From positions 62,001-126,000 of the forward strand of contig NZ_SOZH01000011.1 in NCBI RefSeq assembly GCF_004519295.1: DNA of 64,000 nucleotides. Reading direction: 5' to 3'. Within the stretch, counting starts at the first letter, position 1; the number at the start of each line of letters is the position of its first letter. The stretch comes from Cellulosimicrobium funkei (lineage in GTDB: Bacteria > Actinomycetota > Actinomycetes > Actinomycetales > Cellulomonadaceae). Positions 1 to 64,000 of the stretch are shown here, one piece after another. The notes below the pieces were generated by a model that was not told where the DNA came from, searched no databases, and saw only the letters and a list, made by a program, of their open reading frames with translations. The translations under genes were made by a program, and so were the position numbers.

Positions 1-70
1 CGAAGAACGCGGCGACGGCCACGACCGCCGCCAGGCATGCCGTCACGACGGCACGGGTCGAGAGGTCCAC
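1..70 (-). CDS. N-terminal fragment of a hydrophobic (membrane or exported) protein
   Basis: A GTG codon at 70 read leftward on the minus strand opens 23 codons that run off the window edge. The translation begins VDLSTRAVV and continues as an Ala/Val-rich hydrophobic stretch (TACLAAVVAVAAFF), which looks like a first membrane helix or a signal peptide. No strong ribosome binding site is visible upstream. The family cannot be named from so short a piece. The gene would be divergent from glnR. Confidence 0.35.
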   Translation of the reverse strand, partial: MDLSTRAVVTACLAAVVAVAAFF

Positions 71-428
71 GCGGTCAGCGCCCCGTTCGGGGGTCGCGGG
101 AGGGCGTCGGGTCGTGCAGCACGCCTCAGAGTGTCGCAGAGACTCGCCGCGGGCCGCTCACCGGCTGCCCGTCGGCGGCCGGGCGGCGGTCTCGCGAGCG
201 AGCCGCGGCGTCGCTGCCGGGCAGCGCTGTCACCGGCCGGGGAGTGCGGACGCGCGCGATGTGAGACACGCACCGTGCGCGCGGCCGGCACGCGATACGG
301 TAACCGTCCACGGACCGCGGACGTGGCCGACGACGTGGCGTGCCCCGTAGAGGTCCGTCCCGCCCGGTCGCCACGCGTCGACGCCCGGGGGCGCCGCCCG
401 CGCCCCGCGACCCGGAAGGAGGTGCCGG
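71..428. other. Intergenic region upstream of glnR
   Basis: This 358-base stretch between the partial gene and glnR contains no convincing gene; the open frames crossing it are high-GC shadows. A possible -10 box, TACGGT, lies at 296-301, which would give glnR an mRNA leader of about 120 nt. No T-rich terminator, clear operator or recognisable riboswitch is seen. Confidence 0.4.
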
Positions 429-1211
429 ATGGCCGACCTGCTCATCCTCACCCCCGCCACTGGCGGTTCCGTCGAGGTGCTGCCCGCGCTCGGCCTGCTC
501 TCGCACCGTATCCGGGTCCTGCCCATGGAGCCGTCGGCGCTCGTCGACGCACCGGACTCCGACGTCGTGCTGCTGGACGCGCGCCGCGACCTCGTCGCGG
601 CCCGCACCACGTGCCGGCTCCTGCACGCCACGGGCCTGACGGTCCCGCTCGTGCTCGTGCTCACCGAGGGCGGGCTCACCGTGGTGACCGCCGAGTGGGG
701 TGCCGACGACCTCCTGCTGGAGGGTGCCGGACCGGCCGAGGTCGAGGCTCGCCTCCGCCTCGTCATCGAGCGCTCCGCGCGGGGTCCGGCCGAGGACGGC
801 CCGCAGGAGATCGCGGCGGGCGAGCTCGCGATCGACGCGAGCGGCTACACCGCCCGGCTGCGCGGCCGCCCGATCGACCTCACGTACAAGGAGTTCGAGC
901 TCCTCAAGTACCTCGTCCAGCACCCGGGCCGCGTGTTCACGCGCGCGCAGCTCCTCCAGGAGGTCTGGGGCTACGACTACTACGGGGGCACGCGCACCGT
1001 CGACGTCCACGTGCGCCGTCTGCGCGCCAAGCTCGGGCCGGAGCACGAGCAGCTCATCGGCACGGTGCGCAACGTCGGCTACCGGTTCGACCCGCCGAAG
1101 GACCGCCGGCCCGCGGCGGCCGCGGAGACGTCCGGAGCGGACGCCGCCGGCGCCGGCTCCGGGTCGTCGGCCGACAGCGGGTCCGGGACGCCGGTAGGTT
1201 CGTCCGGGTGA
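429..1211 (+). CDS. glnR: GlnR-type winged-helix response regulator (global nitrogen regulator)
   Basis: The 260-residue protein has an atypical receiver domain (about 1-115) and an OmpR/PhoB winged-helix DNA-binding domain (about 135-225). The start of the receiver ([16 protein letters not shown]), the phrase LVLTEGG and the DNA-binding segment ([34 protein letters not shown]) match actinobacterial GlnR. GlnR is an orphan regulator without a paired kinase that controls nitrogen assimilation genes such as glnA, amtB and nirB. The start is supported by a ribosome binding site, GGAAGGAGG, just upstream. The last 30 residues are Ala/Gly/Ser-rich and disordered. The stop overlaps the GTG of the next gene (GTGA), so the two are translationally coupled. 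Confidence 0.9.
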
Positions 1212-2152
1212 CGCCCGACCCCTCCGACTTCACGTCCGCCCTCCTCGACGGCCCCTGGCGACACGAGTTCGTGCCGGCCAACGGGGCCCGCTTCCACGTG
1301 GCGCTCGCCGGTCCCGAGGACCGCGGCGTGCGGGACCCCGGCCCGCCGCTCGTCGTGCTGCTCCACTCGTTCCCCCAGTTCTGGTGGGCGTGGCGGCACC
1401 AGCTCGAGCCGCTGGCCGCCGCGGGCTACCGCGTCGCCGCGATGGACGTGCGGGGCGTCGGGGCGTCCGACAAGCCGCCGATCGGCTACGACGCCCCGAC
1501 GCGCACGCGTGACATCGCCGGCGTGATCCGCTCGCTCGGGTCGGGGCGCGCGGTCGTCGTGGGCCACGGCACCGGCGGCAGCCTCGCCTGGGCGATGGCG
1601 GCGCTCCAGCCCGCCGTGACGGCCGGGGTCGCCGCGTTCTCCGCGCCGCACCCCGCACGCCTGCACACGTCGGCCCGACGGCTCCTCACGCCCGCCGCGC
1701 AGCGCCAGCTCGCGTTCTACCAGGTGCCGACGCTACCCGAGCGCGCACTCGTCCGCGGCGACCTCGTGGCCGACGTGCTCGCGACGGGCGCCGCGCAGCC
1801 CTTCGCGCCCGACGTCGTCGACACGTACCGCACCGTCATGCGCATCCCGTTCGCGGCGCACACCGCGATGGAGTCGCTGCGCTGGGCCGTGCGCTCCACC
1901 CCCCGTCCCGAAGGGCGCCGCTTCCTCGCCGCGCTCCGCCGCCCCGTCGAGGTCCCCGCCCTCCAGGTGCACGCGGCGCGCGACGGGTTGCTGCGGCGCG
2001 ACCTCGCGGACGCCGACGGCGCCGCGCTCGCCCCGGACTTCCGCTTCGAGGTCGTGGACGACGCCGGGCACTTCCTCCCCGAGGAGGCCCCGGACACCGT
2101 GACGGACCTGCTCCTGGACTGGCTCCCCACGACGCAGCGGCCCGCGGGCTGA
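1208..2152 (+). CDS. Alpha/beta-fold hydrolase (epoxide hydrolase/haloalkane dehalogenase-like)
   Basis: This 314-residue protein carries an alpha/beta hydrolase fold. The oxyanion-hole region reads [12 protein letters not shown], as in epoxide hydrolases and dehalogenases. The nucleophile elbow normally reads G-x-S/D-x-G; here it reads GHGTGGS, so the expected Ser or Asp is Gly or displaced. The catalytic His would be in [10 protein letters not shown] near the C-terminus. The missing nucleophile suggests an altered or inactive active site, so the substrate is unknown. The GTG start overlaps the glnR stop, a conserved arrangement in this group of actinobacteria. The longer open frame upstream is a shadow of glnR. 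Confidence 0.8.
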
Positions 2153-2185
2153 CCGCGCCCTCGCCCGACCGTCCGCGCGAGACCC

Positions 2186-2911
2186 TCAGCTCGTCTTGAC
2201 CAGCGCGGCCGCCTTGACCGGGTCGACCTCGCCGACGCCGAACGACGGGCACCACCGCGCGATCGTGCACGCACCGCACGCCGGCTTGCGCGCGAAGCAC
2301 ACCCGCCGGCCGTGGAAGATCAGCCGGTGGGAGAGCATCGTCCACTCCGACTTCTCGATGAGCCCGCCGACGACCTGCTCGACCTTGACCGGGTCCTCCT
2401 CCGTGGTCCACCCCAGGCGACGCACGAGGCGGCCGAAGTGCGTGTCCACGGTGAGCCCCGGCACGCCGAACGCGTTCCCGAGCACGACGTTCGCCGTCTT
2501 GCGCCCCACGCCGGGCAGGGTGACGAGGTCCTCCAGTCGGGCGGGCACCTCGCCGTCGAACCGCTCGACGAGCGCCTGGCCGATCCCGATGACCGACTGC
2601 GCCTTGGCCCGGAAGAAGCCCGTGGGCCGCAGGATCTCCTCGAGCTCGGCGCGGTCCGCCGCCGCGTAGGCGGCGGCGTCCGGGTAGCGCGCGAAGAGCG
2701 CGGGCGTCGTGAGGTTCACGCGCTTGTCCGTCGTCTGCGCCGAGAGGACCGTCGCGACGAGCAGCTCGAGCGGCGTGGTGAAGTCGAGCTCGCAGTGCGC
2801 GTCCGGGTAGGTGACCGCGAGCTCACGGTTGGTGCGGCGCGCGCGCCGCACGAGCGCGAGGTGCGACTCGGGCTTCGGGGCCCGCGCGCGGGCCTGCTCG
2901 GTGGTGGTCAC
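2186..2911 (-). CDS. nth: Endonuclease III (DNA glycosylase/AP lyase)
   Basis: The enzyme removes oxidised pyrimidines from DNA and cleaves at the abasic site (base excision repair). The 241-residue protein has a helix-hairpin-helix motif, [13 protein letters not shown], which includes the catalytic Lys, followed by VDTHFGRL with the catalytic Asp. The C-terminal iron-sulfur loop has the spacing C-X6-C-X2-C-X5-C ([17 protein letters not shown]). I chose the GTG at 2911 because a -10 box, TACGGT (2919-2924), sits 7 nt upstream, as in a leaderless mRNA. An upstream in-frame ATG at 3004 would overlap the crp promoter. The nth gene is divergent from crp, a conserved pairing in Actinobacteria. Confidence 0.92.
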
Positions 2912-3009
2912 GAAACCCACCGTAGCCGCCGCCCCTGACACCCGAGTTGCAGCGGTAGGGCAGACTTGTCCTGGAACATTTCCGAGGACGAGACGATAGG
3001 ACACCCCGC

Positions 3010-3687
3010 GTGGACGACGACGTTGTGCTCTCCGCCCCCCTGTTCGCGACGATGGACGCGGACGAGACGCGCACCCTCTTCGAGTCGATGCAGCAGATCG
3101 AGCTCTCGCGCGGAGACGTGCTGTTCCGCGAGGGCGAGCCGGGCGACCGCCTCTACGTGATCGCGAGCGGCAAGATCAAGCTGGGGCGCCGCTCCAACGA
3201 CGGCCGCGAGAACCTCCTGTCGATCCTCGGCCCCGGCGAGATGTTCGGCGAGCTCTCGCTCTTCGACCCGGGCCCCCGCACCGCCACCGCGAGCTCCGTC
3301 GCCGACTCCGTGATCTACGAGCTCGGCCACGACCAGCTCGTCGAGTGGATCGAGAAGCACCCGAGCGTCGCCAAGCACCTGCTCAACGCCCTCGCGCGCC
3401 GCCTGCGTCGTACGAACGAGACGCTGGCCGACCTCGTGTTCTCCGACGTGCCGGGCCGTGTCGCCAAGGCGCTCCTCGACCTGTCGACCCGCTTCGGCGA
3501 GGAGACGGACGAGGGCGTCCGCGTCGCGCACGACCTCACGCAGGAGGAGCTCGCGCAGCTCGTCGGCGCGTCACGCGAGACCGTGAACAAGGCGCTCGCC
3601 GACTTCGCGACGCGCGGCTGGGTCCGCCGCGAGGGCCGGGCCGTCGTCCTGCTCGACATGGACCGCCTGGAGCGCCGCGCACGCTGA
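3010..3687 (+). CDS. crp: Crp/Fnr family cAMP receptor-type transcription regulator
   Basis: The 225-residue protein has an N-terminal cyclic-nucleotide-binding domain (about 10-120) with the phosphate-binding cassette [11 protein letters not shown]...PRTATA. A dimer helix (about 125-150) and a C-terminal winged helix (about 165-220) with recognition segment [16 protein letters not shown] follow. It is closely related in type to GlxR of Corynebacterium and Crp (Rv3676) of Mycobacterium, global regulators of carbon and respiratory genes. The GTG start leaves 98 bases to the divergent nth start. Downstream is a strong 22-bp hairpin shared with the convergent ridA operon. Confidence 0.92.
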
Positions 3688-3702
3688 CCGACGAGATGCC
3701 GA

Positions 3703-3758
3703 CGAGAACGGGGTCGGCGACCGGATCCTCACGGACCCGGTCGCCGACCCCGTTCTCG
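3703..3758. terminator. Bidirectional terminator palindrome (CGAG-type) between crp and ridA
   Basis: Perfect 22-bp arms occur at 3703-3724 and 3737-3758 (core CGAGAACGGGGTCGGCGACC and its complement) around a 12-nt loop. It lies exactly between the convergent crp and ridA genes. There is no T-tract, as is usual in high-GC terminators. The stem sequence recurs almost unchanged at 7885-7942. Confidence 0.8.
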
Positions 3759-3772
3759 TGCGGGCGTGCGGG

Positions 3773-4261
3773 CTAGTCCGCCAGCTCGACGACGAGCTCG
3801 ACCTCGACCGGTGCGTCGAGCGGCAGGACCGCGACGCCGACGGCGCTGCGCGCGTGCACCCCCGCCTCGCCGAAGATCTCGCCGAGGACGGTGCTCGCAC
3901 CGTTCACGACCCCGGGCTGGCCCGTGAACGACGGGTCGCTCGCCACGAACCCGACCACCTTGACGACCCGCACGACGTCGTCGAGGTTGCCGACGACGTC
4001 GTGCACGGCCGCGAGCGCGTTGAGCGCGCACACGCGCGCGAGGCCCGCGGCGTCGGCCGGCGCGACGAGGCCCTCGCCGTCGCCCACCTTGCCGGTCGCG
4101 AGCAGCGCGCCGTCGACGAACGGGAGCTGGCCCGAGGTGTGGACGTACCGGCCCGAGCGCACCGCGGGGACGTAGGCGGCGACCGGCGCCGCCACCCGCG
4201 GGAGGGTGATCCCGAGCTCCGCGAGGCGCGCGGCGACCGTCCCGGCGGGGACGCCCGTCAC
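3773..4261 (-). CDS. ridA: RidA/YjgF/YER057c family protein
   Basis: RidA proteins are small trimeric enzymes that hydrolyse reactive enamine/imine intermediates released by PLP enzymes. The protein here is 162 residues and has the family course: a loop with SGQLPF, a Asn-Ala-Leu-Ala-Ala-Val helix (CALNALAAVHDVVGNLDDVV) and VKVVGFVAS. The usual arginine motif near the C-terminus (RxAVGVxxLP) appears as ARSAVGVAVLPLDAPVEVE. It belongs to the longer actinobacterial branch. The GTG start overlaps the TAG stop of the DUF4177 gene by one base, so the two form an operon. In many relatives a metallo-beta-lactamase gene lies between ridA and crp; none is present here. Confidence 0.85.
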   Translation of the reverse strand: MTGVPAGTVAARLAELGITLPRVAAPVAAYVPAVRSGRYVHTSGQLPFVDGALLATGKVGDGEGLVAPADAAGLARVCALNALAAVHDVVGNLDDVVRVVKVVGFVASDPSFTGQPGVVNGASTVLGEIFGEAGVHARSAVGVAVLPLDAPVEVELVVELAD

Positions 4262-4425
4262 TACTTCTCCCCGGTGGGGCGCTTGAGGTAGGCGACGAGG
4301 CCGTTGCCGTCCGGGCCGGTCACGACCTGGACGAGCTCCCAGCCGTCGGAGCCCCACTGGTCGAGGACGGCCTTCGTGTTGTGGATGATGAGGGGGATGG
4401 TCGCGTACTCCCACGTGGTTGCCAT
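4261..4425 (-). CDS. DUF4177 small protein
   Basis: This 54-residue protein begins MATTWEYATIPLI and ends with KRPTGEK. It matches the short DUF4177 proteins found between the PBP gene and ridA in many actinobacteria; its function is not known. The segment GWELVQVV is the family signature. A -10 box, TACGCT (4432-4437), lies 6 nt before the ATG, so the transcript is probably leaderless. It starts an operon with ridA and is divergent from the PBP gene. Confidence 0.85.
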   Translation of the reverse strand: MATTWEYATIPLIIHNTKAVLDQWGSDGWELVQVVTGPDGNGLVAYLKRPTGEK

Positions 4426-4502
4426 GGGGCGAGCGTAGTCGGACGGCGCGGGCCGCGGCGCGGCCGGACGGGCGCGCCGTCCCGGGATGCTTACACAACC
4501 CG

Positions 4503-4544
4503 CACACCCGGGAGAGGCGGCTTTCCGGGCCTCTCCCGGGTGTG
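4503..4544. promoter_or_regulatory. 16-bp inverted repeat in the DUF4177/PBP divergent intergenic region
   Basis: Perfect 16-bp arms (CACACCCGGGAGAGGC at 4503-4518 and its complement at 4529-4544) flank a 10-nt loop. Neither neighbour ends here; both genes start here. It is therefore not an ordinary 3' terminator. It lies directly upstream of the PBP -10 box (TAGGGT, 4551-4556) and covers the place of its -35 region, so a regulatory role is more likely. Confidence 0.55.
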
Positions 4545-4563
4545 CTCCCGTAGGGTTGGCACC

Positions 4564-6918
4564 ATGGCTTCCCCTGTGCGTCCTCGCGGCCGGCAGATCA
4601 ACGCGTACCAGCTCGTCGCCCTCTTCCTGGCGTTCGTGCTGGTCTCCGGCGTCGGCGGCGTGCTCGCGGCCGGGCTCCTCGTGCCGCTCGCCGCCGGGGC
4701 GAACACGGCGACAGACACCGCCGTCGAGGTGTTCGACGAGCTGCCGGCCGACCTCGAGCCGGGCCCGCTGTCCGAGCAGTCGCGCATCTACGCGAACGAC
4801 GGCACGACGCGGCTCGCGACGTTCTACACGGAGAACCGCATCGTCGTCCCGCTGGACCAGGTCTCCGAGCCCATGAAGAACGCGGTCATCGCGATCGAGG
4901 ACAAGCGCTTCTGGGAGCACGGCGGGGTCGACGTCGAGGGCATCCCGCGCGCGTTCGTCAACAACCTCACGGGCGGCTCGACGCAGGGCGCCTCGACCCT
5001 GACGCAGCAGTACGTGAAGAACGTCCTCATCGAGCAGGCCGTGCGCGACGACGACGTCATGGCGCAGCACGAGGCCAAGGCCGACACGCTCGGCCGCAAG
5101 GCCCGCGAGGCGAAGCTCGCCATCTCGCTCGAGAAGAGGATGGGCAAGGAGGAGATCCTCCAGGGCTACCTCAACATCGCGCAGTTCGGTCGCTCCGTGT
5201 ACGGCGTCGAGACGGCGGCGCGGCACTACTTCGGCGTCTCGGCCGTCGACCTGAACTACCTCCAGGCGGCCACGATCGCCGGCATCACCAAGGCGCCGTC
5301 CACCTACGACCCGACGGCCGACCCGGAGAAGGCCCAGAACCGCCGCAACGTCGTCCTCAACACGATGTACCAGCAGGGGTACATCACCAAGGAGGAGTAC
5401 GACGCCGGGCTGGCCACCCCCATCGCGGACACGCTCAACGTCCAGCCGCTCGAGGCGGGCTGCCAGGCGTCCGGCGGATCCGCGTTCTTCTGCGACTACG
5501 TCACCAAGATCATCATGTCCGACCCGGTGTTCGGCGCGACCAAGGAGGAACGCCAGGCGCTGCTCTACCGCGGCGGCCTCGACATCTACACGACGCTCGA
5601 CCCGACCATGCAGGCGGCGGCGGAGCAGCACGCGGCCGCGGCGGTCCCCGCCGACGACCCGAGCCAGATCGAGGACGCGATCGTCACGGTCGAGCCCGGC
5701 ACCGGCAAGATCCTCGCGATGGCGCAGAACCGCGCGTTCGACAACACGCAGGACCCGGCGCCGAACACGACCGCGGTCAACTACAGCGTCGACCAGGCCC
5801 ACGGGTCGTCGAACGGCTTCTCGCCCGGCTCGACGTGGAAGCCGTTCGTGCTCGCGGAGTGGCTCAAGGAGGGCCACTCGCTCTACGACACGGTGAGCGC
5901 CAACAAGCGCACGTGGACGCTGGGTCGCGACTTCCGCGCGAGCTGCGCGCGCTTCGGCAACGAGCAGTGGACGCCGGCCAACTCGGACGGTCCCGGGAGC
6001 GGCTCGATGTCCGTCCTCCAGGCGACGTTCAACTCGGTGAACACCGCGTACACGACGATGGCGAGCCAGCTCGACCTGTGCGGCGTGGCGAACACGGCCA
6101 AGGCCGCCGGGTTCCAGCCGTCGATGCTCGCGGACGCGGGCGAGGTCAAGGTGCGCCCGTCCATGATCCTCGGCACGCAGAACTCGTCGCCGCTGCACAT
6201 GGCGGCCGCGTACGCGACCTTCGCGAGCGGCGGCACCTACTGCTCCCCGATCGCCATCACCAAGGTCGTCGCGGGCGACGGCACGGAGCTCCCCGTGCCC
6301 TCCGCGGGCTGCCAGCCCGGAGCGATCGACCCGAACATCGCCAACACCGTCACCTACGCGCTGCAGCAGGTCCTCACGCAGGGCTCGGGGCGCGGCAACG
6401 CCCTCGCGGACGGGCGCCCCGCAGCAGGCAAGACCGGGACGGCGAACAACAACACGCACACGTGGTTCATCGGGTACACCCCGCAGGTCGTCACGGCCGT
6501 GTGGATCGGCAACGCCGAGAGCGACGTCCCGATGAACGGGCGCTTCACCATCAACGGCAAGACGCGTCCGTACTGGTACGGCTCGAGCCTCGCCGCCCCG
6601 ACGTGGCGCGACTACATGAACCAGATCCTCGCCGGACAGCCCGCTCCCGGCTTCGCCGACCCGGACTGGGGCCGCGTGAACGCCCCGACGCCCCCGCCCA
6701 GCACCCCCTCGACCCCCGAGGGCGGCCAGGGCGGCGACCAGGGTGGAGGCGACCCGGGGGCCGAGCAGCCCGGTGGTGACGACTCCGGCGCCGACCAGCC
6801 GGACACCGAGGCGGACGGCGGCGACCGCGGCGACCGTGGCGACCGCGGCAACGGTGCGGGCCGCGAGAGCGACCTCGGCGCGTGGCTGGAGGGGCTCGGC
6901 GGCGGGGGGAACGGCTGA
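4564..6918 (+). CDS. Bifunctional class A penicillin-binding protein
   Basis: This enzyme polymerises and cross-links peptidoglycan on the outer face of the membrane. The 784-residue protein has a short cytoplasmic tail, one membrane helix (about 18-42), a GT51 glycosyltransferase domain with EDKRFWEHGG and STLTQQYVKN, and a transpeptidase domain. The transpeptidase motifs are SxxK in SPGSTWKPF, SxN in NSVNTAY and KTG in AGKTGTANN. The last 70 residues are Pro/Gly/Asp-rich with GDRGDRGDRG repeats and are probably flexible. The ATG is chosen because a -10 box (TAGGGT, 4551-4556) lies 7 nt upstream, suggesting a leaderless mRNA. The arrangement with DUF4177-ridA-crp-nth is a conserved actinobacterial block. 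Confidence 0.92.
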   Translation: MASPVRPRGRQINAYQLVALFLAFVLVSGVGGVLAAGLLVPLAAGANTATDTAVEVFDELPADLEPGPLSEQSRIYANDGTTRLATFYTENRIVVPLDQVSEPMKNAVIAIEDKRFWEHGGVDVEGIPRAFVNNLTGGSTQGASTLTQQYVKNVLIEQAVRDDDVMAQHEAKADTLGRKAREAKLAISLEKRMGKEEILQGYLNIAQFGRSVYGVETAARHYFGVSAVDLNYLQAATIAGITKAPSTYDPTADPEKAQNRRNVVLNTMYQQGYITKEEYDAGLATPIADTLNVQPLEAGCQASGGSAFFCDYVTKIIMSDPVFGATKEERQALLYRGGLDIYTTLDPTMQAAAEQHAAAAVPADDPSQIEDAIVTVEPGTGKILAMAQNRAFDNTQDPAPNTTAVNYSVDQAHGSSNGFSPGSTWKPFVLAEWLKEGHSLYDTVSANKRTWTLGRDFRASCARFGNEQWTPANSDGPGSGSMSVLQATFNSVNTAYTTMASQLDLCGVANTAKAAGFQPSMLADAGEVKVRPSMILGTQNSSPLHMAAAYATFASGGTYCSPIAITKVVAGDGTELPVPSAGCQPGAIDPNIANTVTYALQQVLTQGSGRGNALADGRPAAGKTGTANNNTHTWFIGYTPQVVTAVWIGNAESDVPMNGRFTINGKTRPYWYGSSLAAPTWRDYMNQILAGQPAPGFADPDWGRVNAPTPPPSTPSTPEGGQGGDQGGGDPGAEQPGGDDSGADQPDTEADGGDRGDRGDRGNGAGRESDLGAWLEGLGGGGNG

Positions 6919-7862
6919 GCGCCGACGGGGCGCGCCGGGCCCTGCGAGGGCTCGGGGCGCTGGCCGCCGTCGGCGTGGCGGGCGTCGCGTACGCGCACGT
7001 GGAGACGAAGCTCTTCACGCTCCGCGACGCGACCGTCCCCGTCCTGCCGCCCGGGTCGCGGGACCTGCGGGTGCTGCACGTCTCCGACCTGCACCTCGTG
7101 CCGACCCAGCGGCGCAAGATCGAGTGGGTGCGCTCGCTCGCCGAGCTCGAGCCCGACCTCGTCGTCGACACCGGGGACAACCTCGCGCACGTCGACGCGC
7201 TCGGGCCGCTGCTCGACGCGCTCGCCCCGCTCCTTGCACTGCCCGGCGCGTTCGTCCTGGGCTCGAACGACTACTTCGCCCCGGTCCCGAAGAACCCCGC
7301 GCGCTACCTCCTGCCCGACGCCCGCCTGCCGTTCACGTCGCAGGCCCGCCTCCTGCCCGCGGCCGAGATGGCCGGCGCGATGCGGGACGCCGGGTGGGTC
7401 GACCTCACGAACCGTCGTGACGTCCTCGACGTCGGCGGCGTCCGCCTCGACCTCGTGGGCGTCGACGACCCGCACCTCGACCGCGACGTCTTCCCCGCGC
7501 CCGCGTCGCAGGCTCCCGCCGCGCCGCCGGAGGGCGGCGTGCTCCGGCTCGGGGTCACGCACGCGCCCTACCGGCGGGTCCTGGACCAGATGCACGACGA
7601 CGACGCGGAGCTCGTCCTCGCGGGCCACACCCACGGCGGGCAGCTCTGCGTGCCCGGGTTCGGCGCGCTCGTGACGAACTGCGACATCGACCGCAAGCGG
7701 GCCAAGGGCCTGCACGGCTGGCCGGGCCCTCGCCCCGACGCCGCGGGCGGCGAGGACTCGACGTGGCTGCACGTCTCCGCCGGCGCGGGCACGTCGCCCT
7801 ACGCGCCGGTCCGGTTCGCGTGCCGCCCGGAGGCCACGCTGCTCACACTGACGTCGCGCTGA
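6882..7862 (+). CDS. Calcineurin-type metallophosphoesterase, membrane-anchored
   Basis: The protein has a hydrophobic N-terminal segment (LGALAAVGVAGVAYA) that probably anchors it, followed by a metallophosphoesterase domain. Metal-binding motifs are visible in order: HVSDLHLVP (DxH), VDTGDN (GD), LGSNDYF in place of the usual GNHD, and AGHTHGGQL (GHxH). YkuE-like family members are of this type; the substrate is unknown. The GTG at 6882 overlaps the PBP gene by 37 bases, but the start is uncertain. A shorter product beginning near 6915-6975 is possible. The gene is probably cotranscribed with the PBP gene. Confidence 0.82.
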   Translation: MAGGARRRGERLSADGARRALRGLGALAAVGVAGVAYAHVETKLFTLRDATVPVLPPGSRDLRVLHVSDLHLVPTQRRKIEWVRSLAELEPDLVVDTGDNLAHVDALGPLLDALAPLLALPGAFVLGSNDYFAPVPKNPARYLLPDARLPFTSQARLLPAAEMAGAMRDAGWVDLTNRRDVLDVGGVRLDLVGVDDPHLDRDVFPAPASQAPAAPPEGGVLRLGVTHAPYRRVLDQMHDDDAELVLAGHTHGGQLCVPGFGALVTNCDIDRKRAKGLHGWPGPRPDAAGGEDSTWLHVSAGAGTSPYAPVRFACRPEATLLTLTSR

Positions 7863-7884
7863 CGCCCCCTTCCCCACCGCTCCA

Positions 7885-7942
7885 CCGAGCACGGGGTCAG
7901 CGACCGCGATCCCGGGTTCTCGGTCGCCGACCCCGTGCTCGG
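7885..7942. terminator. Terminator palindrome (CGAG-type), second copy
   Basis: The 22-nt arms at 7885-7906 and 7921-7942 have one mismatch (CCGAGCACGGGGTCAGCGAC and its near-complement) around a 14-nt loop. It lies 22 bases after the metallophosphoesterase stop. The stem is nearly identical to the one between crp and ridA (3703-3758). Confidence 0.75.
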
Positions 7943-8086
7943 CGGGTGGTTGGGGGCGCTTGCTGGCGGGTGTCGTCGGGGTCACGGGGATCGGGTTTCG
8001 TGGCACGGCACTTCGTCGGCTATTCTGGGCAGGCTTCCTGCGGGGAAGACGAGGTCTCCTCGTCGACCGTCACGTGGGCCAGCAAC

Positions 8087-8164
<78 letters not shown>

Positions 8165-8165
8165 C

Positions 8166-8203
8166 CGAGAGGCCCGGGATCCGCGAGGATCCCGGGCCTC
8201 TCG
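8166..8203 (+). terminator. Terminator of tRNA-Pro
   Basis: Perfect 17-bp arms (CGAGAGGCCCGGGATCC and complement, 8166-8182 and 8187-8203) with a GCGA tetraloop start two bases after the CCA end of the tRNA. A TCGTTCTCC run follows. Confidence 0.88.
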
Positions 8204-8294
8204 TCGTTCTCCCGCCCGCCGCTCCCCCGGCGGTGCGCCCCGGTTCGCGCGAGACTGAGGCCGTCCGCTGTCCCGAACCACCGCGGAGGTCGCC

Positions 8295-9530
8295 ATGAGC
8301 GCTGGACGTCACGTCGTCGTCGGAGGAGGGCTCGCCGCGGCGAAGGCGGTCGAGACGCTGCGCGCGGAGGGCTACGACGGCGGGATCACCGTCGTCGCGC
8401 GCGAGCCGCACCGCCCGTACGAGCGGCCGCCGCTGTCCAAGGACTACCTGCGCGGCGAGGCCGAGCGCGACGCGGTGTTCCCGCTCGCGGCGGACTGGTA
8501 CGCCGCGCACGACGTCGAGCTGCGCACCGGGACCGCGGCGACGGCCCTCGACCTCGCCGGGCGGAGCGTGACGCTCGACGACGGCCGCGCGCTGTCGTAC
8601 GAGAAGCTGCTGCTCGCGACGGGCTCGGACCCGCGCCGGATCCCCCTGCCCGGCGGCGACCTGGCCGGGGTGCACGAGCTGCGGACGCTCGACGACAGCG
8701 ACGCCCTGGCCGCGGCGCTGCGCGCGGCCCGGGACGACGGCGTCGGGCGGCTGGCGGTCGTCGGCGACGGCTGGATCGGGCTGGAGGTCGCGGCGTCCGC
8801 TCGCACGCTCGGCCTGGACGTCACGGTGATCGGGCTCGGCACCCACCCGCTCGAGCGCGTGCTGGGGCCCGAGATGGGTGAGCTGTACGGGCAGGTCCAC
8901 GCCGACCACGGCGTGCACCTCCACCGCCGCGCGGAGGTCACGGGCATCTCCGGCGACGGTCGTCGGGCCACGGGGGTGGACCTCGCCGACGGCACCCATG
9001 TCGACGCGGACCTCGTGCTCGTCGCCGTGGGCGCGGTCCCGAACGTCGGGCTCGCACGGGACGCCGGGCTCGCCCTCGACTCGGCGACGGGCGGCGTCGT
9101 CGCCTCCGCGACCCTCCAGACCACCGACCCCGACGTCTTCGTCGCGGGTGACATCGCCAGCGTGCCCTCGGCACGCTACGGGCGGTCGCTGCGCGTCGAG
9201 CACTGGGCGACCGCCCTCCACCAGGGCCCGCACGCCGCGCGCGCGATGCTCGGCGCGACCGACCCCTACCCCGAGCTGCCCTACTTCTTCTCCGACCAGT
9301 ACGACGTCGGCATGGAGTACCTCGGCTTCGTCGCCGGCCCGGACGCCTACGACGAGGTCGTGGTCTCCGGCTCCGTCCCGGACCGCGAGCTCGTCGCGTT
9401 CTGGCTCGAGGACGGCCGCGTCGAGGCCGGCATGGCCGTCAACGTCTGGGACCGCATGGAGGACGTCAAGACGCTGATCCACCGCGACGGCCCGCCCGAC
9501 CGCGCCGAGCTGGAGTCGTTCGTCGGCTGA
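8295..9530 (+). CDS. FAD-dependent NAD(P)H:ferredoxin-type reductase
   Basis: This 411-residue flavoprotein is of the ferredoxin/rubredoxin reductase class that passes electrons from NAD(P)H to a small iron-sulfur protein, as in P450 or dioxygenase systems. Residues 6-30 form the FAD dinucleotide fold (VVVGGGLAAAKAVETL). RPYERPPLSKDYLRG is typical of this subfamily. A second fold (LAVVGDGWIGLEVAAS) binds NAD(P)H, and DPDVFVAGDIAS contacts FAD. The C-terminal third is the reductase C-terminal domain (YFFSDQYDVGMEYLG). A ribosome binding site, GCGGAGG, precedes the ATG. No ferredoxin or oxygenase gene is adjacent, so its partner is unknown. Confidence 0.9.
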   Translation: MSAGRHVVVGGGLAAAKAVETLRAEGYDGGITVVAREPHRPYERPPLSKDYLRGEAERDAVFPLAADWYAAHDVELRTGTAATALDLAGRSVTLDDGRALSYEKLLLATGSDPRRIPLPGGDLAGVHELRTLDDSDALAAALRAARDDGVGRLAVVGDGWIGLEVAASARTLGLDVTVIGLGTHPLERVLGPEMGELYGQVHADHGVHLHRRAEVTGISGDGRRATGVDLADGTHVDADLVLVAVGAVPNVGLARDAGLALDSATGGVVASATLQTTDPDVFVAGDIASVPSARYGRSLRVEHWATALHQGPHAARAMLGATDPYPELPYFFSDQYDVGMEYLGFVAGPDAYDEVVVSGSVPDRELVAFWLEDGRVEAGMAVNVWDRMEDVKTLIHRDGPPDRAELESFVG

Positions 9531-9566
9531 CGCCCTCCGTCGGCCGACCAGGCGATCCCGGCGGTC

Positions 9567-9622
9567 CGAGCAGGTGGTCCCGGTTCGTCCGGGGGACGGG
9601 ACGCGCCAGGACCACCTGTTCG
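9567..9622. terminator. Terminator palindrome (CGAGCAGGTGGTC type)
   Basis: Arms CGAGCAGGTGGTCC (9567-9580) and GGACCACCTGTTCG (9609-9622) pair over 14 bp with one G-U pair; an inner hairpin (CGTCC/GGACG) lies within. It separates the flavoprotein gene from the convergent prpC. The outer arm shares 13 bases, CGAGCAGGTGGTC, with the terminator at 28935-28990. Confidence 0.7.
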
Positions 9623-9643
9623 GCGCAGGGGCGCGGGGCCAGC

Positions 9644-9736
9644 GGCAGGGGCAGGGGCAGGGCAGGGCAGGGCAGGGCAGGGCAGGGCAGGGCAGGGCAG
9701 GGCAGGGCAGGGCAGGGCAGGGCAGGGCAGGGGCAG
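9644..9736. repeat. GGCAG pentanucleotide microsatellite
   Basis: From 9661 to 9730 the pentamer GGCAG is repeated exactly 14 times with no interruption, flanked by hexamer GGCAGG copies on the left and GGGGCAG on the right. It lies only 2-3 bases after the prpC stop codon. The plus strand is G-rich and could form G-quadruplexes; on the prpC mRNA it would be C-rich. On the prpC strand, read-through would encode repeats of LPCPA. Confidence 0.95.
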
Positions 9737-9738
9737 AG

Positions 9739-10872
<1,134 letters not shown>

Positions 10873-10951
10873 GCGGTCACTCCTTCGTGCAGCACGGGTC
10901 GCGGGGAGATGCCGGTGCCGCGGCCGACGGGCGCGCGGCACCGGCCGGTCG

Positions 10952-11869
10952 TCAGGGCCGGTAGGTGAAGATGCCCTCGTCGAAGGTGTTGTAGGCGGCG
11001 TAGTCGAGCAGCTCGTAGAGGCGTGCGCGCGTCTGCATGCCCTCGACCTGGCCTGCCTGGGTGCCGGTCGCGGAGATCTCGTCGAGCGCGCGCTCGGCGG
11101 CGCCCATCGCGACTCGCAGGAGCGTGACGGGGTAGATGATCAGCCGCACGCCGGCGTCGCCGAGCTGACGGCGCGTGAAGAGCTCGGACTTGCCGAACTC
11201 GGTCATGTTGGCGAGCACGGGCACGTCCACGGCCGACGCGACGGCCTCGAACTCCGACAGGTCCTTCATCGCCTCGGGGAAAATCGCGTCGGCCCCCGCG
11301 TCGACGAGCGCCTTGGCGCGGTCGATCGCGGCGCGCAGCCCGGCGTCGCCGGGGATCGTGCCGCGGACGTCGGTGCGTGCCATGATCAGGAAGCCGGGGT
11401 CGCGGCGCGCGTCGGCGGCCGCCCGCACGCGCTTCGCCGCCTCGTCGAGCCCGACGACCTCCTTGCCGTCGAGGTGGCCGCACCGCTTGGGGTTGACCTG
11501 GTCCTCGACGTGCGCGCCCGCGACGCCCGCGTCCTCGAGCGCCTGGACGGTGCGCGCGACGTTCATCGGCTCGCCGAAGCCGGTGTCGGCGTCGACGAGC
11601 GCGGGCAGGTCCGTGACGCGCGCGATCTGCTGCGAGCGCCCCGCGACCTCGGTGAGGGTCGTGAGGCCGATGTCGGGCAGGCCGAGGTCGGCCGACAGCA
11701 CGGCCCCCGACACGTACACGCCCTCGAAGCCCTTGTCCTGGATCAGGCGCGCGGACAGCGGGTTGAACGCGCCCGGGAGCCGCAGCGGCTCTCCCGTGGT
11801 CGCCGCGGCGTCGAGCGCCGCGCGGAACCCACGCCGCTTGTCCGACGGCGTCACCTGGCTGTACAGCAT
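10952..11869 (-). CDS. prpB: 2-methylisocitrate lyase
   Basis: PrpB splits 2-methylisocitrate into pyruvate and succinate, the last step of the methylcitrate cycle. The 305-residue protein is a PEP mutase/isocitrate lyase TIM barrel. The metal-site segment VDADTGFGEP and the active-site loop KRCGHLDGKEVV are present, with the catalytic Cys in KRCGH. The ATG shares its first base with the TGA stop of prpD (TGATG), so translation is coupled. Length and motifs fit the family well. Confidence 0.94.
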   Translation of the reverse strand: MLYSQVTPSDKRRGFRAALDAAATTGEPLRLPGAFNPLSARLIQDKGFEGVYVSGAVLSADLGLPDIGLTTLTEVAGRSQQIARVTDLPALVDADTGFGEPMNVARTVQALEDAGVAGAHVEDQVNPKRCGHLDGKEVVGLDEAAKRVRAAADARRDPGFLIMARTDVRGTIPGDAGLRAAIDRAKALVDAGADAIFPEAMKDLSEFEAVASAVDVPVLANMTEFGKSELFTRRQLGDAGVRLIIYPVTLLRVAMGAAERALDEISATGTQAGQVEGMQTRARLYELLDYAAYNTFDEGIFTYRP

Positions 11870-13482
11870 CAGCGCGCCTCTCCCTCGGTGGTCGCGTCGG
11901 CCTCGTGCATGGTGAACCCGTCGCCCTCGACCTCGGGGTGCGCGGGGGCGTCGTCGCGACCGAGCTCGAACAGGCCGGTCGGCGTCGGCACGGAGTCGAG
12001 CAGACCGGGCCGCCCGACGATCGTCAGCTCGCGCACCTCCGCGGGCGTGAGCTCCGGGAGCCGCTGCGCGAGGTCGAGGAAGCGCTCGATCTCGGCGTCC
12101 TCGAGGACGCCCGCGGCGAGCGTGCGGAACTTGTGCACGTACTGCTCGCGCCCGAACGGCCGCGCGCCGAGCGGGTGCGCGTCGGCGACGGCGATCTCGC
12201 GGACGAGGCGGCCGCCGTCGGCCAGCTCGATCTCGACGCGCCCGCCGAACGCCTTCTCCGCCGGGTCGGTCGAGTGGTAGCGGCGCGTCCACTCGGGGTC
12301 CTCGGCCGTCGTGACCTTGGCCCACAGCGCGACGGTGTCGGGGCGGCCCGCGCGCTCGGGGGCGTACGAGTCGACGTGGTGCCAGCCGCCGTCCTGCAGC
12401 GCGACCGCGAAGATGTAGGGGATCGAGTGGTCGAGCGTCTCGCGCGACGCCGTCGGGTCGTACTTCTGCGGGTCGTTCGCGCCGGAGCCGATGACGTAGT
12501 GGGTGTGGTGGCTCGTGTGGATGACGATCGACGTGACGTTCTCGGGGTCGGCGAGCCACGGGTGCTCGTCGTGCAGTGCCCGCGCGAGGTCGATGAGCGC
12601 CTGCGACTGGTACTCCGCGGAGTGCTCCTTGGTGTACGTGTCGAGGATCGCCGTCTTCGGCTCGCCGGGAGCCGGGAGCACGACGTCGTACGCCGCGTCC
12701 GGGCCGTCGAGCAGCCACGCGACGACGCCGTCCTCGCCCTCGTAGATCGGCTCGGGCGACGTCTGGCCACGCATCGCGCGGTCGACCGCCTCGACCGCGA
12801 CCTTGCCCGCGAACGCCGGGGCGTGCGCCTTCCACGTGGAGATCTGGCCCTTGCGCGACTGGCGGGTGGCCGTCGTCGTGTGCAGGGCCTGGCCGATCGC
12901 CTGGAACACCGTCTCGGTGTCGAGGCCGAGCAGCGTCCCGATGCCCGCGGCGGCCGACGGCCCGAGGTGCGCGACGTGGTCGATCTTGTGCCGGTGCAGG
13001 CTGATCGCGCGCACGAGGTCGACCTGGATCTCGTAGCCGGTCGCGATCGCCCGGACGACGGCGGCTCCGTCGGACCCGGCGTGCTGCGCGACGGCGAGGA
13101 TCGGCGGGATGTTGTCGCCCGGGTGGGAGTACTCCGCGGCGAGGAACGTGTCGTGGAAGTCGAGCTCGCGCACCGCGACGCCGTTCGCCCAGGCCGCCCA
13201 CTCGGGGCTCGTGCGGGTCTCGAGGCCGCAGCCGAACACCGTCGACCCCGGGGTGTAGGGGTGCGCGAGCGCCTGGCCGCGGGCCGCGACCGCGGGGCCG
13301 CGCGTGAGGCTGGCCGCGGCGACGGCCGCGTTGTCGATGACCCGGTTGACGACCATGTCGACGACCTCGGGCGTGACCTCGACGGGGTCGGTCGCGAGCT
13401 CGGCGAGCTTCCACGCGAGCTGGTCCGTGCGGTCGAGCGGCTCAGCGCTGGGGTAGACGCGCAGGTGGTGGGTGTACGGCAT
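11869..13482 (-). CDS. prpD: 2-methylcitrate dehydratase
   Basis: PrpD dehydrates 2-methylcitrate on the way to 2-methylisocitrate. The 537-residue protein belongs to the MmgE/PrpD family, with typical segments [36 protein letters not shown] and [13 protein letters not shown]. Its length is somewhat above the E. coli protein (483). It begins 29 bases after the GntR stop, so regulator and enzymes form one operon gntR-prpD-prpB-prpC. No separate aconitase gene lies in the cluster; a cellular aconitase would have to complete the cycle. Confidence 0.93.
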
Positions 13483-13511
13483 CGGTGTCTCCGTCGTGCG
13501 GTGGGCGGTGG

Positions 13512-14240
13512 TCAGGGGAGGTCGTCGGTCGCCGACCCCGCGCCGCGCAACGACTGCTCGGCGAGGGCGGCGCTGCGCTCGATGTGGGCGCGCATCGCCG
13601 CCTCGGCGGCGGCGGCGTCGCGGCTCGCGATGGCGTCGGCGACGGCGCGGTGCTCGTCGACGTGGTCGGTGGTGCCCACGCGGCGGCGAGCCGCGAGCGC
13701 GCGGTACCGGTCGACGTGGCCGCGGATCTGGCGCAGGAGCGCCGAGCCCCAGCGGTTGTCGGCGAGCGCCTCGATCTCGCCGTGGAACTGGGCGCCGATG
13801 CGCAGCACCTCGTCCTCGTGGTCGCGGACCGCGTCCATGAGCGTCACGAGGCGCGCGAGCCGCGCGACGCCGTCGGGCGTGGCGCGCTCGCACGCGTCCC
13901 GGGCGAGGAGGCCTTCGAGGCGGGCGCGCACGTCGTAGACGCGCCGCGCGTCGGCGAGGTCGAGCGGCGCGACGCGCACTCCCCCGGTGGGCAGCTCGAC
14001 GACGAGCGCCTCGGCCTGGAGCAGCCGCACCGCCTCGCGCACCGGGGTCCGCGAGACGCCGAGCTCGGCGGAGAGCACGGGCTCGGTGAGCCGCGCGTCG
14101 GGCGCGAGGGAGCCGTCGATGATGCGACCGCGCAGCAGGTCGTAGACCGCGCGAGCCCCGGACTGGCGGCGCACGAGGCCCGCGTCGCCGGGCACCGAAG
14201 CCGGCCCGACGGCGGTGCGCAGCTCGGGCGTCGTCGTCAC
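13512..14240 (-). CDS. GntR family (FCD) regulator of the methylcitrate operon
   Basis: The 242-residue protein has an N-terminal winged helix (about 20-85; [30 protein letters not shown]) and a C-terminal all-helical FCD ligand-binding domain with metal-site residues ([31 protein letters not shown]). It probably senses propionate-derived metabolites and controls prpDBC. The GTG at 14240 is preceded 6 nt upstream by a -10 box, CACGAT (14247-14252 on the plus strand as ATCGTG), suggesting a leaderless mRNA. The palindrome TTGTATACAA lies in its -35 region. The longer open frame starting at 14279 would begin within that operator. Confidence 0.85.
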
Positions 14241-14269
14241 CCGGCCATCGTGCCACACGGCCTGCGCAC

Positions 14270-14279
14270 TTGTATACAA
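14270..14279. promoter_or_regulatory. Predicted GntR/FCD operator TTGTATACAA
   Basis: TTGTATACAA is a perfect 10-bp palindrome, strikingly AT-rich against a 73% GC background. It lies 30 bases upstream of the GntR start over its -35 region, and 20 bases upstream of the ECF41 promoter. FCD-type GntR regulators commonly bind palindromes of the form T-TGTATAC-AA. It probably autoregulates gntR-prpDBC. Confidence 0.7.
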
Positions 14280-14298
14280 CTCTGGAGGAGGCTGGAGA

Positions 14299-14325
14299 TG
14301 TCACATCGGATGGCGCCGCGTCGTC
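14299..14325 (+). promoter_or_regulatory. ECF41-type promoter (TGTCACA-N16-CGTC)
   Basis: TGTCACA at 14299-14305 and CGTC at 14322-14325 are separated by exactly 16 bases. This is the published consensus for promoters recognised by ECF41 sigma factors. The downstream operon encodes an ECF41 sigma factor itself. Transcription would begin near 14332-14334, at the ATG of the dehydrogenase gene. Confidence 0.82.
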
Positions 14326-14333
14326 GTCCGGGT

Positions 14334-15104
14334 ATGAGGATCGCTGTGGTGGGTGGGACGGGGACCGTCGGTCGGCACGTCGTGGCGGGCCTGGCCGCGC
14401 GCGTCCACGAGGTGCGGGCGCTGAGCAGGCACGCGCGGGAGCACCCCGTCGACCTCACGACGGGCGCAGGTCTCGCGGCGGCGCTCGACGGCGTCGACGT
14501 CGTGGTCGACGCGAGCAACACCGCGACGTCGTTGCGGCACGTGCGCGCGGCCGTCGTCGACGGCACGCGGCGCCTGCTCGCCGCCGAGCGCGACGCCGGG
14601 GTGCGGCACCACGTGCTCGTGTCGGTGGTCGGGTGCCACGATGTGCCGATGGCCTACTACGCCGCCAAGGTCGCGCAGGAGCGCGAGGTCGCGGACGGGG
14701 GCGTGCCGTGGACGGTCGTCGCCGCGACCCAGTTCCACGAGCTCGTCGCCGCGACGCTCGGGGCCGCGGCGCGCCGGGGCGTCGTGCCGCTGCTGCGCGC
14801 CCCGGTCCAGCCGGTCGCGGCCGCCGAGGTCGGCGCCGCGGTCGCGGACGCGGCCGTGCGCGGCCCGCTCGGCGGCACCACGACCGTCGCGGGTCCCGAG
14901 GCGGTCGACCTGCGCGACCTGGCGCGCGCCTGGCGCGACGTCACCGGCTCGCGCGCCGTCCCCGTCCGGGTGCCGCTCCCCGGCGCGCTCGGCCGCGCGC
15001 TGCGCGCCGGCGGCCTCACCGACCCGCACCCCGACGTGCGCGGCACCACGACGTTCCGCGACTGGCTCGCCGCGCAGCACGCCGAGCGGGCGGGGGCCCG
15101 GTGA
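14334..15104 (+). CDS. NAD(P)-binding epimerase/dehydratase-type oxidoreductase, ECF41 partner
   Basis: This 256-residue protein is an atypical short-chain dehydrogenase (NmrA/epimerase-like). The N-terminal Rossmann motif [16 protein letters not shown] is followed by [10 protein letters not shown] and by [12 protein letters not shown], which contains the Tyr-x-x-x-Lys pair. I chose the ATG at 14334 because the ECF41 promoter at 14299-14325 would start transcription there, giving a leaderless mRNA. The upstream ATG at 14298 overlaps the -35 element and cannot be transcribed from it. The stop overlaps the GTG of the sigma factor. ECF41 factors are known to be encoded next to carboxymuconolactone decarboxylases, oxidoreductases or epimerases; the substrate is not known. 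Confidence 0.85.
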
Positions 15105-16036
15105 CCGGCCCGGCCGCGGACGACCTCGCGCGCGCGTTCGAGGCCGAGCGCCCGCGCCTCCTGCGGCTCGCGTACACGACGACCGGCTCCTGGTCCGACG
15201 CCGAGGACTGCGTCCAGGACGCGTGGCTGCGGCTGCGCACCCAGGACGCGGGCTCGATCCGCAACCTCGCGGCCTGGCTGACGACGACGGTCGGGCGGCT
15301 CGCGCTCGACGTGCTCGGGAGCGCGCGGGCGCGCCGCGAGCGCTACGTGGGGACGTGGCTGCCGGAGCCGGTCGTGACGACCCCGGGCGCCGCCTCGCCG
15401 GTCGCCGCGGGCGCCGTCGACGCGGCGGACCCCGCCGACCGTGTGACGCTCGACGAGGAGGTGAGCATGGCCCTCCTCGTCGTGCTCGAGCGCCTCTCCC
15501 CCGCGCAGCGCGTCGCGTTCGTGCTCCACGACGTGTTCGGGCTGCCGTTCGACGAGGTGGGCGACGTCGTCGGGCGCTCGCCCGCCGCCGTCCGCCAGCT
15601 CGCGGCGCGCGCCCGCAAGGACGTGGAGGCGGGGCGGCCGCGCGGGACCGCGACGCGCGCCGAGCAGGCGCGCGCCGTCGAGGCGTTCGTCGCGGCCTGC
15701 TCGGACGCCGACCTGCCGGCCCTGCTCGCGGTGCTCGACCCCGACGTCGTGCTGCGGGGCGACGGCGGCGGCAAGGTCCGCGCGCTGCGGCACACCGTGC
15801 GCGGGGCGGGGACGGCAGGTCCCGTGCTGCTCAGCTACCTGCGCACGCCGCCCGAAGCGATGCGCCTGGTCGACGTCAACGGCGCGCCCGGGCTGCTCCT
15901 GCGCGACGGGACCGGGGTGCTCACGGTGATCGCGTTCACGGTCGTCGGGGGGCGGGTCGCGGCGCTCGACGTCGTGCGCAACCCCGACAAGCTCGGGACG
16001 GTGCGCGCCGACCTCCTCGACGCGGACCCGGCATGA
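15101..16036 (+). CDS. ECF41-family RNA polymerase sigma factor with SnoaL-like C-terminal domain
   Basis: The 311-residue protein has sigma region 2 (about 10-75), region 4 (about 115-165) and a C-terminal SnoaL/NTF2-like extension (about 185-310) instead of a separate anti-sigma factor. All three hallmark ECF41 motifs are visible: WLPEP in the linker between regions 2 and 4, DGGGK in the extension, and NPDKL at the end. In this family the extension modulates sigma activity in cis. The GTG start overlaps the stop of the oxidoreductase gene (GTGA). Its predicted target promoter precedes that gene, so the pair is autoregulated. Confidence 0.93.
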   Translation: MTGPAADDLARAFEAERPRLLRLAYTTTGSWSDAEDCVQDAWLRLRTQDAGSIRNLAAWLTTTVGRLALDVLGSARARRERYVGTWLPEPVVTTPGAASPVAAGAVDAADPADRVTLDEEVSMALLVVLERLSPAQRVAFVLHDVFGLPFDEVGDVVGRSPAAVRQLAARARKDVEAGRPRGTATRAEQARAVEAFVAACSDADLPALLAVLDPDVVLRGDGGGKVRALRHTVRGAGTAGPVLLSYLRTPPEAMRLVDVNGAPGLLLRDGTGVLTVIAFTVVGGRVAALDVVRNPDKLGTVRADLLDADPA

Positions 16037-16054
16037 CGAGGGCGTGACCGGGGC

Positions 16055-16795
16055 TCAGGGGCGGTAGCCGTCCGTGGGCCAGGCGCCGTAGCCGTCGAGG
16101 TGCTCGTCGGCGTCGCGCACGTAGTCGTCGACCGGGGCCATGCGCTCGGCCATCTCGAAGTGCCAGTCCACGAGCTCGCCGAGCGGCACCGGGGTGCGCG
16201 ACGAGCGGGCGACGTCGCGCCCCTCCTCCGACCACAGGGGCGGGTAGACGCTCAGGCCCTCGTCGAGGCGCACGGAGCCGATCTCGTCGTACCAGCCGGG
16301 CCAGCGCACGGGCGCGTAGAACTCGGCGGTCCCCCCGCTCACGGACCACTCGAGGAACGCCGCCTGGCCGAACCCGAGGTCGAGCCAGGAGAGCGAGCCC
16401 GGCGCGAAGTAGTGGACGTTGCCGAGCGGGCCGGGGAGCCCGCCGCCGTTGATCGCGAACGTGCCGCCGAGCACGTCGTACGCGACGACGAGGACGGACG
16501 GCGCAACGCTGTCCTCGCCCGGCTCGCCGAGGCCGTTGACGGTCGCGAGGTCCGGCAGCCCGGCCCCGCCCCCGCCGATGATCCGGAGCCAGCCGCCGTC
16601 GACGAGGACCCCGCCGGTGTGCAGGGCGAGCGCGCCGAGGGTCGAGCGGACGGTGACCTGGAGCCGGTAGAGGACCTCGAGCGACCAGGCGGGCGCGGGC
16701 ACGACCTCGACGCCGCCGCGACCCAGCATGCGCGAGAGCGTCGGCCACGCCGGGTCGTCGACCGCAGCGAGCTCCGCAGCCGTCCGCACTGTCAT
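16055..16795 (-). CDS. DUF2625 family protein
   Basis: The 246-residue protein matches DUF2625 along its length: VEVLYRLQV-like start (LEVLYRLQVTVRSTLGALA), GGVLVDGGWLRIIGGG, FAINGGGLPGPLGNVHYFAP and SVYPPLWSEEGRDVARSSR. The family is widespread and cytoplasmic, with no known function. It has no signal peptide or membrane helix. A -10 box, CATGAT (plus-strand 16802-16807), lies 6 nt upstream of the ATG, suggesting a leaderless mRNA. It is convergent with the ECF41 gene, only 18 bases away. Confidence 0.85.
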   Translation of the reverse strand: MTVRTAAELAAVDDPAWPTLSRMLGRGGVEVVPAPAWSLEVLYRLQVTVRSTLGALALHTGGVLVDGGWLRIIGGGGAGLPDLATVNGLGEPGEDSVAPSVLVVAYDVLGGTFAINGGGLPGPLGNVHYFAPGSLSWLDLGFGQAAFLEWSVSGGTAEFYAPVRWPGWYDEIGSVRLDEGLSVYPPLWSEEGRDVARSSRTPVPLGELVDWHFEMAERMAPVDDYVRDADEHLDGYGAWPTDGYRP

Positions 16796-16988
16796 GGCCG
16801 GATCATGCCAGATGTTGCCCGTCAGCAGGAGTCCTGGTAATAGCGCGGGGTCGGTACGCGCCCGGCTCGTCCGTCGATGCGCCGAAAAGACCGGTTCCCC
16901 CGCGCGGCGGCCCGGGTAGGCCCTGGCACGGTGAAGACGCCGGGCGGACCCTGGGGAGGACGTCGGCGCGCCACCCCGCACGGTCGCG

Positions 16989-18518
16989 GTGACCGGTACG
17001 GTCACGGCCGTGGACGACGACGGCACACCCTCCCCCGAGCCCGCTACCGACCCCGGCACCGGCACCGGCACCGGCACCGGGACGGTCCCGCCACGGGCCC
17101 GACGGCGCGGCCCCCTCGTCGCGGTGGCCGCCGCGGGCGTGGGCGGCGTCCTCGCGGTGGTGGCCACCGTCGTCGGGCCGGCGGCGCTGCGCACCGCGGC
17201 CGAGCAGCCCGCCCCGACCACCTCGTCGGTCGCCCCGACGACCCCCGCACCCGGCGCGACGCCCGCGCCGACCTCCCCCGAGAGCGACCACGAGGCCGTC
17301 GCGGCGCGACTGCGGGCGCTGCCCGGCGTCGCGGCCGTGGATGCCCTGGGGACCGCGGGCGAGTCCGCGCGCGTCACGCTGGTCAGTCCGCTGCCGACAC
17401 CCGAGGAGGCGCAGCGCACCGCCGACGACGCGAGCGCGATCGTCGCCGCCGTGCCCGGCGGTGGTGCCTGGTCGCTCCGCGTCGAGGGCACGGGCGCGGG
17501 CGGCGGGACGTTCGCCGTCGCGCACGGCCCGGGCGCGGACACCGACCGCGGCATCGACCCGGCCACCGGGGAGCCCCGCCCCGAGCTCCTCGGGGCCGAC
17601 GCCGTGGCCGACGCCGTGCGCCTCGTCGCCCACGACCCCGTGCGCCGCGTGTTCCTGTCCCCGGGGTCCGCGTCGGTCGACGTCCGCGCGGCCGGGGACC
17701 TCGTCGCGGCCGCCGCGCTCGTCCGTGCCGAGGGCCGGGGGCTGACGAGCCTCGGTGTCGCCGGCGGCGCCGTCGGCACCTACGACGACGGCGGGCAGTC
17801 CGTCCCCGACGACGCGCTGCTCACCCTGCTCGGAGAGGTCGCCGCGGAACCTGGCGTGACGCAGGTCGTGCACGAGACCGCGCGGGACACGTTCCCGCCG
17901 AGACCCCTGCTCACCGTCATCACCTCGGGCGACGCCGCCGTGGTCGCGCGGACCCTCGACGGCGCCGCCTATGCCGGCCCGACCCTCGCGTACCAGGTCC
18001 ACGGCTCGACCGACGGCGGCGCGTCCGCGACGCGCTCCGGGTTCGTCGCGGGAGCCGCCGCACCGACGACCGGGACGCCCCCCGCGGGCGCGTGCGCCCC
18101 CGGCGACCTCACGCTCGGGGCCCTCGGGTTCGACGCCGCGGCGGGGCGCCGGTTCCTCACCGTCACGGCCCGCAACGACGGCACCGCGGAGTGCGTCCTC
18201 GCGGGCGCGCCCGCGGTCCGCTTCGTCGCCGACGACGGCTCGGAGACGGACGTGCTCCTCGAGCCGGACGACGACGGTCTCGCCCCGATCACGCTCGCGC
18301 CGGGCGCCACCGCCTGGGCCGCGCTCTCGTGGCGCGGTGGGTCGACAGCGGACGACCCGCCGCTCGTCACGACGCTGCTCGTGGCCCCGCACCCGGGAGA
18401 CCCCGAGTCGGTCGTCGGGCTCGCGGGGATCCCCGGCGTCGGGGACGGCCTCGACCTGCTCGGCGGCGGGACCGCGACGATCGGGTCGTGGACGCCCGCG
18501 CGGGAGCTCGCGAGCTGA
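16989..18518 (+). CDS. Membrane-anchored DUF4232 domain protein
   Basis: The 509-residue protein has a short cytoplasmic N-terminus containing a GT-GT-GT repeat (five hexamer copies of GGCACC in the DNA), a membrane helix (about 43-66), a Thr/Pro-rich linker and a large extracytoplasmic part. The C-terminal 140 residues look like DUF4232: CAPGDLTLGALG near 375, ECVLAGAPAVRF and a final WTPARELAS. Two cysteines about 45 residues apart could form a disulfide. The function is not known; such proteins are secreted or surface-held in actinobacteria. The GTG at 16989 is used; a second GTG at 17010 is also possible. Confidence 0.75.
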   Translation: MTGTVTAVDDDGTPSPEPATDPGTGTGTGTGTVPPRARRRGPLVAVAAAGVGGVLAVVATVVGPAALRTAAEQPAPTTSSVAPTTPAPGATPAPTSPESDHEAVAARLRALPGVAAVDALGTAGESARVTLVSPLPTPEEAQRTADDASAIVAAVPGGGAWSLRVEGTGAGGGTFAVAHGPGADTDRGIDPATGEPRPELLGADAVADAVRLVAHDPVRRVFLSPGSASVDVRAAGDLVAAAALVRAEGRGLTSLGVAGGAVGTYDDGGQSVPDDALLTLLGEVAAEPGVTQVVHETARDTFPPRPLLTVITSGDAAVVARTLDGAAYAGPTLAYQVHGSTDGGASATRSGFVAGAAAPTTGTPPAGACAPGDLTLGALGFDAAAGRRFLTVTARNDGTAECVLAGAPAVRFVADDGSETDVLLEPDDDGLAPITLAPGATAWAALSWRGGSTADDPPLVTTLLVAPHPGDPESVVGLAGIPGVGDGLDLLGGGTATIGSWTPARELAS

Positions 18519-18522
18519 CGCG

Positions 18523-20529
18523 TCACCCGAACGTCGCGGTGAACACCTGGACGCCGGGTGGGACGTCGAGCTCCACGAGACCCTCCGTCGGGCCGTCGCC
18601 CTCCAGGACGGGGTAGAGCGTCGGGCTGCCGGACACGTCGATCTCGCGGGTCGTGGTCCGCCCGTCCGTCGTGACGCGCGCCGTGACGGTGCCCTCGCCG
18701 CCGAGCACCGTGAACACGTCGGTCGAGCGGTACGCGAGACGCACGCGCGCGTCGTCGGACACGGCGGTCGCGCCCTGGAAGTCGACGTCCCACGTGCCGC
18801 CGAGCGAGAACGTGTCCTGCCGCTGGTCGTCGGCGAGCGTGAAGTCCTGCTGCCCCGCGGCGTAGCGCGGCTCGCCCGCGTAGTTGACGACGCGCTTGAT
18901 GGAGAAGTACGTCTCGGGCGTCGTCTCGTCCTGCGGGGTGGTGTCGCCGACGGCGGTGGGCTCGGGCAGCTCCACGCCCGGGTTCGCGTCCTCGAGGAGC
19001 TCGCGCACCAGGCGCTCGGTGTCCTCGTACCCGCCCTCCCCGAAGCGGATGTGGCGCACGGTCCCGTCGGCGTCGACGAGGTACTGCGCGGGCCAGTAGC
19101 GGTTCCGGTAGGCCGTCCAGGTCGCGTACGCGTTGTCCTGGGCCACGGGGTAGGTGACGCCGAGGTCCTGCGCGCCCGCGACGACGTTGCGCGTCTCGCG
19201 CTCGAACGCGAACTCGGGCGTGTGGACCCCGACGACCTCGAACCCCGCGCCGACGTCGCGGTAGCGGTCGTACCAGGCGTTGACGTGCGGGATCGCGCGC
19301 TGGCAGTTGATGCAGGAGTAGGTCCAGAAGTCGACGAGCACGACCTTGCCGCGCAGCCCCTCGAGCGTCAGCGCCTCGCCGCCCGGGGTGTTGAGCCACG
19401 TGTCGATGCCGCGCAGCTCCGGGGCGGTGCCGCAGTCCTCGAGCACGGGCGCGCCGTTCGAGCAGTTCGACAGCTCGCGGTTCTCGTCGGTGACGAGCCC
19501 GCCGAGGTCGAGCGCCTCGCGCACGGCGTCGTTCTCGTCGACCCGCTGCTGGAGCGCACCCGTGTAGTCGGGCAGGGCGCGCTGGAGCGCGGCGGGGAGG
19601 TTCAGCGCGAGCGCGCCCGCGAGCGCGATCATCACGACGCCGCCCGTGACGCGGATGCCGCGCGTGTGCCGCTGGAACCCGCGGACCCGCTCCGCGACGC
19701 GGCGTCCCGCGAGCGCGAAGACCAGGAGCGGGATCGCCGCCCCGACCGCGAACGACACCGTGAGGGCGACGGTGCCCGGGCCGATGTTCCCCGTCGCCCC
19801 GGCCACGGTGATCGCCGCGAGGACGGGACCAGCGCACGGCACGTACAGCACGCCGAGGCCGAGGCCGAGCACGAACGCCCCGCGGTCCTGGCGGGCGGCG
19901 CCGCGCCGTGCCCCGAGCGCCGCGACCCGCCGGAACGGCCGCTCCAGGACCTCCTCGACGCGCGGCACGATCATCCCGACGCCGATCGCGACGAGGAGCA
20001 CGATGCCCGCCCAGCGCAGCAGGTCCTGCGGGAGCCCGAGCGCGGTCAGCAGGAGGGAGCCGAGGAGCGTGAAGACGCTGAAGCTGAGGACCAGGCCCGC
20101 GATGACGAGGTAGGGGCGCCACGAGCGGCGCGTGGTCCGCCGCGTCGCGCGGCGACCGGGGCCACCGTCGGCCGGGGCGGCGGGCTCCGCCGCGTCCCCC
20201 GTCGGCAGGTCGAGGGCGAGCGTCCCGCCGCGCGTCGGCCGCGCCGCGACCTCCCGCGACCCGGCGGCCTCCGGCGCGCCGACCGGGCCACCCCGGCCAC
20301 GCAGCCCCGCGGCCGGGCGACCGCCGACGCGGACCGCGTCCGGGACGCCCGCGAACAGCCCCGGGGAGACGCCGCCCGTCCCGGTCTCCGCGGTGCCCGA
20401 CGGCGCCTCCCCCGTGCGCGCGCCCTGCACGCCGCCCGCGAAGAAGATGACGGGCAGCATGGGCAGGATGCACGGCGAGATCCCCGTGATGAGTCCCCCG
20501 AGCAGGCCGATGACGATGAGCGTCTCCAT
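18523..20529 (-). CDS. dipZ: DipZ-like thiol-disulfide transporter/reductase (CcdA-thioredoxin fusion)
   Basis: The protein (668 residues) joins a CcdA-type membrane domain to an extracytoplasmic thioredoxin-like domain and a C-terminal beta-sandwich. The electron-carrying cysteines are visible in SPCILPMLP at the start and YVPCAGPVLA in the middle. The thioredoxin-like domain has YSCINCQRAIPH (CxxC). About 100 disordered residues (roughly 30-130) are inserted between the first two membrane helices. The start METLIVIGLL at 20529 lies 7 bases after the -10 of a SigK-type promoter, so the mRNA is predicted to be leaderless. In Mycobacterium tuberculosis dipZ lies between the SigK targets mpt83 and mpt70. 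Confidence 0.88.
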   Translation of the reverse strand: METLIVIGLLGGLITGISPCILPMLPVIFFAGGVQGARTGEAPSGTAETGTGGVSPGLFAGVPDAVRVGGRPAAGLRGRGGPVGAPEAAGSREVAARPTRGGTLALDLPTGDAAEPAAPADGGPGRRATRRTTRRSWRPYLVIAGLVLSFSVFTLLGSLLLTALGLPQDLLRWAGIVLLVAIGVGMIVPRVEEVLERPFRRVAALGARRGAARQDRGAFVLGLGLGVLYVPCAGPVLAAITVAGATGNIGPGTVALTVSFAVGAAIPLLVFALAGRRVAERVRGFQRHTRGIRVTGGVVMIALAGALALNLPAALQRALPDYTGALQQRVDENDAVREALDLGGLVTDENRELSNCSNGAPVLEDCGTAPELRGIDTWLNTPGGEALTLEGLRGKVVLVDFWTYSCINCQRAIPHVNAWYDRYRDVGAGFEVVGVHTPEFAFERETRNVVAGAQDLGVTYPVAQDNAYATWTAYRNRYWPAQYLVDADGTVRHIRFGEGGYEDTERLVRELLEDANPGVELPEPTAVGDTTPQDETTPETYFSIKRVVNYAGEPRYAAGQQDFTLADDQRQDTFSLGGTWDVDFQGATAVSDDARVRLAYRSTDVFTVLGGEGTVTARVTTDGRTTTREIDVSGSPTLYPVLEGDGPTEGLVELDVPPGVQVFTATFG

Positions 20530-20535
20530 GCCCGG

Positions 20536-20564
20536 GGTTCGGACCGGCGGCCCTCGCGGATGGG
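20536..20564 (-). promoter_or_regulatory. SigK-type promoter of dipZ
   Basis: On the minus strand CCCATCC (ending at 20558) and CGAACC (20541-20536) are separated by 16 bases. The same motif pair with the same spacing precedes the fasciclin gene and sigK. Transcription would start at about 20529, the dipZ ATG. Confidence 0.8.
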
Positions 20565-20603
20565 TCCACCACGCGCCGGGTGCACGTCGGCGGGCGCACG
20601 ACG

Positions 20604-20631
20604 ACGGCCCCGACCGTCCGGTCGGGGCCGT
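20604..20631 (-). terminator. Terminator after the fasciclin gene
   Basis: Perfect 11-bp arms (ACGGCCCCGAC at 20604-20614, complement at 20621-20631) enclose a 6-nt loop. It lies 56 bases downstream of the fasciclin stop and upstream of the dipZ promoter, so it separates the two transcription units. Confidence 0.7.
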
Positions 20632-20686
20632 CAGGACCCGCTCGCGCGGGCCCACCGCGCGCCCGCTTCTGGACGCGCCGGGAGGG

Positions 20687-21388
20687 TCACATGGTCGGCA
20701 TGAGCACCGAGTCGACGAGGTACACGGTCGCGTTCTGCGTCATCACGCCACCGCACACGACGGCCGCGTCGTTGACCATGAGCTCGTCGCCCGATCCGGT
20801 CACCTCGACCGTGCCGCCCTCGACGGTCCCGTGCTCGCCGACGACCTGGTCGGGCGTGAGCTGGCCGGGCACCACGTGGTACGTGAGGATCTTCGTCAGC
20901 GTGTCGGAGTCCGTCTTCAGCGACTCGAGCGTCGCGGCGTCGATCTTGGCGAACGCGTCGTCGACGGGGGCGAACACGGTGAACTCGCCGCCGTTGAGCG
21001 TGTCGACGAGGTTGACGTCCGGGTTGAGCTCACCCGAGACGGCCGCGGTGAGCGTCGTGAGCAGCGGGTTGTTCGACGCCGCCACGGCGACGGGGTCCGT
21101 CGACATCCCGGTGATCGACCCGGCGCCGTCGGGCACCTGCTCCGCGTAGGCGGCACAGCCGGGGCCCACGAGGTTCGCGGCGGGGTCGGCCGCCATGTCG
21201 TCCGAGCCCTCGGTCGAGTCGTCGGTCATGTCGTCGGACGTCGAGTCGTCCGTCATGGTGTCGGACTGCGAGTCGGTCGTCGTCGAGTCGGACCCCGTGT
21301 CCGTGTCCGAGCTGCACGCGGACAGGCCGAGCACGGCGAGCGTGGCGATGCCGGCGACGGCGTACGACGTGCGGGTGCGAACGTTCAT
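20687..21388 (-). CDS. Fasciclin-domain lipoprotein (MPT70/MPT83-like)
   Basis: The 233-residue precursor has a lipoprotein signal peptide with lipobox LSAC (lipidated Cys about 25), then an acidic Ser/Thr/Asp-rich linker (about 26-70), then a fasciclin domain. Fasciclin motifs are [24 protein letters not shown] and [10 protein letters not shown]. In Mycobacterium the related MPB83/MPB70 are major SigK-dependent surface and secreted antigens; in other bacteria the domain mediates adhesion. A ribosome binding site, GAGGAGA, precedes the ATG. The SigK-type promoter lies 50 bases upstream. Confidence 0.92.
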
Positions 21389-21437
21389 CGGTCTCTCCTC
21401 GGGTCGTCGCCCCGCCGGTGCGGGGCGTCATGCCGAG

Positions 21438-21466
21438 GGTTCGGAGCGCCGCCCCGGGTGGATGGG
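21438..21466 (-). promoter_or_regulatory. SigK-type promoter of the fasciclin gene
   Basis: On the minus strand CCCATCC and CGAACC (plus-strand GGATGG at 21460-21465 and GGTTCG at 21438-21443) are separated by exactly 16 bases. The predicted leader is about 43 nt. Confidence 0.8.
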
Positions 21467-21522
21467 TCGAGATCAGCACGAGTTTCTCCCGCGCGCGTCC
21501 CGACCCCTCCGGGCCGCTGCGC

Positions 21523-22290
21523 TCAGCCGACGAGCGCGACCACCGGGTCCGTCGTGGGCTGTTCCGAGCCGCCCGCCGGCTCGACCGTCACGGCCATGCC
21601 GACGCCCGGCTCGTCCTGGACGAGCCGCGACGTGCTGCCGTCCTGGACGTCGAGGACGCCCGCCGAGACGACGGCGCCGTCGGGCTCGACCACCCAGAGC
21701 TGGTAGTCACGGTCGTCGCCCGCGTCCGGCAGGTCGGACGCGCGGAAGTACATGTCGTCGCCCGCCGCGAGGACGGACGCCTGCCCGCCGCCCGCCACGT
21801 CGCCGTGCAGGATCGTCGCGTCGGGGTCGGCGAGCATGCGCTCGATCGCGTCCGCCCGCGCCTCCAGGCGGGACTGCTCCTGCGTCGCGCGGACCGCGAC
21901 CGTGGTCGGGACGGCCACCGCGACCACCGCGGCCACGGCCGCCGCGAGCCCGGTCCAGCGTCGGCGGCGGGCGCGACGCGCGGCCGCGAGGTCGACGACG
22001 ACGCCCCCCGTGCTCTCCCCGGCGGACAGGGCCGCGTCCGCGGACGCGGCCACGCGGGCCAGGACGGCGTCGCGCAGCGCGGGCGGCGGTGCGCTCTCGA
22101 CGGTGAACGCCGCCACGACGTCGCGGTACTCGTCGAGCTCGCGCCGCGCGTCGGGGTCGGCCGCGAGCAGGCGCTCGACGGCGCGCCGCTCGACGTCGTC
22201 CACCGCGTCGAGCGCGTAGGCGGGGAGCAGGTCGCGGGCGTCCGGACGGTCGTCCGCGCCGTCACCGCGGGGCGTGGTCAGGTCAGCCAC
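21523..22290 (-). CDS. rskA: Anti-sigma-K factor RskA
   Basis: The 255-residue protein has a cytoplasmic N-terminal anti-sigma domain (about 15-90; LLPAYALDAVDDVERRAVERLL is typical of RskA), a single membrane helix (about 112-135) and an extracytoplasmic RskA domain (about 145-250; YQLWVVEPDGAVVSAGVL). It holds SigK inactive at the membrane until regulated proteolysis releases it. It starts with GTG, overlapping the sigK stop by 8 bases. The long disordered linker before the helix contains Arg-rich RRARRRRW as a cytoplasmic anchor. Confidence 0.92.
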   Translation of the reverse strand: MADLTTPRGDGADDRPDARDLLPAYALDAVDDVERRAVERLLAADPDARRELDEYRDVVAAFTVESAPPPALRDAVLARVAASADAALSAGESTGGVVVDLAAARRARRRRWTGLAAAVAAVVAVAVPTTVAVRATQEQSRLEARADAIERMLADPDATILHGDVAGGGQASVLAAGDDMYFRASDLPDAGDDRDYQLWVVEPDGAVVSAGVLDVQDGSTSRLVQDEPGVGMAVTVEPAGGSEQPTTDPVVALVG

Positions 22291-22921
22291 GACGCACCCC
22301 CAGGCAGTCGCGGAGCCGCAGGAGCCCGTCCCGGATGCGGGACTTCACGGTCGGCAGCGCGGCGTCGAGCCGCTCCGCGACCTCCCGGTAGGTGAGCCCG
22401 CCGTAGTACGCCTGCACGACCGCCTCCCGCTGCGTCGCCGTGAGCGAGTCCAGGCACCGCCGCACGGCCGCGCCCTCGAGACGTCGCTCGACGTCCTCCA
22501 CCACCACGTCCCGCGGTGCCGCGGCCGTCGAGGCGTCCACGTCGCGCTGGTCGCGGTCGCGGCGCGCCTGCTCGGCCCGCACGCGGTCCACCGCGCGCCG
22601 CCGGGCGAGCGTGGCGACCCAGGTTCGCGCCGAGCCGCGGGTCGCGTCGTAGCGCGCCGCCGTCTGCCACACCTCCACCATCACCTCCTGCACGACCTCC
22701 GCCGCGTGGTCCGGGTCCCGCAGGACCCCCAGGCACGTGCCGTACGCGACCGGCGCGAGCGCGTCGTAGACGGGCGCGAACGCCGCGGGGTCGCCGCCGG
22801 CGCACGCCGCGAGGGCGGCGTCGACCGCCGGGTTCGTCGTCACGGGAGGTGGCACCCGGTCAGTGTGCAGCACGGGCGCCTCCCGCACGCGCTGCGGCGC
22901 GTCGACCACGGCTCTCGGCAC
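22283..22921 (-). CDS. sigK: ECF sigma factor SigK
   Basis: The protein has ECF region 2 (FAPVYDALAPVAYGTCLGVL, AAEVVQEVMVEVW) and region 4 (LDSLTATQREAVVQAYYGGLTYREVAERL, PTVKSRIRDGLLRLRDCL), of the SigK/ECF19 type. The GTG at 22921 has a ribosome binding site GGGAGGT and lies about 40 nt after the predicted transcription start. A second GTG at 22873, also with GGGAGG upstream, would give 196 residues, closer to the usual SigK length. The next gene is its anti-sigma factor rskA. A SigK-type promoter stands in front, so the operon is autoregulated. Confidence 0.9.
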   Translation of the reverse strand: MPRAVVDAPQRVREAPVLHTDRVPPPVTTNPAVDAALAACAGGDPAAFAPVYDALAPVAYGTCLGVLRDPDHAAEVVQEVMVEVWQTAARYDATRGSARTWVATLARRRAVDRVRAEQARRDRDQRDVDASTAAAPRDVVVEDVERRLEGAAVRRCLDSLTATQREAVVQAYYGGLTYREVAERLDAALPTVKSRIRDGLLRLRDCLGVRRG

Positions 22922-22968
22922 CCGACCTCCCGTCGCCAGCGCCGTCCCGGTCCGTCCGGGACATCCTG

Positions 22969-22997
22969 GGTTCGGCGCCGACGCGCGGACGGATGGG
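22969..22997 (-). promoter_or_regulatory. SigK-type promoter of sigK-rskA
   Basis: Plus-strand GGATGGG (22991-22997) and GGTTCG (22969-22974) read on the minus strand as CCCATCC-N16-CGAACC. This is the third identical motif in 2.4 kb and implies positive autoregulation of sigK. Confidence 0.8.
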
Positions 22998-23018
22998 TCC
23001 CCGCCCCGCGGGCACCGC

Positions 23019-24167
23019 TCAGAGCGCGCGTCGGGCGCGGACCGCCGCCGCGAGCTCCTGCAGGAGGTCGGCCGTCGTGTCCCAGTCGATGCACGCGTCC
23101 GTGACGGACTGCCCGTAGACGAGGCCGCTCGGCGCGGGCTTCTGCGCGCCCGCCACGAGGAAGCTCTCCATCATGAGGCCCGTGATGCCCTGCTCGCCCT
23201 CGGCCAGCCGTGCGGAGACCTCGCGCACGACCTCCGCCTGGCGCACGTGGCTCTTGCCGGAGTTGCCGTGCGACGCGTCGACCACGAGCCCGTGCTCCGT
23301 GACCCCGCCGCGACCCGAGGTGCGCGCGACCGCGAGCGCCGCCGCGACGTCGTCGGCCCCGTAGTTGGGGCCCGAGCGCCCGCCGCGCAGGATGACGTGG
23401 CAGTCGGGGTTGCCCGCGGTCTCCACGGCGGCGGCCCGGCCGAGCGAGTCCATGCCGAAGAACGTGTGCTCGCTCGCCGCGGTGATGCAGCCGTCGACCG
23501 CGATCTGCACGTCGCCGTCGGTCGCGTTCTTGAACCCGACGGGCATGGACAGGCCCGAGGCGAGCTGGCGGTGCACCTGCGACTCGGCGTTGCGCGCGCC
23601 GATCGCGCCCCACGACACCGCGTCCGCGATGTACTGCGGGCTCGTCGGCTCGAGGAACTCGCACGCGGCCGGGACGCCGGCGTCGAGCACGCCGAGCAGC
23701 ACCTCGCGCGCGAGGCGCAGGCCGTGGTGCACGTCGTGCGACCCGTCGAGGTGCGGGTCGTTGATGAGGCCCTTCCAGCCCACGGTCGTGCGCGGCTTCT
23801 CGAAGTAGACGCGCATGACGACCATGAGGTCGTCCGCGAGCTCGTGCGCGACGGCGGCCAGGCGCCCCGCGTACTCGAGCGCGGCCTCGGGGTCGTGCAC
23901 CGAGCACGGGCCGACGATGACGAGGAGGCGGTCGTCGTCGCCCGCGAGGACGTCACGGACCTCGCGGCGCGACGTCGTCACGAGGTCGCTGCGCGTCGCA
24001 CCGAGGGGCAGGTCGGCGAGCATGGCGCGCGGCGCGGGGAGGGCGTCGAGCGCGCGGACCCGCAGGTCGCTCGTGCGCGCCTGGAGCTCGGGGCTGTCCA
24101 CGGGGTCGACGGTACTCGTCGCGCCGTCGGTCGTCGCGGTCTCGGGCGAGGTGGTGGTGCTGGTCAC
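23019..24167 (-). CDS. aroF: 3-deoxy-7-phosphoheptulonate (DAHP) synthase, type I
   Basis: The enzyme joins phosphoenolpyruvate and erythrose 4-phosphate to start the shikimate pathway. The 382-residue protein belongs to the AroF/AroG/AroH family: VIVGPCSVHDP (metal Cys), MRVYFEKPRTTVGWKGLINDP, PVGFKNATDG, GGRSGPNYG and VDASHGNSGK are all present. Upstream is a 173-base leader with a short aromatic leader peptide and a terminator hairpin, so expression is probably set by attenuation. The GTG start follows a ribosome binding site (AGGAGCC). About 35 N-terminal residues are Thr/Ser-rich and poorly conserved. Confidence 0.95.
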   Translation of the reverse strand: MTSTTTSPETATTDGATSTVDPVDSPELQARTSDLRVRALDALPAPRAMLADLPLGATRSDLVTTSRREVRDVLAGDDDRLLVIVGPCSVHDPEAALEYAGRLAAVAHELADDLMVVMRVYFEKPRTTVGWKGLINDPHLDGSHDVHHGLRLAREVLLGVLDAGVPAACEFLEPTSPQYIADAVSWGAIGARNAESQVHRQLASGLSMPVGFKNATDGDVQIAVDGCITAASEHTFFGMDSLGRAAAVETAGNPDCHVILRGGRSGPNYGADDVAAALAVARTSGRGGVTEHGLVVDASHGNSGKSHVRQAEVVREVSARLAEGEQGITGLMMESFLVAGAQKPAPSGLVYGQSVTDACIDWDTTADLLQELAAAVRARRAL

Positions 24168-24281
24168 GGGGGGCTCCTGGTCTGTGCGGCGGGGTCTGGG
24201 AACGCCGTGAGTCGGGATGCCCAGCGGCGCTCCACCGGCCTGCTGCCGCCCGTGGTCCCGGAGCGGCCCGTCTCACGACGA

Positions 24282-24313
24282 AGGGCCCGGACGCGGTCCG
24301 CGTCCAAGGCCCT
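24282..24313 (-). terminator. Attenuator hairpin upstream of aroF
   Basis: The stem pairs AGGGCC plus CGCGTCC-type segments across a three-base loop (24282-24295 with 24299-24313), broken by one small internal loop. It lies 28 bases after the leader-peptide stop and 115 bases before the aroF start. This is the place expected of a transcription attenuator. Confidence 0.7.
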
Positions 24314-24340
24314 GTGCTGGCTCCGGGTGGTGATCTGTGG

Positions 24341-24406
24341 TCAGGCTGACGCCCGCACGGCCCCACCGGGAGCCTGCGTAAAGCGCCAATACCACTGAGA
24401 AGTCAC
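24341..24406 (-). CDS. Aromatic leader peptide controlling aroF
   Basis: The ORF starts at GTG 24406 and encodes 21 residues beginning MTSQWYWRF, with Trp-Tyr-Trp-Arg-Phe in five consecutive positions. Stalling of ribosomes on these codons when aromatic amino acids are scarce would prevent formation of the downstream terminator. A -10 box, TACGGT (24413-24418), preceded by TGC lies exactly 6 nt upstream of the GTG, so the leader mRNA is itself leaderless. The ORF is too short for routine gene prediction. No other gene fits the 318 bases between aroF and the Nudix gene. Confidence 0.85.
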   Translation of the reverse strand: MTSQWYWRFTQAPGGAVRASA

Positions 24407-24485
24407 GAGCCGACCGTAGCACAGCGCCTCCGAGGGGCGGACGGGCCGTCTCACGGGCCGGTCGGGCAGCGCCTACGCTCGGGGC

Positions 24486-24983
24486 ATGCCGATCCCCGAG
24501 TTCGTCGCCGCCCTCCGGTCCCACGTGGGGACCGACCTGCTGTGGATGCCGGGGGTGTCGGGCGTCGTCGTGGACGACGCCGGCCGGGTGCTGCTCGGGC
24601 AGCGCGCCGACTCCGGGCAGTGGGCCGTGATCAGCGGGATCCTCGAGCCGGGCGAGGACCCGGCGGTCGGGCTCGCGCGCGAGGTGCTCGAGGAGACGGG
24701 CGTCGAGGTGGTGGTGGACGCGCTCGTCGCGGTGACGGTCACCGAGCCGATGGAGTACCCCAACGGCGACCGGTCGCAGTACCTCGACCTCGCGTTCCTG
24801 TGCCGCCCGGTGTCGCCGGCGGCCGCCGCGGCGGCGCACGTCGCGGACGACGAGTCGCTCGCGGTCGCGTGGTTCGCCCCCGACGCCCTGCCCGACGACG
24901 TCGCGCGCTCGTCGACCGAGCGTCTCGGGCACGCGCTCGCACGCCTCGCCGACCCCTCAGCCGGCCCGTTCTTCGTCCGCTGA
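24486..24983 (+). CDS. Nudix hydrolase
   Basis: The 165-residue protein has a complete Nudix box G-x5-E-x7-REVLEETGVEV starting at GILEPGED (about 58-80), which binds metal and hydrolyses nucleoside diphosphates linked to another moiety. The specific substrate cannot be told; the segment W-x-P-GVSGVVVDDAGRVLLGQRAD resembles mutator-type or ADP-ribose-type enzymes of actinobacteria. A -10 box, TACGCT (24474-24479), lies 6 nt before the ATG, suggesting a leaderless mRNA. Its 3' end overlaps the convergent rsbP-like gene by 27 bases. Confidence 0.9.
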   Translation: MPIPEFVAALRSHVGTDLLWMPGVSGVVVDDAGRVLLGQRADSGQWAVISGILEPGEDPAVGLAREVLEETGVEVVVDALVAVTVTEPMEYPNGDRSQYLDLAFLCRPVSPAAAAAAHVADDESLAVAWFAPDALPDDVARSSTERLGHALARLADPSAGPFFVR

Positions 24984-26522
24984 CGCGGCGGCCGGGGCGT
25001 CGGGCACCGCCCGCCCGTCCCCGGCGGGGCCGAGCCAGCGCACCGCGAGCAGGCACGCGTCGTCGTCCTCGGGCGCACGCGAGACGACGGCCTCCAGCAG
25101 CCGGTCGTCGCGCAGGCCGACGTCGAGGGCGCGCGTGACGACGTCCGCGAGCTCGTCGAGCGCGAGCGCGAGCGGCCGGTCGCGGCGCTCGACGACGCCG
25201 TCCGTGAAGAGCAGCAGCAGGTCGCCCGGGGCGAGGCGCACGGCCTTCGCGACGCGCGGCGTCGTGCCCCGCACGCCCAGCGGCGTCGACCGGGCCTCCC
25301 ACAGGTACGCCGCGGAGCCGCCGGCCCGCACGAGCAGGGGCGGCAGGTGGCCCGCGCACGTGTAGCGCAGCACCCCGGCCCGCAGGTCGAGCTCCCCGTA
25401 CACGAGGCTCGCCATGAAGCCCGTGCCCGTCCGGTCGACGAAGCGGTCGACGCGCTCGACCACCTCCTCCGGCGGCAGCCCCGTGTCGGACGCGGCCCGG
25501 ACGGCGGTGCGCAGCTGCCCCATCGACGTCGCCGCCTTGAGCCCCCGGCCGACGACGTCCCCCACGCTGAGCGCGACGACGTCGGGCGCGACCCGGAAGG
25601 TGTCGTACCAGTCGCCGCCGACCTGGAGGTCGTGGACGCCCGGGCGGTAGCACGCCGAGACCTCGACCTGCGGGTCGGTGACGATCCCGTCCGAGAGCAT
25701 CGCGCCCTGGAGCTCGCTCGCGACCGAGACGCTCTGCTCGTGGACCCGCGCGCGCGAGAGCGCGAGCGCCGCGAGCTGGCCCGCGGCGGCGGCGGTGCCC
25801 AGGTCGACGGGGTCGGAGCCCGCGGCGCGACGTGGTTCGAGCGCGAGCACGCCGAGCAGCGCGCCCGCGGTGCGCAGCGGCACGACGACCGTCCCGTCGT
25901 CCCGCACGGTCGCCTCGGTGAGCTCGTCGATCGACGGCGCCAGGACGCCGACGGCGCCGCCCCACCGCCGCAGCGGGCCGCGCTCCTGCGCCGTCCACAG
26001 CGCGGCGTCGCCCGCGCCCAGCATCGTGACGGCCGCCCGGAGCAGGACCCACGCGACGCCGTCGAGACCGGCGACGCTCGCGAGGTCGGCGGCGACGCCG
26101 TGCAGCAGCCGCACCCGGCGCTCCGCCTCCTCCGCCGCGCGGCGCGCCTCGACGAGCTCGTGCTCGAACCGCGAGCGCTCGCGCGCGCCGAGCATCGCGA
26201 CCTCGATCAGCCGCTCGCCGCGCGCCTCGCGCTCGATCGCCGTGAGCAGCACGGGCTCGCGGCCCCCGGGCGTGCGGAGCTCGACCGCGACCTCGTCCAC
26301 GCGGCCCTCGATGTGCAGGCGCGGACCGACGTGCGTCTCCCAGAAGATGCGCCCGCCCACGGTGAGCAGGTCCGCCAGCCGGCGGCCCGCGACCGCCTCG
26401 ACGTCCGGGACCTCGATCGTCCGCAGGAACTCGTCGTTGGCGTCGAGGACGCGCGCCTCGGTGTCGAGGAGGAGCAGCGCGACGGGGGCGAGCGCCCAGC
26501 GCTCGGCCCGGGACATCGCCAT
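24957..26522 (-). CDS. PAS-GAF-PP2C serine phosphatase (RsbP/RsbU-like)
   Basis: The 521-residue protein has an N-terminal PAS domain (about 8-115), a helical linker (about 118-145), a GAF domain (about 145-280) and a C-terminal PP2C/SpoIIE phosphatase domain (about 300-495). Phosphatase motifs are GGDWYD, LSVGDVVGRGLKAA and LLLFTDGVVERR with metal-binding aspartates. Such phosphatases activate partner-switching cascades by dephosphorylating anti-anti-sigma factors. The ATG overlaps the TGA of the upstream hydrolase (TGATG). Bacillus RsbP is a PAS-PP2C phosphatase that requires the hydrolase RsbQ, so the pairing is meaningful. No anti-sigma or anti-anti-sigma gene is adjacent. Confidence 0.88.
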   Translation of the reverse strand: MAMSRAERWALAPVALLLLDTEARVLDANDEFLRTIEVPDVEAVAGRRLADLLTVGGRIFWETHVGPRLHIEGRVDEVAVELRTPGGREPVLLTAIEREARGERLIEVAMLGARERSRFEHELVEARRAAEEAERRVRLLHGVAADLASVAGLDGVAWVLLRAAVTMLGAGDAALWTAQERGPLRRWGGAVGVLAPSIDELTEATVRDDGTVVVPLRTAGALLGVLALEPRRAAGSDPVDLGTAAAAGQLAALALSRARVHEQSVSVASELQGAMLSDGIVTDPQVEVSACYRPGVHDLQVGGDWYDTFRVAPDVVALSVGDVVGRGLKAATSMGQLRTAVRAASDTGLPPEEVVERVDRFVDRTGTGFMASLVYGELDLRAGVLRYTCAGHLPPLLVRAGGSAAYLWEARSTPLGVRGTTPRVAKAVRLAPGDLLLLFTDGVVERRDRPLALALDELADVVTRALDVGLRDDRLLEAVVSRAPEDDDACLLAVRWLGPAGDGRAVPDAPAAASADEERAG

Positions 26523-27334
26523 CAGGCGGCGCCCAGCCAGTCGCGCATCGCGCGCACGAGGAGGTCCGGGTGCGAGAGGTTCGGGCAGTGCCCCACCGAG
26601 TCGATGACGACGAGGTCGCTGTCCGGCAGGTGCTCGTGCACGTAGCGCCCGACCTCGGGCGGCGCGATGACGTCCTCCCGGCTCTGCACCACGAGGCTCC
26701 GGGTGCGCACGCGCGCCAGGTCCGCCCGGTTGTCGCCGAGGAACGTCGCGCGCGCGAACTGCCGGGCGACCGCCGGGTCGTTGCGCCGGAACACCGCGGC
26801 GAGCTCGTCGCCGAGTGCCGGGCGGTCCGGGTTCCCGGCGATCACGGGTGCCATGACCTGCGTCCAGCCGAGGTAGTTCGCGTCCATCGTCTCCAGGAGC
26901 TCGTCGATCTCCTCGGCGGTGAACCCGCCGCGGTAGCCGTCGTCGTCGACGTACCGCGGGCTCGGGCCCACGAGCACCAGCCGGTCGAACAGGTCCGGGC
27001 GGTCGGCCGCCGCGAGCAGCGCGATCACGGCGCTCACCGAGTGGCCCACGAGCACCACGGGCCCGCGCCCCTCCCCCGGCCCGACGGCCTCCACGATCTC
27101 CACCACGTCCGCGGCGTAGCCCGCGAGGTCGGCGTGCCGGACGGCGTCGTGCGCGGTCGGGTGCGACGCCCCGCACCCCGAGTGGTCGAACAGCACGACC
27201 CGGTGGTCCGTCGCGAACGCGGGCGCGACGAAGCGCCACATCGACTGGTCGCAGCCGAAACCGTGCGCGAAGACCATCGTCGGGCCGTCCTGCGCCCCCA
27301 TGACCCGCACGTTGTTGCGCTCGTGCACGTCCAC
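26522..27334 (-). CDS. RsbQ-like alpha/beta hydrolase
   Basis: The 270-residue protein is an alpha/beta hydrolase with the nucleophile elbow VGHSVSAV (Ser near 98), an Asp in SREDVIAPP and a His in SVGHCPNLSHPD. The start RNNVRVMG and the phrase MVFAHGFGCDQSMWR match the RsbQ/KAI2/D14 group. In Bacillus subtilis RsbQ activates the phosphatase RsbP during energy stress, probably by handling a hydrophobic small molecule. Here the downstream overlapping gene encodes a PAS-GAF-PP2C phosphatase. The GTG start has a -10 box, TACGCT (plus-strand 27342-27347), 7 nt upstream, suggesting a leaderless mRNA. Confidence 0.9.
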   Translation of the reverse strand: MDVHERNNVRVMGAQDGPTMVFAHGFGCDQSMWRFVAPAFATDHRVVLFDHSGCGASHPTAHDAVRHADLAGYAADVVEIVEAVGPGEGRGPVVLVGHSVSAVIALLAAADRPDLFDRLVLVGPSPRYVDDDGYRGGFTAEEIDELLETMDANYLGWTQVMAPVIAGNPDRPALGDELAAVFRRNDPAVARQFARATFLGDNRADLARVRTRSLVVQSREDVIAPPEVGRYVHEHLPDSDLVVIDSVGHCPNLSHPDLLVRAMRDWLGAA

Positions 27335-27413
27335 GCGTCACAGCGTAGGGGGGAAGGGGTCGCGAGGGGCAGCGGCGCCCCGGGGTGAGACCCGCGCACG
27401 GCACAATGTCCTC

Positions 27414-27872
27414 ATGCGTGTCTCGGCGAAGGCGGACTATGCGGTGCGGGCGTGCGCCGAGCTCGCGGCGTCGCCGCACGGCGACCCGGTACGGGCGGAG
27501 GACCTCGCGACGGGTCAGGGCCTCCCGGTGAGCTTCCTCGAACGGATCCTCGGCGACCTGCGCCGGGCCGGGATCGTCGCGAGCGTCCGCGGGCGCTCCG
27601 GCGGCCACCGCCTCGCGCGCCCGGCGTCCGAGGTGACGCTCGCCGACGTCTTCCGCGCGGTCGACGGCCCGCTCGTCACGGTCCGCGACGAGCGCCCCCC
27701 GAGCCTCGAGTACGACGGCTCCGCCGCGGGCCTGCTCGAGGTGTGGATCGCCCTGCGCGCGAGCGTCCGCGACGTGCTGGACCGCGTGACGATCGACGAC
27801 GTCGTGCGCCGCGACCTGCCCGACGACGTGCACGCGCTCGCGGCCCGCGCCGACGCGTGGGAGAACCCCTGA
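27414..27872 (+). CDS. Rrf2 family transcription regulator (CymR-like)
   Basis: The 152-residue protein has the Rrf2 winged helix: MRVSAKADYAVRACAELA, LPVSFLERILGDLRRAGIVASVRGRSGGHRLAR. The three cysteines that bind an iron-sulfur cluster in IscR/NsrR are absent, so it is closer to CymR-type regulators of sulfur metabolism. The ATG has a -10-like box, CACAAT (27402-27407), 6 nt upstream. The next gene is a TauE/SafE-type exporter, which fits control of sulfite or sulfonate handling. A small hairpin (ACGGGA/TCCCGT, 27872-27886) follows the stop. Confidence 0.88.
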   Translation: MRVSAKADYAVRACAELAASPHGDPVRAEDLATGQGLPVSFLERILGDLRRAGIVASVRGRSGGHRLARPASEVTLADVFRAVDGPLVTVRDERPPSLEYDGSAAGLLEVWIALRASVRDVLDRVTIDDVVRRDLPDDVHALAARADAWENP

Positions 27873-27992
27873 CGGGACGCTCCCGTTAACACTGGCCCAC
27901 GATGCGGGCGGCGCTTCACATAGTGGACCCGCCCGGTCAACCTTGTCAGGACACGTCGGGACCCTCCCGGCGGCCCGAGCAAGGAGGCCCCG

Positions 27993-28910
27993 GTGCGGAC
28001 CCTCGTCCTGCTGGCCCTCGTGGGCCTCGGCGCCCAGCTCGTCGACGGCAGCCTCGGCATGGCGTACGGCGTGACGTCCACGACGCTCCTCCTCGCGATC
28101 GGGACCAACCCCGCGGCGGCGTCCGCGACGATCCACCTCGCGGAGATCGGGACGACGCTCGCGTCCGGCGCGGCGCACTGGCGGTTCGGGAACGTCGACT
28201 GGAAGGTCGTGCTGCGCATCGGCGTGCCGGGCGCGCTCGGGGCGTTCGCGGGCGCGACGTTCCTCGCGAACCTGTCGACCGAGGTCGCCGCCCCCGTCAT
28301 GTCGCTGCTGCTCCTCGCGCTCGGGGTGTACGTGCTCTCGCGCTTCACGTTCGCCGGGCTGCCGACGGGTCGCCTGGGGCTGCCGCTGCGCAAGCGGTTC
28401 CTCGCGCCGCTCGGTCTCGTGGCGGGCTTCGTCGACGCCACGGGCGGCGGCGGCTGGGGCCCCGTGGGCACGCCCGCCCTGCTCGCCTCGGGCCGGATCG
28501 AGCCGCGCAAGGTCATCGGGTCCGTCGACACGAGCGAGTTCCTCGTCGCGGTCGCCGCGTCGCTCGGGTTCCTCTGGTCGCTCGGCTCCCAGGGGATCGA
28601 CCTGACGTGGGTCGTGGCGCTCCTCCTCGGCGGGCTGGTCGCCGCGCCGATCGCGGCCTGGCTCGTGCGGATGCTCCCGCCCCGGATCCTCGGCTCGGCC
28701 GTGGGCGGCGTCATCGTGCTCACCAACGTCCGCACGCTGCTGCGCTCCGACTGGGTCGACGCGAGCGGCGCGGTCCAGGGCGTCGTGCTGGCGCTCGTCG
28801 CGGTCGTCTGGGCGGCCGCCGTCGTCTGGTCGGTGCGGGCGCACCGCCGCGCCGTGGCGGCGGAGCGACTGCCTGCCGACACCCCCCACCCGGCCCCGGC
28901 CACCCGCTGA
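27993..28910 (+). CDS. TauE/SafE-type sulfite/organosulfonate exporter
   Basis: The 305-residue membrane protein has about eight hydrophobic helices in two repeated halves, typical of TauE/SafE. Conserved glycine-rich segments are LVDGSLGMAYG near the N-terminus and FVDATGGGGWGPVGTP in the middle. The family exports sulfite or sulfonates. A ribosome binding site AAGGAGG (27980-27986) precedes the GTG. A possible -10 (CATAGT, 27919-27924) lies in the 120-base gap after the Rrf2 gene. The gene probably belongs to the Rrf2 regulator's control. Confidence 0.87.
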   Translation: MRTLVLLALVGLGAQLVDGSLGMAYGVTSTTLLLAIGTNPAAASATIHLAEIGTTLASGAAHWRFGNVDWKVVLRIGVPGALGAFAGATFLANLSTEVAAPVMSLLLLALGVYVLSRFTFAGLPTGRLGLPLRKRFLAPLGLVAGFVDATGGGGWGPVGTPALLASGRIEPRKVIGSVDTSEFLVAVAASLGFLWSLGSQGIDLTWVVALLLGGLVAAPIAAWLVRMLPPRILGSAVGGVIVLTNVRTLLRSDWVDASGAVQGVVLALVAVVWAAAVVWSVRAHRRAVAAERLPADTPHPAPATR

Positions 28911-28934
28911 CCCGGCCGCCAGGACCCGCTCCGC

Positions 28935-28990
28935 CGAGCAGGTGGTCGTGGTCCGTCCTGGCGGCAGGACGGACCACGACCACCTGCTCG
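28935..28990. terminator. Bidirectional terminator with perfect 26-bp stem (CGAGCAGGTGGTC type)
   Basis: Arms at 28935-28960 and 28965-28990 are perfectly complementary over 26 bp with a GCGG tetraloop. The element lies between convergent TauE/SafE and GATase genes. Its first 13 bases, CGAGCAGGTGGTC, recur in the terminator at 9567-9622. Confidence 0.88.
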
Positions 28991-29012
28991 ACCTGCGAGG
29001 ACCGGCTCGGTC

Positions 29013-29747
29013 TCAGTCGGTTGCGTAGCGGTGGACGAACGTCGCGAGGATGCGGTGCGGCTCCCGGACGTCGCCGCGCCGGACGGCCGCCTCGACGTCG
29101 CCCGCGGCCTCGGGCGGGAAGTAGCCGTAGTCCCGGTAGACGCCGATGCGCGTGAGGATGCCCTCCAGTTCGAGCTCCGGGTGGAACTGCGTCGCGTAGA
29201 GGTTCTCCTTGACGCGGAACATCTGCACCGGGCACGCGTCCGACGTCGCGAGCAGCACCGCGTGCGGCGGCAGCTCCCGCACCGCCTCCTTGTGGCCCAC
29301 GTACGCCTCGAACGCGTCGGGCAGGCCCGCGAGCAGCGGGTCGGCCCGGCCCTCCGGGGTGAGCCGGATCGTCACGGGCGAGATGGGCTCGGCGTACGTG
29401 TCGTCCAGCACCGCGCCCTCGTGCAGGCCGAGCGTCCCGACGCCGTAGCACGCCCCGAGGAACGGGACGTCGCGCTCGACGATCTCGTCCAGGAGAGGCG
29501 CGAGCTCGCGCTCGACCCGGCGCTGCGTCGCCGACTTCTCCGCCTCGGGCCGCGACGAGTCGAACGGGCTGCCGCCGACGATCACCCCCGAGTACGCGTC
29601 GAGGTCGATCGCCGGCAGCGGGCCCGCCTCCATCCGCACGCGGTGCAGCTCGTGCGGCGCGAGGCCGGAGTGACGAAGCACCGCCGCGTGCTCGCCGTCC
29701 GCGGCCGGGTCCTCCGCCCGGGACGCCAGCAGCAGGAAGGGCTTCAT
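29013..29747 (-). CDS. Class I glutamine amidotransferase-like protein
   Basis: The 244-residue protein has the class I glutamine amidotransferase fold: VIVGGSPFDSS, the nucleophile elbow FLGACYGVGTLG with the active-site Cys, and QFHPELEL with the catalytic His and Glu. It is a stand-alone protein of the GMP-synthase-glutaminase type (PuuD/YfeJ-like), without a synthetase domain. The substrate is not known. A -10 box, TAGCCT (plus-strand 29755-29760), is 7 nt upstream of the ATG, so the mRNA is probably leaderless. It is convergent with the TauE/SafE gene. Confidence 0.88.
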   Translation of the reverse strand: MKPFLLLASRAEDPAADGEHAAVLRHSGLAPHELHRVRMEAGPLPAIDLDAYSGVIVGGSPFDSSRPEAEKSATQRRVERELAPLLDEIVERDVPFLGACYGVGTLGLHEGAVLDDTYAEPISPVTIRLTPEGRADPLLAGLPDAFEAYVGHKEAVRELPPHAVLLATSDACPVQMFRVKENLYATQFHPELELEGILTRIGVYRDYGYFPPEAAGDVEAAVRRGDVREPHRILATFVHRYATD

Positions 29748-29863
29748 GCCGGTCAGGCTAGGGGCGCTCCGGCGGCCACGCCCGCGGGGCCGGGCCGCAG
29801 TCCGGACGAGGCCGAGCGGTGGCGCGGACGGGGCCGAGGCCCGGCTCCGCGGTCCGTCCCGCC

Positions 29864-30673
29864 TCAGCTCCAGCGGAAGAGCCGGATGCCGAGCGGCAGG
29901 AGCACGGCCGTCCACACGACCATGACGACCACCTGCACCGTGGGGAAGCCCTCCTCGAACCACCCCGCCGTCATCGCCTGCGACGCGGCGCCGAGCGGCG
30001 TGAACCTGCCGACCTGCGCGACGGCCTCCGGCATCATCGGCCCCGGCGTCCACAGCCCGGAGAGGAACAGGAGCGGGAAGTAGATGAGCGTCCCGATCGC
30101 GGACGCCGTGCTCGCCTTGGGCGCGCGCGCCGCGACGAGGGTGCCGAGCGCGTACATCGACGCGACGCCGAGGACGAACGCCAGCACGACCGTCGCCGCG
30201 TTCTGCGGCGCCGGCAGGCCGAACACGAGCTGCCCGACGACGAGCGCGACGGCGGACGCGACCACGACGGCCACGAGGTTGATGACGAGGTGCGCGACGA
30301 CGATCCCCTGCGGGCGCATGGGCGTCGTCGACAGCCGCCGCAGCAGGCCCTTCTCGCGGAACGTGGCGAAGTAGACCGGCATGGTCGTCAGGGCCGGGGT
30401 CGCGATCGCCGCGGCGAGCACCACGGGCGCGTAGAGAGCGACGGGTGTGAGCCCGCCCCACGGCGGGGGCGCGTCCTCGATCGGCACGCGCATCCCGGGG
30501 ATGGCGAAACCGACCCCGACGAGCAGGACGGTCGGGAACACGAGCGCGAAGAACACCGTCCCCGGGTCGCGCAGCCAGAGCCGCGCCTCCGTGGCGAGCA
30601 GGACGCCGAACCCGCGCCAGCCGCTGCTGCGGCGGACGGGCACGGTGGACGGGGTCAGGGTCGTGGCGGTCAT
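29864..30673 (-). CDS. ABC-2 type transporter permease
   Basis: The 269-residue protein has six hydrophobic helices and the ABC-2 signature: RDPGTVFFALVFPTVLL near the first helix, FREKGLLRRLSTTPMRP after the second and YFPLLFLSGLW-type fifth helix. It is the membrane partner of the ATPase encoded immediately upstream, overlapping by ATGA. The two form an exporter, probably for a drug, lipid or antibiotic. The substrate cannot be assigned. Confidence 0.88.
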   Translation of the reverse strand: MTATTLTPSTVPVRRSSGWRGFGVLLATEARLWLRDPGTVFFALVFPTVLLVGVGFAIPGMRVPIEDAPPPWGGLTPVALYAPVVLAAAIATPALTTMPVYFATFREKGLLRRLSTTPMRPQGIVVAHLVINLVAVVVASAVALVVGQLVFGLPAPQNAATVVLAFVLGVASMYALGTLVAARAPKASTASAIGTLIYFPLLFLSGLWTPGPMMPEAVAQVGRFTPLGAASQAMTAGWFEEGFPTVQVVVMVVWTAVLLPLGIRLFRWS

Positions 30674-31752
30674 CGGGACTCCCCTCGGGTCGATCGAGCG
30701 TCGGTCGCGTCCGAGGCGTCGGTCGCGTCCGGGTCGTACGTGCGGCCGGTCACGGCCACGAAGACGTCCTCGAGCGTGCGGGAGACGGTCCGGACGTCGT
30801 CGGGCACGACCTCGCGCTCGGCGAGCGCGAGCACGACGGCGGGCAGCACCTGCCGGGAGCCCGTCACCTCGATCTCGCGCCCTGCCCCGGGCGTCGCCTC
30901 GACGTGCTGGACGTCCGCGAGCCCCGCGATCGTGTGCAGCGCGAGGTCGTGGTCCGCGGGCGGCACGCGCAGGCGCACGGTGCGCGACGTGTCGACGGAG
31001 TCGACGAGCTCCGCGGGCGTGCCCTGCGCGACGACCCGGCCGCGGTCGATGATGACGAGCCGGTCGCACAGGCGCTCCGCCTCGTCCATGAAGTGCGTGA
31101 CGAGCAGGATGGTCACGCCGCGGTCGCGCACACGCTCGACGAGCTCCCACGTCGCGCGGCGGGCCGCCGGGTCCAGCCCGGTGGTCAGCTCGTCGAGGAT
31201 CGCGACGCGCGGGTTCCCCACGAGCGCGAGCGCGATCGACAGGCGCTGCTTCTGCCCGCCCGAGAGCTTGGCGAACGCGACGCGCCGGTGCGCGGCGAGG
31301 TCGAGCAGGTCGAGGAGCTCCTCCACGTCGCCGGGCGACGCGTAGAACGACGCGAAGAGCCGCATCGCCTCCTCGACCGTGATCTTCTCGTTGAGCGCGG
31401 CCTCCTGGAGCTGGACGCCGACGACGTCGCGCACCGCGGCGGGGTCGGCCTGCGGGTCGACGCCGAGCACGCGGACCGTGCCGCCGTCGGCCTGGCGCAG
31501 CCCGGCGAGGCACTCGACGGTCGTCGTCTTGCCGGCCCCGTTGGGCCCGAGGATGCCGAAGATCTCGCCCTGCCGGACGGTGAGGCTCACGTCCTCGACC
31601 GCGACGGTGCGCGTGCCGGAGCCCTGCGGTCCCGGGTACGTCTTGCGCAGGTTCCGGATCTCGACGACCGGGGCGGGCCCGGCCGTGCGGTCGGCGGGCG
31701 GGGCGGGCGACGTCGCCGTCGTGCCGCCCGGGGGCGGTGCTGCGGTGCTCAT
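30670..31752 (-). CDS. ABC transporter ATP-binding protein
   Basis: The 360-residue ATPase has Walker A ([11 protein letters not shown]), the Q-loop (VQLQEAALNEKI), signature LSGGQKQRL, Walker B (VAILDELTTGLDP) with Leu in place of the usual Pro after the Glu, and the H-loop His (LLVTHFMDEAERL). A 30-residue Pro/Ala-rich N-terminus and about 90 C-terminal residues extend the core. It energises the permease encoded downstream. A strong ribosome binding site, GGAGGT, precedes the ATG. The gene follows the YtrA-type operon at 89 bases and may be its last part or a separate unit. Confidence 0.9.
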   Translation of the reverse strand: MSTAAPPPGGTTATSPAPPADRTAGPAPVVEIRNLRKTYPGPQGSGTRTVAVEDVSLTVRQGEIFGILGPNGAGKTTTVECLAGLRQADGGTVRVLGVDPQADPAAVRDVVGVQLQEAALNEKITVEEAMRLFASFYASPGDVEELLDLLDLAAHRRVAFAKLSGGQKQRLSIALALVGNPRVAILDELTTGLDPAARRATWELVERVRDRGVTILLVTHFMDEAERLCDRLVIIDRGRVVAQGTPAELVDSVDTSRTVRLRVPPADHDLALHTIAGLADVQHVEATPGAGREIEVTGSRQVLPAVVLALAEREVVPDDVRTVSRTLEDVFVAVTGRTYDPDATDASDATDARSTRGESR

Positions 31753-31840
31753 GGTGACCTCCAGGAGGGTGTGCGGCACCCACGGACGGCGCCGTGCGCC
31801 GCCCGGACGGGTGGGAGTGCGGTCGGGAGGGTGCTGCCGG

Positions 31841-32632
31841 TCAGGCGCTCGCGGTGCCCGCGAACTCGACCGGACGGATCGCGACGCCCCGCAGGACGAC
31901 GCGCAGGAGCAGTGCGGCGAGCACGACCCCGGCGAGCCCGCCGAGCACGGCGAGCCAGACGGGGGTGCCGTCGAGACCGACGACGCGCGAGAGCGCGTGG
32001 CCGAAGAACCCGGAGCGCAGGAACACCTCGCTCACCAGGACGGTCGCGAGCGACGCGACGACGAGCAGCACGCCGCGCAGGAACCCGAAGCCGTAGAAGC
32101 CCGCGGCGACGACCATGCCCGCGAGGTAGTAGACGACGCAGAACGTGCCCTCGACGAGGATCATGAGCCCGACCTCGGACCCGTCCGTGTAGAGCTGCGT
32201 GAGGTCCTGCTCCGTCGGCCAGCCGGCCTGGCGGAACAGCGCCCACTCCGCCCACCGCACGAGCGCGGTCGCGATCCCGAACGTGAGCCCGGAGACGGCG
32301 GCGCCGATCCACAGGCCGTGCGTGTACGACCGCCGCGTGCCGCCGGCGGCGACGTGCAGCGCGATCGTCATGAGCGGCAGGAGGATGCCCATGACGAAGA
32401 GGAAGAACTTCGCGGAGCCCGCGACGCCGCCCACGCCCTCGATGCTCACGTCGTCGTTGCGCAGCATGATCCACAGGACGAGGGCCCCGATGGCGAGCGC
32501 GATGAGCCAGAACCACACGCCGACGTACCAGGTGCCGCCGATGAAGTACCAGGCGACGGCGCGGACGCCGCGCCGGTGGGCGGCCTTCTCGAGCGCGCGG
32601 CGCTCCGCGGAGCGCGGGGTCGTGGCGGTCAT
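31841..32632 (-). CDS. Membrane protein of the YtrA-type ABC operon
   Basis: The 263-residue protein has about six hydrophobic helices (for example WFWLIALAIGALVLWIM, FFLFVMGILLPLMTIAL and LAVLGGLAGVVLAALLL). It has no standard ABC-2 signature. It probably acts as the permease for the ATPase encoded just before it, because their genes overlap by ATGA (32629-32632). The substrate is unknown; YtrA operons in Firmicutes respond to cell-wall stress. Confidence 0.72.
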   Translation of the reverse strand: MTATTPRSAERRALEKAAHRRGVRAVAWYFIGGTWYVGVWFWLIALAIGALVLWIMLRNDDVSIEGVGGVAGSAKFFLFVMGILLPLMTIALHVAAGGTRRSYTHGLWIGAAVSGLTFGIATALVRWAEWALFRQAGWPTEQDLTQLYTDGSEVGLMILVEGTFCVVYYLAGMVVAAGFYGFGFLRGVLLVVASLATVLVSEVFLRSGFFGHALSRVVGLDGTPVWLAVLGGLAGVVLAALLLRVVLRGVAIRPVEFAGTASA

Positions 32633-33621
32633 CGTGCCTCCTGCGTGCGGGTGCGGGCGGACGCGCCGTCCTCGGTGCGGTCGGTGCGCGTGAGGTGGAC
32701 GAACAGGTCCTGGACGGGCACCGCCCCGACCTCGAGCCCGGCCGCGGCGGCCGCGGCCCGCTCGTCGGGGGCGAACGTGCCGAAGAGCGTGACCTGGGCC
32801 GTGCTCCCCAGCCGCTGCCGGGCGAGCACCTCCCGGCCCGCGGTGTGGCGCTCGACGACGTCCGCCGGCCCGGTGAGGCTGACGCCGCGCGCGCGGACGT
32901 CGTCGGCGTTCTCGGCGAGCAGGACCCGCCCGCGGTCGATGATCACGACGTCCTCGAAGAGCCGTTCGACCTCGGCGATCAGGTGGCTCGAGAGCAGGAT
33001 CGTGCGCGGGTGCTCGGCGTAGTCCGCGACGAGCGCGTCGTAGAACGCGTAGCGGCTCGGGGCGTCCATGCCGAGGTAGACCTCGTCGAAGATCGTCAGG
33101 GGCGCGCGGGCGGCGAGCCCGACGACCGCGCCGAGCGCCGAGCGCTTGCCGCGCGAGAGCTCGTTGGGCTTCTTGCGGACGTCCACCTCGAAGGTGTCGA
33201 GGAGGCGCCCGGCGAGGTCGGCGTCCCAGTGCGGGCGCACGTCCGCGTAGTACTCGAGCGTGTCGCGCGCCTTGTCGGACTCCCCCACGTCGCCGCTCTC
33301 GCGCACGAGCTGGGTGTGCATGGTCGCCCAGACGTTCTCGAACGGGTCCTCGAGCTCGCCGTCCGGACCGACGCGGACCGTGCCCGACGTCGGGCGCCGG
33401 AACGCGGCGAGCAGGGCCGCGAGCGTCGTCTTGCCGGCGCCGTTGCGGCCCAGGAGGCCGGTGATGACGCCGGGGCGGATCGTCAGGGTCGCGCCGTCGA
33501 GCGCGGGGTCGTCGCCGCGGGAGTACCGCACGACGACGTCGCGCACCTCGGCGCCGAAGGGCGCGGTCGCGGCGGGGTGGTCGGTGGGATGGCTGGTGGG
33601 CCGGGCGGTCACGGGTCTCAC
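32629..33621 (-). CDS. ABC transporter ATP-binding protein (YtrB-like)
   Basis: The 330-residue ATPase has Walker A (LLGRNGAGKTTL) and Walker B/D-loop (LTIFDEVYLGMD) and an H-loop His (SSHLIAEVERL). The ABC signature is degenerate: NELSRGKRSALG instead of LSGGQ. This matches the ATPases of YtrA-GntR operons, where LSRGxxS is usual. The GTG start overlaps the GntR stop (GTGA). It is cotranscribed with the regulator and the membrane protein. Confidence 0.88.
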   Translation of the reverse strand: MRPVTARPTSHPTDHPAATAPFGAEVRDVVVRYSRGDDPALDGATLTIRPGVITGLLGRNGAGKTTLAALLAAFRRPTSGTVRVGPDGELEDPFENVWATMHTQLVRESGDVGESDKARDTLEYYADVRPHWDADLAGRLLDTFEVDVRKKPNELSRGKRSALGAVVGLAARAPLTIFDEVYLGMDAPSRYAFYDALVADYAEHPRTILLSSHLIAEVERLFEDVVIIDRGRVLLAENADDVRARGVSLTGPADVVERHTAGREVLARQRLGSTAQVTLFGTFAPDERAAAAAAGLEVGAVPVQDLFVHLTRTDRTEDGASARTRTQEAR

Positions 33622-34046
33622 CTCGGGGTGGGGTCGGTGTCGGGGCCGGTACGGGGTGCGTCGCCGGTCCCGGGACCGGCGGGCCGCGGGCGGCCGAGGA
33701 CGTGCTCGACGATCTCGGCGGCCGGGATGTCGAGGAGGTCCGCCTGCGCCAGCGCGGGGTCGAGGACCTCGTCGAAGAACCGCGCGCGGTGCTCGGCGAG
33801 CAGCCGCTCGCGCGCGCCCGGTGCGACGAACATGCCGAGCCCGCGCCGCTTGTAGAGGACGCCCTCGTCGACGAGCCCGGCGAACGCCTTGGCCGCCGTC
33901 GCCGGGTTGATCCGGAACGTCGTCGCGAACTGCGTCGTGGACATGACCTGCTCCTCCTCCGCGAGCTCCCCCGCGAGCACCTGTGCCCGGATCATCTGCG
34001 CGATCTGGAGGTAGATGGGTTCAGGTCCGTCGAACATGGGGCCCAT
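33618..34046 (-). CDS. GntR family regulator, YtrA subfamily
   Basis: The 142-residue protein has the YtrA form: a winged helix (PIYLQIAQMIRAQVLAGEL, FATTFRINPATAAKAFAGLVDEGVLYKRRGLGMFV) and only a short C-terminal dimerisation tail. Such regulators are ligand-responsive repressors of the ABC transporter in the same operon. The 32-bp palindrome at 34067-34098, 20 bases upstream, is the probable operator. The second Met (34037) could also be the start. Confidence 0.9.
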   Translation of the reverse strand: MGPMFDGPEPIYLQIAQMIRAQVLAGELAEEEQVMSTTQFATTFRINPATAAKAFAGLVDEGVLYKRRGLGMFVAPGARERLLAEHRARFFDEVLDPALAQADLLDIPAAEIVEHVLGRPRPAGPGTGDAPRTGPDTDPTPR

Positions 34047-34066
34047 CCTCTCCCGGCTCGCGTGTT

Positions 34067-34098
34067 CTGTGGTTCATTACTTGAGTAATGAACCACAG
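34067..34098. promoter_or_regulatory. 32-bp palindromic operator of the YtrA-type regulator
   Basis: Perfect 15-bp arms, CTGTGGTTCATTACT (34067-34081) and its complement (34084-34098), are separated only by TG. It is 60% AT in a 73% GC region. It lies just upstream of the YtrA-type gene and in the promoter region of the divergent 7-TM gene. Confidence 0.85.
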
Positions 34099-34186
34099 AT
34101 GAGGAGTGCGGCGCAACCCTTCTTCCGGACGCGCGACGACCGACGCCGGGCGGAACGATGGGGACGTCGGCGCCGAGGCCGGTGCC

Positions 34187-34230
34187 GGTCGGGTCGCATC
34201 GGGAGACCCGGTCGGGCCGCATCGGGAGAC
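34187..34230. repeat. Tandem 23-base imperfect direct repeat upstream of the 7-TM gene
   Basis: The 21-base unit starting GGTCGGGTCGCATCGG occurs at 34187-34207 and again at 34210-34230 with a single T-to-C change. It lies just before the ribosome binding site of the frameshifted gene at 34243. It may be a recent small duplication or a paired binding site. Confidence 0.7.
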
Positions 34231-34242
34231 GGAGGGGGCGCG

Positions 34243-34930
34243 GTGGGCGGAGCGTGCGAGCTCGCGGGCGGGGCGCCCGGGGCCGAGCCGCTGAGCACGT
34301 GGACGAGCCTCGCGTTCGTCCTGGCCGGCGCGGCCGTCGTGGTGGCGGCGCGGCGGCCGGAACCCGGGGCCCCCGGGGACCCGGGCGAGCCCGACGGCGC
34401 CGCGTCGCGGCTGCGCGGTGGCCTTCGGGGTCCTGGTCGCGCTGATCGGGGTGGGCTCCGTGGTGCAGCACGGACCGTCGCCGTCGTGGAACCCCGTCGC
34501 GCACGACCCGCCGCTGCTCGGCACGCTCGCGCTCGTCGCCGCCGACGCCGTCGCCGACCTCACCGGGCGCCGCCTGCGGACGTGGTGGTGGCTCGCGCCG
34601 ACCCTGCTCGGGGTCGTGCTCGCGGCGGTCTCGGTCCCGGCGTCCACCGCCGCCCAGGTGGTCGCGGCAGGCGCGGCCGTGGCCGCGAGCGCCGCACGCG
34701 CGTGGCGACGGCCCGCCGTCCGACGCCGCACGGTCGCCGCGCTCGTGCTGCTCGCCGTCGGCGGCACGGTGGGAACCCTGACCCGCCCGGGCTGGCCCCT
34801 GTGCGACGCCGACGGCGCGCTCGGCGTCACGCTCCAGGGGCACGCCGTCTGGCACGTGCTCGCCGCGACGGCCCTGTGGGTGCTCGCGCCGACGCCCGGG
34901 ACCCGCCCCGCGCTCGCACGCTCGTCCTGA
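34243..34930 (+). pseudogene. 7-TM membrane protein with apparent frameshift (ceramidase/CREST-like)
   Basis: The GTG at 34243 has a ribosome binding site (GGAGGGGG). The first frame gives LSTWTSLAFVLAGAAVVVAA and continues to about 34411; from 34418 the next frame continues with FGVLVALIGVGSVVQHG and runs to the stop at 34930. Together they form one seven-helix protein of about 228 residues. One extra G near 34416-34417 (CGCGGTGG) would explain the shift. Conserved polar residues (VQHGPSPSW, VAHD, GHAVWHVLA) resemble CREST/ceramidase-type membrane hydrolases. It is either a pseudogene or a sequence error. Confidence 0.7.
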
Positions 34931-35055
34931 CTCGCTCCCTTCCCCCGCCCCGGGCGGTACCCACGGCGGGCCGGCGGTGGGACGCTGGGAGGATCCGGCG
35001 TCCGCGGCGGGCCCCGCCCTCCGGCCGCCGGCGGTCCCGAAGGAGTGAGGCAACG

Positions 35056-35463
35056 ATGGTCACCATCAGGCGCGGGTTCTCCAGCTTCTCGGCGGACGAC
35101 CTCGACGCGGCGCGCGCGTTCTACGGGGACACCCTCGGGCTCCCCGTCACGGCACTCGACGACGGGAACGGTCTGGTGCTCCACCTCGGCGGCGGCTCGG
35201 ACGTGTTCGTCTACCCGAAGGAGGACCATCGGCCGGCCGCCTTCACGGTCATGCACCTCACCGTCGACGACGTGGACCAGGCCGTCGACGAGCTCATCGC
35301 GAAGGGCGTGACGTTCGAGCGCTACGAGGGGTTCGACCAGGACGAGAAGGGGATCGTGCGCGGCTTCATGGAGGGCGGCGACGGCGCCTGGCTCACCGAC
35401 CCGGCCGGCAACGTCGTGGGGCTCGCGGACGGCGAGAACATGGCCCGGCTCGTCGAGGGCTGA
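35056..35463 (+). CDS. VOC (glyoxalase/bleomycin resistance) superfamily protein
   Basis: The 135-residue protein has two beta-alpha-beta-beta-beta modules: SADDLDAARAFYGDTLGLPV and VDDVDQAVDELIAKGVTFERYE, ending with WLTDPAGNVVGL. The Asp/Asn-rich end of the family normally binds a metal. The function is unspecified; members include glyoxalases, dioxygenases and drug-binding proteins. A ribosome binding site GAAGGAG precedes the ATG. It lies alone between the 7-TM gene and the asd terminator. Confidence 0.87.
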   Translation: MVTIRRGFSSFSADDLDAARAFYGDTLGLPVTALDDGNGLVLHLGGGSDVFVYPKEDHRPAAFTVMHLTVDDVDQAVDELIAKGVTFERYEGFDQDEKGIVRGFMEGGDGAWLTDPAGNVVGLADGENMARLVEG

Positions 35464-35488
35464 GCCCGCACCGCCGCCACCCCCGGCT

Positions 35489-35511
35489 CGCGAGGTAGAG
35501 CCCTGGTCATC

Positions 35512-35530
<19 letters not shown>
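35489..35530. terminator. Bidirectional terminator with perfect 19-bp stem between VOC and asd
   Basis: Arms CGCGAGGTAGAGCCCTGGT (35489-35507) and complement (35512-35530) enclose a CATC tetraloop. It lies between two convergent genes. Its right arm is also the first unit of a tandem repeat (35512-35574). Confidence 0.87.
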
Positions 35531-38082
<2,552 letters not shown>

Positions 38083-38115
38083 TCAACGGCCCGCCGGGTG
38101 CTTGTGGGTCGGTCG

Positions 38116-38146
38116 ATGATAGGCACGCGTCCCACGCCCCGGCCAA
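38116..38146 (-). promoter_or_regulatory. Predicted lysC promoter
   Basis: On the minus strand TATCAT (plus-strand ATGATA, 38116-38121) is a good -10 box. TTGGCC (plus-strand GGCCAA, 38141-38146) is a possible -35 at a long 19-base spacing. The mRNA leader to the lysC ATG would be about 50 nt. Confidence 0.5.
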
Positions 38147-38187
38147 GCCCGTCCCGCCCTGCGGACCGCGGCAGGCCGCCGCCGGGG

Positions 38188-38982
38188 TCACACCTCCGGC
38201 AGCACGCGGGCCCGCGGCCCGGCCACGACGACGTACGCCAGCCCGACGACGACGGCCCCGCCGACGAGGTTGCCGAGGCCCACCCAGGTGAGGTTGCGGC
38301 CGAAGTCGGCCCACGTCGTCGGGCCGAGGTCGCCGAAGAGCCCGAGGGAGAACGTCGTCATGTTGGCGACGACGTGCTCGAACCCGGACGCGATGAACGC
38401 GAGGATCCCCCAGAACAGGATCACCGCCTTGCCGGCCTCCGAGCGCAGGCGCCCGCAGGCCCAGATCGCGGCGCACACGAGGATGTTGCACAGCACGCCG
38501 CGGAAGAAGAGCTCTCCCCCGGTCTCGTGCGCCTTCGCGCGGAGCATCGAGGCGGCCATCTCGCCGGCCGCCGCGTTCGAGCGCAGCACGCCCGCCTGCG
38601 TGACGGCCCAGCCGAAGAGCATCGACCCGGCCAGGTTGCCGACGAGGCACAGGCCCAGGGTGGCGACGGCGTCGCGCACGCGGACGGCTCGTGTCGCGAC
38701 GCCCTGGGTGAGGACCATCATCGCGGACGTGGCGAGCTCGGCCCCGGCGAAGACGACGAGCGTCAGCGCCGCGGCGAACACGCCCCCGGCGACGAGCCGC
38801 TCGGCCGGGGACCCGGCGGCGAGGAACGGGCCCGCCGTCGCGACCATGAGCACGACGCCGACGCCGATGTACGCGCCCGCGAGCATCGCCGCGACGAGGT
38901 AGCGCCCGGGACGTCTGGCGAAGAGCACCTTCTCCCGGGCCGCCTCCGACTGGGTGGTCACCGCCTGGGCGAGGGTCTGCAC
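38188..38982 (-). CDS. Formate/nitrite transporter family channel
   Basis: The 264-residue protein has six hydrophobic helices of the FocA/NirC/HSC type. The pore His lies in [12 protein letters not shown], and the first helix has [12 protein letters not shown]. The family forms pentameric channels for formate, nitrite or hydrosulfide. The GTG start codes for MQTLAQAV. Substrate cannot be settled from sequence; neither formate lyase nor nitrite reductase genes are adjacent. It is upstream of lysC but separated by the lysC promoter. Confidence 0.9.
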
Positions 38983-39089
38983 GACCTCGATCCTCGCGTC
39001 CGGGCGACCTCCCGGACAGGGCCGGTGGTCGCCCCGGCTCGGGACCGAAGGTCCGCGCGTCGGCCCCGGGGCACGGGGGTGCAGACGGG

Positions 39090-39127
39090 CGAGGGGCCGC
39101 GCACGGTCTCCCGCGCGCGGCCCCTCG
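39090..39127. terminator. Terminator after the drrAB-like genes
   Basis: Perfect 13-bp arms CGAGGGGCCGCGC (39090-39102) and complement (39115-39127) enclose a 12-nt loop. It lies 22 bases after the DrrB-like stop, before the FNT gene. Confidence 0.8.
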
Positions 39128-39148
39128 GGCGTCGGTCCCCGGCGGTCG

Positions 39149-39913
39149 TCAGCCGACGCGGCGCCGGTAGACCGCCGTCGCCCACGCGTAGGCGAGGACG
39201 AGGATGCCGACGAGCCACGCGAGCGCGACCCAGATGTCGCTCCCGACGGGCTGGCCGGCGAAGAGGGACCGCAGGGTGTCGACGATCGCGGTCACGGGCT
39301 GGTTCTCGGCGAACCACGCGACCGGTCCCGGCATGCTGTCCGTGGGGACGAACGCCGAGCTGACGAAGGGCAGGAAGATCAGCGGGTAGCTGAAGGCGGA
39401 CGCGCCGTCGACCGTCTTGGCCGACAGCCCGGCGACGACCGCGAGCCAGGTCAGCGCGAGGACGAACAGGACGAGGATGCCGAGGACGGCGAGCCACGCC
39501 CCGACGGACGCGTCGGTCCGGAACCCCAGGACGAGGGCGACCCCCACCACGAGGGTCACGGAGACGAGGTTCGCCACGAGCGAGGTGAGCACGTGCGCCC
39601 ACAGGACGCTGGACCGGGCGACGGGCATGGACCGGAAGCGCTCGACGATGCCGCCCTGCAGGTCGAGGAACAGGCGGTAGGACGTGTACGCGACGCCCGA
39701 CGCGACGGTGATGAGCAGGATGCCGGGCAGCAGGTAGTTCACGTACGACTCGCCGCTGCCGGTGTCGATCGCGCCCCCGAGCACGTAGACGAAGAGGAGC
39801 ATGAGCGCGATCGGGGTCACGGCGGTCGTGATGATCGTGTCCGGGCTGCGCAGGACGTGGCGCAGCGAGCGGCCCGTGAGGGCACGGGTGTCGGCCAGGG
39901 CGTGGGTGGTCAT
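39149..39913 (-). CDS. DrrB-type ABC-2 permease
   Basis: The 254-residue protein has six helices of the ABC-2 DrrB type: RSPDTIITTAVTPIALMLLFVYVLGG near the N-terminus, then VERFRSMPVARSSVLWAHV. The motif SSAFVPTDSMPGPVAWFAENQPVTA is the usual DrrB C-terminal signature. It works with the ATPase encoded upstream (overlap ATGA at 39910-39913). The transporter probably exports a hydrophobic compound. Confidence 0.9.
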   Translation of the reverse strand: MTTHALADTRALTGRSLRHVLRSPDTIITTAVTPIALMLLFVYVLGGAIDTGSGESYVNYLLPGILLITVASGVAYTSYRLFLDLQGGIVERFRSMPVARSSVLWAHVLTSLVANLVSVTLVVGVALVLGFRTDASVGAWLAVLGILVLFVLALTWLAVVAGLSAKTVDGASAFSYPLIFLPFVSSAFVPTDSMPGPVAWFAENQPVTAIVDTLRSLFAGQPVGSDIWVALAWLVGILVLAYAWATAVYRRRVG

Positions 39914-40746
39914 CGGGCTTCCCCTCCTGCCGGGCGGACGCCGTCGGCGCTCGTCCGGTCCGTGGTGGGGGCGCTGTCGCCGGCGTCGCCGACGAGCGCG
40001 AGGAACACGTCCTCGAGGGAGGGCTGCTTCTCGACGTACTCGACGGTCGCCGGGGGCAGCAGGGCCTTGAGCTCGGCCAGGGTGCCGTTCTGGATGATCG
40101 TCCCGCGGTGCAGGATCGCGATCCGGTCGGCGAGCTGCTCGGCCTCGTCGAGGTACTGGGTGGTGAGCAGCACGGTGGTGCCGCCGTGGGCGAGCTCGCG
40201 CACCGTGGCCCAGACCTCGATCCGGGCCTGCGGGTCGAGGCCGGTCGTCGGCTCGTCGAGGAAGATGACCGGCGGGTCGCCGATGAGGCTCATGGCGATG
40301 TCGAGCCGGCGCCGCATCCCGCCGGAGTAGGTCCCGGCGCGGCGGGCCCCGGCGTCGGTCAGGGAGAAGCGGGCGAGCAGCTCGTCCGCGACGCGCCCCG
40401 GGTCTGCGAGGTGCCGCAGGCGGGCGACGAGGACGAGGTTCTCCCGTCCGGTGAGCACCTCGTCGACCGCGGCGAACTGCCCCGTCAGCGAGATGGACTC
40501 GCGCACGTGCCCGGGCTGCGCGACGACGTCGAACCCGTCGACGGTCGCGGTGCCGGCGTCCGGCGCGAGCAGGGTGGACAGGATCCGCACGAGCGTCGTC
40601 TTGCCCGCACCGTTGGACCCGAGCAGCGCGACGATGCTCCCGCGCGCCACCTCGAGGTCGACACCGCGCAGCACGCGCAGGTCGCCGTACGACTTCTCGA
40701 TGCCTCGCACCCGGACGGCCGGGGCGAGGGTCTGGTCAGCAGACAT
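39910..40746 (-). CDS. DrrA-type ABC ATPase
   Basis: The 278-residue ATPase has Walker A (LLGSNGAGKTTL), the Q-loop (SLTGQFAAVDEVLTG), signature YSGGMRRRL, Walker B (VIFLDEPTTGLDP) and H-loop-equivalent (LLTTQYLDEAEQL, with Gln in place of the His). LTGQFAAVD and TTQYLDEA are typical of the DrrA drug-export subfamily. It belongs to the RHH-DUF4097-DrrAB operon; the gap to the DUF4097 gene is 36 bases. Confidence 0.92.
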   Translation of the reverse strand: MSADQTLAPAVRVRGIEKSYGDLRVLRGVDLEVARGSIVALLGSNGAGKTTLVRILSTLLAPDAGTATVDGFDVVAQPGHVRESISLTGQFAAVDEVLTGRENLVLVARLRHLADPGRVADELLARFSLTDAGARRAGTYSGGMRRRLDIAMSLIGDPPVIFLDEPTTGLDPQARIEVWATVRELAHGGTTVLLTTQYLDEAEQLADRIAILHRGTIIQNGTLAELKALLPPATVEYVEKQPSLEDVFLALVGDAGDSAPTTDRTSADGVRPAGGEAR

Positions 40747-40782
40747 CTGCGGATCTCCGATCCCTGGGTTCTGGTGGGTGGT

Positions 40783-41625
40783 TCAGGGCCGGCGGACGAC
40801 GACGTCGCCGAACCCGGTGCTGGCGTGGATCTCCGCGGTGGCCTCGTCCTCGACGGGGCCCTCCGTGGGCGTGAGGTGGTTGCGCACGCTGCCGTGCTCG
40901 GAGCTCGCGTCGAGGAACGCGGCGGTCCCCTCGGGCACGCCCACCTCGATCGAGCCGTACGACGTCGCGAGGGTGACGCTCCCCGACTCCAGGCGCTCGA
41001 CCCGGATGCCCGCGTGCGCGGACTTCGCCGTGAGCGTGCCGGCGACGCGCGTCACCGCGATGTCGCCGTGCGCGCCGTGGACGGCGAGCGAGCCGGTGAC
41101 GGCGCCGACCGTCGTCGTGCCGTTCGTCGCCTTGATCGTGCCCTCGCCCTGGACCTCCTCGACACGGACCGACCCGGCGCTGGCGCGGGCGTCCAGCGAG
41201 CCCCGCACGCGGCGCGCCGCCACGGAGCCCGCCGAGGCCTTGACGTCGAGCCGGTCGACGTCCTCGACGCGGGCGTCCCCGGCGGAGAGCGCCATCGCGA
41301 CGGTGCCGAGGCTGCCCTCGGCGTAGAGCGAGCCCGCCTTGCCGCGCACGTCGGAGCCCGCGGGCAGCTCGACGGTGATGTCGGCGGTGCCGGACGCGAA
41401 CGGCAGCACGTACTGCTTCCACGACCCGGGGTAGGAGATCGTCAGGGCGCTGCCGTCGCCGTCGACGCGGACCGCCTCGGCGGCGCGGACGCTGCCTGAC
41501 TTGGCCGGGTCGGTCGGCAGGACCGTGACGACGACGTCGTCGCGGTCCCCGGCGACCACGTGCAGGTGGGCGAACGGCACGTCGACGACGACGGGCAAGG
41601 GCTGCGGGGCGGGGAAAGTGGGCAT
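40783..41625 (-). CDS. DUF4097 family beta-helical protein
   Basis: The 280-residue protein consists mainly of repeated short beta strands with SAGS/GSV turns (VKASAGSVAAR, ARASAGSVRVEE, SAHAGIRVERL), typical of DUF4097 beta-solenoids. The start PVVVDVPFAHLHVVAGDRDDVVVTV fits the family N-terminus. No signal peptide or membrane helix is seen, so it is probably cytoplasmic. Its function is unknown. It sits between an RHH regulator and an ABC exporter, suggesting a shared cassette. Its upstream DNA carries GTGGTGTCA half-sites. Confidence 0.85.
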   Translation of the reverse strand: MPTFPAPQPLPVVVDVPFAHLHVVAGDRDDVVVTVLPTDPAKSGSVRAAEAVRVDGDGSALTISYPGSWKQYVLPFASGTADITVELPAGSDVRGKAGSLYAEGSLGTVAMALSAGDARVEDVDRLDVKASAGSVAARRVRGSLDARASAGSVRVEEVQGEGTIKATNGTTTVGAVTGSLAVHGAHGDIAVTRVAGTLTAKSAHAGIRVERLESGSVTLATSYGSIEVGVPEGTAAFLDASSEHGSVRNHLTPTEGPVEDEATAEIHASTGFGDVVVRRP

Positions 41626-41640
41626 GACGAAGCTCCAGGA

Positions 41641-41660
41641 GTGGTGTCGTGGTGGTGTCA
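41641..41660. promoter_or_regulatory. RHH half-sites in front of the DUF4097 gene
   Basis: GTGGTGTC (41641-41648) and GTGGTGTCA (41652-41660) occur as direct repeats with an 11-base period, just upstream of DUF4097. The same half-site forms the palindrome at 42240-42259. Confidence 0.6.
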
Positions 41661-41698
41661 GGTGCGGTCGGAGGGGGCGGAGACGGAGACCGAGGTGG

Positions 41699-42229
41699 TC
41701 AGCGCACCCAGCCGGTGACGCGGGCGGAGCCGCGCTGCTGCGGGCGGGCCTGCGCCGCCGGACGCCCGGTGGACTGCTCGAGCGCCGCGGCGACCGCGCG
41801 CACGAGCCACGTGTTGACGGAGACGCCGTCGCGGGCGGCGGCGGTCTCGGCCTGCGTCTTGAGGTGGTCGGGCAGGCGCAGGGTCGTGCGGGTCGTGGCC
41901 CCAGCCTCGACGTCGGACGGCGCGGGCCCGGCGGCAGTGGCCGGGGTGTTCGCGGGGACGAGGCCCTCGACCGGGGCGGGCGCGGCGGCGGGGACGGCGA
42001 CCACGAACTCGGGGGCACCGCCTCGCAGCCGCACGTCCACCGACCCCGGGGCGAGGTCTGCGGAGATCTCCCCCGCCGCGGCGGAGAGCGCGTCGAGGAG
42101 CACGAGACGCACGGCCGCGTCGAGCGGTGCGGTCAGGCGCTCCGCGAGCCGACGGCCGTCGTCCCCGGCGGCGTCCGCGGCGGCGGCGAGGCGGTTCTGA
42201 AGGTCGTCGACATACGGGGTGAGGTCCAT
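41699..42229 (-). CDS. Ribbon-helix-helix/HicB-type regulator
   Basis: The 176-residue protein has an N-terminal helical region (about 1-60) and a C-terminal ribbon-helix-helix domain (about 112-155: TRTTLRLPDHLKTQAETAAARDGVSVNTWLVRAV). A Pro/Ala-rich linker separates them. It resembles HicB-family and transcription-factor proteins but no HicA toxin gene is adjacent. It precedes DUF4097 and DrrAB. Two probable operators lie upstream (42240-42303), and half-sites are repeated before the DUF4097 gene, implying autoregulation of the whole cassette. Confidence 0.85.
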   Translation of the reverse strand: MDLTPYVDDLQNRLAAAADAAGDDGRRLAERLTAPLDAAVRLVLLDALSAAAGEISADLAPGSVDVRLRGGAPEFVVAVPAAAPAPVEGLVPANTPATAAGPAPSDVEAGATTRTTLRLPDHLKTQAETAAARDGVSVNTWLVRAVAAALEQSTGRPAAQARPQQRGSARVTGWVR

Positions 42230-42239
42230 GACGCCATCA

Positions 42240-42259
42240 TGACACCACGAGTGGTGTCA
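42240..42259. promoter_or_regulatory. Palindromic operator TGACACCAC-GA-GTGGTGTCA of the RHH cassette
   Basis: Perfect 9-bp arms with a GA centre lie 10 bases upstream of the RHH gene start. The arm GTGGTGTCA recurs at 41652 and its imperfect form at 42284-42303. Confidence 0.8.
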
Positions 42260-42283
42260 CCGCAACCCTCTGTGACAACGCGT

Positions 42284-42303
42284 TGACACCACTGGTGGCA
42301 TCA
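42284..42303. promoter_or_regulatory. Second RHH operator, TGACACCACTGGTGGCATCA
   Basis: An imperfect copy of the palindrome at 42240-42259 lies 44 bases further upstream. Two sites about four helical turns apart would fit cooperative binding by RHH dimers. Confidence 0.65.
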
Positions 42304-42324
42304 GCCCCCGACGGCGCGGATGCC

Positions 42325-43140
42325 TCAGGTGGTGAGGTCGCGGACGACGTCGTACCCGAGCTTGACGATCAGCGCGCCGACGACGACCACGAAGACCACG
42401 CGCACGAACGCGCTGCCCTTGGCCACCGCCATCCGGGCGCCCACGTACGCCCCGAGCAGGTTGGCCGCGCCCATGAGGAGGCCCAGCCCCCACAGCACCG
42501 CCCCGTACGGCACGAAGAAGATCAGCGCGCCGGCGTTCGTGGCGAAGTTCGCGATCTTCGCGAGCGCCGACGCCGGCAGGAACGCGTACCCGAGGATGCT
42601 CACGAGCGCGATGACGAAGAACGTCCCGGTGCCCGGCCCGAGCAGGCCGTCGTAGGTGCCGATGACCAGGCCGATCCCGGCCGCCGCCCACCGGTGGCCG
42701 TTGCCTTCCCAGCGCAGGTTCGTGCTGTGCCCGAGGCTCGGCTTCGCGATCGTGTAGGCCGCGACGCCGACGAGCACCACGAGGATGATCGGCTTGAACA
42801 GGTCGGCCGGGATGCGCGACGCGAGCGCCGCTCCCCCGACGGCGCCCACGAGCGCGGCGAGCGCCATGGGCCCGGCGGTACGCAGGTCCGGCCCGACGCG
42901 CCGGTAGTACGTCGCGGCGCTCACCGACGTCCCCATGATGCTCGCGAGCTTGTTCGTCGCGAGCGCCTGCACGGGGCTGATGCCCGGGACGAGGAGCAGC
43001 GCCGGGAGCTGGACGAGCCCGCCGCCGCCGACGACGGCGTCGATCCACCCCGCCGTGAGCGCGGCGAGGACGAGCAGGAGGACGGTCACGCCGTCGATCT
43101 CGAGGCCGCCGGAGACCGGGAGGGAGAGGGCGGGAAGCAC
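42325..43140 (-). CDS. TauE/SafE family membrane transporter (YfcA-like)
   Basis: The 271-residue protein has about eight helices. WIDAVVGGGGLVQLPALLLV and IGTYDGLLGPGTGTFFVIAL are the two conserved repeats of the YfcA/TauE branch. The GTG at 43140 is chosen because it starts just before the first helix. An upstream ATG at 43230 next to the ArsR operator is an alternative and would add 30 polar residues. The substrate is not known. It is divergent from arsR. Confidence 0.87.
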   Translation of the reverse strand: MLPALSLPVSGGLEIDGVTVLLLVLAALTAGWIDAVVGGGGLVQLPALLLVPGISPVQALATNKLASIMGTSVSAATYYRRVGPDLRTAGPMALAALVGAVGGAALASRIPADLFKPIILVVLVGVAAYTIAKPSLGHSTNLRWEGNGHRWAAAGIGLVIGTYDGLLGPGTGTFFVIALVSILGYAFLPASALAKIANFATNAGALIFFVPYGAVLWGLGLLMGAANLLGAYVGARMAVAKGSAFVRVVFVVVVGALIVKLGYDVVRDLTT

Positions 43141-43230
43141 CCCCCAGTGGTACCACGCGGACGGGGCACGCCCGGGCCGGGTCCACGACCGGTCCGCGAC
43201 CGGTCCACGGCCGAGGAGGCTCTTCCCCAT

Positions 43231-43250
43231 GCGTAACCGTTCGGTTACGC
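43231..43250. promoter_or_regulatory. ArsR operator GCGTAACCG-TT-CGGTTACGC
   Basis: Perfect 9-bp arms with a TT centre overlap the -10 box of the arsR gene (TACGCT, 43246-43251), which itself is 6 nt before the ATG. This fits autorepression. Confidence 0.85.
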
Positions 43251-43257
43251 TTCCTGG

Positions 43258-43623
43258 ATGGACGTGTTCGAGGCCGTCGCCGACGACGTGCGCCGCGACC
43301 TGCTCCGAGCGCTGCGGGCCGGGTCGCTCAGTGCGGGCGACCTCGCGCGCGTGCGCGACGACGTCTCCCGCCCCGCCGTGAGCCGCCACCTGCGCGTGCT
43401 GCGCGAGGCCGGGCTGGTCGAGGCCGTCGTCGCGGGACGCCGTCGCCTCTACTCGCTGCGGCCCGCCGCGCTCGACCCTCTCGCCGCGTTCGTCGCGGCG
43501 CTCACCGCACCCGCCCCGCCCGTCCCGGCGCGGGCGCTCGACGGCCTCGACCTCGAGGTCCGCCGCACCACCCGAGAACGTCGTGCCGAGCGCGGGACGA
43601 CCCAGCAGGAGGAGAGCGCATGA
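43258..43623 (+). CDS. ArsR family transcription regulator
   Basis: The 121-residue protein has a complete ArsR winged helix (MDVFEAVADDVRRDLLRAL, VSRPAVSRHLRVLREAGLVEAVVAGRRRLYSL). It belongs to the group paired with SRPBCC proteins and has no metal-binding Cys pair. The palindrome at 43231-43250 in its promoter is its likely operator. The stop overlaps the start of the SRPBCC gene by ATGA. Confidence 0.92.
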   Translation: MDVFEAVADDVRRDLLRALRAGSLSAGDLARVRDDVSRPAVSRHLRVLREAGLVEAVVAGRRRLYSLRPAALDPLAAFVAALTAPAPPVPARALDGLDLEVRRTTRERRAERGTTQQEESA

Positions 43624-44180
43624 GCGACCCGACGACCCCATCAGCAGCCCCCGTCCCGCCGGCACCCGGTCTGCCGACACCCGGCGGGACGGTGGAGCGC
43701 GGCCCCGCGGGCGACGAGCTCGTCGTCACGCGGACGTTCCACGCTGCGGCCGACGACGTGTGGGCGAGCCTCACGGAGCCCGACCGGCTCGCGCGGTGGA
43801 TCGGCTACTGGGAGGGCGACCCCTCGACCGGCCGCGTCGAGTTCTTCATGACGGCCGAGAGCGACGACCCCGAGCCCGAGCCCGAGGAGTACCGCATCAC
43901 CCGGTGCGAGCCGCCGCACCGCTTCGCCGGGATGACGTCCTCGGGCGACCAGACGTGGCACCTGTCCTTCGAGCTCGCCGAGCAGGACGGCGTCACGACA
44001 CTGACCTTCCGCCAGCTCCTCGGCCCCGACGACGACGCCCGGAACATCGGGCCCGGGTGGGAGTACTACCTCGACCGGCTCGTCGCCGTCCGCGAGGGGC
44101 GCGACGCCGCCACCGTGCCGTGGGAGCCGTACCTCGCCGGGCTCGCGGACCACTACGGCCGGGCGGGCGACGCCGGCTGA
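43620..44180 (+). CDS. SRPBCC (AHSA1/START-like) domain protein
   Basis: The 186-residue protein has the AHSA1 fold after a 30-residue Pro/Ala-rich start: TRTFHAAADDVWASLTEPDRLARWIG, then YWEGDPSTGRVEFFMTAE, and a long C-terminal helix. Such proteins bind hydrophobic ligands. ArsR-SRPBCC pairs are common and their substrate is generally unknown. It overlaps the arsR stop. Confidence 0.88.
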   Translation: MSDPTTPSAAPVPPAPGLPTPGGTVERGPAGDELVVTRTFHAAADDVWASLTEPDRLARWIGYWEGDPSTGRVEFFMTAESDDPEPEPEEYRITRCEPPHRFAGMTSSGDQTWHLSFELAEQDGVTTLTFRQLLGPDDDARNIGPGWEYYLDRLVAVREGRDAATVPWEPYLAGLADHYGRAGDAG

Positions 44181-44213
44181 CCGCGGGACGCCCGCGGCGC
44201 CCGACCGGCACGC

Positions 44214-44783
44214 TCAGGACTGGAGCGCGTCGTACTCCGCCTCGGTCGCGACGTCGTCCTCGACGTCGAGACGCAGGTGCGCGAGCGCGAGCTGCAGGAC
44301 GCGCAGCGCGCTCGCGGCGCGCTCTCCCCACAGCGAGACGTAGGAGAACTGCCACCACCACAGGCCCTCGAGCTCGCGCCCGGCGTCGTAGTGCTGCAGG
44401 CCCTTCGCGAGGCACTCGGCGACGCACGCGAGGTCGCCCGAGAGCGACGCCGCGCCGACCTCGGCCCCCACGAGCGGGTCGGTGATCTCGGCGTAGTCGT
44501 CGAACCCGTCGAAGAGCCGCGCGAGCGCCGTCCGCAGCGGGTCCACGTCCGTGTCGCGGCCGGCGTCGGGCTCGAAGCGCTCGACCGGCACGACGTCGCC
44601 CACGGCTCCCAGGCGGGCGCCCGCCGCGAGCGCGTCGGACAGCGCGAGGAGCAGGAGCGGCAGCACCGCGCCGGGGGCCGCGCCGGACGCGACCTGCGTC
44701 GTCGTGGTGAGGTAGGCGCGGGCCTGCTCCGCCATGCCCTCGGCGATCTCCCGCAGGTCGGGGTCGTTGTGGATCTCCCCCAT
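44214..44783 (-). CDS. DUF5063 domain protein
   Basis: The 189-residue protein contains mostly helices and the DUF5063 pattern (LYDYAEI-like GFDDYAEITDPLVGAEV, HYDAGRELEGLWWWQFSYVSLWGERAASAL). It is conserved next to recR in actinobacteria; its function is not known. I chose the ATG at 44783 because GGGAGGT lies 7 nt upstream; the GTG at 44792 falls within that ribosome binding site. It follows recR by 15 bases and is in the same operon. Confidence 0.87.
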   Translation of the reverse strand: MGEIHNDPDLREIAEGMAEQARAYLTTTTQVASGAAPGAVLPLLLLALSDALAAGARLGAVGDVVPVERFEPDAGRDTDVDPLRTALARLFDGFDDYAEITDPLVGAEVGAASLSGDLACVAECLAKGLQHYDAGRELEGLWWWQFSYVSLWGERAASALRVLQLALAHLRLDVEDDVATEAEYDALQS

Positions 44784-44798
44784 GCTCGTCACCTCCCG

Positions 44799-45398
44799 TC
44801 AGCCGCCGACGAGGCGGCGGCCCTCGAACGCCCGGCCGAGCGTCACCTCGTCCGCGTACTCCAAGTCTCCACCGACCGGGAGGCCCGACGCGAGGCGGGT
44901 CACGCGTAGGCCCATGGGGCCGAGCATGCGCGCGAGGTAGGTCGCGGTGGCCTCGCCCTCGACGTTCGGGTCGGTCGCGAGGATCACCTCGGTCACCTGC
45001 CCGTCCGCGAGCCGGCTCATGAGCTCCGCGATCCGTAGGTCGCCCGGCCCGACGTTCTCGATCGGGTTGATGGCGCCGCCGAGCACGTGGTACCGGCCGC
45101 GGAACTCGCGCGTGCGCTCGATCGCGACGACGTCCTTGGGCTCCTCGACGACGCAGATCACCTCGGGCGAGCGGCGCGGGTCCGCGCAGATGCGGCACTG
45201 CTCCGACTCCGCGACGTTGCCGCACGTCTCGCAGAAGCGGACGCGCGCCTTCACCTCGGTGAGCGCGTCGGCGAGCCGGCGCACGTCCACCGCGTCCGCG
45301 GCGAGCAGGTGGAACGCGATGCGCTGCGCGCTCTTGGGCCCGACGCCGGGAAGCCGGCCGAGCTCGTCGATCAGGTCCTGGACAGCGCCTTCGTACAC
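44799..45398 (-). CDS. recR: Recombination mediator protein RecR
   Basis: RecR acts with RecF/RecO to load RecA at single-strand gaps. The 199-residue protein has a helix-hairpin-helix ([20 protein letters not shown]), a C4 zinc finger (FCETCGN...CRIC) and a Toprim domain ([16 protein letters not shown]...[15 protein letters not shown]). The GTG start has a -10 box, TAGGCT (plus-strand AGCCTA 45405-45410), 6 nt upstream, so the mRNA is probably leaderless. Confidence 0.95.
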
Positions 45399-45429
45399 GC
45401 CCCCAGCCTACGGGGCGCGGCCCGCACGG

Positions 45430-45468
45430 CGGACCCGGCCCGCCGCCGTCGCGGACAGGCCGGGTCCG
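45430..45468. terminator. Hairpin between the ECF operon and recR
   Basis: Arms CGGACCCGGCC (45430-45440) and GGCCGGGTCCG (45458-45468) pair perfectly over 11 bp across 17 nt. It lies between the stop of the membrane protein gene (45485) and the recR promoter. Confidence 0.65.
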
Positions 45469-45484
45469 TGCCCGGGCACCGGGG

Positions 45485-46351
45485 TCAGTCCGGGAGCTCG
45501 GGCGTCACGGTCCGCGTGGTGCCGTCCGTGTACGTCGCCTCGTAAGCGAGGGTCGGTAGCGGGCCGCCCTCGCCGTCGGGACCGTCCACCGTCTCCGGGT
45601 CGAAGATCGGCCCGGGCCACCAGGCCACGAAGCGGCCGTCCTCGAGCGTCGTCTCGACGGCGGTCCCGTCCGCGAGCCGGAGCGTGAGCGCCACGACGTC
45701 GGCGCCGGCACGGCCACCCGTCATCGACAGGACGGGACGCTCGCGGCTCCACGGGTAGGCCTTGCCGCCCGACTGGAACATCGCGCCCTCCGCGACGCCC
45801 CGGGCGGAGGGGACGAGGTCGCCACCGCCCGCGGACCCGGCGGAGACGTCCTCCGCCTCGTCCGCGCCCGGGGGCAGGTAGCCGACGCACGACGACTGCA
45901 GCGTCTGCCCCTGCGCGTCGTCGTGGAGGTACATCACGGCCGCCCACGAGCCGCGACGCTCCGCGAGCACCACGTCGTCGACGGTCACCGCCCGCTCGGA
46001 GCCCAGCCGCGCCTGGCACGCCGCGTCGAGCACGGCGAGGTCCTGCGAGGAGAGGGCGTCCGGCTCGGGCGTCCACGACGCGAGCGCGTGCGGTGCCGGA
46101 CCGACGAACGGGAGCGCGAACGCCGCCGCCGCGGCGGCGGTCACGGCCACCGGGATGCCGATCCGGCGGGCCGCGCGGCGCCGGGCCTGCACGGCGAGGT
46201 GCCCGACGGCGAGCGCGCCCGTCGTGCCCGGCTCCTCGCCGGCGAGGATGCGGTCGAGGCCCTGCGCCGCTCGCGTGGCCTCGGCGGCGGAGAGGTCGGA
46301 CGCGGGGGCGTGATCGAGCCCGCGGAGCATGGTCAGGTCGTCGTGCGTCAT
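45485..46351 (-). CDS. Membrane-anchored partner of the ECF sigma factor (CU044_5270-like)
   Basis: The 288-residue protein has a cytoplasmic N-terminus (about 1-60; LRGLDHAPASDLSAAEATRAAQGLDRILA), one membrane helix (about 66-85; IGIPVAVTAAAAAAFALPFV) and an extracytoplasmic domain. It resembles proteins encoded after actinobacterial ECF factors, which probably act as anti-sigma factors. A pair of cysteines (AACQARL, SSCVGYL) lies outside. The ATG overlaps the sigma gene stop (46348-46351). Confidence 0.75.
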   Translation of the reverse strand: MTHDDLTMLRGLDHAPASDLSAAEATRAAQGLDRILAGEEPGTTGALAVGHLAVQARRRAARRIGIPVAVTAAAAAAFALPFVGPAPHALASWTPEPDALSSQDLAVLDAACQARLGSERAVTVDDVVLAERRGSWAAVMYLHDDAQGQTLQSSCVGYLPPGADEAEDVSAGSAGGGDLVPSARGVAEGAMFQSGGKAYPWSRERPVLSMTGGRAGADVVALTLRLADGTAVETTLEDGRFVAWWPGPIFDPETVDGPDGEGGPLPTLAYEATYTDGTTRTVTPELPD

Positions 46352-46944
46352 CGGAGCGCCTCCTGGGCGGTGACGTCGAGGGATGGGGTCGGGAGGGCGG
46401 CGGGCCGGTGGTCCTCGCCGTCCGCGCCGGTTCCCTCGTCGAGGGCGAGCAGCCGGCGGAGCGCCGTGCGAGCGCGGTGCAGGCGGAGCCGGTAGGCGAC
46501 CGCCGAGATGCCGATGACGCGTCCGGCGTCAGCGGACGGCAGGTCCTCCCAGAGGAGCAGCGACAGCACCTCCTGCTGCTCCGGGGTGAGCCGGCGCCAC
46601 GCCGCGGCGAGGTCGGAGCGCGCGGCGGTCTGCTCGTCGGGGGCCGGGAGCATCGGCTCGGGCTGCGCGGCGAGCCGGACACCGAGCGCACCGCGTCGCG
46701 TGCTCGCCCGCCGGTCGTTGAGGAGGCAGCCGCGCGCGACCCCGAACAGCCACGCCCGTTGCGCGTCCCGGGTCGGTGGGAGGTCGCGCATCCGCCGCCA
46801 CGCGACGACGAACGCCTCGTGGACGACGTCCTCGGCGTGGTCGTCGTCGGTGCGTCGCCGCACGAAGCGCAGCACGTCGGCGTACGTGTCTCGGTAGAGG
46901 TCGCGGAACCGTTCCTCACGGTCCGCCACGGGAGGTGGGCTCAT
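46348..46944 (-). CDS. ECF-type RNA polymerase sigma factor
   Basis: The 198-residue protein has region 2 (RFRDLYRDTYADVLRFVRRRT, HAEDVVHEAFVVAWRRM) and region 4 (WRRLTPEQQEVLSLLLWEDLPSADAGRVIGIS, RLRLHRARTALRRLLAL). The segment AYRLRLHRAR replaces the common VKSRLxRAR. It is translated ATGA-overlapping with a membrane partner. It lies 43 bases after dnaX on the same strand and could be read from dnaX or from a short promoter there. Confidence 0.9.
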   Translation of the reverse strand: MSPPPVADREERFRDLYRDTYADVLRFVRRRTDDDHAEDVVHEAFVVAWRRMRDLPPTRDAQRAWLFGVARGCLLNDRRASTRRGALGVRLAAQPEPMLPAPDEQTAARSDLAAAWRRLTPEQQEVLSLLLWEDLPSADAGRVIGISAVAYRLRLHRARTALRRLLALDEGTGADGEDHRPAALPTPSLDVTAQEALR

Positions 46945-46987
46945 ACCTCGTACGTGTCCGGCAGCCGGCCCGCTGTTTCGAGGGGCG

Positions 46988-49900
46988 TCAGCCCTGGTCC
47001 TGGATCTCCTCGATGATCTTGCCGTCGAGCAGGCTCACCACGAGCGCCGTCCCGACGAGGCCCGTCGAGACGATGTCGGGGTCGTCGGCGGACGGGAGGT
47101 CGTCCATGGGGTCGGCCGTGGACGGTTCGCCCCGCCGGGCGGGTTCCTCGGCGGGCCGCGGGACGCGGGCCGCCGCGATCGCCGCGCGAGCGGCGGAGAC
47201 GCCGCGCAACGGTGCGGCCGACGTGCCTGCGGACGCCGGTGCGGCGGGGGCCGCCGCGCGGGCGGGCGCCCCTTGCGACGAGGCCGCGGGCGACGCCGCG
47301 GACGGCCGTCCGGGCGCCGTCGGCGCGGTGGCGGCGGACGGCGCGGTGCGGGCGGGGGCCTGCGTGGAGGCCGGGGTGGTCGGCGGGGCAGGTTCGAGCA
47401 CGGGCTCCGGCTCGGGGCCGTCGTCGAGGTCGACGGGCGGCTCCGCGGGCAGCCCCGCGAGCCACGCCTCGTCCGCGCTGTCCACGCGCGGTGCGGGCGC
47501 CGGTGCGGACGCCGGGACCGACGCCCCGGCGAGCCAGGCCTCGTCGGCGGCGTCCACCACGGTCGAGCTTGCCCGCGGCGGGGCGGGTGCGGTCTCGGTG
47601 CTCGGTCGCTCCTGGAGCGCGACGGCGGCGCGCGGGGCCTCGTGCGCCTCCGCGGCCTCGTCCGCCGGGCGGGAGGTGCTCGCGGAGCGGGCGGCGCCGG
47701 GCGCGCTCGGCGCCGCGACGGTCGCGACCGGCGTCCCTGCCTGCGAGCCGCCCGGTCCGTGGAGGGCGGCAGCCCCGACGCTCGCCGAGGCGGACCCCGC
47801 GGGGCCGGGCACGGCAGGAGCCGCTGCCGTCGGGGCGCTCGCCGCCGGGCCGGACGACGTGGCGACGGGCGACGCGGGGCCCGACGGCGCGGAGCCGCCG
47901 GACGGCGCGGGCGCTACCGGCGCAGGGCCGGACGACGGCGCCGAGCCGCCGCCCGCCTGACCACCCTCGTCGAGGCGCGGCTCGACGCGGACCTGGAGCC
48001 CGAGCGTCTGGTAGACGACGTCCTGGACCGCGCTCGTGTGCCGGGACGACGAGAACGTCCGGGCCAGCCCGGGCGAGGGGAAGGCGAGGTAGAGCACGTC
48101 GGCGCCGAGCTCCGCGACCTGCGCGTTGGCGCTCACCAGCGACCACGTCACGGGGCTCGCACGCAGGTTCTCGAGGACCTCCGGCCAGCGCCGGCGCAGC
48201 TCCTCCGTCGTCAGGGCAGGGCTCGCGCCACCCGCCGCCGGAGCAGACGACGCAGCCGCCTCCTGCCGGGGAGCCGCCTCGCGCGGCGTCGACGGCCGCG
48301 GGGTCTCCTCGCGCGGCGCCTCCTCGCGTGACGCCTCCGGGCGCGATGCCTCGGGGTGCCGTGCCTCGGGGGCGTGGGAGGGAGCATCCGCCGAGGCAGC
48401 AGAGGCAGCGGTCTCGCGGGCGCCGTCGTCCGGGGCCTCGGACTCCGCGACGGACGTCGTGCCGGCCCCGGCGCCGGACGCCGCGTCGGGCGCGGTGCGC
48501 GGCGGGGCGCTCGCCGCACCCGACACGGGACCGGTCCGCTCGGGGGCGGACGCCTCGGCAGGCGCGGTCTCCTCGCGCGGCGCGGACGAGTGCGTGGGAG
48601 CGGACGACCCGACGGCCGACCCGGCGCTGTCGACCGCCGACGACCCCGCACCGTCGGCCGCGCGCGACGCGGCAGCGGGTGATGCGGAATCGGGCGACGC
48701 GGCGGCAGGCGACGCGGAGGCGTCGCCGGACGGCCGGTCCTGCTCCGGCGCAGCGGGAGCCGCGACGCGCCCGACCGGCGTCGGGTCCTGCGGGGCCGGC
48801 GCGCTCGCCGGTGCCGCGGCGGGCTGGCCCGGTCGCGCGGGCCGGAGCGCCGCGCGGACGGCAGCGGCACCGGTGAGGCCCGAGGAGGGCGCGCCGGCCG
48901 GAGCAGCAGCCGGGGCCGTCGCGGTGGCCGCGGCGGCGTCGCCCGGGGCGGGCGTCCCCGCGGCCGGGGGGACCACGACGTTGCCCAGGCCTCCGCGCTC
49001 GAGCCGGTCGAGGCGCGCCGCGAACCCGGCCGCGCCGTCGTCCGCTCCGGGCAGGAGCAGGCGGGCCATGAGGAGCTCGAGGTGCAGGCGGGGCGACGTC
49101 GCGCCCGTCATCTCGGTGAGCGCGGCGTTGACGAGGTCGGCGGCCCGGGACAGCTCGGCCACCCCGAGGTGCTGCGCCTGCGTGCGCATGCGCTCGAGCT
49201 GGTCGGCGGGCTGGTCGCGCAGGACGGCCTGCGCCTCGTCGCCCGACACCGCGATGACGATGAGGTCGCGCAGGCGCTCGAGCACGTCCTCGACGAAGCG
49301 CCGCGGCTCGTGCCCCGTCGCGATGACGTGGTCCACGACCCGGAAGATGCTCGCGCCGTCGCGCGCGGCGAGCGCGTCCACGACGTCGTCGAGCAGGGTC
49401 GCGTGCGTGAAGCCGAGGAGCGCGACCGCGCGCTCGTACTCGACGGCGCCGTCCTCGGCACCCGCCATGAGCTGGTCCATGACGGACAGCGAGTCACGGA
49501 CCGAGCCGCCGCCCGCGCGCGTGACGAGCGGGACCACGCCGCTGCCGATCGACACGCCCTCGGCCGCGCACAGCTCCTCGAGGTAGGGGCCGAGCACGTC
49601 CGGCGGGACGAGGCGGAAGGGGTAGTGGTGCGTGCGCGAGCGGATGGTGCCGATGACCTTGTCCGGCTCCGTCGTCGCGAACACGAACTTCACGTGCTCC
49701 GGCGGCTCCTCGACGAGCTTGAGCAGGGCGTTGAAGCCCTGCGGCGTCACCATGTGCGCCTCGTCGAGGATGAAGATCTTGTACCGGTCGCGCGCGGGAG
49801 CGAACGCCGCGCGCTCGCGCAGCTCGCGCGCGTCGTCCACGCCGTTGTGCGACGCCGCGTCGATCTCGACCACGTCGAGGCTGCCCGGGCCGCCGCGCGC

Positions 49901-50155
49901 GAGCTCGACGCACGACGGGCACTGCCCGCACGGCGTGTCGAGCGGGCTCTCGGGGGTGTTGCGCTCGCAGTTGAGCGTGCGCGCGAGGATGCGCGCGCTC
50001 GTCGTCTTGCCGCACCCTCGGGGCCCGGAGAACAGGTAGGCGTGGTTCACCCGACCGCTGCGCAACGCCTGCATGAGCGGTGCGGTCACGTGGTCCTGAC
50101 CGATCACCTCGGCGAAGGTCTCGGGCCGGTAGCGGCGGTACAGGGCGGTGCTCAC
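46988..50155 (-). CDS. dnaX: DNA polymerase III subunit gamma/tau
   Basis: DnaX is the motor of the sliding-clamp loader. The 1,055-residue protein has the AAA+ core in its first 370 residues: Walker A (SGPRGCGKTTSA), a zinc-binding cysteine group (NCERN, CGQCPSC), Walker B (FILDEAHM) and sensor motif (GGGSVRDSLS). The rest is unusual: two Ala/Pro/Ser-rich disordered stretches (roughly 400-660 and 760-1,000) flank a conserved domain (LTTEELRRRWPEVLENL). The tail ends VVSLLDGKIIEEIQDQG. The GTG start has a -10 box, TAGAGT (plus-strand ACTCTA 50163-50168), 7 nt upstream. The length is well above the 640 of E. coli. Confidence 0.93.
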   Translation of the reverse strand: MSTALYRRYRPETFAEVIGQDHVTAPLMQALRSGRVNHAYLFSGPRGCGKTTSARILARTLNCERNTPESPLDTPCGQCPSCVELARGGPGSLDVVEIDAASHNGVDDARELRERAAFAPARDRYKIFILDEAHMVTPQGFNALLKLVEEPPEHVKFVFATTEPDKVIGTIRSRTHHYPFRLVPPDVLGPYLEELCAAEGVSIGSGVVPLVTRAGGGSVRDSLSVMDQLMAGAEDGAVEYERAVALLGFTHATLLDDVVDALAARDGASIFRVVDHVIATGHEPRRFVEDVLERLRDLIVIAVSGDEAQAVLRDQPADQLERMRTQAQHLGVAELSRAADLVNAALTEMTGATSPRLHLELLMARLLLPGADDGAAGFAARLDRLERGGLGNVVVPPAAGTPAPGDAAAATATAPAAAPAGAPSSGLTGAAAVRAALRPARPGQPAAAPASAPAPQDPTPVGRVAAPAAPEQDRPSGDASASPAAASPDSASPAAASRAADGAGSSAVDSAGSAVGSSAPTHSSAPREETAPAEASAPERTGPVSGAASAPPRTAPDAASGAGAGTTSVAESEAPDDGARETAASAASADAPSHAPEARHPEASRPEASREEAPREETPRPSTPREAAPRQEAAASSAPAAGGASPALTTEELRRRWPEVLENLRASPVTWSLVSANAQVAELGADVLYLAFPSPGLARTFSSSRHTSAVQDVVYQTLGLQVRVEPRLDEGGQAGGGSAPSSGPAPVAPAPSGGSAPSGPASPVATSSGPAASAPTAAAPAVPGPAGSASASVGAAALHGPGGSQAGTPVATVAAPSAPGAARSASTSRPADEAAEAHEAPRAAVALQERPSTETAPAPPRASSTVVDAADEAWLAGASVPASAPAPAPRVDSADEAWLAGLPAEPPVDLDDGPEPEPVLEPAPPTTPASTQAPARTAPSAATAPTAPGRPSAASPAASSQGAPARAAAPAAPASAGTSAAPLRGVSAARAAIAAARVPRPAEEPARRGEPSTADPMDDLPSADDPDIVSTGLVGTALVVSLLDGKIIEEIQDQG

Positions 50156-50233
50156 CCCGGTCACTCTAGACGTCGCGACCCACACGCACGAGGTCGCTCC
50201 GCCGTCGGTCCCGCCGGTCCCGGCCCGGCCGCG

Positions 50234-50896
50234 TCAGCGGTGCAGCGCCTTGCGCGCGAGCCAGTTGCCCAGCAGCTGCGCGACCTGCACGATCGCGATG
50301 ATGACGAGCACCGTCACGACCACGACCCCCCAGTTGTAGCGCTGGTAGCCGTAGACGATCGCGAAGTTCCCCAGCCCGCCGCCGCCGATGATCCCGGCGA
50401 TCGCCGACATGTCGAGCACCGCGATGAAGAGGAACGTGTAGCCGAGGATGAGCGGCGCGAGCGCCTCGGGCACGAGCACCGTCGTGATGATGCGCCACGA
50501 CGACGCGCCCATGGCGCGCGCCGCCTCGATCACGCCCGGGTCGATGCCCACGAGGTTCTGCTCGACGATGCGGCTCGTGCCGAACGCCGTCATCACCGAC
50601 AGCGGGAAGATGAACGCCTCCGTGCCGAGCGTCGTCCCGACCACCTGGAGCGTCACCGGCCCGAGCAGCGTGACGAAGATGATGAACGGGATCGGCCGCA
50701 CGATGTTGACGAGCACGTTGAGCACGCCGAACACCCAGCGGTTGGCGAGCAGGTTGCCGCGTCGCGTCACGTAGAGCGCGATGCCGAGCGCGAGGCCCGC
50801 GACGCCGCCCGTGAGCAGGGCGACGGACACCATCTGGAGCGTCTGGCCGAACGACTCGACGAGGATCGGCCACAGCTGGGACCAGTCGCGGTTCAT
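50234..50896 (-). CDS. metI: Methionine ABC transporter permease
   Basis: The 220-residue protein has five or six helices and the MetI signature (GIDPGVIEAARAMGASSWRIITTVLVPEA) contacting the ATPase. Conserved segments are VRPIPFIIF and AGIIGGGGLGNFAI. Together with MetN and MetQ it imports methionine or related sulfur amino acids. The ATG shares its A with the metN TGA (TGATG). Confidence 0.93.
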   Translation of the reverse strand: MNRDWSQLWPILVESFGQTLQMVSVALLTGGVAGLALGIALYVTRRGNLLANRWVFGVLNVLVNIVRPIPFIIFVTLLGPVTLQVVGTTLGTEAFIFPLSVMTAFGTSRIVEQNLVGIDPGVIEAARAMGASSWRIITTVLVPEALAPLILGYTFLFIAVLDMSAIAGIIGGGGLGNFAIVYGYQRYNWGVVVVTVLVIIAIVQVAQLLGNWLARKALHR

Positions 50897-52104
50897 CAGC
50901 GGCCTCCGAGGTTGCCGTGGCGGAAGAGGGTGTCGCGGGCGAGGCCGTACGGGTCGCCCGGGTCGTCGTCGGTCGGGTCGGGGGCGTCCTCGTCGGCCGG
51001 AGCCGCGGCGAGGCGCGCGACGCGCGGGTCGTCGAGCGGGTGCTCCGCCGTCCCGAGGTCGACGACGTCGGCGCGCTCGCCCAGCGCGAGGAGGAACGGC
51101 GCGATGCGGTCCTCGGGCGCGTCGAGCTCGACGGTGAGCGACCCGAACGGCCGCTCCCCCACCTCGGAGATGCCGCCGTAGACGACGGACCCGTCGACGT
51201 CGTGCTCGCGCAGCAGGCGGAACAGGTCCGTCCCGGTGCTCGCGCCCTCGCGCACGCCGACCGTCACGAGCCGGCCCGGGTGGCGCTCGCGCAGGCGGGC
51301 GAGCGTCTCGCGCGACGGCCGGTCGTGCAGCGCGGTGCCGACGAACCGCTGCGCGGCGTCGGCGCGGGGCGCGGAGAAGACGTCGTACACGTCGCCCGTC
51401 TCGACGACCCGCCCGTGCTCCATCACGGCGACGCGGTGGCACGTCGAGCGCACGACCTCCATCTCGTGCGTGATGACGACGATGGTGATGCCGAGCTCGG
51501 CGTTGACGCGCCGCAGGAGCGCGAGGACCTCGCGCGTCGTCTCGGGGTCGAGCGCGGAGGTCGCCTCGTCGGCGAGGAGGATCGTGGGCTGCGCCGCGAG
51601 CGCGCGGGCGATCCCGACGCGCTGCTTCTGCCCGCCCGAGAGCTGGCGCGGGTACGCCTTCGCCTTGTCCGCGAGCCCGACGAACGCGAGGAGCTCCGCG
51701 ACGCGCGCTGCCCGCTTCTCGCGCGACCAGCCCGCCACCTTGAGCGGGTAGGCCACGTTCCCGGCGACGGTGCGCGACGACAGCAGGTTGAACTGCTGGA
51801 ACACCATCCCGATGCGCGAGCGCACCTCGCGCACGCGGCGCTCGGACAGGCCCGTGATGACCTGCCCGTCGACGACGACCTCGCCGCTCGTCACCGTCTC
51901 CAGCGCGTTGACGAGCCGCACGAGCGTCGACTTCCCGGCGCCGGAGTAGCCGATGACGCCGAAGATCTCGCCACGGCGGATGGACAGCGAGACGTCGTCG
52001 ACCGCGTGCACGGCACCGTCGCCCTCGCCGAAGGTCTTGCTCACGTGGCGCAGCTCGATCGCGGGCTGCTCGTCACCACCCGGGTCGCGGGGGACGTCGG
52101 TCAC
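50896..52104 (-). CDS. metN: Methionine ABC transporter ATP-binding protein with NIL domain
   Basis: The 402-residue ATPase has Walker A (IGYSGAGKSTL), signature LSGGQKQRV, Walker B (ILLADEATSALDP) and the H-loop (VVITHEMEVV). The C-terminal region (about 285-370) is the NIL ligand-sensing domain (VTVGVREGASTGTDLFRLLRE) by which substrate inhibits import. A disordered acidic tail follows. The GTG start has an AGAGGA site. A hairpin (52222-52252) separates it from metQ. Confidence 0.93.
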   Translation of the reverse strand: MTDVPRDPGGDEQPAIELRHVSKTFGEGDGAVHAVDDVSLSIRRGEIFGVIGYSGAGKSTLVRLVNALETVTSGEVVVDGQVITGLSERRVREVRSRIGMVFQQFNLLSSRTVAGNVAYPLKVAGWSREKRAARVAELLAFVGLADKAKAYPRQLSGGQKQRVGIARALAAQPTILLADEATSALDPETTREVLALLRRVNAELGITIVVITHEMEVVRSTCHRVAVMEHGRVVETGDVYDVFSAPRADAAQRFVGTALHDRPSRETLARLRERHPGRLVTVGVREGASTGTDLFRLLREHDVDGSVVYGGISEVGERPFGSLTVELDAPEDRIAPFLLALGERADVVDLGTAEHPLDDPRVARLAAAPADEDAPDPTDDDPGDPYGLARDTLFRHGNLGGR

Positions 52105-52221
52105 GTCGGAATCCTCTCGTCGGAGGCCGGGCCGCAGGGCCGGGCCGCCTGGCGCGGTCGGGCGCCCGCCGTCGGGCGAGCCGTCCGCCTGCCATCGTCT
52201 CTCCCCGGCACGACGGCGCGC

Positions 52222-52252
52222 GAGGGCGGGCGCGTCGTGCACGCCCGCCCTC
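52222..52252 (-). terminator. Intercistronic hairpin between metQ and metN
   Basis: Arms GAGGGCGGGCG (52222-52232) and CGCCCGCCCTC (52242-52252) form an 11-bp stem with a 9-nt loop, 24 bases after the metQ stop. It may partially terminate transcription and keep MetQ more abundant than MetNI. Confidence 0.65.
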
Positions 52253-52275
52253 CCGTCGCCCGGGACGTGCCGGGG

Positions 52276-53178
52276 TCAGCCGCGGATGTCGTCCTCGATG
52301 CCCGCGAGGATCTCCTGGAGCTCCGCCGGGGAGTTCTCCTTGATGACTGCGGTGCCGCCCGACGCCTTCTTCTCGGCCTCGACGACCTCCGGCGAGTGCG
52401 AGAGCTCGGCGAGCTTGAGCAGCGTCTCGTCGTCCTTGTCCTCGGCGCGCGCGACCCACACGTTGATGTAGGGCTTCGCGGCGTCGGAGTCGGGGTCGTC
52501 CTGGAACAGGGCCTCGTCGGGCGAGAGGCCCGCGTCCTCGACGAAGTCGTTGTTGATGATCGACGCGTCGACCGACTGGAGCTGGATCGGGGTCTGCGCG
52601 GCGTCGACGGGCGTGACGGTCACCTTCGAGCTGGGCAGCACGTCGGCCTCGGTGGAGATGGAGCTCCCGCCGTCCTTGAGCTCGACGAGGCCGGCCTCCT
52701 GCAGCACGAGGAGCGCGCGGGCGAGGTTCGTCGGGTCGTTGGGCACGGCGACCTGGCCGCCGTCGGGGATCTGCTCGAGCGACGTGTGCTTCGTCGAGTA
52801 CAGGCCGAGCGGGTAGACGGCGGTCGCGCCGATGGGCTGGAGGTCGTCGTTCGCGTCCACGTTGTAGCCCGCGAGGAACTGCAGGTGCTGGAACTGGTTC
52901 ACGTCGAGCTCGCCCTGGGACAGCGCGGGGTTGGCCTGCGTGTAGTCCTGGAGGTCGACGAGCTCGACGTCGATGCCCTCGGCCTCGGCCTGCTCCTGGA
53001 AGACGGCCCACTTGTCGTCGGACGCGCCGACGACGCCGACGCGGATCGGACCCCCGTCACCGCTCTCGCCGGAGGCGCCGCCCGAGGAGTCGCCGCCACC
53101 GCACGCGGTGAGGGTCAGGGCGGCCGTCGCGGCGATCGCGGTCCAGGTCAGGCGCTTGCGGGTGGTGGAGAACGACAT
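52276..53178 (-). CDS. metQ: MetQ/NlpA family methionine-binding lipoprotein
   Basis: The 300-residue precursor has a lipoprotein signal peptide with lipobox LTAC (Cys near 26) and then a Gly/Ser-rich linker. The NlpA fold shows IRVGVVGASDDKWAVF, ELVDLQDYTQANPAL, DVNQFQHLQFL and AVYPLGLYSTKH. It captures methionine or cystine outside the membrane and delivers it to MetNI. A GGAAGGAA site precedes the ATG. Upstream lies a 194-base leader with a cysteine-rich leader ORF. Confidence 0.93.
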   Translation of the reverse strand: MSFSTTRKRLTWTAIAATAALTLTACGGGDSSGGASGESGDGGPIRVGVVGASDDKWAVFQEQAEAEGIDVELVDLQDYTQANPALSQGELDVNQFQHLQFLAGYNVDANDDLQPIGATAVYPLGLYSTKHTSLEQIPDGGQVAVPNDPTNLARALLVLQEAGLVELKDGGSSISTEADVLPSSKVTVTPVDAAQTPIQLQSVDASIINNDFVEDAGLSPDEALFQDDPDSDAAKPYINVWVARAEDKDDETLLKLAELSHSPEVVEAEKKASGGTAVIKENSPAELQEILAGIEDDIRG

Positions 53179-53372
53179 GGGGGTTCCTTCCGATGACGGC
53201 GGCGCGGTCACGGGTGGCGACCGGCACGGCCGGGAGTGCAGGGGGTCCCTGCGAGGCGGTGGGGTTCGGGGTGCTTCCGGCGGGCCATCAGCCACGCGGC
53301 GAGCGGGGGCCGGTCGTCGTCGAGGACGACGCGGCGGGTGCGGCGCAGGTCTCCCTGCGGGTCACGACGGCG

Positions 53373-53474
53373 TCAGCAGCCGCACATTCGCCCGGTGCGC
53401 ACGCGGCGACAGCACGACGAGCCGGCGCAGGCTGCTGCGCGCGGGGCCGTGGTCACGACGTGCTGACGGGTCAT
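53373..53474 (-). CDS. Cysteine-rich leader peptide upstream of metQ
   Basis: A 33-residue ORF starts MTRQHVVTT and ends RRVRTGRMCGC followed by TGA. It holds five cysteines, including a CC pair and CGC at its end. An ATG preceded 6 nt upstream by a -10-like CATGAT (plus-strand ATCATG 53481-53486) suggests leaderless transcription, and TTGGCG further upstream could be a -35. This resembles the polycysteine leaderless ORFs that act as cysteine-responsive attenuators in mycobacteria. A small hairpin (GCAGG-GAGA-CCTGC, 53344-53357) lies just after the stop. Confidence 0.72.
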   Translation of the reverse strand: MTRQHVVTTAPRAAACAGSSCCRRVRTGRMCGC

Positions 53475-53655
53475 GCCGACATCATGGGCACGACGGCGGC
53501 CCGCACGCCAATCTCCGACCGCGAAAGTCCACGATGTGGACCGGAAAGTGATCGCATGCCGGGAACGGAGGCGCCTCAACCGGGCGAAAAGCGGCGAATG
53601 CCGCGAGGTGGCGGGCGGCACACTCGGACGGTGGGGCGTGCGGTCCGGGGACGCA

Positions 53656-53750
53656 AAGGACCCCTCGCACACCCACCAGAGCTCACCTACCCTTGCTGCC
53701 TTCCGGCCCTGGGGGAGTTCGGCGAGATGATGCCGCACGAGGGGTCTGCA
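53656..53750 (-). ncRNA. ffs: Signal recognition particle RNA (small bacterial type)
   Basis: On the minus strand CAGACCCCTCG (from 53748) pairs with CGAGGGGTCC (ending 53658). The apical loop carries CAGGGCCGGAAGGCAGCA, the GGAA tetraloop and Ffh-binding region typical of SRP RNA. The molecule is about 92-95 nt, the small actinobacterial form. It lies between metQ and tRNA-Ser, near dnaX, as often seen. Confidence 0.92.
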
Positions 53751-53915
53751 CCCACCCTAGCCCAGGTCGGTGCCGCGCTCGAAACCCGCTCCACCGCGCG
53801 CCCCGCCGCGCGCCTGATCGCAGGCTCTCCGGAGGCGATTCGGCCGGGGCGCCGCCGTCCGGTATCCTCGTTGCGCTGCTGTCGGTGCGCATCCGTGCGT
53901 CGCCGACCGTCGCCA

Positions 53916-54001
53916 GGAGGATTCGCCTAGTGGCCTATGGCGCACGCTTGGAAAGCGTGTTGGGTTAACAGCCCTCGGGGGTTCGAATCCCCCATCCTCC
54001 G
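53916..54001 (+). tRNA. tRNA-Ser (anticodon GGA)
   Basis: The acceptor stem GGAGGAT (53916-53922) pairs with ATCCTCC (53994-54000), discriminator G. The anticodon stem CACGC/GCGTG holds loop TTGGAAA with GGA at 53950-53952. A long variable arm is typical of tRNA-Ser, and the T loop is GGTTCGAATCC. CCA is not encoded. Confidence 0.96.
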
Positions 54002-54006
54002 CAGAC

Positions 54007-54040
54007 CGAAGGGCCCGCCGCACTCGCGGCGGGCCCTTCG
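54007..54040 (+). terminator. Terminator of tRNA-Ser
   Basis: Perfect 14-bp arms CGAAGGGCCCGCCG (54007-54020) and complement (54027-54040) lie just after the tRNA. A second hairpin follows. Confidence 0.88.
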
Positions 54041-54067
54041 TCGTCGGGGTGCGGGCGCACACCGAAA

Positions 54068-54095
54068 AGGCCCGTCGCACAGGTGCGACGGGCCT
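54068..54095 (+). terminator. Second hairpin downstream of tRNA-Ser
   Basis: Arms AGGCCCGTCGCAC (54068-54080) and complement (54083-54095) form a 13-bp stem with a two-base gap. It may back up the first terminator. Confidence 0.7.
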
Positions 54096-54267
54096 CTCGA
54101 CGTCCCGACGGTCCGACGCGCCGGGACGTGGCGCCGGCGGTGCCGCCGACGGCTCCCCCCAGCCTACGGGTGTCCGGCCCGGAACGGCAGGGGTGGAGAG
54201 CCCCGGAGTCCCGGATCTTCGCCACATCCACCCACCCTGGGAGCCCCCTGGACCCCTGGACAGGCGT

Positions 54268-54301
54268 TGAACGCGTGTTTAGTCTATTGAACATGCGTTC
54301 A
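54268..54301. promoter_or_regulatory. TetR operator over the start of the exporter operon
   Basis: Arms TGAACGCGTGTT (54268-54279) and AACATGCGTTCA (54290-54301) are complementary at 11 of 12 positions around 10 bases. The -10 box (TAGTCT, 54280-54285) and the start codon of tetR lie inside it. Confidence 0.75.
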
Positions 54302-54994
54302 GAGCAGCCTCCGCGGACCGGTCGGGCCACGCCCGCGCCGTCGGGCACCGACGACCTCACGACCCGTGCCCGCATCCGGGACGCCGCGATCTCGCGGTTC
54401 GCGCGCGACGGGTTCGGCGCGCCGCTGCGCACCGTCGCGGCGGACGCGGGCGTGAGCGCGGCGCTCGTCGTGCACCACTTCGGCTCCAAGGACGGGCTGC
54501 GCCGGGCCTGCGACGCGTACGTGTTCGACGCCGTCCGCGCCGCGAAGACCGACGCGATCTCGCCGCAGGACCCGGCGGCCGGGCCCATGGCGCTGTTCAC
54601 GCAGCTCGCCGGGATCGAGGAATACGCGCCCGTGTTCGAGTACACGCTGCGCAGCCTCCAGGCGGGCGGCGACCTCGCGCGGTCGTTCGTCGAGCACCTC
54701 ACGCAGGTCACGCTCGAGTACATGGAGGACGGCGTCGCCGCCGGGGTGATCCGCCCGAGCCGCGACGAGCCCGCCCGCGCGCGGTACCTCGTCTCGCTCT
54801 CCCTCGGCTCGCTCCTCGTCGACGGCGCGCTGCGCGAGCGGACCGAGCCGCGCGACCCCGAGACCGACCTCCGCGAGTACGTCGAGCGCGTGATGCTGCC
54901 CGCGCTCGAGGTCTTCACCGAGGGGCTCTTCGTCGAGCCGACGCTGCTCGACGCGTACGTCCGGCACACCACCCACCAGGAGGAGACGCGATGA
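54293..54994 (+). CDS. TetR family repressor of an ABC exporter
   Basis: The 233-residue protein has the TetR winged helix ([48 protein letters not shown]) near residues 26-75. The remaining helices form the ligand pocket. It overlaps the next gene by four bases and controls the exporter below. The ATG has a -10 box (TAGTCT) 7 nt upstream, inside the palindromic operator. Confidence 0.9.
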
Positions 54995-55926
54995 CGAGCA
55001 CGACCCCCGCCGTCGAGGTGCACGACCTGCGCAAGGCGTTCGGCCACGTGCAGGCGCTCGACGGCCTCGACCTGACCGTCCGCACGGGCGAGGTCGCCGG
55101 GTTCCTCGGGCCCAACGGCGCCGGCAAGTCGACCACGATCCGGGTGCTGCTCGGGCTGCTGCGCGCCGACTCGGGGACCACCCGGCTGCTCGGCGGGGAC
55201 CCGTGGCGCGACGCCGTCGACCTGCACCGCCGCCTCGCGTACGTGCCGGGCGACGTGAGCCTGTGGCCGAACCTCACCGGCGGCGAGGCGATCGACCTGC
55301 TCACCCGGCTGCGCGGGCGCGTCGACCCGCGCCGCAAGGAGCTCCTGCTCGAACGGTTCGAGCTCGACCCGTCGAAGAAGGCGCGCACCTACTCCAAGGG
55401 GAACCGGCAGAAGGTCGCGCTCGTCGCGGCGTTCGCGTCCGACGTCGAGCTGCTCGTGCTCGACGAGCCGACGTCGGGCCTCGACCCCCTCATGGAGTCG
55501 GTGTTCACGCAGTGCGTGCGCGAGGTCACGGCGGAGGGCCGGTCGGTGCTGCTCTCGAGCCACATCCTCGCCGAGGTCGAGAAGCTGTGCGACACCGTGA
55601 CGATCATCCGCGCCGGCCGCACCGTCCAGTCCGGCACGCTCGCCGAGCTGCGGCACCTCACGCGGTCGTCGGTCACCGTGGTGACCGACCGCGACCCCGC
55701 CGCCCTCGACGCGCTCGACGGCGTGCACGACCTCCTCGTCGAGCCCGGCGCCGACGGGACGCGGGCGCGGTTCGACGTCGACAACGACCACGTGGAGCCC
55801 GTGCTGCGCGCGCTCACCGAACTGGGGCTGCGGTCCGTCACGGTCACCCCGCCGTCGCTCGAGGAGCTGTTCCTGCGCCACTACGGCGACGAGCTCGCCC
55901 AGCTCGACGGGGCCGGTGCGCTGTGA
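54991..55926 (+). CDS. ABC transporter ATP-binding protein
   Basis: The 311-residue ATPase has Walker A ([11 protein letters not shown]), the signature YSKGNRQKV, Walker B ([13 protein letters not shown]) and the H-loop ([13 protein letters not shown]). The signature K-G-N instead of S-G-G is typical of polyketide antibiotic exporters of actinobacteria. It overlaps both neighbours (ATGA and GTGA) and works with the permease below. Confidence 0.92.
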
Positions 55927-57587
55927 GCGCCCCCACCGCGGCACCGCCCCGCGGCCGAGGCGCCGCCGTCGCTCCCGAGCCTCCCCGCCCGGGCCGCGCG
56001 GCGACGGGCTGGCTCACCCTGCTGCGCTTCGTCCTGCGCCGCGACCGGGTCCGCATCCCCGTGTGGACGGCGTCCGTCGCGCTCCTCTTCGGGTACGCGG
56101 CCGTCGCCCTCGACACGCTCTACCCGACGGCCGCCGACCGCCAGGCGCGCGCGGCGCTCGTCTCGAGCCCGGCCGGGATCATGCTGTCCGGGCCGCAGTA
56201 CGGCATCGAGGACTACACGCTCGGCGCGATGATCGCCAACGAGATGGCGCTCACCGTCATGGTCGCGGTCGCGATCATGAGCATCTTCCTCGTCGTGCGG
56301 CACACGCGCGCCGAGGAGGAGACCGGCCGGGCCGAGCTCGTCCGGGCGGGCGTCGTGGGGCGGCACGCGCCCGCGACCGCGGCGTTCGTGGCGGCGGTCG
56401 TCGCGAACGCGGCCATCGCGCTCGCGACCGGCGTCGTGCTCGTCGCGACCGGGCTCGACGCCGTGGACTCCCTCGCGCTCGGCGCCGCCGTCGGGGTCAC
56501 GGGCCTCGTGTTCGCCGCCGTCGCCGTCGTGACGAGCCAGGTCACCGAGCACGCGCGCGGCGCGAGCGGGCTCGCGCTCGCCGTGCTCGGCGTCGCGTTC
56601 CTGCTCCGCGCCGTCGGCGACGTGCAGGAGGAGCACGGGAGCTGGGTCTCGTGGCTCTCCCCCATCGGGTGGGCGCAGCAGATCCGGGCGTTCGTCGACC
56701 TGCGCTGGTGGCCCCTCGGCCTGTCCGTCGCGCTCGTGGTGCTGCTCCTCGCCCTGGGCGCGGCGCTCGCCGCCCGGCGCGACCTCGGCGCCGGGCTCGT
56801 GCCGCCCCGCGCGGGCCGGCCCGACGCCGCCCGCTGGCTCGCGAGCCCGCTCGCCCTGGCGTGGCGTCAGCAGCGCGCGTCCGTGCTCGCGTGGGCGATC
56901 GGGATCGGCGTCACGGCGCTCGCGTGCGGGACGTTCGTCGACTCGGTGGGCGACATGGTCGCGGCCAACCCCGAGGTCGCCCAGATGATCGGCGACGCGT
57001 CCGACCTCGTGGCCGGCTTCGTCGCCGTCATGGCGCTCTTCCTCGGGCTCGGCGCGGGCGGGTTCGCCGTCGCCTCGGCCCAGCGCGCGCGGGGCGAGGA
57101 GACCGCGGGGCGGCTCGAGCCGGTGCTCGCGACGGGTGTCGGGCGCGTGCGGTGGCTCGCGGGCCAGCTCGTCGTGACGCTGGTCGGGACGTGCGTGCTG
57201 CTGGCCGTGAGCGCCGTCGGGCTGTGGCTCGGCGCCCTGAGCGTCGGGGAGGACGCGTTCGGCCTCGGTGACTACCTCGCCGCGTCGTTCGCGTACCTGC
57301 CCGCGGTCGCGGTCGTCGCGGGGGTCGCGGTGGCGGCGTTCGGGTCGCGCCCGGGCTTCGCGGCGCTCGCGTGGGCGCTCCTCGCCTACTCGTTCGTCGT
57401 GACGATGTTCGGCGCCCTGCTCGACCTGCCGTCGTGGGCGAGCGGGCTCTCGCCCTTCTGGCACGTGCCCCAGCTCCCCGGGGCCGACGCCGAGCCGTGG
57501 CCCTTCGTGTGGCTCACGCTCCTCGCCGTCGTGCTCGTCGCGCTGGGCCTCGCGGGCTTCCGCCGCCGCGACGTCCCGCGCCCCTGA
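55923..57587 (+). CDS. ABC-type exporter permease (polyketide antibiotic exporter-like)
   Basis: The 554-residue protein has about 12 helices in two similar halves, as in antibiotic-exporter permeases (EfrB/BerB-like ABC-2). Conserved segments are [37 protein letters not shown] and a second copy [19 protein letters not shown]. The GTG overlaps the ATPase stop. The transported compound is not known; a TetR controls the operon. Confidence 0.88.
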
Positions 57588-57651
57588 CGCGTGGCCGTCG
57601 TGGGCTCCGGCTAGGCTCGATCCACCTTTTCCGACCACGGAGGTGACGGTC

Positions 57652-58479
57652 ATGTCCACGCCCGACCGGAGCGACGCGACGCGCTCGGCCAGGGCCACCC
57701 TGCACGAGTGGGTCGACGCGATCCCCACGCGGGAGCCGACCGAGGGTGCCGGAGCCCGCGAGCCGCGCACGTGGGTCGCGGCCCTCGCGCTCGAGGGCAC
57801 GTGGCTGGGCCTGTACCAGGACGCGTACCGGTTCACCGAGACGGAGTGGGACGAGCTCGTCGACGACCTCTCCCGGTACGCCGACGTCCGGCCGCCCGCG
57901 CGCGCCGTCGTGTTCCGCGACGTCGAGCTCGACGAGGACCCGTTCCGCGACGACGAGCGCCCGCTCGTGGACGCGGTGCTGCGGGTCGCGCTCGAGGAGG
58001 GGGTCGAGAACGTCACCTTCGCCGCGGTCGCGCGGCGGTGCGACCGCAGCGAGTCGACCCTGCGGTCGATGTTCGGGGACGCGGAGACGCTGGTCGACGA
58101 CGTCGCGATCGAGGTCGTGCAGTCCGGGTTCGACGACCTCTCGCCGCTGCGGCTCGACCCGTCGCGCGCCGCGGTCGCGGCGTCCGTCGCGGCGCTCGAC
58201 GACTCGCGCAAGGCGGCGGCGCTCCTGCGCCTCTACGCCCTCGGCGGGGTGGCGCGCGACGACGTGCCCGAGGGCCAGCACACGGTCCACGCGGACGTGC
58301 TGCGCGCGTGGCGGGAGGAGGGCGCGCCGTCGTCCCTCGTGCTCGCGGCGCTCGCGTGCGACGGCTGGCGGGCGGGCGAGCGGCAGCGCGCGCTGCTGTT
58401 CCCCCCGGCCCTGCCGGGTGCGGTCGTGCGCGAGCTCGCGCGCCTCGTCGACGACGCCGCGGGCCCCGTGACGCCGTAG
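57652..58479 (+). CDS. TetR-like protein with central HTH
   Basis: The 275-residue protein has an HTH resembling TetR (VDAVLRVALEEGVENVTFAAVARRCDRSESTLRSMFGDAETLVDDVAIEV) at about residues 103-155 instead of the N-terminus. The first 100 residues are acidic and of unknown fold. The ATG has GGAGG 8 nt upstream; the GTG at 57643 overlaps it. The role is unknown. A -10-like TAGGCT lies at 57612-57617. Confidence 0.68.
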   Translation: MSTPDRSDATRSARATLHEWVDAIPTREPTEGAGAREPRTWVAALALEGTWLGLYQDAYRFTETEWDELVDDLSRYADVRPPARAVVFRDVELDEDPFRDDERPLVDAVLRVALEEGVENVTFAAVARRCDRSESTLRSMFGDAETLVDDVAIEVVQSGFDDLSPLRLDPSRAAVAASVAALDDSRKAAALLRLYALGGVARDDVPEGQHTVHADVLRAWREEGAPSSLVLAALACDGWRAGERQRALLFPPALPGAVVRELARLVDDAAGPVTP

Positions 58480-58507
58480 CGGTCCCCTCACGGCCCGCGG
58501 CTCCCGC

Positions 58508-59002
58508 TCAGCGCCGGAGCTCGCGCTCCTGCACGACGCCGGGGCACGGGACCGCGACGACGTCACCACGCCGCAGGTCCTCGGGGAGCCGCGCCACGCC
58601 CCCGGCGCGACCGGGGGCGGGGTGCACGGTGAAGCGGCGCAGGGGTGCCGCCGAGACGCGGCCGACGAGCCGGGCCTCCTCGACCGCCGCGCCGCGCGCG
58701 TCGAGGTCGGCGTCGAGCCACAGCTGCCGGTGGTGGCCACCGAGGCGCGGGACGACGTCCTCCACCCCGGCGAGCACGACGCACCGCGGCGACGCCTCCC
58801 ACAGCCGCCCGACGCGGCCCGGGTCGGCGCTCGCGGGCACGTGGACGGTCGGGGTCGCGCGCAGCCGGGCGCAGGCGGCGAGGCTCGTCCCGTCGACGAG
58901 CACGTCGTGCGAAGCGAGGACGGTGCCGCCCGGCCAGGCCGACGAGGGAGCGCCGCGCAGCGCGGCGAGCCGGGCGGAGAACGCGGTGTGCACGAGGGTC
59001 AT
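58508..59002 (-). CDS. Hypothetical protein
   Basis: The 164-residue protein shows no family I recognise. The N-terminal half is Ala/Arg-rich (MTLVHTAFSARLAALRG), with RRG-type basic segments and a proline-rich tail (VAVPCPGVVQERELRR). Its third-position GC is like a coding gene, and the start has a GGAG site. It is convergent with the TetR-like gene. It has no signal peptide or membrane helix. Confidence 0.6.
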   Translation of the reverse strand: MTLVHTAFSARLAALRGAPSSAWPGGTVLASHDVLVDGTSLAACARLRATPTVHVPASADPGRVGRLWEASPRCVVLAGVEDVVPRLGGHHRQLWLDADLDARGAAVEEARLVGRVSAAPLRRFTVHPAPGRAGGVARLPEDLRRGDVVAVPCPGVVQERELRR

Positions 59003-59134
59003 GACTCCGGTCTACCGCGCGCGGCGGGGGCGGGAACCGGGCCTGACGGAACGCACACGGCCCGCGCCCGGATCCTCACGGCCTCCCGACGCGCGGGGCC
59101 GTCCGCCCGCGGGGAGGCTGCTCGCCGGCCGGCG

Positions 59135-59845
59135 TCAGGACGCCGCGGTCGGGGAGCCCGGGTCCGGCTCGAAGCGGTAGCCCATGCCCGCCTCGGTGAG
59201 CAGGTAGCGCGGGGCCGCCGGCTCCGGCTCGAGCTTCTTGCGGAGCTGTGCGACGTACAGGCGCAGGTAGCCCGTGTCGCTCACGTGCTGGGAGCCCCAG
59301 ATCTCGGTGAGCAGCGTCTGCCGCGTGACGAGCTTGCCCGGGTTGCGGACGAGCCGCTCCAGCACCTGCCACTCCGTCGGGGTGAGCCGCACCTGCTCGG
59401 TCTGGCCGTCGCGCACGCGCACGACGCTGTGTGCCGACAGGTCGACGGTCACGTCGCCCAGCACGACGACCGGGGCGGAGTCCTCGTGCGCGACGCGGCG
59501 CGTGAGCGCGCGGATGCGCGCGAGCAGCTCCTCGATGGAGAACGGCTTCGTGACGTAGTCGTCGGCGCCCGCGTCGAGGGCCTCGACCTTGTCGGCGGCG
59601 CCCGTGCGCCCGGACACCACGAGGATCGGGGCGTCCGACCAGCCCCGGACGGCGTGGATCACGTCGAGGCCGTCGAGCTCGGGCATGCCGAGGTCGAGCA
59701 TGAGGACGTCCGGGCGGTGGTCGATCGCACGCGCGATCGCCTGCGAGCCCGAGGTCGCCGTGATGATCTCGTAGCCCTGCGCGGTGAGGGTGATGCGCAG
59801 GGCGCGCAGGATCTGCGGGTCGTCGTCGGCGATGAGGATCTTCAT
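59135..59845 (-). CDS. kdpE: Response regulator KdpE
   Basis: The 236-residue protein has a receiver domain with the phospho-Asp in VLMLDLGMPELDG and conserved Thr/Lys, and a PhoB-type winged helix (VRLTPTEWQVLERLVRNPGKLVTRQTLLTEIWG, YLRLYVAQLRKKLE). It activates the kdp operon under low potassium. The start overlaps the KdpD stop by ATGA. Confidence 0.95.
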   Translation of the reverse strand: MKILIADDDPQILRALRITLTAQGYEIITATSGSQAIARAIDHRPDVLMLDLGMPELDGLDVIHAVRGWSDAPILVVSGRTGAADKVEALDAGADDYVTKPFSIEELLARIRALTRRVAHEDSAPVVVLGDVTVDLSAHSVVRVRDGQTEQVRLTPTEWQVLERLVRNPGKLVTRQTLLTEIWGSQHVSDTGYLRLYVAQLRKKLEPEPAAPRYLLTEAGMGYRFEPDPGSPTAAS

Positions 59846-62355
59846 GGCGCGCTGGTCTCCGGGGCGTCGGGGTGGGGCGTCGGGCCCGCGGCGGGCAGGG
59901 CCACGACCATGGTGAGCCCTCCGCCGGGGGTGTCCTCGGGGGTGAGCGTGCCGCCCATGCCCTCGACGAACCCCTTCGACAGCGCGAGGCCGAGCCCGAG
60001 GCCGGTCGTGTTGTCGGTGTCGCCGAGGCGCTGGAACGGCACGAACACGTCCTCGCGCCGCTCGGGCGGGATGCCCGGGCCGTGGTCGACGACGCGGATC
60101 TCGACCGACCCCCCGAACGCGCTCGTCGAGATCCGCACGCGCTCGTCCGGCGGCGAGTGCCGCGTCGCGTTGGCGAGCAGGTTGACCAGCACGCGCTGGA
60201 GCAGCACCGGGTCGGCGACGACCGCGGGGACGTCGAGCTCGAGGTCGAGCTCCACCTGGGCGGGCCCGAGACCGAGCTCGTCGAGCGCGGGCAGCACGAC
60301 GTCGGCCGGCTCGACCTCGGTGCGCGACACCCCGAGGACGCCCGCCTCCAGCCGGCTGACGTCGAGCAGGTCGGTGATGAGCGTGCCGAGCGCGCCGAGG
60401 CTCTCGTCAGCGGTCGCGAGCAGCTCGTCCCGGTCGGCAGGGCTGAGCGCGCCGCGCGTCGAGCGCAGGCCGCTCACGGCGGCGGTCGCGGCGCTCAGCG
60501 GACGACGCAGGTCGTGGCTCAGCGCCGACAGCAGCGCGCTGCGCACGCGGTCGGACTCGGCGAGCTGGTCCATCTCGCTCGCGACCTCGGCGAGGTCGCT
60601 GTGCTCGAGCGCGGCCTCGAGCTGGACCGCGATGACGTTGAGCAGGCGCCGCTCGGACGCGGCGAGGTCCGGCCCGAACAGCTCGAGGTCCGCCCGGTCG
60701 TCCACGCGCACCGTGGTGCTGGGCGTGCCCGGCCCCGGGTCGCCGTCGGCCGCGAGCTCCGTCCCGGAGACGACGAGCCGCGCCCCCACCATGCCGAACG
60801 CCTCGCGCGCCCGGCTCACGAGGGCCTGCACGGCGTCCTGCCCGCGCAGGACGCTGCCCGCGACCGTGGCGAGCACCTCGGACTCCGCGGCCGCCCGCCG
60901 GGCCGCGCGCGTCGTGCGCGCCGCGCGGTCGACGACGACGCTCACGAGGACGGCGATGACGACGTACAGGACGAGGGCCACGAGGTGGAACCGCTCGCCC
61001 ACGGTGATCGTGTGCAGGGGCTCGACGAAGAAGTAGTCGAGCGTGACGCCCGACAGGACCGCGGCGTAGACCGCGGGCCAGACGCCCCCGACGAGCGCGA
61101 CGACGACGACGAGCAGCTGGTACGCCAGGACGTCGGTCACGAGCGTGTCCTCGTCGCGCGCCGTGACGAGGAGCCAGGTGAGCAGCGGTCCGCCGACGAG
61201 CGCGAGGACGAACCCCGCGACGCGACGCCGCAGGGTGAGCGCGCCGCCCGAGCGGGGCAGGCGTGCCCCTCCCCCGGCGGCGGCGTGGTTGACGATGTGG
61301 ACGTCGATGTTGCCCGCCTCGCGCGTGACCGTCGCGCCGATGCCGGGGCCGCTGAGGGCCGACGCGAGCCTGCCCCGGCGCGAGACCCCGATGACGAGCT
61401 GCGTGGCGTTGACGCCCTTGGCGAACTCGACGAGCGCGGTGGGGACGTCGTCGCCCACGACCTGGTGGTACGTCCCGCCGAGCTGCTCGACGAGCGCGCG
61501 CTGGTGCGCGAGCGCGCCGGGGGCCGCGTCGCGCAGGCCGTCCTGCGTCGTGACGTGCACCGCGAGGAGCTGGCCGCCCGCCGACCGCGCGGCGATCCGG
61601 GCGCCGCGCCGCACGAGCGTCTCCCCCTCCGGGCCGCCCGTGAGCGTCACGACGACGCGCTCCCGCGCCTCCCAGGTGCTGTCGATCCCGTGCTCGGTCC
61701 GGTAGAGCTGGAGCGCCGCGTCGACCTCGTCGGCGAGCCAGAGCAGCGCGAGCTCGCGCAGCGCGGTGAGGTTGCCGAGGCGGAAGTAGTTCGACAGCGC
61801 CGCGTCGACGCGCTCGGCCGGGTACACGTACCCGCCCGCGAGGCGGTCGCGCAGCGCCTGGGGCGCGAGGTCGACGACCTCGATCTGGTCGGCGCCGCGC
61901 AGGACGGCGTCGGGGATCGTCTCGCGCTGCACGGCGCCCGTGATCTTCTCGACCACGTCGTTGAGCGACTCGATGTGCTGGATGTTGACGGTCGAGATGA
62001 CGTCGATCCCGGCGTCGAGCAGCCGGTCGACGTCCTGCCAGCGCTTCTCGTGGGCGAGGCCCGGCGCGTTCGTGTGCGCGAGCTCGTCGACGAGCGCGAC
62101 GTCCGGGCGCCGCGCGAGGACGGCGTCCAGGTCGAGGTCCGTGAGCGCGACGCCCCGGTGGGTCACGCGGACGCGCGGCACCACCTCGAGGCCCTCCGCC
62201 ATGGCCGCCGTCGCGGCGCGGCCGTGGGTCTCCACGACCGCGACCACGACGTCCCGGCCCTCGTCGCGCAGACGGCGGCCCTCCTCGAGCATGGCGTAGG
62301 TCTTCCCGACGCCGGGCGCCGCCCCGAGGAGGACCCGCAGCCGTCCGCGCGCCAT
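59842..62355 (-). CDS. kdpD: Sensor histidine kinase KdpD
   Basis: The 837-residue protein has the N-terminal KdpD domain (MARGRLRVLLGAAPGVGKTYAMLEE, about 1-210), a universal stress-like domain (about 230-360), four membrane helices (about 385-495), a GAF-like segment, a HisKA domain (LSHDLRRPLSAATAA with the phospho-His) and an ATPase (LVNLLANATRHSP, GLGLGLALSKGFVEG). It senses potassium limitation and phosphorylates KdpE. The N-terminal Walker A is complete. Confidence 0.95.
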   Translation of the reverse strand: MARGRLRVLLGAAPGVGKTYAMLEEGRRLRDEGRDVVVAVVETHGRAATAAMAEGLEVVPRVRVTHRGVALTDLDLDAVLARRPDVALVDELAHTNAPGLAHEKRWQDVDRLLDAGIDVISTVNIQHIESLNDVVEKITGAVQRETIPDAVLRGADQIEVVDLAPQALRDRLAGGYVYPAERVDAALSNYFRLGNLTALRELALLWLADEVDAALQLYRTEHGIDSTWEARERVVVTLTGGPEGETLVRRGARIAARSAGGQLLAVHVTTQDGLRDAAPGALAHQRALVEQLGGTYHQVVGDDVPTALVEFAKGVNATQLVIGVSRRGRLASALSGPGIGATVTREAGNIDVHIVNHAAAGGGARLPRSGGALTLRRRVAGFVLALVGGPLLTWLLVTARDEDTLVTDVLAYQLLVVVVALVGGVWPAVYAAVLSGVTLDYFFVEPLHTITVGERFHLVALVLYVVIAVLVSVVVDRAARTTRAARRAAAESEVLATVAGSVLRGQDAVQALVSRAREAFGMVGARLVVSGTELAADGDPGPGTPSTTVRVDDRADLELFGPDLAASERRLLNVIAVQLEAALEHSDLAEVASEMDQLAESDRVRSALLSALSHDLRRPLSAATAAVSGLRSTRGALSPADRDELLATADESLGALGTLITDLLDVSRLEAGVLGVSRTEVEPADVVLPALDELGLGPAQVELDLELDVPAVVADPVLLQRVLVNLLANATRHSPPDERVRISTSAFGGSVEIRVVDHGPGIPPERREDVFVPFQRLGDTDNTTGLGLGLALSKGFVEGMGGTLTPEDTPGGGLTMVVALPAAGPTPHPDAPETSAP

Positions 62356-62357
62356 GC

Positions 62358-62972
62358 TCAGCCTCCGATCCGGTCCAGGTCGACGTTGAGCTCGAGCACG
62401 TTCACCGTCGGCTCGCCGAGGTACCCCAGCGCACGCCCCCCAGTGTGCCGCGCGACGAGCTCCTCGACCTGCGCGGTGGTCAGACCGCGCGCCGCCGCGA
62501 CGCGGTCGACCTGGACGGCGGCGTAGGCCGGGCTGATGTGAGGGTCGAGCCCGGAGCCCGAGGCCGTGAGCGCGTCCACGGGGACGTCGGCCGGGTCGAT
62601 GCCCTCGAGCTCCGCGACCTGGGCGCGCCGCTCCGTGATCGCGGCGACGAGGTCCTCGTTCTCGGGACCGAGGTTCGAGCCCGACGACGCCGCGGCGTCG
62701 TACCCGTCGCCCGCGGCCGACGGCCGGGGCTGGAAGTACTCGGGCAGGGGGTCGCCGTCGGCGTCGGTGAACGCCTGCCCGAGCAGGGCCGACCCGACGA
62801 CCCGGCCCGCGCCGTCGTGCACGAGCGAGCCGTCGGCGCGCGCGGGCAGGACGAGCTGCCCGACGCCCGTGACGACGAGCGTGTACCCGACGCCGAGGAG
62901 GAGGGTGAGGACGAGCATCGCCCGGGTCGCGACCCAGACGACCCGCCCGGTGCTGCGTGCCGTGGTGTTCAT
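62358..62972 (-). CDS. kdpC: Potassium-transporting ATPase subunit KdpC
   Basis: The 204-residue protein has one N-terminal membrane helix (VLTLLLGVGYTLVVTGVGQLV), then the KdpC signature (GSALLGQAFTDADGDPLPEYFQPRPSA, SNLGPENEDLVAAITERR, SGSGLDPHISPAYA). KdpC assembles and stabilises KdpFABC. It is followed two bases later by kdpD. Confidence 0.95.
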   Translation of the reverse strand: MNTTARSTGRVVWVATRAMLVLTLLLGVGYTLVVTGVGQLVLPARADGSLVHDGAGRVVGSALLGQAFTDADGDPLPEYFQPRPSAAGDGYDAAASSGSNLGPENEDLVAAITERRAQVAELEGIDPADVPVDALTASGSGLDPHISPAYAAVQVDRVAAARGLTTAQVEELVARHTGGRALGYLGEPTVNVLELNVDLDRIGG

Positions 62973-62997
62973 GGGGTTCTCCTGGTCGTCGTGCGGG

Positions 62998-64000
62998 TCA
63001 GTAGCCGGGGAGGAGGCGCACGACGAGGTCGATGAGCCAGATGCCGACGAACGGGGCCACGAGGCCGCCGACGCCGTAGACGAGCAGGTTGCGCCCGAGG
63101 ATCGTCGAGGCGTCGGCGGGCCGGTACCGCACGCCGCGCAGCGCGAGCGGGATGAGCAGCACGATGACGATCGCGTTGAAGACGATCGCCGACAGCACCG
63201 CCGACGACGGCGAGCTGAGGCCCATGACGTTGAGCACCTCGAGGCCGGGGAACACGCCCATGAACATCGCGGGGATGATCGCGAAGTACTTCGCGACGTC
63301 GTTGGCGATCGAGAACGTGGTGAGCGCCCCGCGCGTGATGAGGAGCTGCTTGCCGATGCGCACGACGTCGATGAGCTTCGTCGGGTCGGAGTCGAGGTCG
63401 ACCATGTTGCCGGCCTCCTTCGCGGCCGACGTGCCGGAGTTCATCGCGACGCCCACGTCGGCCTGCGCCAGGGCGGGCGCGTCGTTCGTGCCGTCGCCCG
63501 TCATCGCGACGAGGTTGCCGCCCTCCTGCTCGGCGCGGATGAGCGCGAGCTTGTCCTCGGGCGTGGCCTCGGCCAGGAAGTCGTCGACGCCGGCCTCCTG
63601 CGCGATGGCGGCGGCGGTGAGCGGGTTGTCGCCCGTGATCATCACCGTGCGGATGCCCATAGACCGCAGCTCGGCGAAGCGGTCCGCGATGCCCTCCTTG
63701 ACGACGTCCTTGAGGTGGACGACGCCGAGCACGCGGCTCACGCCGTCCGGCGTCCGCACCGCGACGACGAGCGGCGTGCCGCCCGACTGCGCGACCTCCT
63801 CCACGACGTCGTCGAGCTCCGCGAGCACGCTCGACGCCGCCCGCTCGCCGCCCTGCTCGACCCACGCCGTCACGGCGGAGCCGGCGCCCTTGCGGATCTG
63901 GGTCCCGTCCGGCTCGTCGAGCCCCGACATCCGGGTCTGCGCCGTGAACGGCACGATCTCGCCCGGCGCGGTCGGCCCGACGTCGAGGCCCCCGCGGCGC
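62998..64000 (-). CDS. kdpB: Potassium-transporting ATPase subunit KdpB (C-terminal part)
   Basis: The frame continues off the right edge (…[15 protein letters not shown] then [13 protein letters not shown]). The visible 334 residues are the end of the nucleotide-binding domain and the C-terminal helices. Motifs include [31 protein letters not shown] and [13 protein letters not shown]. The phosphorylation motif DKTGT lies beyond the window. The stop is 25 bases before kdpC. Confidence 0.95.

Follow-up and report, generated by a model that had tools for sequence, protein, structure and literature searches.

A cluster of four genes lies on the minus strand of the window, the 64-kb stretch of the Cellulosimicrobium funkei genome analysed here. 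It encodes the ECF sigma factor SigK, the membrane anti-sigma factor RskA, an MPT70/MPT83-like fasciclin lipoprotein and DipZ. A predicted SigK promoter precedes each of dipZ, the fasciclin gene and sigK-rskA (Table 1). An Rfam search of positions 18000-24500 returned nothing at the gathering threshold.

Table 1. Genes and predicted promoters of the sigK cluster, in window positions
Feature	Position	Strand	Details
dipZ, 668 aa	18523..20529	-	ATG 20529
dipZ SigK promoter (predicted)	20536..20564	-	exact motif; -10 at 20541-20536
MPT70/MPT83-like fasciclin lipoprotein gene, 233 aa	20687..21388	-	PF02469 1.4e-28; lipobox Cys25
Fasciclin-gene SigK promoter (predicted)	21438..21466	-	exact motif
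rskA, membrane anti-sigma factor, 255 aa	21523..22290	-	start overlaps sigK end by 8 nt
sigK, ECF sigma factor, 212 aa	22283..22921	-	GTG start 22921, GGGAGG upstream
sigK-rskA SigK promoter (predicted)	22969..22997	-	-35 CCCATCC 22997-22991, N16, -10 CGAACC 22974-22969

The four gene identities proposed in the first-pass annotation hold in profile and PDB matches. SigK scores 233.3 bits against NF007228, above the curated cut-off of 226, and matches PDB 4nqw_A with an E-value of 4.4e-43. Its Cys156 and Cys206 align with Cys133 and Cys183 of Mycobacterium tuberculosis SigK (residue numbers as in PMC7509140), and the pair is kept in 102 of 102 distinct SigK sequences. RskA, encoded next to sigK on the same strand, contains PF10099 (E 1.1e-24; 87.6 bits, cut-off 29.4) and PF22618 (E 4.8e-6; 27.1 bits, cut-off 27), matches NF052375 with an E-value of 2e-49, and shows one hydrophobic stretch near residues 113-133, read as a single membrane helix; its match to the solved RskA structure is weak (E 0.069). 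Solved relatives were found for SigK, the fasciclin protein and the DipZ ectodomain. The fasciclin protein matches PDB 1nyo (MPT70) with an E-value of 2.2e-61, its FAS1 domain is most like that of MPT70, and Cys78 and Cys212 are conserved in 75/75 and 72/72 of the sequences covering each position. DipZ has the full-length architecture, composed of a CcdA/DsbD-like membrane part with paired cysteines, a TlpA-like thioredoxin domain (CINC) and a C-terminal module, with profile matches to PF02683, PF00578 and PF17991 and an E-value of 1.1e-116 against PDB 5cyy (DipZ). Several searches used the dipZ range 18523-20532 as query, which adds one codon in front.

Three minus-strand copies of CCCATCC-N16-CGAACC had been reported at this locus, and all were confirmed, with a spacer of exactly 16 bases; they are the only 0-mismatch matches in the window. 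With up to three mismatches allowed, the window holds 29 matches where 34.15 are expected, a number that does not exceed chance, so that only near-exact matches carry information. The exact motif is not common at unrelated genes, the outcome that had been named as counting against a SigK regulon, since it occurs three times in the 4.38-Mb genome, all within the same 2.5-kb cluster. A genome scan at two mismatches gave 159 sites against 70 for the reversed control, and relaxed scans of either kind, being too noisy, were rejected as a means of extending the regulon on their own. The lack of excess in the window and the occurrence of CCCGTCC variants, at about three per genome, could be taken to mean that a G+C-rich genome produces the motifs by chance. 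We consider this practically negligible, as the exact form is confined to one cluster and is kept at orthologous positions across genera while the spacers diverge, and as the genome scan and the comparison of genomes with and without SigK already refute it for the exact sites.

In 121 host-family genomes, the exact motif (spacer 15-17) was matched 251 times, against 17 for the reversed-pattern control. With SigK presence called at an E-value of 1e-30 or better, the 71 SigK-bearing genomes hold 232 of these sites (control 8), or 3.27 each (control 0.11), and the 50 genomes with no SigK hit hold 19 (control 9), or 0.38 each (control 0.18). Four of the 71 have no exact site anywhere. G098, a member of the same genus with no SigK hit, also gives no fasciclin hit and has a single motif match, with a spacer of 15. 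A site lies upstream of sigK in all 30 of the closest loci in the family sample (own locus included), and an exact site within 420 bp of sigK is absent at 33 SigK loci, 7 of them family-type and the rest from other genera. At five of the seven (L062, L068, L116/L265 and L117; the others are L151 and L165) a site instead precedes a lipoprotein gene that lies immediately upstream of sigK. These promoter counts take each repeated sequence a single time and exclude hits that begin fewer than 60 nt from the edge of a locus. A first count also demanded 400 unambiguous downstream bases and missed L029 (sigK) and L121 (dipZ); the recount made without this demand gave 70 rather than 69 distinct sigK promoters, 33 rather than 34 loci without a site, and 29 dipZ promoters both times. 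The motif columns served to pick the sites, which leaves flanking columns, distances and co-occurrence as the only independent evidence, and since the relatives share ancestry, the counts are not independent events. A pyrimidine-purine step is found at the predicted transcription start in 34/34 dipZ, 39/39 fasciclin and 68/71 distinct sigK promoters.

The promoter preferences of ECF factors can overlap, and the genome contains other ECF genes, one of them in the window at 15101-16036, so the motif might be used by another ECF sigma factor or a DNA-binding regulator, with sigK a mere neighbour. This appears very unlikely, given that the exact sites follow the presence of SigK from genome to genome, that sigK itself is preceded by a site in every one of the closest loci, that the 16-base spacing together with the pyrimidine-purine step is promoter-like rather than operator-like, and that SigK sites are described as highly conserved in Actinobacteria (PMC7509140). 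The three sites are thus very probably SigK promoters, and the sequence evidence supports the autoregulated, three-promoter SigK regulon of the first-pass annotation.

The three promoters differ in their position relative to the genes they would serve. Transcription of sigK is predicted to start at 22962 (G), giving a leader of about 41 nt, and that of the fasciclin gene near 21431, with a leader of about 43 nt; a leader and a Shine-Dalgarno sequence accompany all 27 fasciclin genes examined, at -10-to-start distances that vary from 47 to 75. An ATG at +7 of the Cellulosimicrobium fasciclin promoter was rejected as the gene start because it is out of frame; of 41 distinct fasciclin promoters, only 7 have an ATG there. 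At dipZ, the -10 hexamer is followed by six bases and then the ATG, whose A at 20529 is the seventh base after the hexamer. The promoter lies so close to the gene that the mRNA should begin at the start codon (predicted start 20529). The same seven-base placement, with no insertion or deletion between -10 and ATG, is seen in 34/34 distinct family dipZ promoters: 29/29 with the exact motif and five further loci with one mismatch, a set that omits L102, as L143 already represents that locus. (The flank comparison extends to 10 upstream bases as well, which raises its count to 36 dipZ segments.) None of the 34 family dipZ genes has a Shine-Dalgarno sequence in front, and in 27 of them no other start precedes the first membrane helix. 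Half of the dipZ genes in a second family (11/22) have this geometry, as counted from 23 loci, of which L288 was dropped for want of an anchor, with the best of several in-frame starts taken per locus. dipZ therefore combines the two features by which we recognize a leaderless gene, the lack of a Shine-Dalgarno sequence and a start codon at the promoter-predicted start. The leaderless dipZ mRNA proposed earlier is supported, and is much strengthened by the spacing kept among relatives.

The gene could still be expressed by other routes, either through read-through from the fasciclin gene, which dipZ follows on the same strand in most Cellulosimicrobium loci, or from an upstream in-frame start, the frame in the window being open to a GTG at 20655; the spacing would then be an accident inherited by relatives that share ancestry. 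We judge this improbable. dipZ and the fasciclin gene are divergently arranged in Isoptericola, Promicromonospora, Oerskovia and others and the spacing is still kept, and two of the 34 dipZ loci carry an in-frame stop inside the promoter. The invariant dipZ spacing also stands against the variable fasciclin distances, and it recurs in the second family. Leaderless dipZ within an otherwise leadered regulon looks constrained.

Two genes on other contigs are candidates for further SigK control. The first encodes a DUF4383 membrane protein, has a one-mismatch site in the own genome, and is preceded by a site with at most one mismatch in 18/18 orthologues scanned, own genome included, against 1 of 11 scored paralogues (12 loci fetched, taken from 30; L224 gave no row). 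A Shine-Dalgarno sequence is present in 15/16 DUF4383 genes. On this conservation the DUF4383 gene is very probably a fourth SigK target. The second, a molybdopterin oxidoreductase gene, is possibly a fifth. In the own genome both sites carry the CCCGTCC variant, for which the charge of being common at unrelated genes comes close to holding: 17 genomes of the genus hold 55 variant sites where the reversed control pattern gives 22, and 3 of the 55 are in G098, which has no SigK hit. The variant alone was therefore rejected as evidence. A GCTC extension before the -10 is found at 5 of the 55 sites, before DUF4383 (2), oxidoreductase (2) and dipZ (1) genes. Oxidoreductase orthologues are present in 83/121 genomes; among 30 loci scanned, the own genome is the only one with a site, and we rejected the gene as a target conserved across the family. 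L241, among these 30, is a fragment at the end of a contig, and its upstream region, read separately (L261), has the site; of the close orthologues that were scanned, only that of the sister genome G106 shares it. Homologous oxidoreductase genes with SigK-type sites occur in two other family genomes (L096, L098) and in Nocardiopsis-type loci. Extra sites in relatives were read at a chosen part of the matches listed (36 loci without sigK and four with), and ten proteins were searched against Pfam.

The first-pass annotation had regarded the cluster as an unusual closed circuit with three promoters only. The genome does hold only three exact sites; the site kept before DUF4383 orthologues, and the finding that linkage is a family rule, make this account quite improbable as a whole. 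Fasciclin orthologues are found in SigK-bearing genomes in 53/53 cases and within 6 kb of sigK in 52/53, and an mpt83-sigK-rskA cassette of Actinobacteria and Yersinia is already in print (Veyrier 2008, as cited in PMC7509140). Cluster layouts among relatives are collinear, convergent or divergent, and the sites generally stay with their genes.

We are therefore highly confident in a reading of the locus, drawn from sequence comparison, as the Cellulosimicrobium SigK-RskA system with two targets under matching promoters, a predicted leaderless dipZ, a very probable additional target in DUF4383 and a possible one in the oxidoreductase. RskA, as a single-pass membrane protein, is expected to keep SigK inactive until an extracytoplasmic and/or redox signal leads to its release and binding to RNA polymerase; the invariant SigK cysteine pair may tie this switch to redox state. 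From the promoters and from homology, SigK would then start transcription at its own operon, the fasciclin gene and dipZ, very probably also at the DUF4383 gene and possibly at the oxidoreductase gene. The fasciclin and sigK mRNAs would have ribosome-binding sites in leaders of about 40-45 nt, and the dipZ mRNA would begin at its own ATG with none, so that one promoter type would serve two translation modes, a contrast seen in the geometry and predicted for its usage. DipZ would move electrons out of the cytoplasm to disulfides of the extracytoplasmic space, with the conserved cysteine pair of the fasciclin protein as a plausible client.

We also lean, with less assurance, towards a broader proposal: that dipZ is leaderless under long-term selection, its -10/ATG spacing locked across two actinobacterial families and several layouts; that the fasciclin and DUF4383 genes retain both leader and ribosome-binding site, so that a single sigma factor feeds two translation regimes; and that the regulon extends to DUF4383 and, repeatedly, to molybdopterin oxidoreductase. 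If so, DipZ, a disulfide carrier, could be made where conditions favour leaderless initiation. The SigK switch itself is familiar, and what stands out is the promoter-start codon spacing of dipZ kept in many relatives, a natural contrast for asking why this gene stays leaderless while its co-regulated genes do not. The locus also brings SigK-RskA-fasciclin-DipZ, a system examined chiefly in tubercle bacilli, into environmental actinobacteria that are tractable and in which its signal and function could be determined, with a sharply defined promoter, a natural SigK-plus/SigK-minus control and DUF4383 as a new candidate target.

The closest known system is the mycobacterial SigK-RskA regulon (sigK-rskA; mpt83-dipZ-mpt70), which shares the sigma factor, anti-sigma factor, fasciclin and DipZ families, the promoter type and the SigK cysteine pair. 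Each target there likewise has its own promoter, M. tuberculosis mpt83, dipZ and mpt70 being transcribed from separate SigK-dependent promoters (PMC9861118). In M. bovis and M. tuberculosis the regulon occupies two genomic loci (PMC10540498), whereas at the present locus sigK is linked to one fasciclin gene and to dipZ. The -10 element is CGAACC here and mostly of the CGAAT type in more distant relatives. The mpt83-sigK-rskA cassette resembles the present locus in its linked fasciclin, sigK and rskA genes with a SigK site (PMC7509140) and differs in that dipZ belongs to the cassette here, under its own predicted leaderless promoter. In the cskE-sigK-dipZ island of Corynebacterium pseudotuberculosis (PMC3078919), dipZ similarly lies beside sigK and an anti-sigma gene, but a fasciclin gene is absent from the genes named in the passage that describes the island. 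The same paper, citing Veyrier 2008, states that among Actinobacteria only pathogens have full-length dipZ, a claim that the environmental genera with full-length dipZ contradict.

We found the sigK–dipZ cluster to be a well-supported member of the known SigK system. The window SigK scores above NCBI's curated threshold and is matched by the solved structure of SigK from M. tuberculosis, the fasciclin protein matches MPT70 (E 2.2e-61, structure database comparison), and DipZ matches the solved DipZ ectodomain (E 1.1e-116). Three presumed transcription units are each headed by CCCATCC-N16-CGAACC (−35, spacer, −10), and the motif scan found all three sites exactly where the first-pass annotation had placed them. 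The closest named SigK relatives, from a collection whose matches may omit the window's own record, are 98–99% identical, namely those of Cellulosimicrobium cellulans and C. funkei (98%) and of a record labelled Sphaerisporangium cinnabarinum ATCC 31213 (locus L121, QAPD01000061.1; 99%); since the SigK, RskA, fasciclin and DipZ genes of L121 are 94–99% identical to the window's, that record is probably misnamed or looks mixed. Elsewhere in the window (14334–16036, plus strand), the gene of a 311 aa ECF sigma factor with a long C-terminal extension shares 4 nt with that of an NmrA-like oxidoreductase, and this resembles ECF41-type factors.

Genes and exact motif sites of the sigK–dipZ cluster
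Feature	Position	Strand	Remark
Site ahead of sigK	22969–22997	minus	
sigK	22283–22921	minus	most upstream gene of cluster
rskA	21523–22290	minus	overlaps sigK
Site ahead of fasciclin gene	21438–21466	minus	
Fasciclin lipoprotein gene	20687–21388	minus	between rskA and dipZ
Site ahead of dipZ	20536–20564	minus	
dipZ	18523–20529	minus	most downstream gene of cluster

Across the 4.38 Mb genome there are only three exact copies of the motif, all within this cluster; with up to three mismatches it shows no excess in the window (29 observed, 34.15 expected), and degenerate forms are uninformative. We regard family genomes with and without SigK as the best, natural control on whether the motif is more than chance. 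SigK was scored as present at E 1e-30 or better (71/121 genomes), and exact motifs with spacers of 15–17 were counted beside a reversed-pattern control. The SigK-bearing genomes hold 232 sites (3.27 each; control 8) and the 50 genomes without a SigK match hold 19 (0.38 each; control 9), with at least two sites in 61/71 versus 3/50. Four of the 71 have no exact site at these spacers, and G098, a genus member with neither a SigK nor a fasciclin match, has a single motif match with spacer 15.

The dipZ mRNA is predicted to begin at its own ATG, as had been proposed from the −10 position, and no family dipZ promoter examined departs from this. The ATG lies exactly seven bases after the −10 (+7) in 29/29 distinct dipZ promoters with the exact motif and in five further loci with a one-mismatch motif, giving 34/34 in a set collected without demanding an ATG. 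A Shine-Dalgarno sequence was found ahead of none of these 34 but is present in 27/27 fasciclin and 15/16 DUF4383 genes examined, and just 1/41 fasciclin and 4/70 sigK promoters have an in-frame start codon at +7. An in-frame stop within the promoter excludes an upstream start in two of the 34 loci, and 27/34 dipZ genes have no alternative start ahead of the first membrane helix. The predicted start position is supported by a pyrimidine-purine step there in 34/34 dipZ, 39/39 fasciclin and 68/71 sigK promoters. This locked, putatively leaderless promoter is the feature that the first-pass annotation under-stated; in a literature search with most subscription papers outside its reach, none of the 10 papers listed of 16 combined "leaderless" and "dipZ". 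In a second family that looks mycobacterial (fasciclin-dipZ-fasciclin in locus L267), DipZ is matched in 22/151 genomes. CGAA is placed with a start codon at +7 in 11/22 anchored dipZ loci, where the −35 boxes vary more (one to four mismatches relative to CCCATCC), so some of these may not be SigK promoters; no −10 was found in the remaining 11, many of which encode a divergent type of DipZ. Most Cellulosimicrobium loci carry an ATG at +7 of the fasciclin promoter as well (window 21431, minus strand), which here opens a 133-codon frame out of frame with fasciclin.

The linkage had been called unusual, a rarity over-stated: on the genomes compared, the linked sigK/fasciclin/dipZ arrangement is ordinary for the family. 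Fasciclin orthologues occur in 53/121 genomes, all 53 carrying SigK, and lie within 6 kb of sigK in 52; sigK is preceded by a site in 30/30 closest loci, the window's included. Gene order is collinear in most Cellulosimicrobium loci, and fasciclin is convergent and dipZ divergent in Isoptericola, Promicromonospora, Myceligenerans, Oerskovia, Sanguibacter and Krasilnikoviella. Despite these rearrangements, sites generally travel with their genes across the longer stretches compared; exceptions include L151, with no exact site ahead of sigK, and L062, L068, L116 and L117, whose site precedes a lipoprotein gene upstream of sigK. That gene (5914–7203 in L062), between the site and sigK-rskA, encodes ~430–450 aa in two halves similar by eye; the L062 protein, the one tested, has no Pfam match at E 0.001, and these four stretches have no fasciclin match. 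Among 80 named loci around SigK relatives, fasciclin is matched in 41 and dipZ in 28 within the fetched stretch: 28 and 27 in the 33 family-type loci, as grouped by genus, and 13 and 1 in the 47 remaining loci (Micromonospora, Nocardiopsis, Streptomyces, Arthrobacter, others). In these more distant genera the −10, where a site was found, is mostly CGAAT, and many loci have no site close to sigK. The mpt83-sigK-rskA cassette reported by its discoverers (PMC7509140, in excerpt) likewise links a fasciclin-type gene with sigK and rskA, and mpt83, dipZ and mpt70 are described as each having a separate SigK promoter (PMC9861118, in excerpt). A literature search on SigK and the genera compared, in a collection lacking most subscription titles such as the 2008 paper on the regulon, showed no mention of sigK in the 8 papers listed of 11.

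The sequence evidence covers gene identities, promoters, the RskA membrane anchor and cysteines. In M. tuberculosis, the RskA N-terminus is reported to bind SigK in a complex stabilised by a SigK disulfide, and RskA is cleaved by Rip1 and can also activate (PMC7509140, in excerpt). Both SigK cysteines are kept in 102/102 distinct relatives, and the two fasciclin cysteines in 75/75 and 72/72 sequences, respectively. Release of SigK would turn on the sigK operon itself together with the fasciclin and DipZ genes. The membrane cysteines of DipZ would pass electrons outward to its CINC thioredoxin site, and a plausible client is the Cys pair of the fasciclin protein, as is mentioned for the disulfides of mycobacterial MPT83/MPT70 (PMC9861118, in excerpt). 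Most simply, starting translation without a leader might sustain, or limit, DipZ synthesis when ordinary initiation is affected.

The circuit had also been described as closed, which over-stated the case; the predicted SigK regulon is wider than three promoters. A one-mismatch site (CCCGTCC with a GCTC extension) begins 76 bp ahead of a DUF4383 gene on contig 15 of the same genome, and sites with at most one mismatch precede 18/18 orthologues, all from SigK-bearing genomes, versus 1/11 paralogues scored. CCCGTCC appears usable as a −35, because orthologous dipZ promoters in four relatives carry it. Another gene (L262:3506-4060), whose 184 aa product has no Pfam match, starts inside the end of the DUF4383 gene, which suggests that the two form an operon behind the SigK-like site. 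A like site on contig 2 begins 82 bp ahead of a PF00174 molybdopterin oxidoreductase gene, only a possible target because CCCGTCC-N16-CGAACC alone has a background of ~3 per genome; among close orthologues scanned, this site is common only to this genome and its sister G106. In Nocardiopsis-type loci, a homologous gene (47 to 54% identical) with GTG at +7 lies behind a SigK-type promoter upstream of fasciclin; in Nocardiopsis/Streptomonospora L168:3308, L169:3174, L172:3546 and L176:3431, sigK-rskA follows. Extra exact sites fetched from relatives precede DUF4383 membrane, CHRD secreted, DUF1775, CopC, Rieske, small LuxR-type and molybdopterin oxidoreductase genes, and some precede no nameable gene. 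The LuxR-type DNA-binding proteins (69–88 aa) stand behind exact sites at L064:4263, L067:4318 and L093:4204, Pfam having been run on L093 alone. In three Micromonospora loci (L152:7386, L153:7402, L154:7349), a SigK-type site after rskA is followed, exactly at +7, by the ATG of a long frame; this frame, which in L152 is a protein kinase gene, is an apparent further leaderless SigK target.
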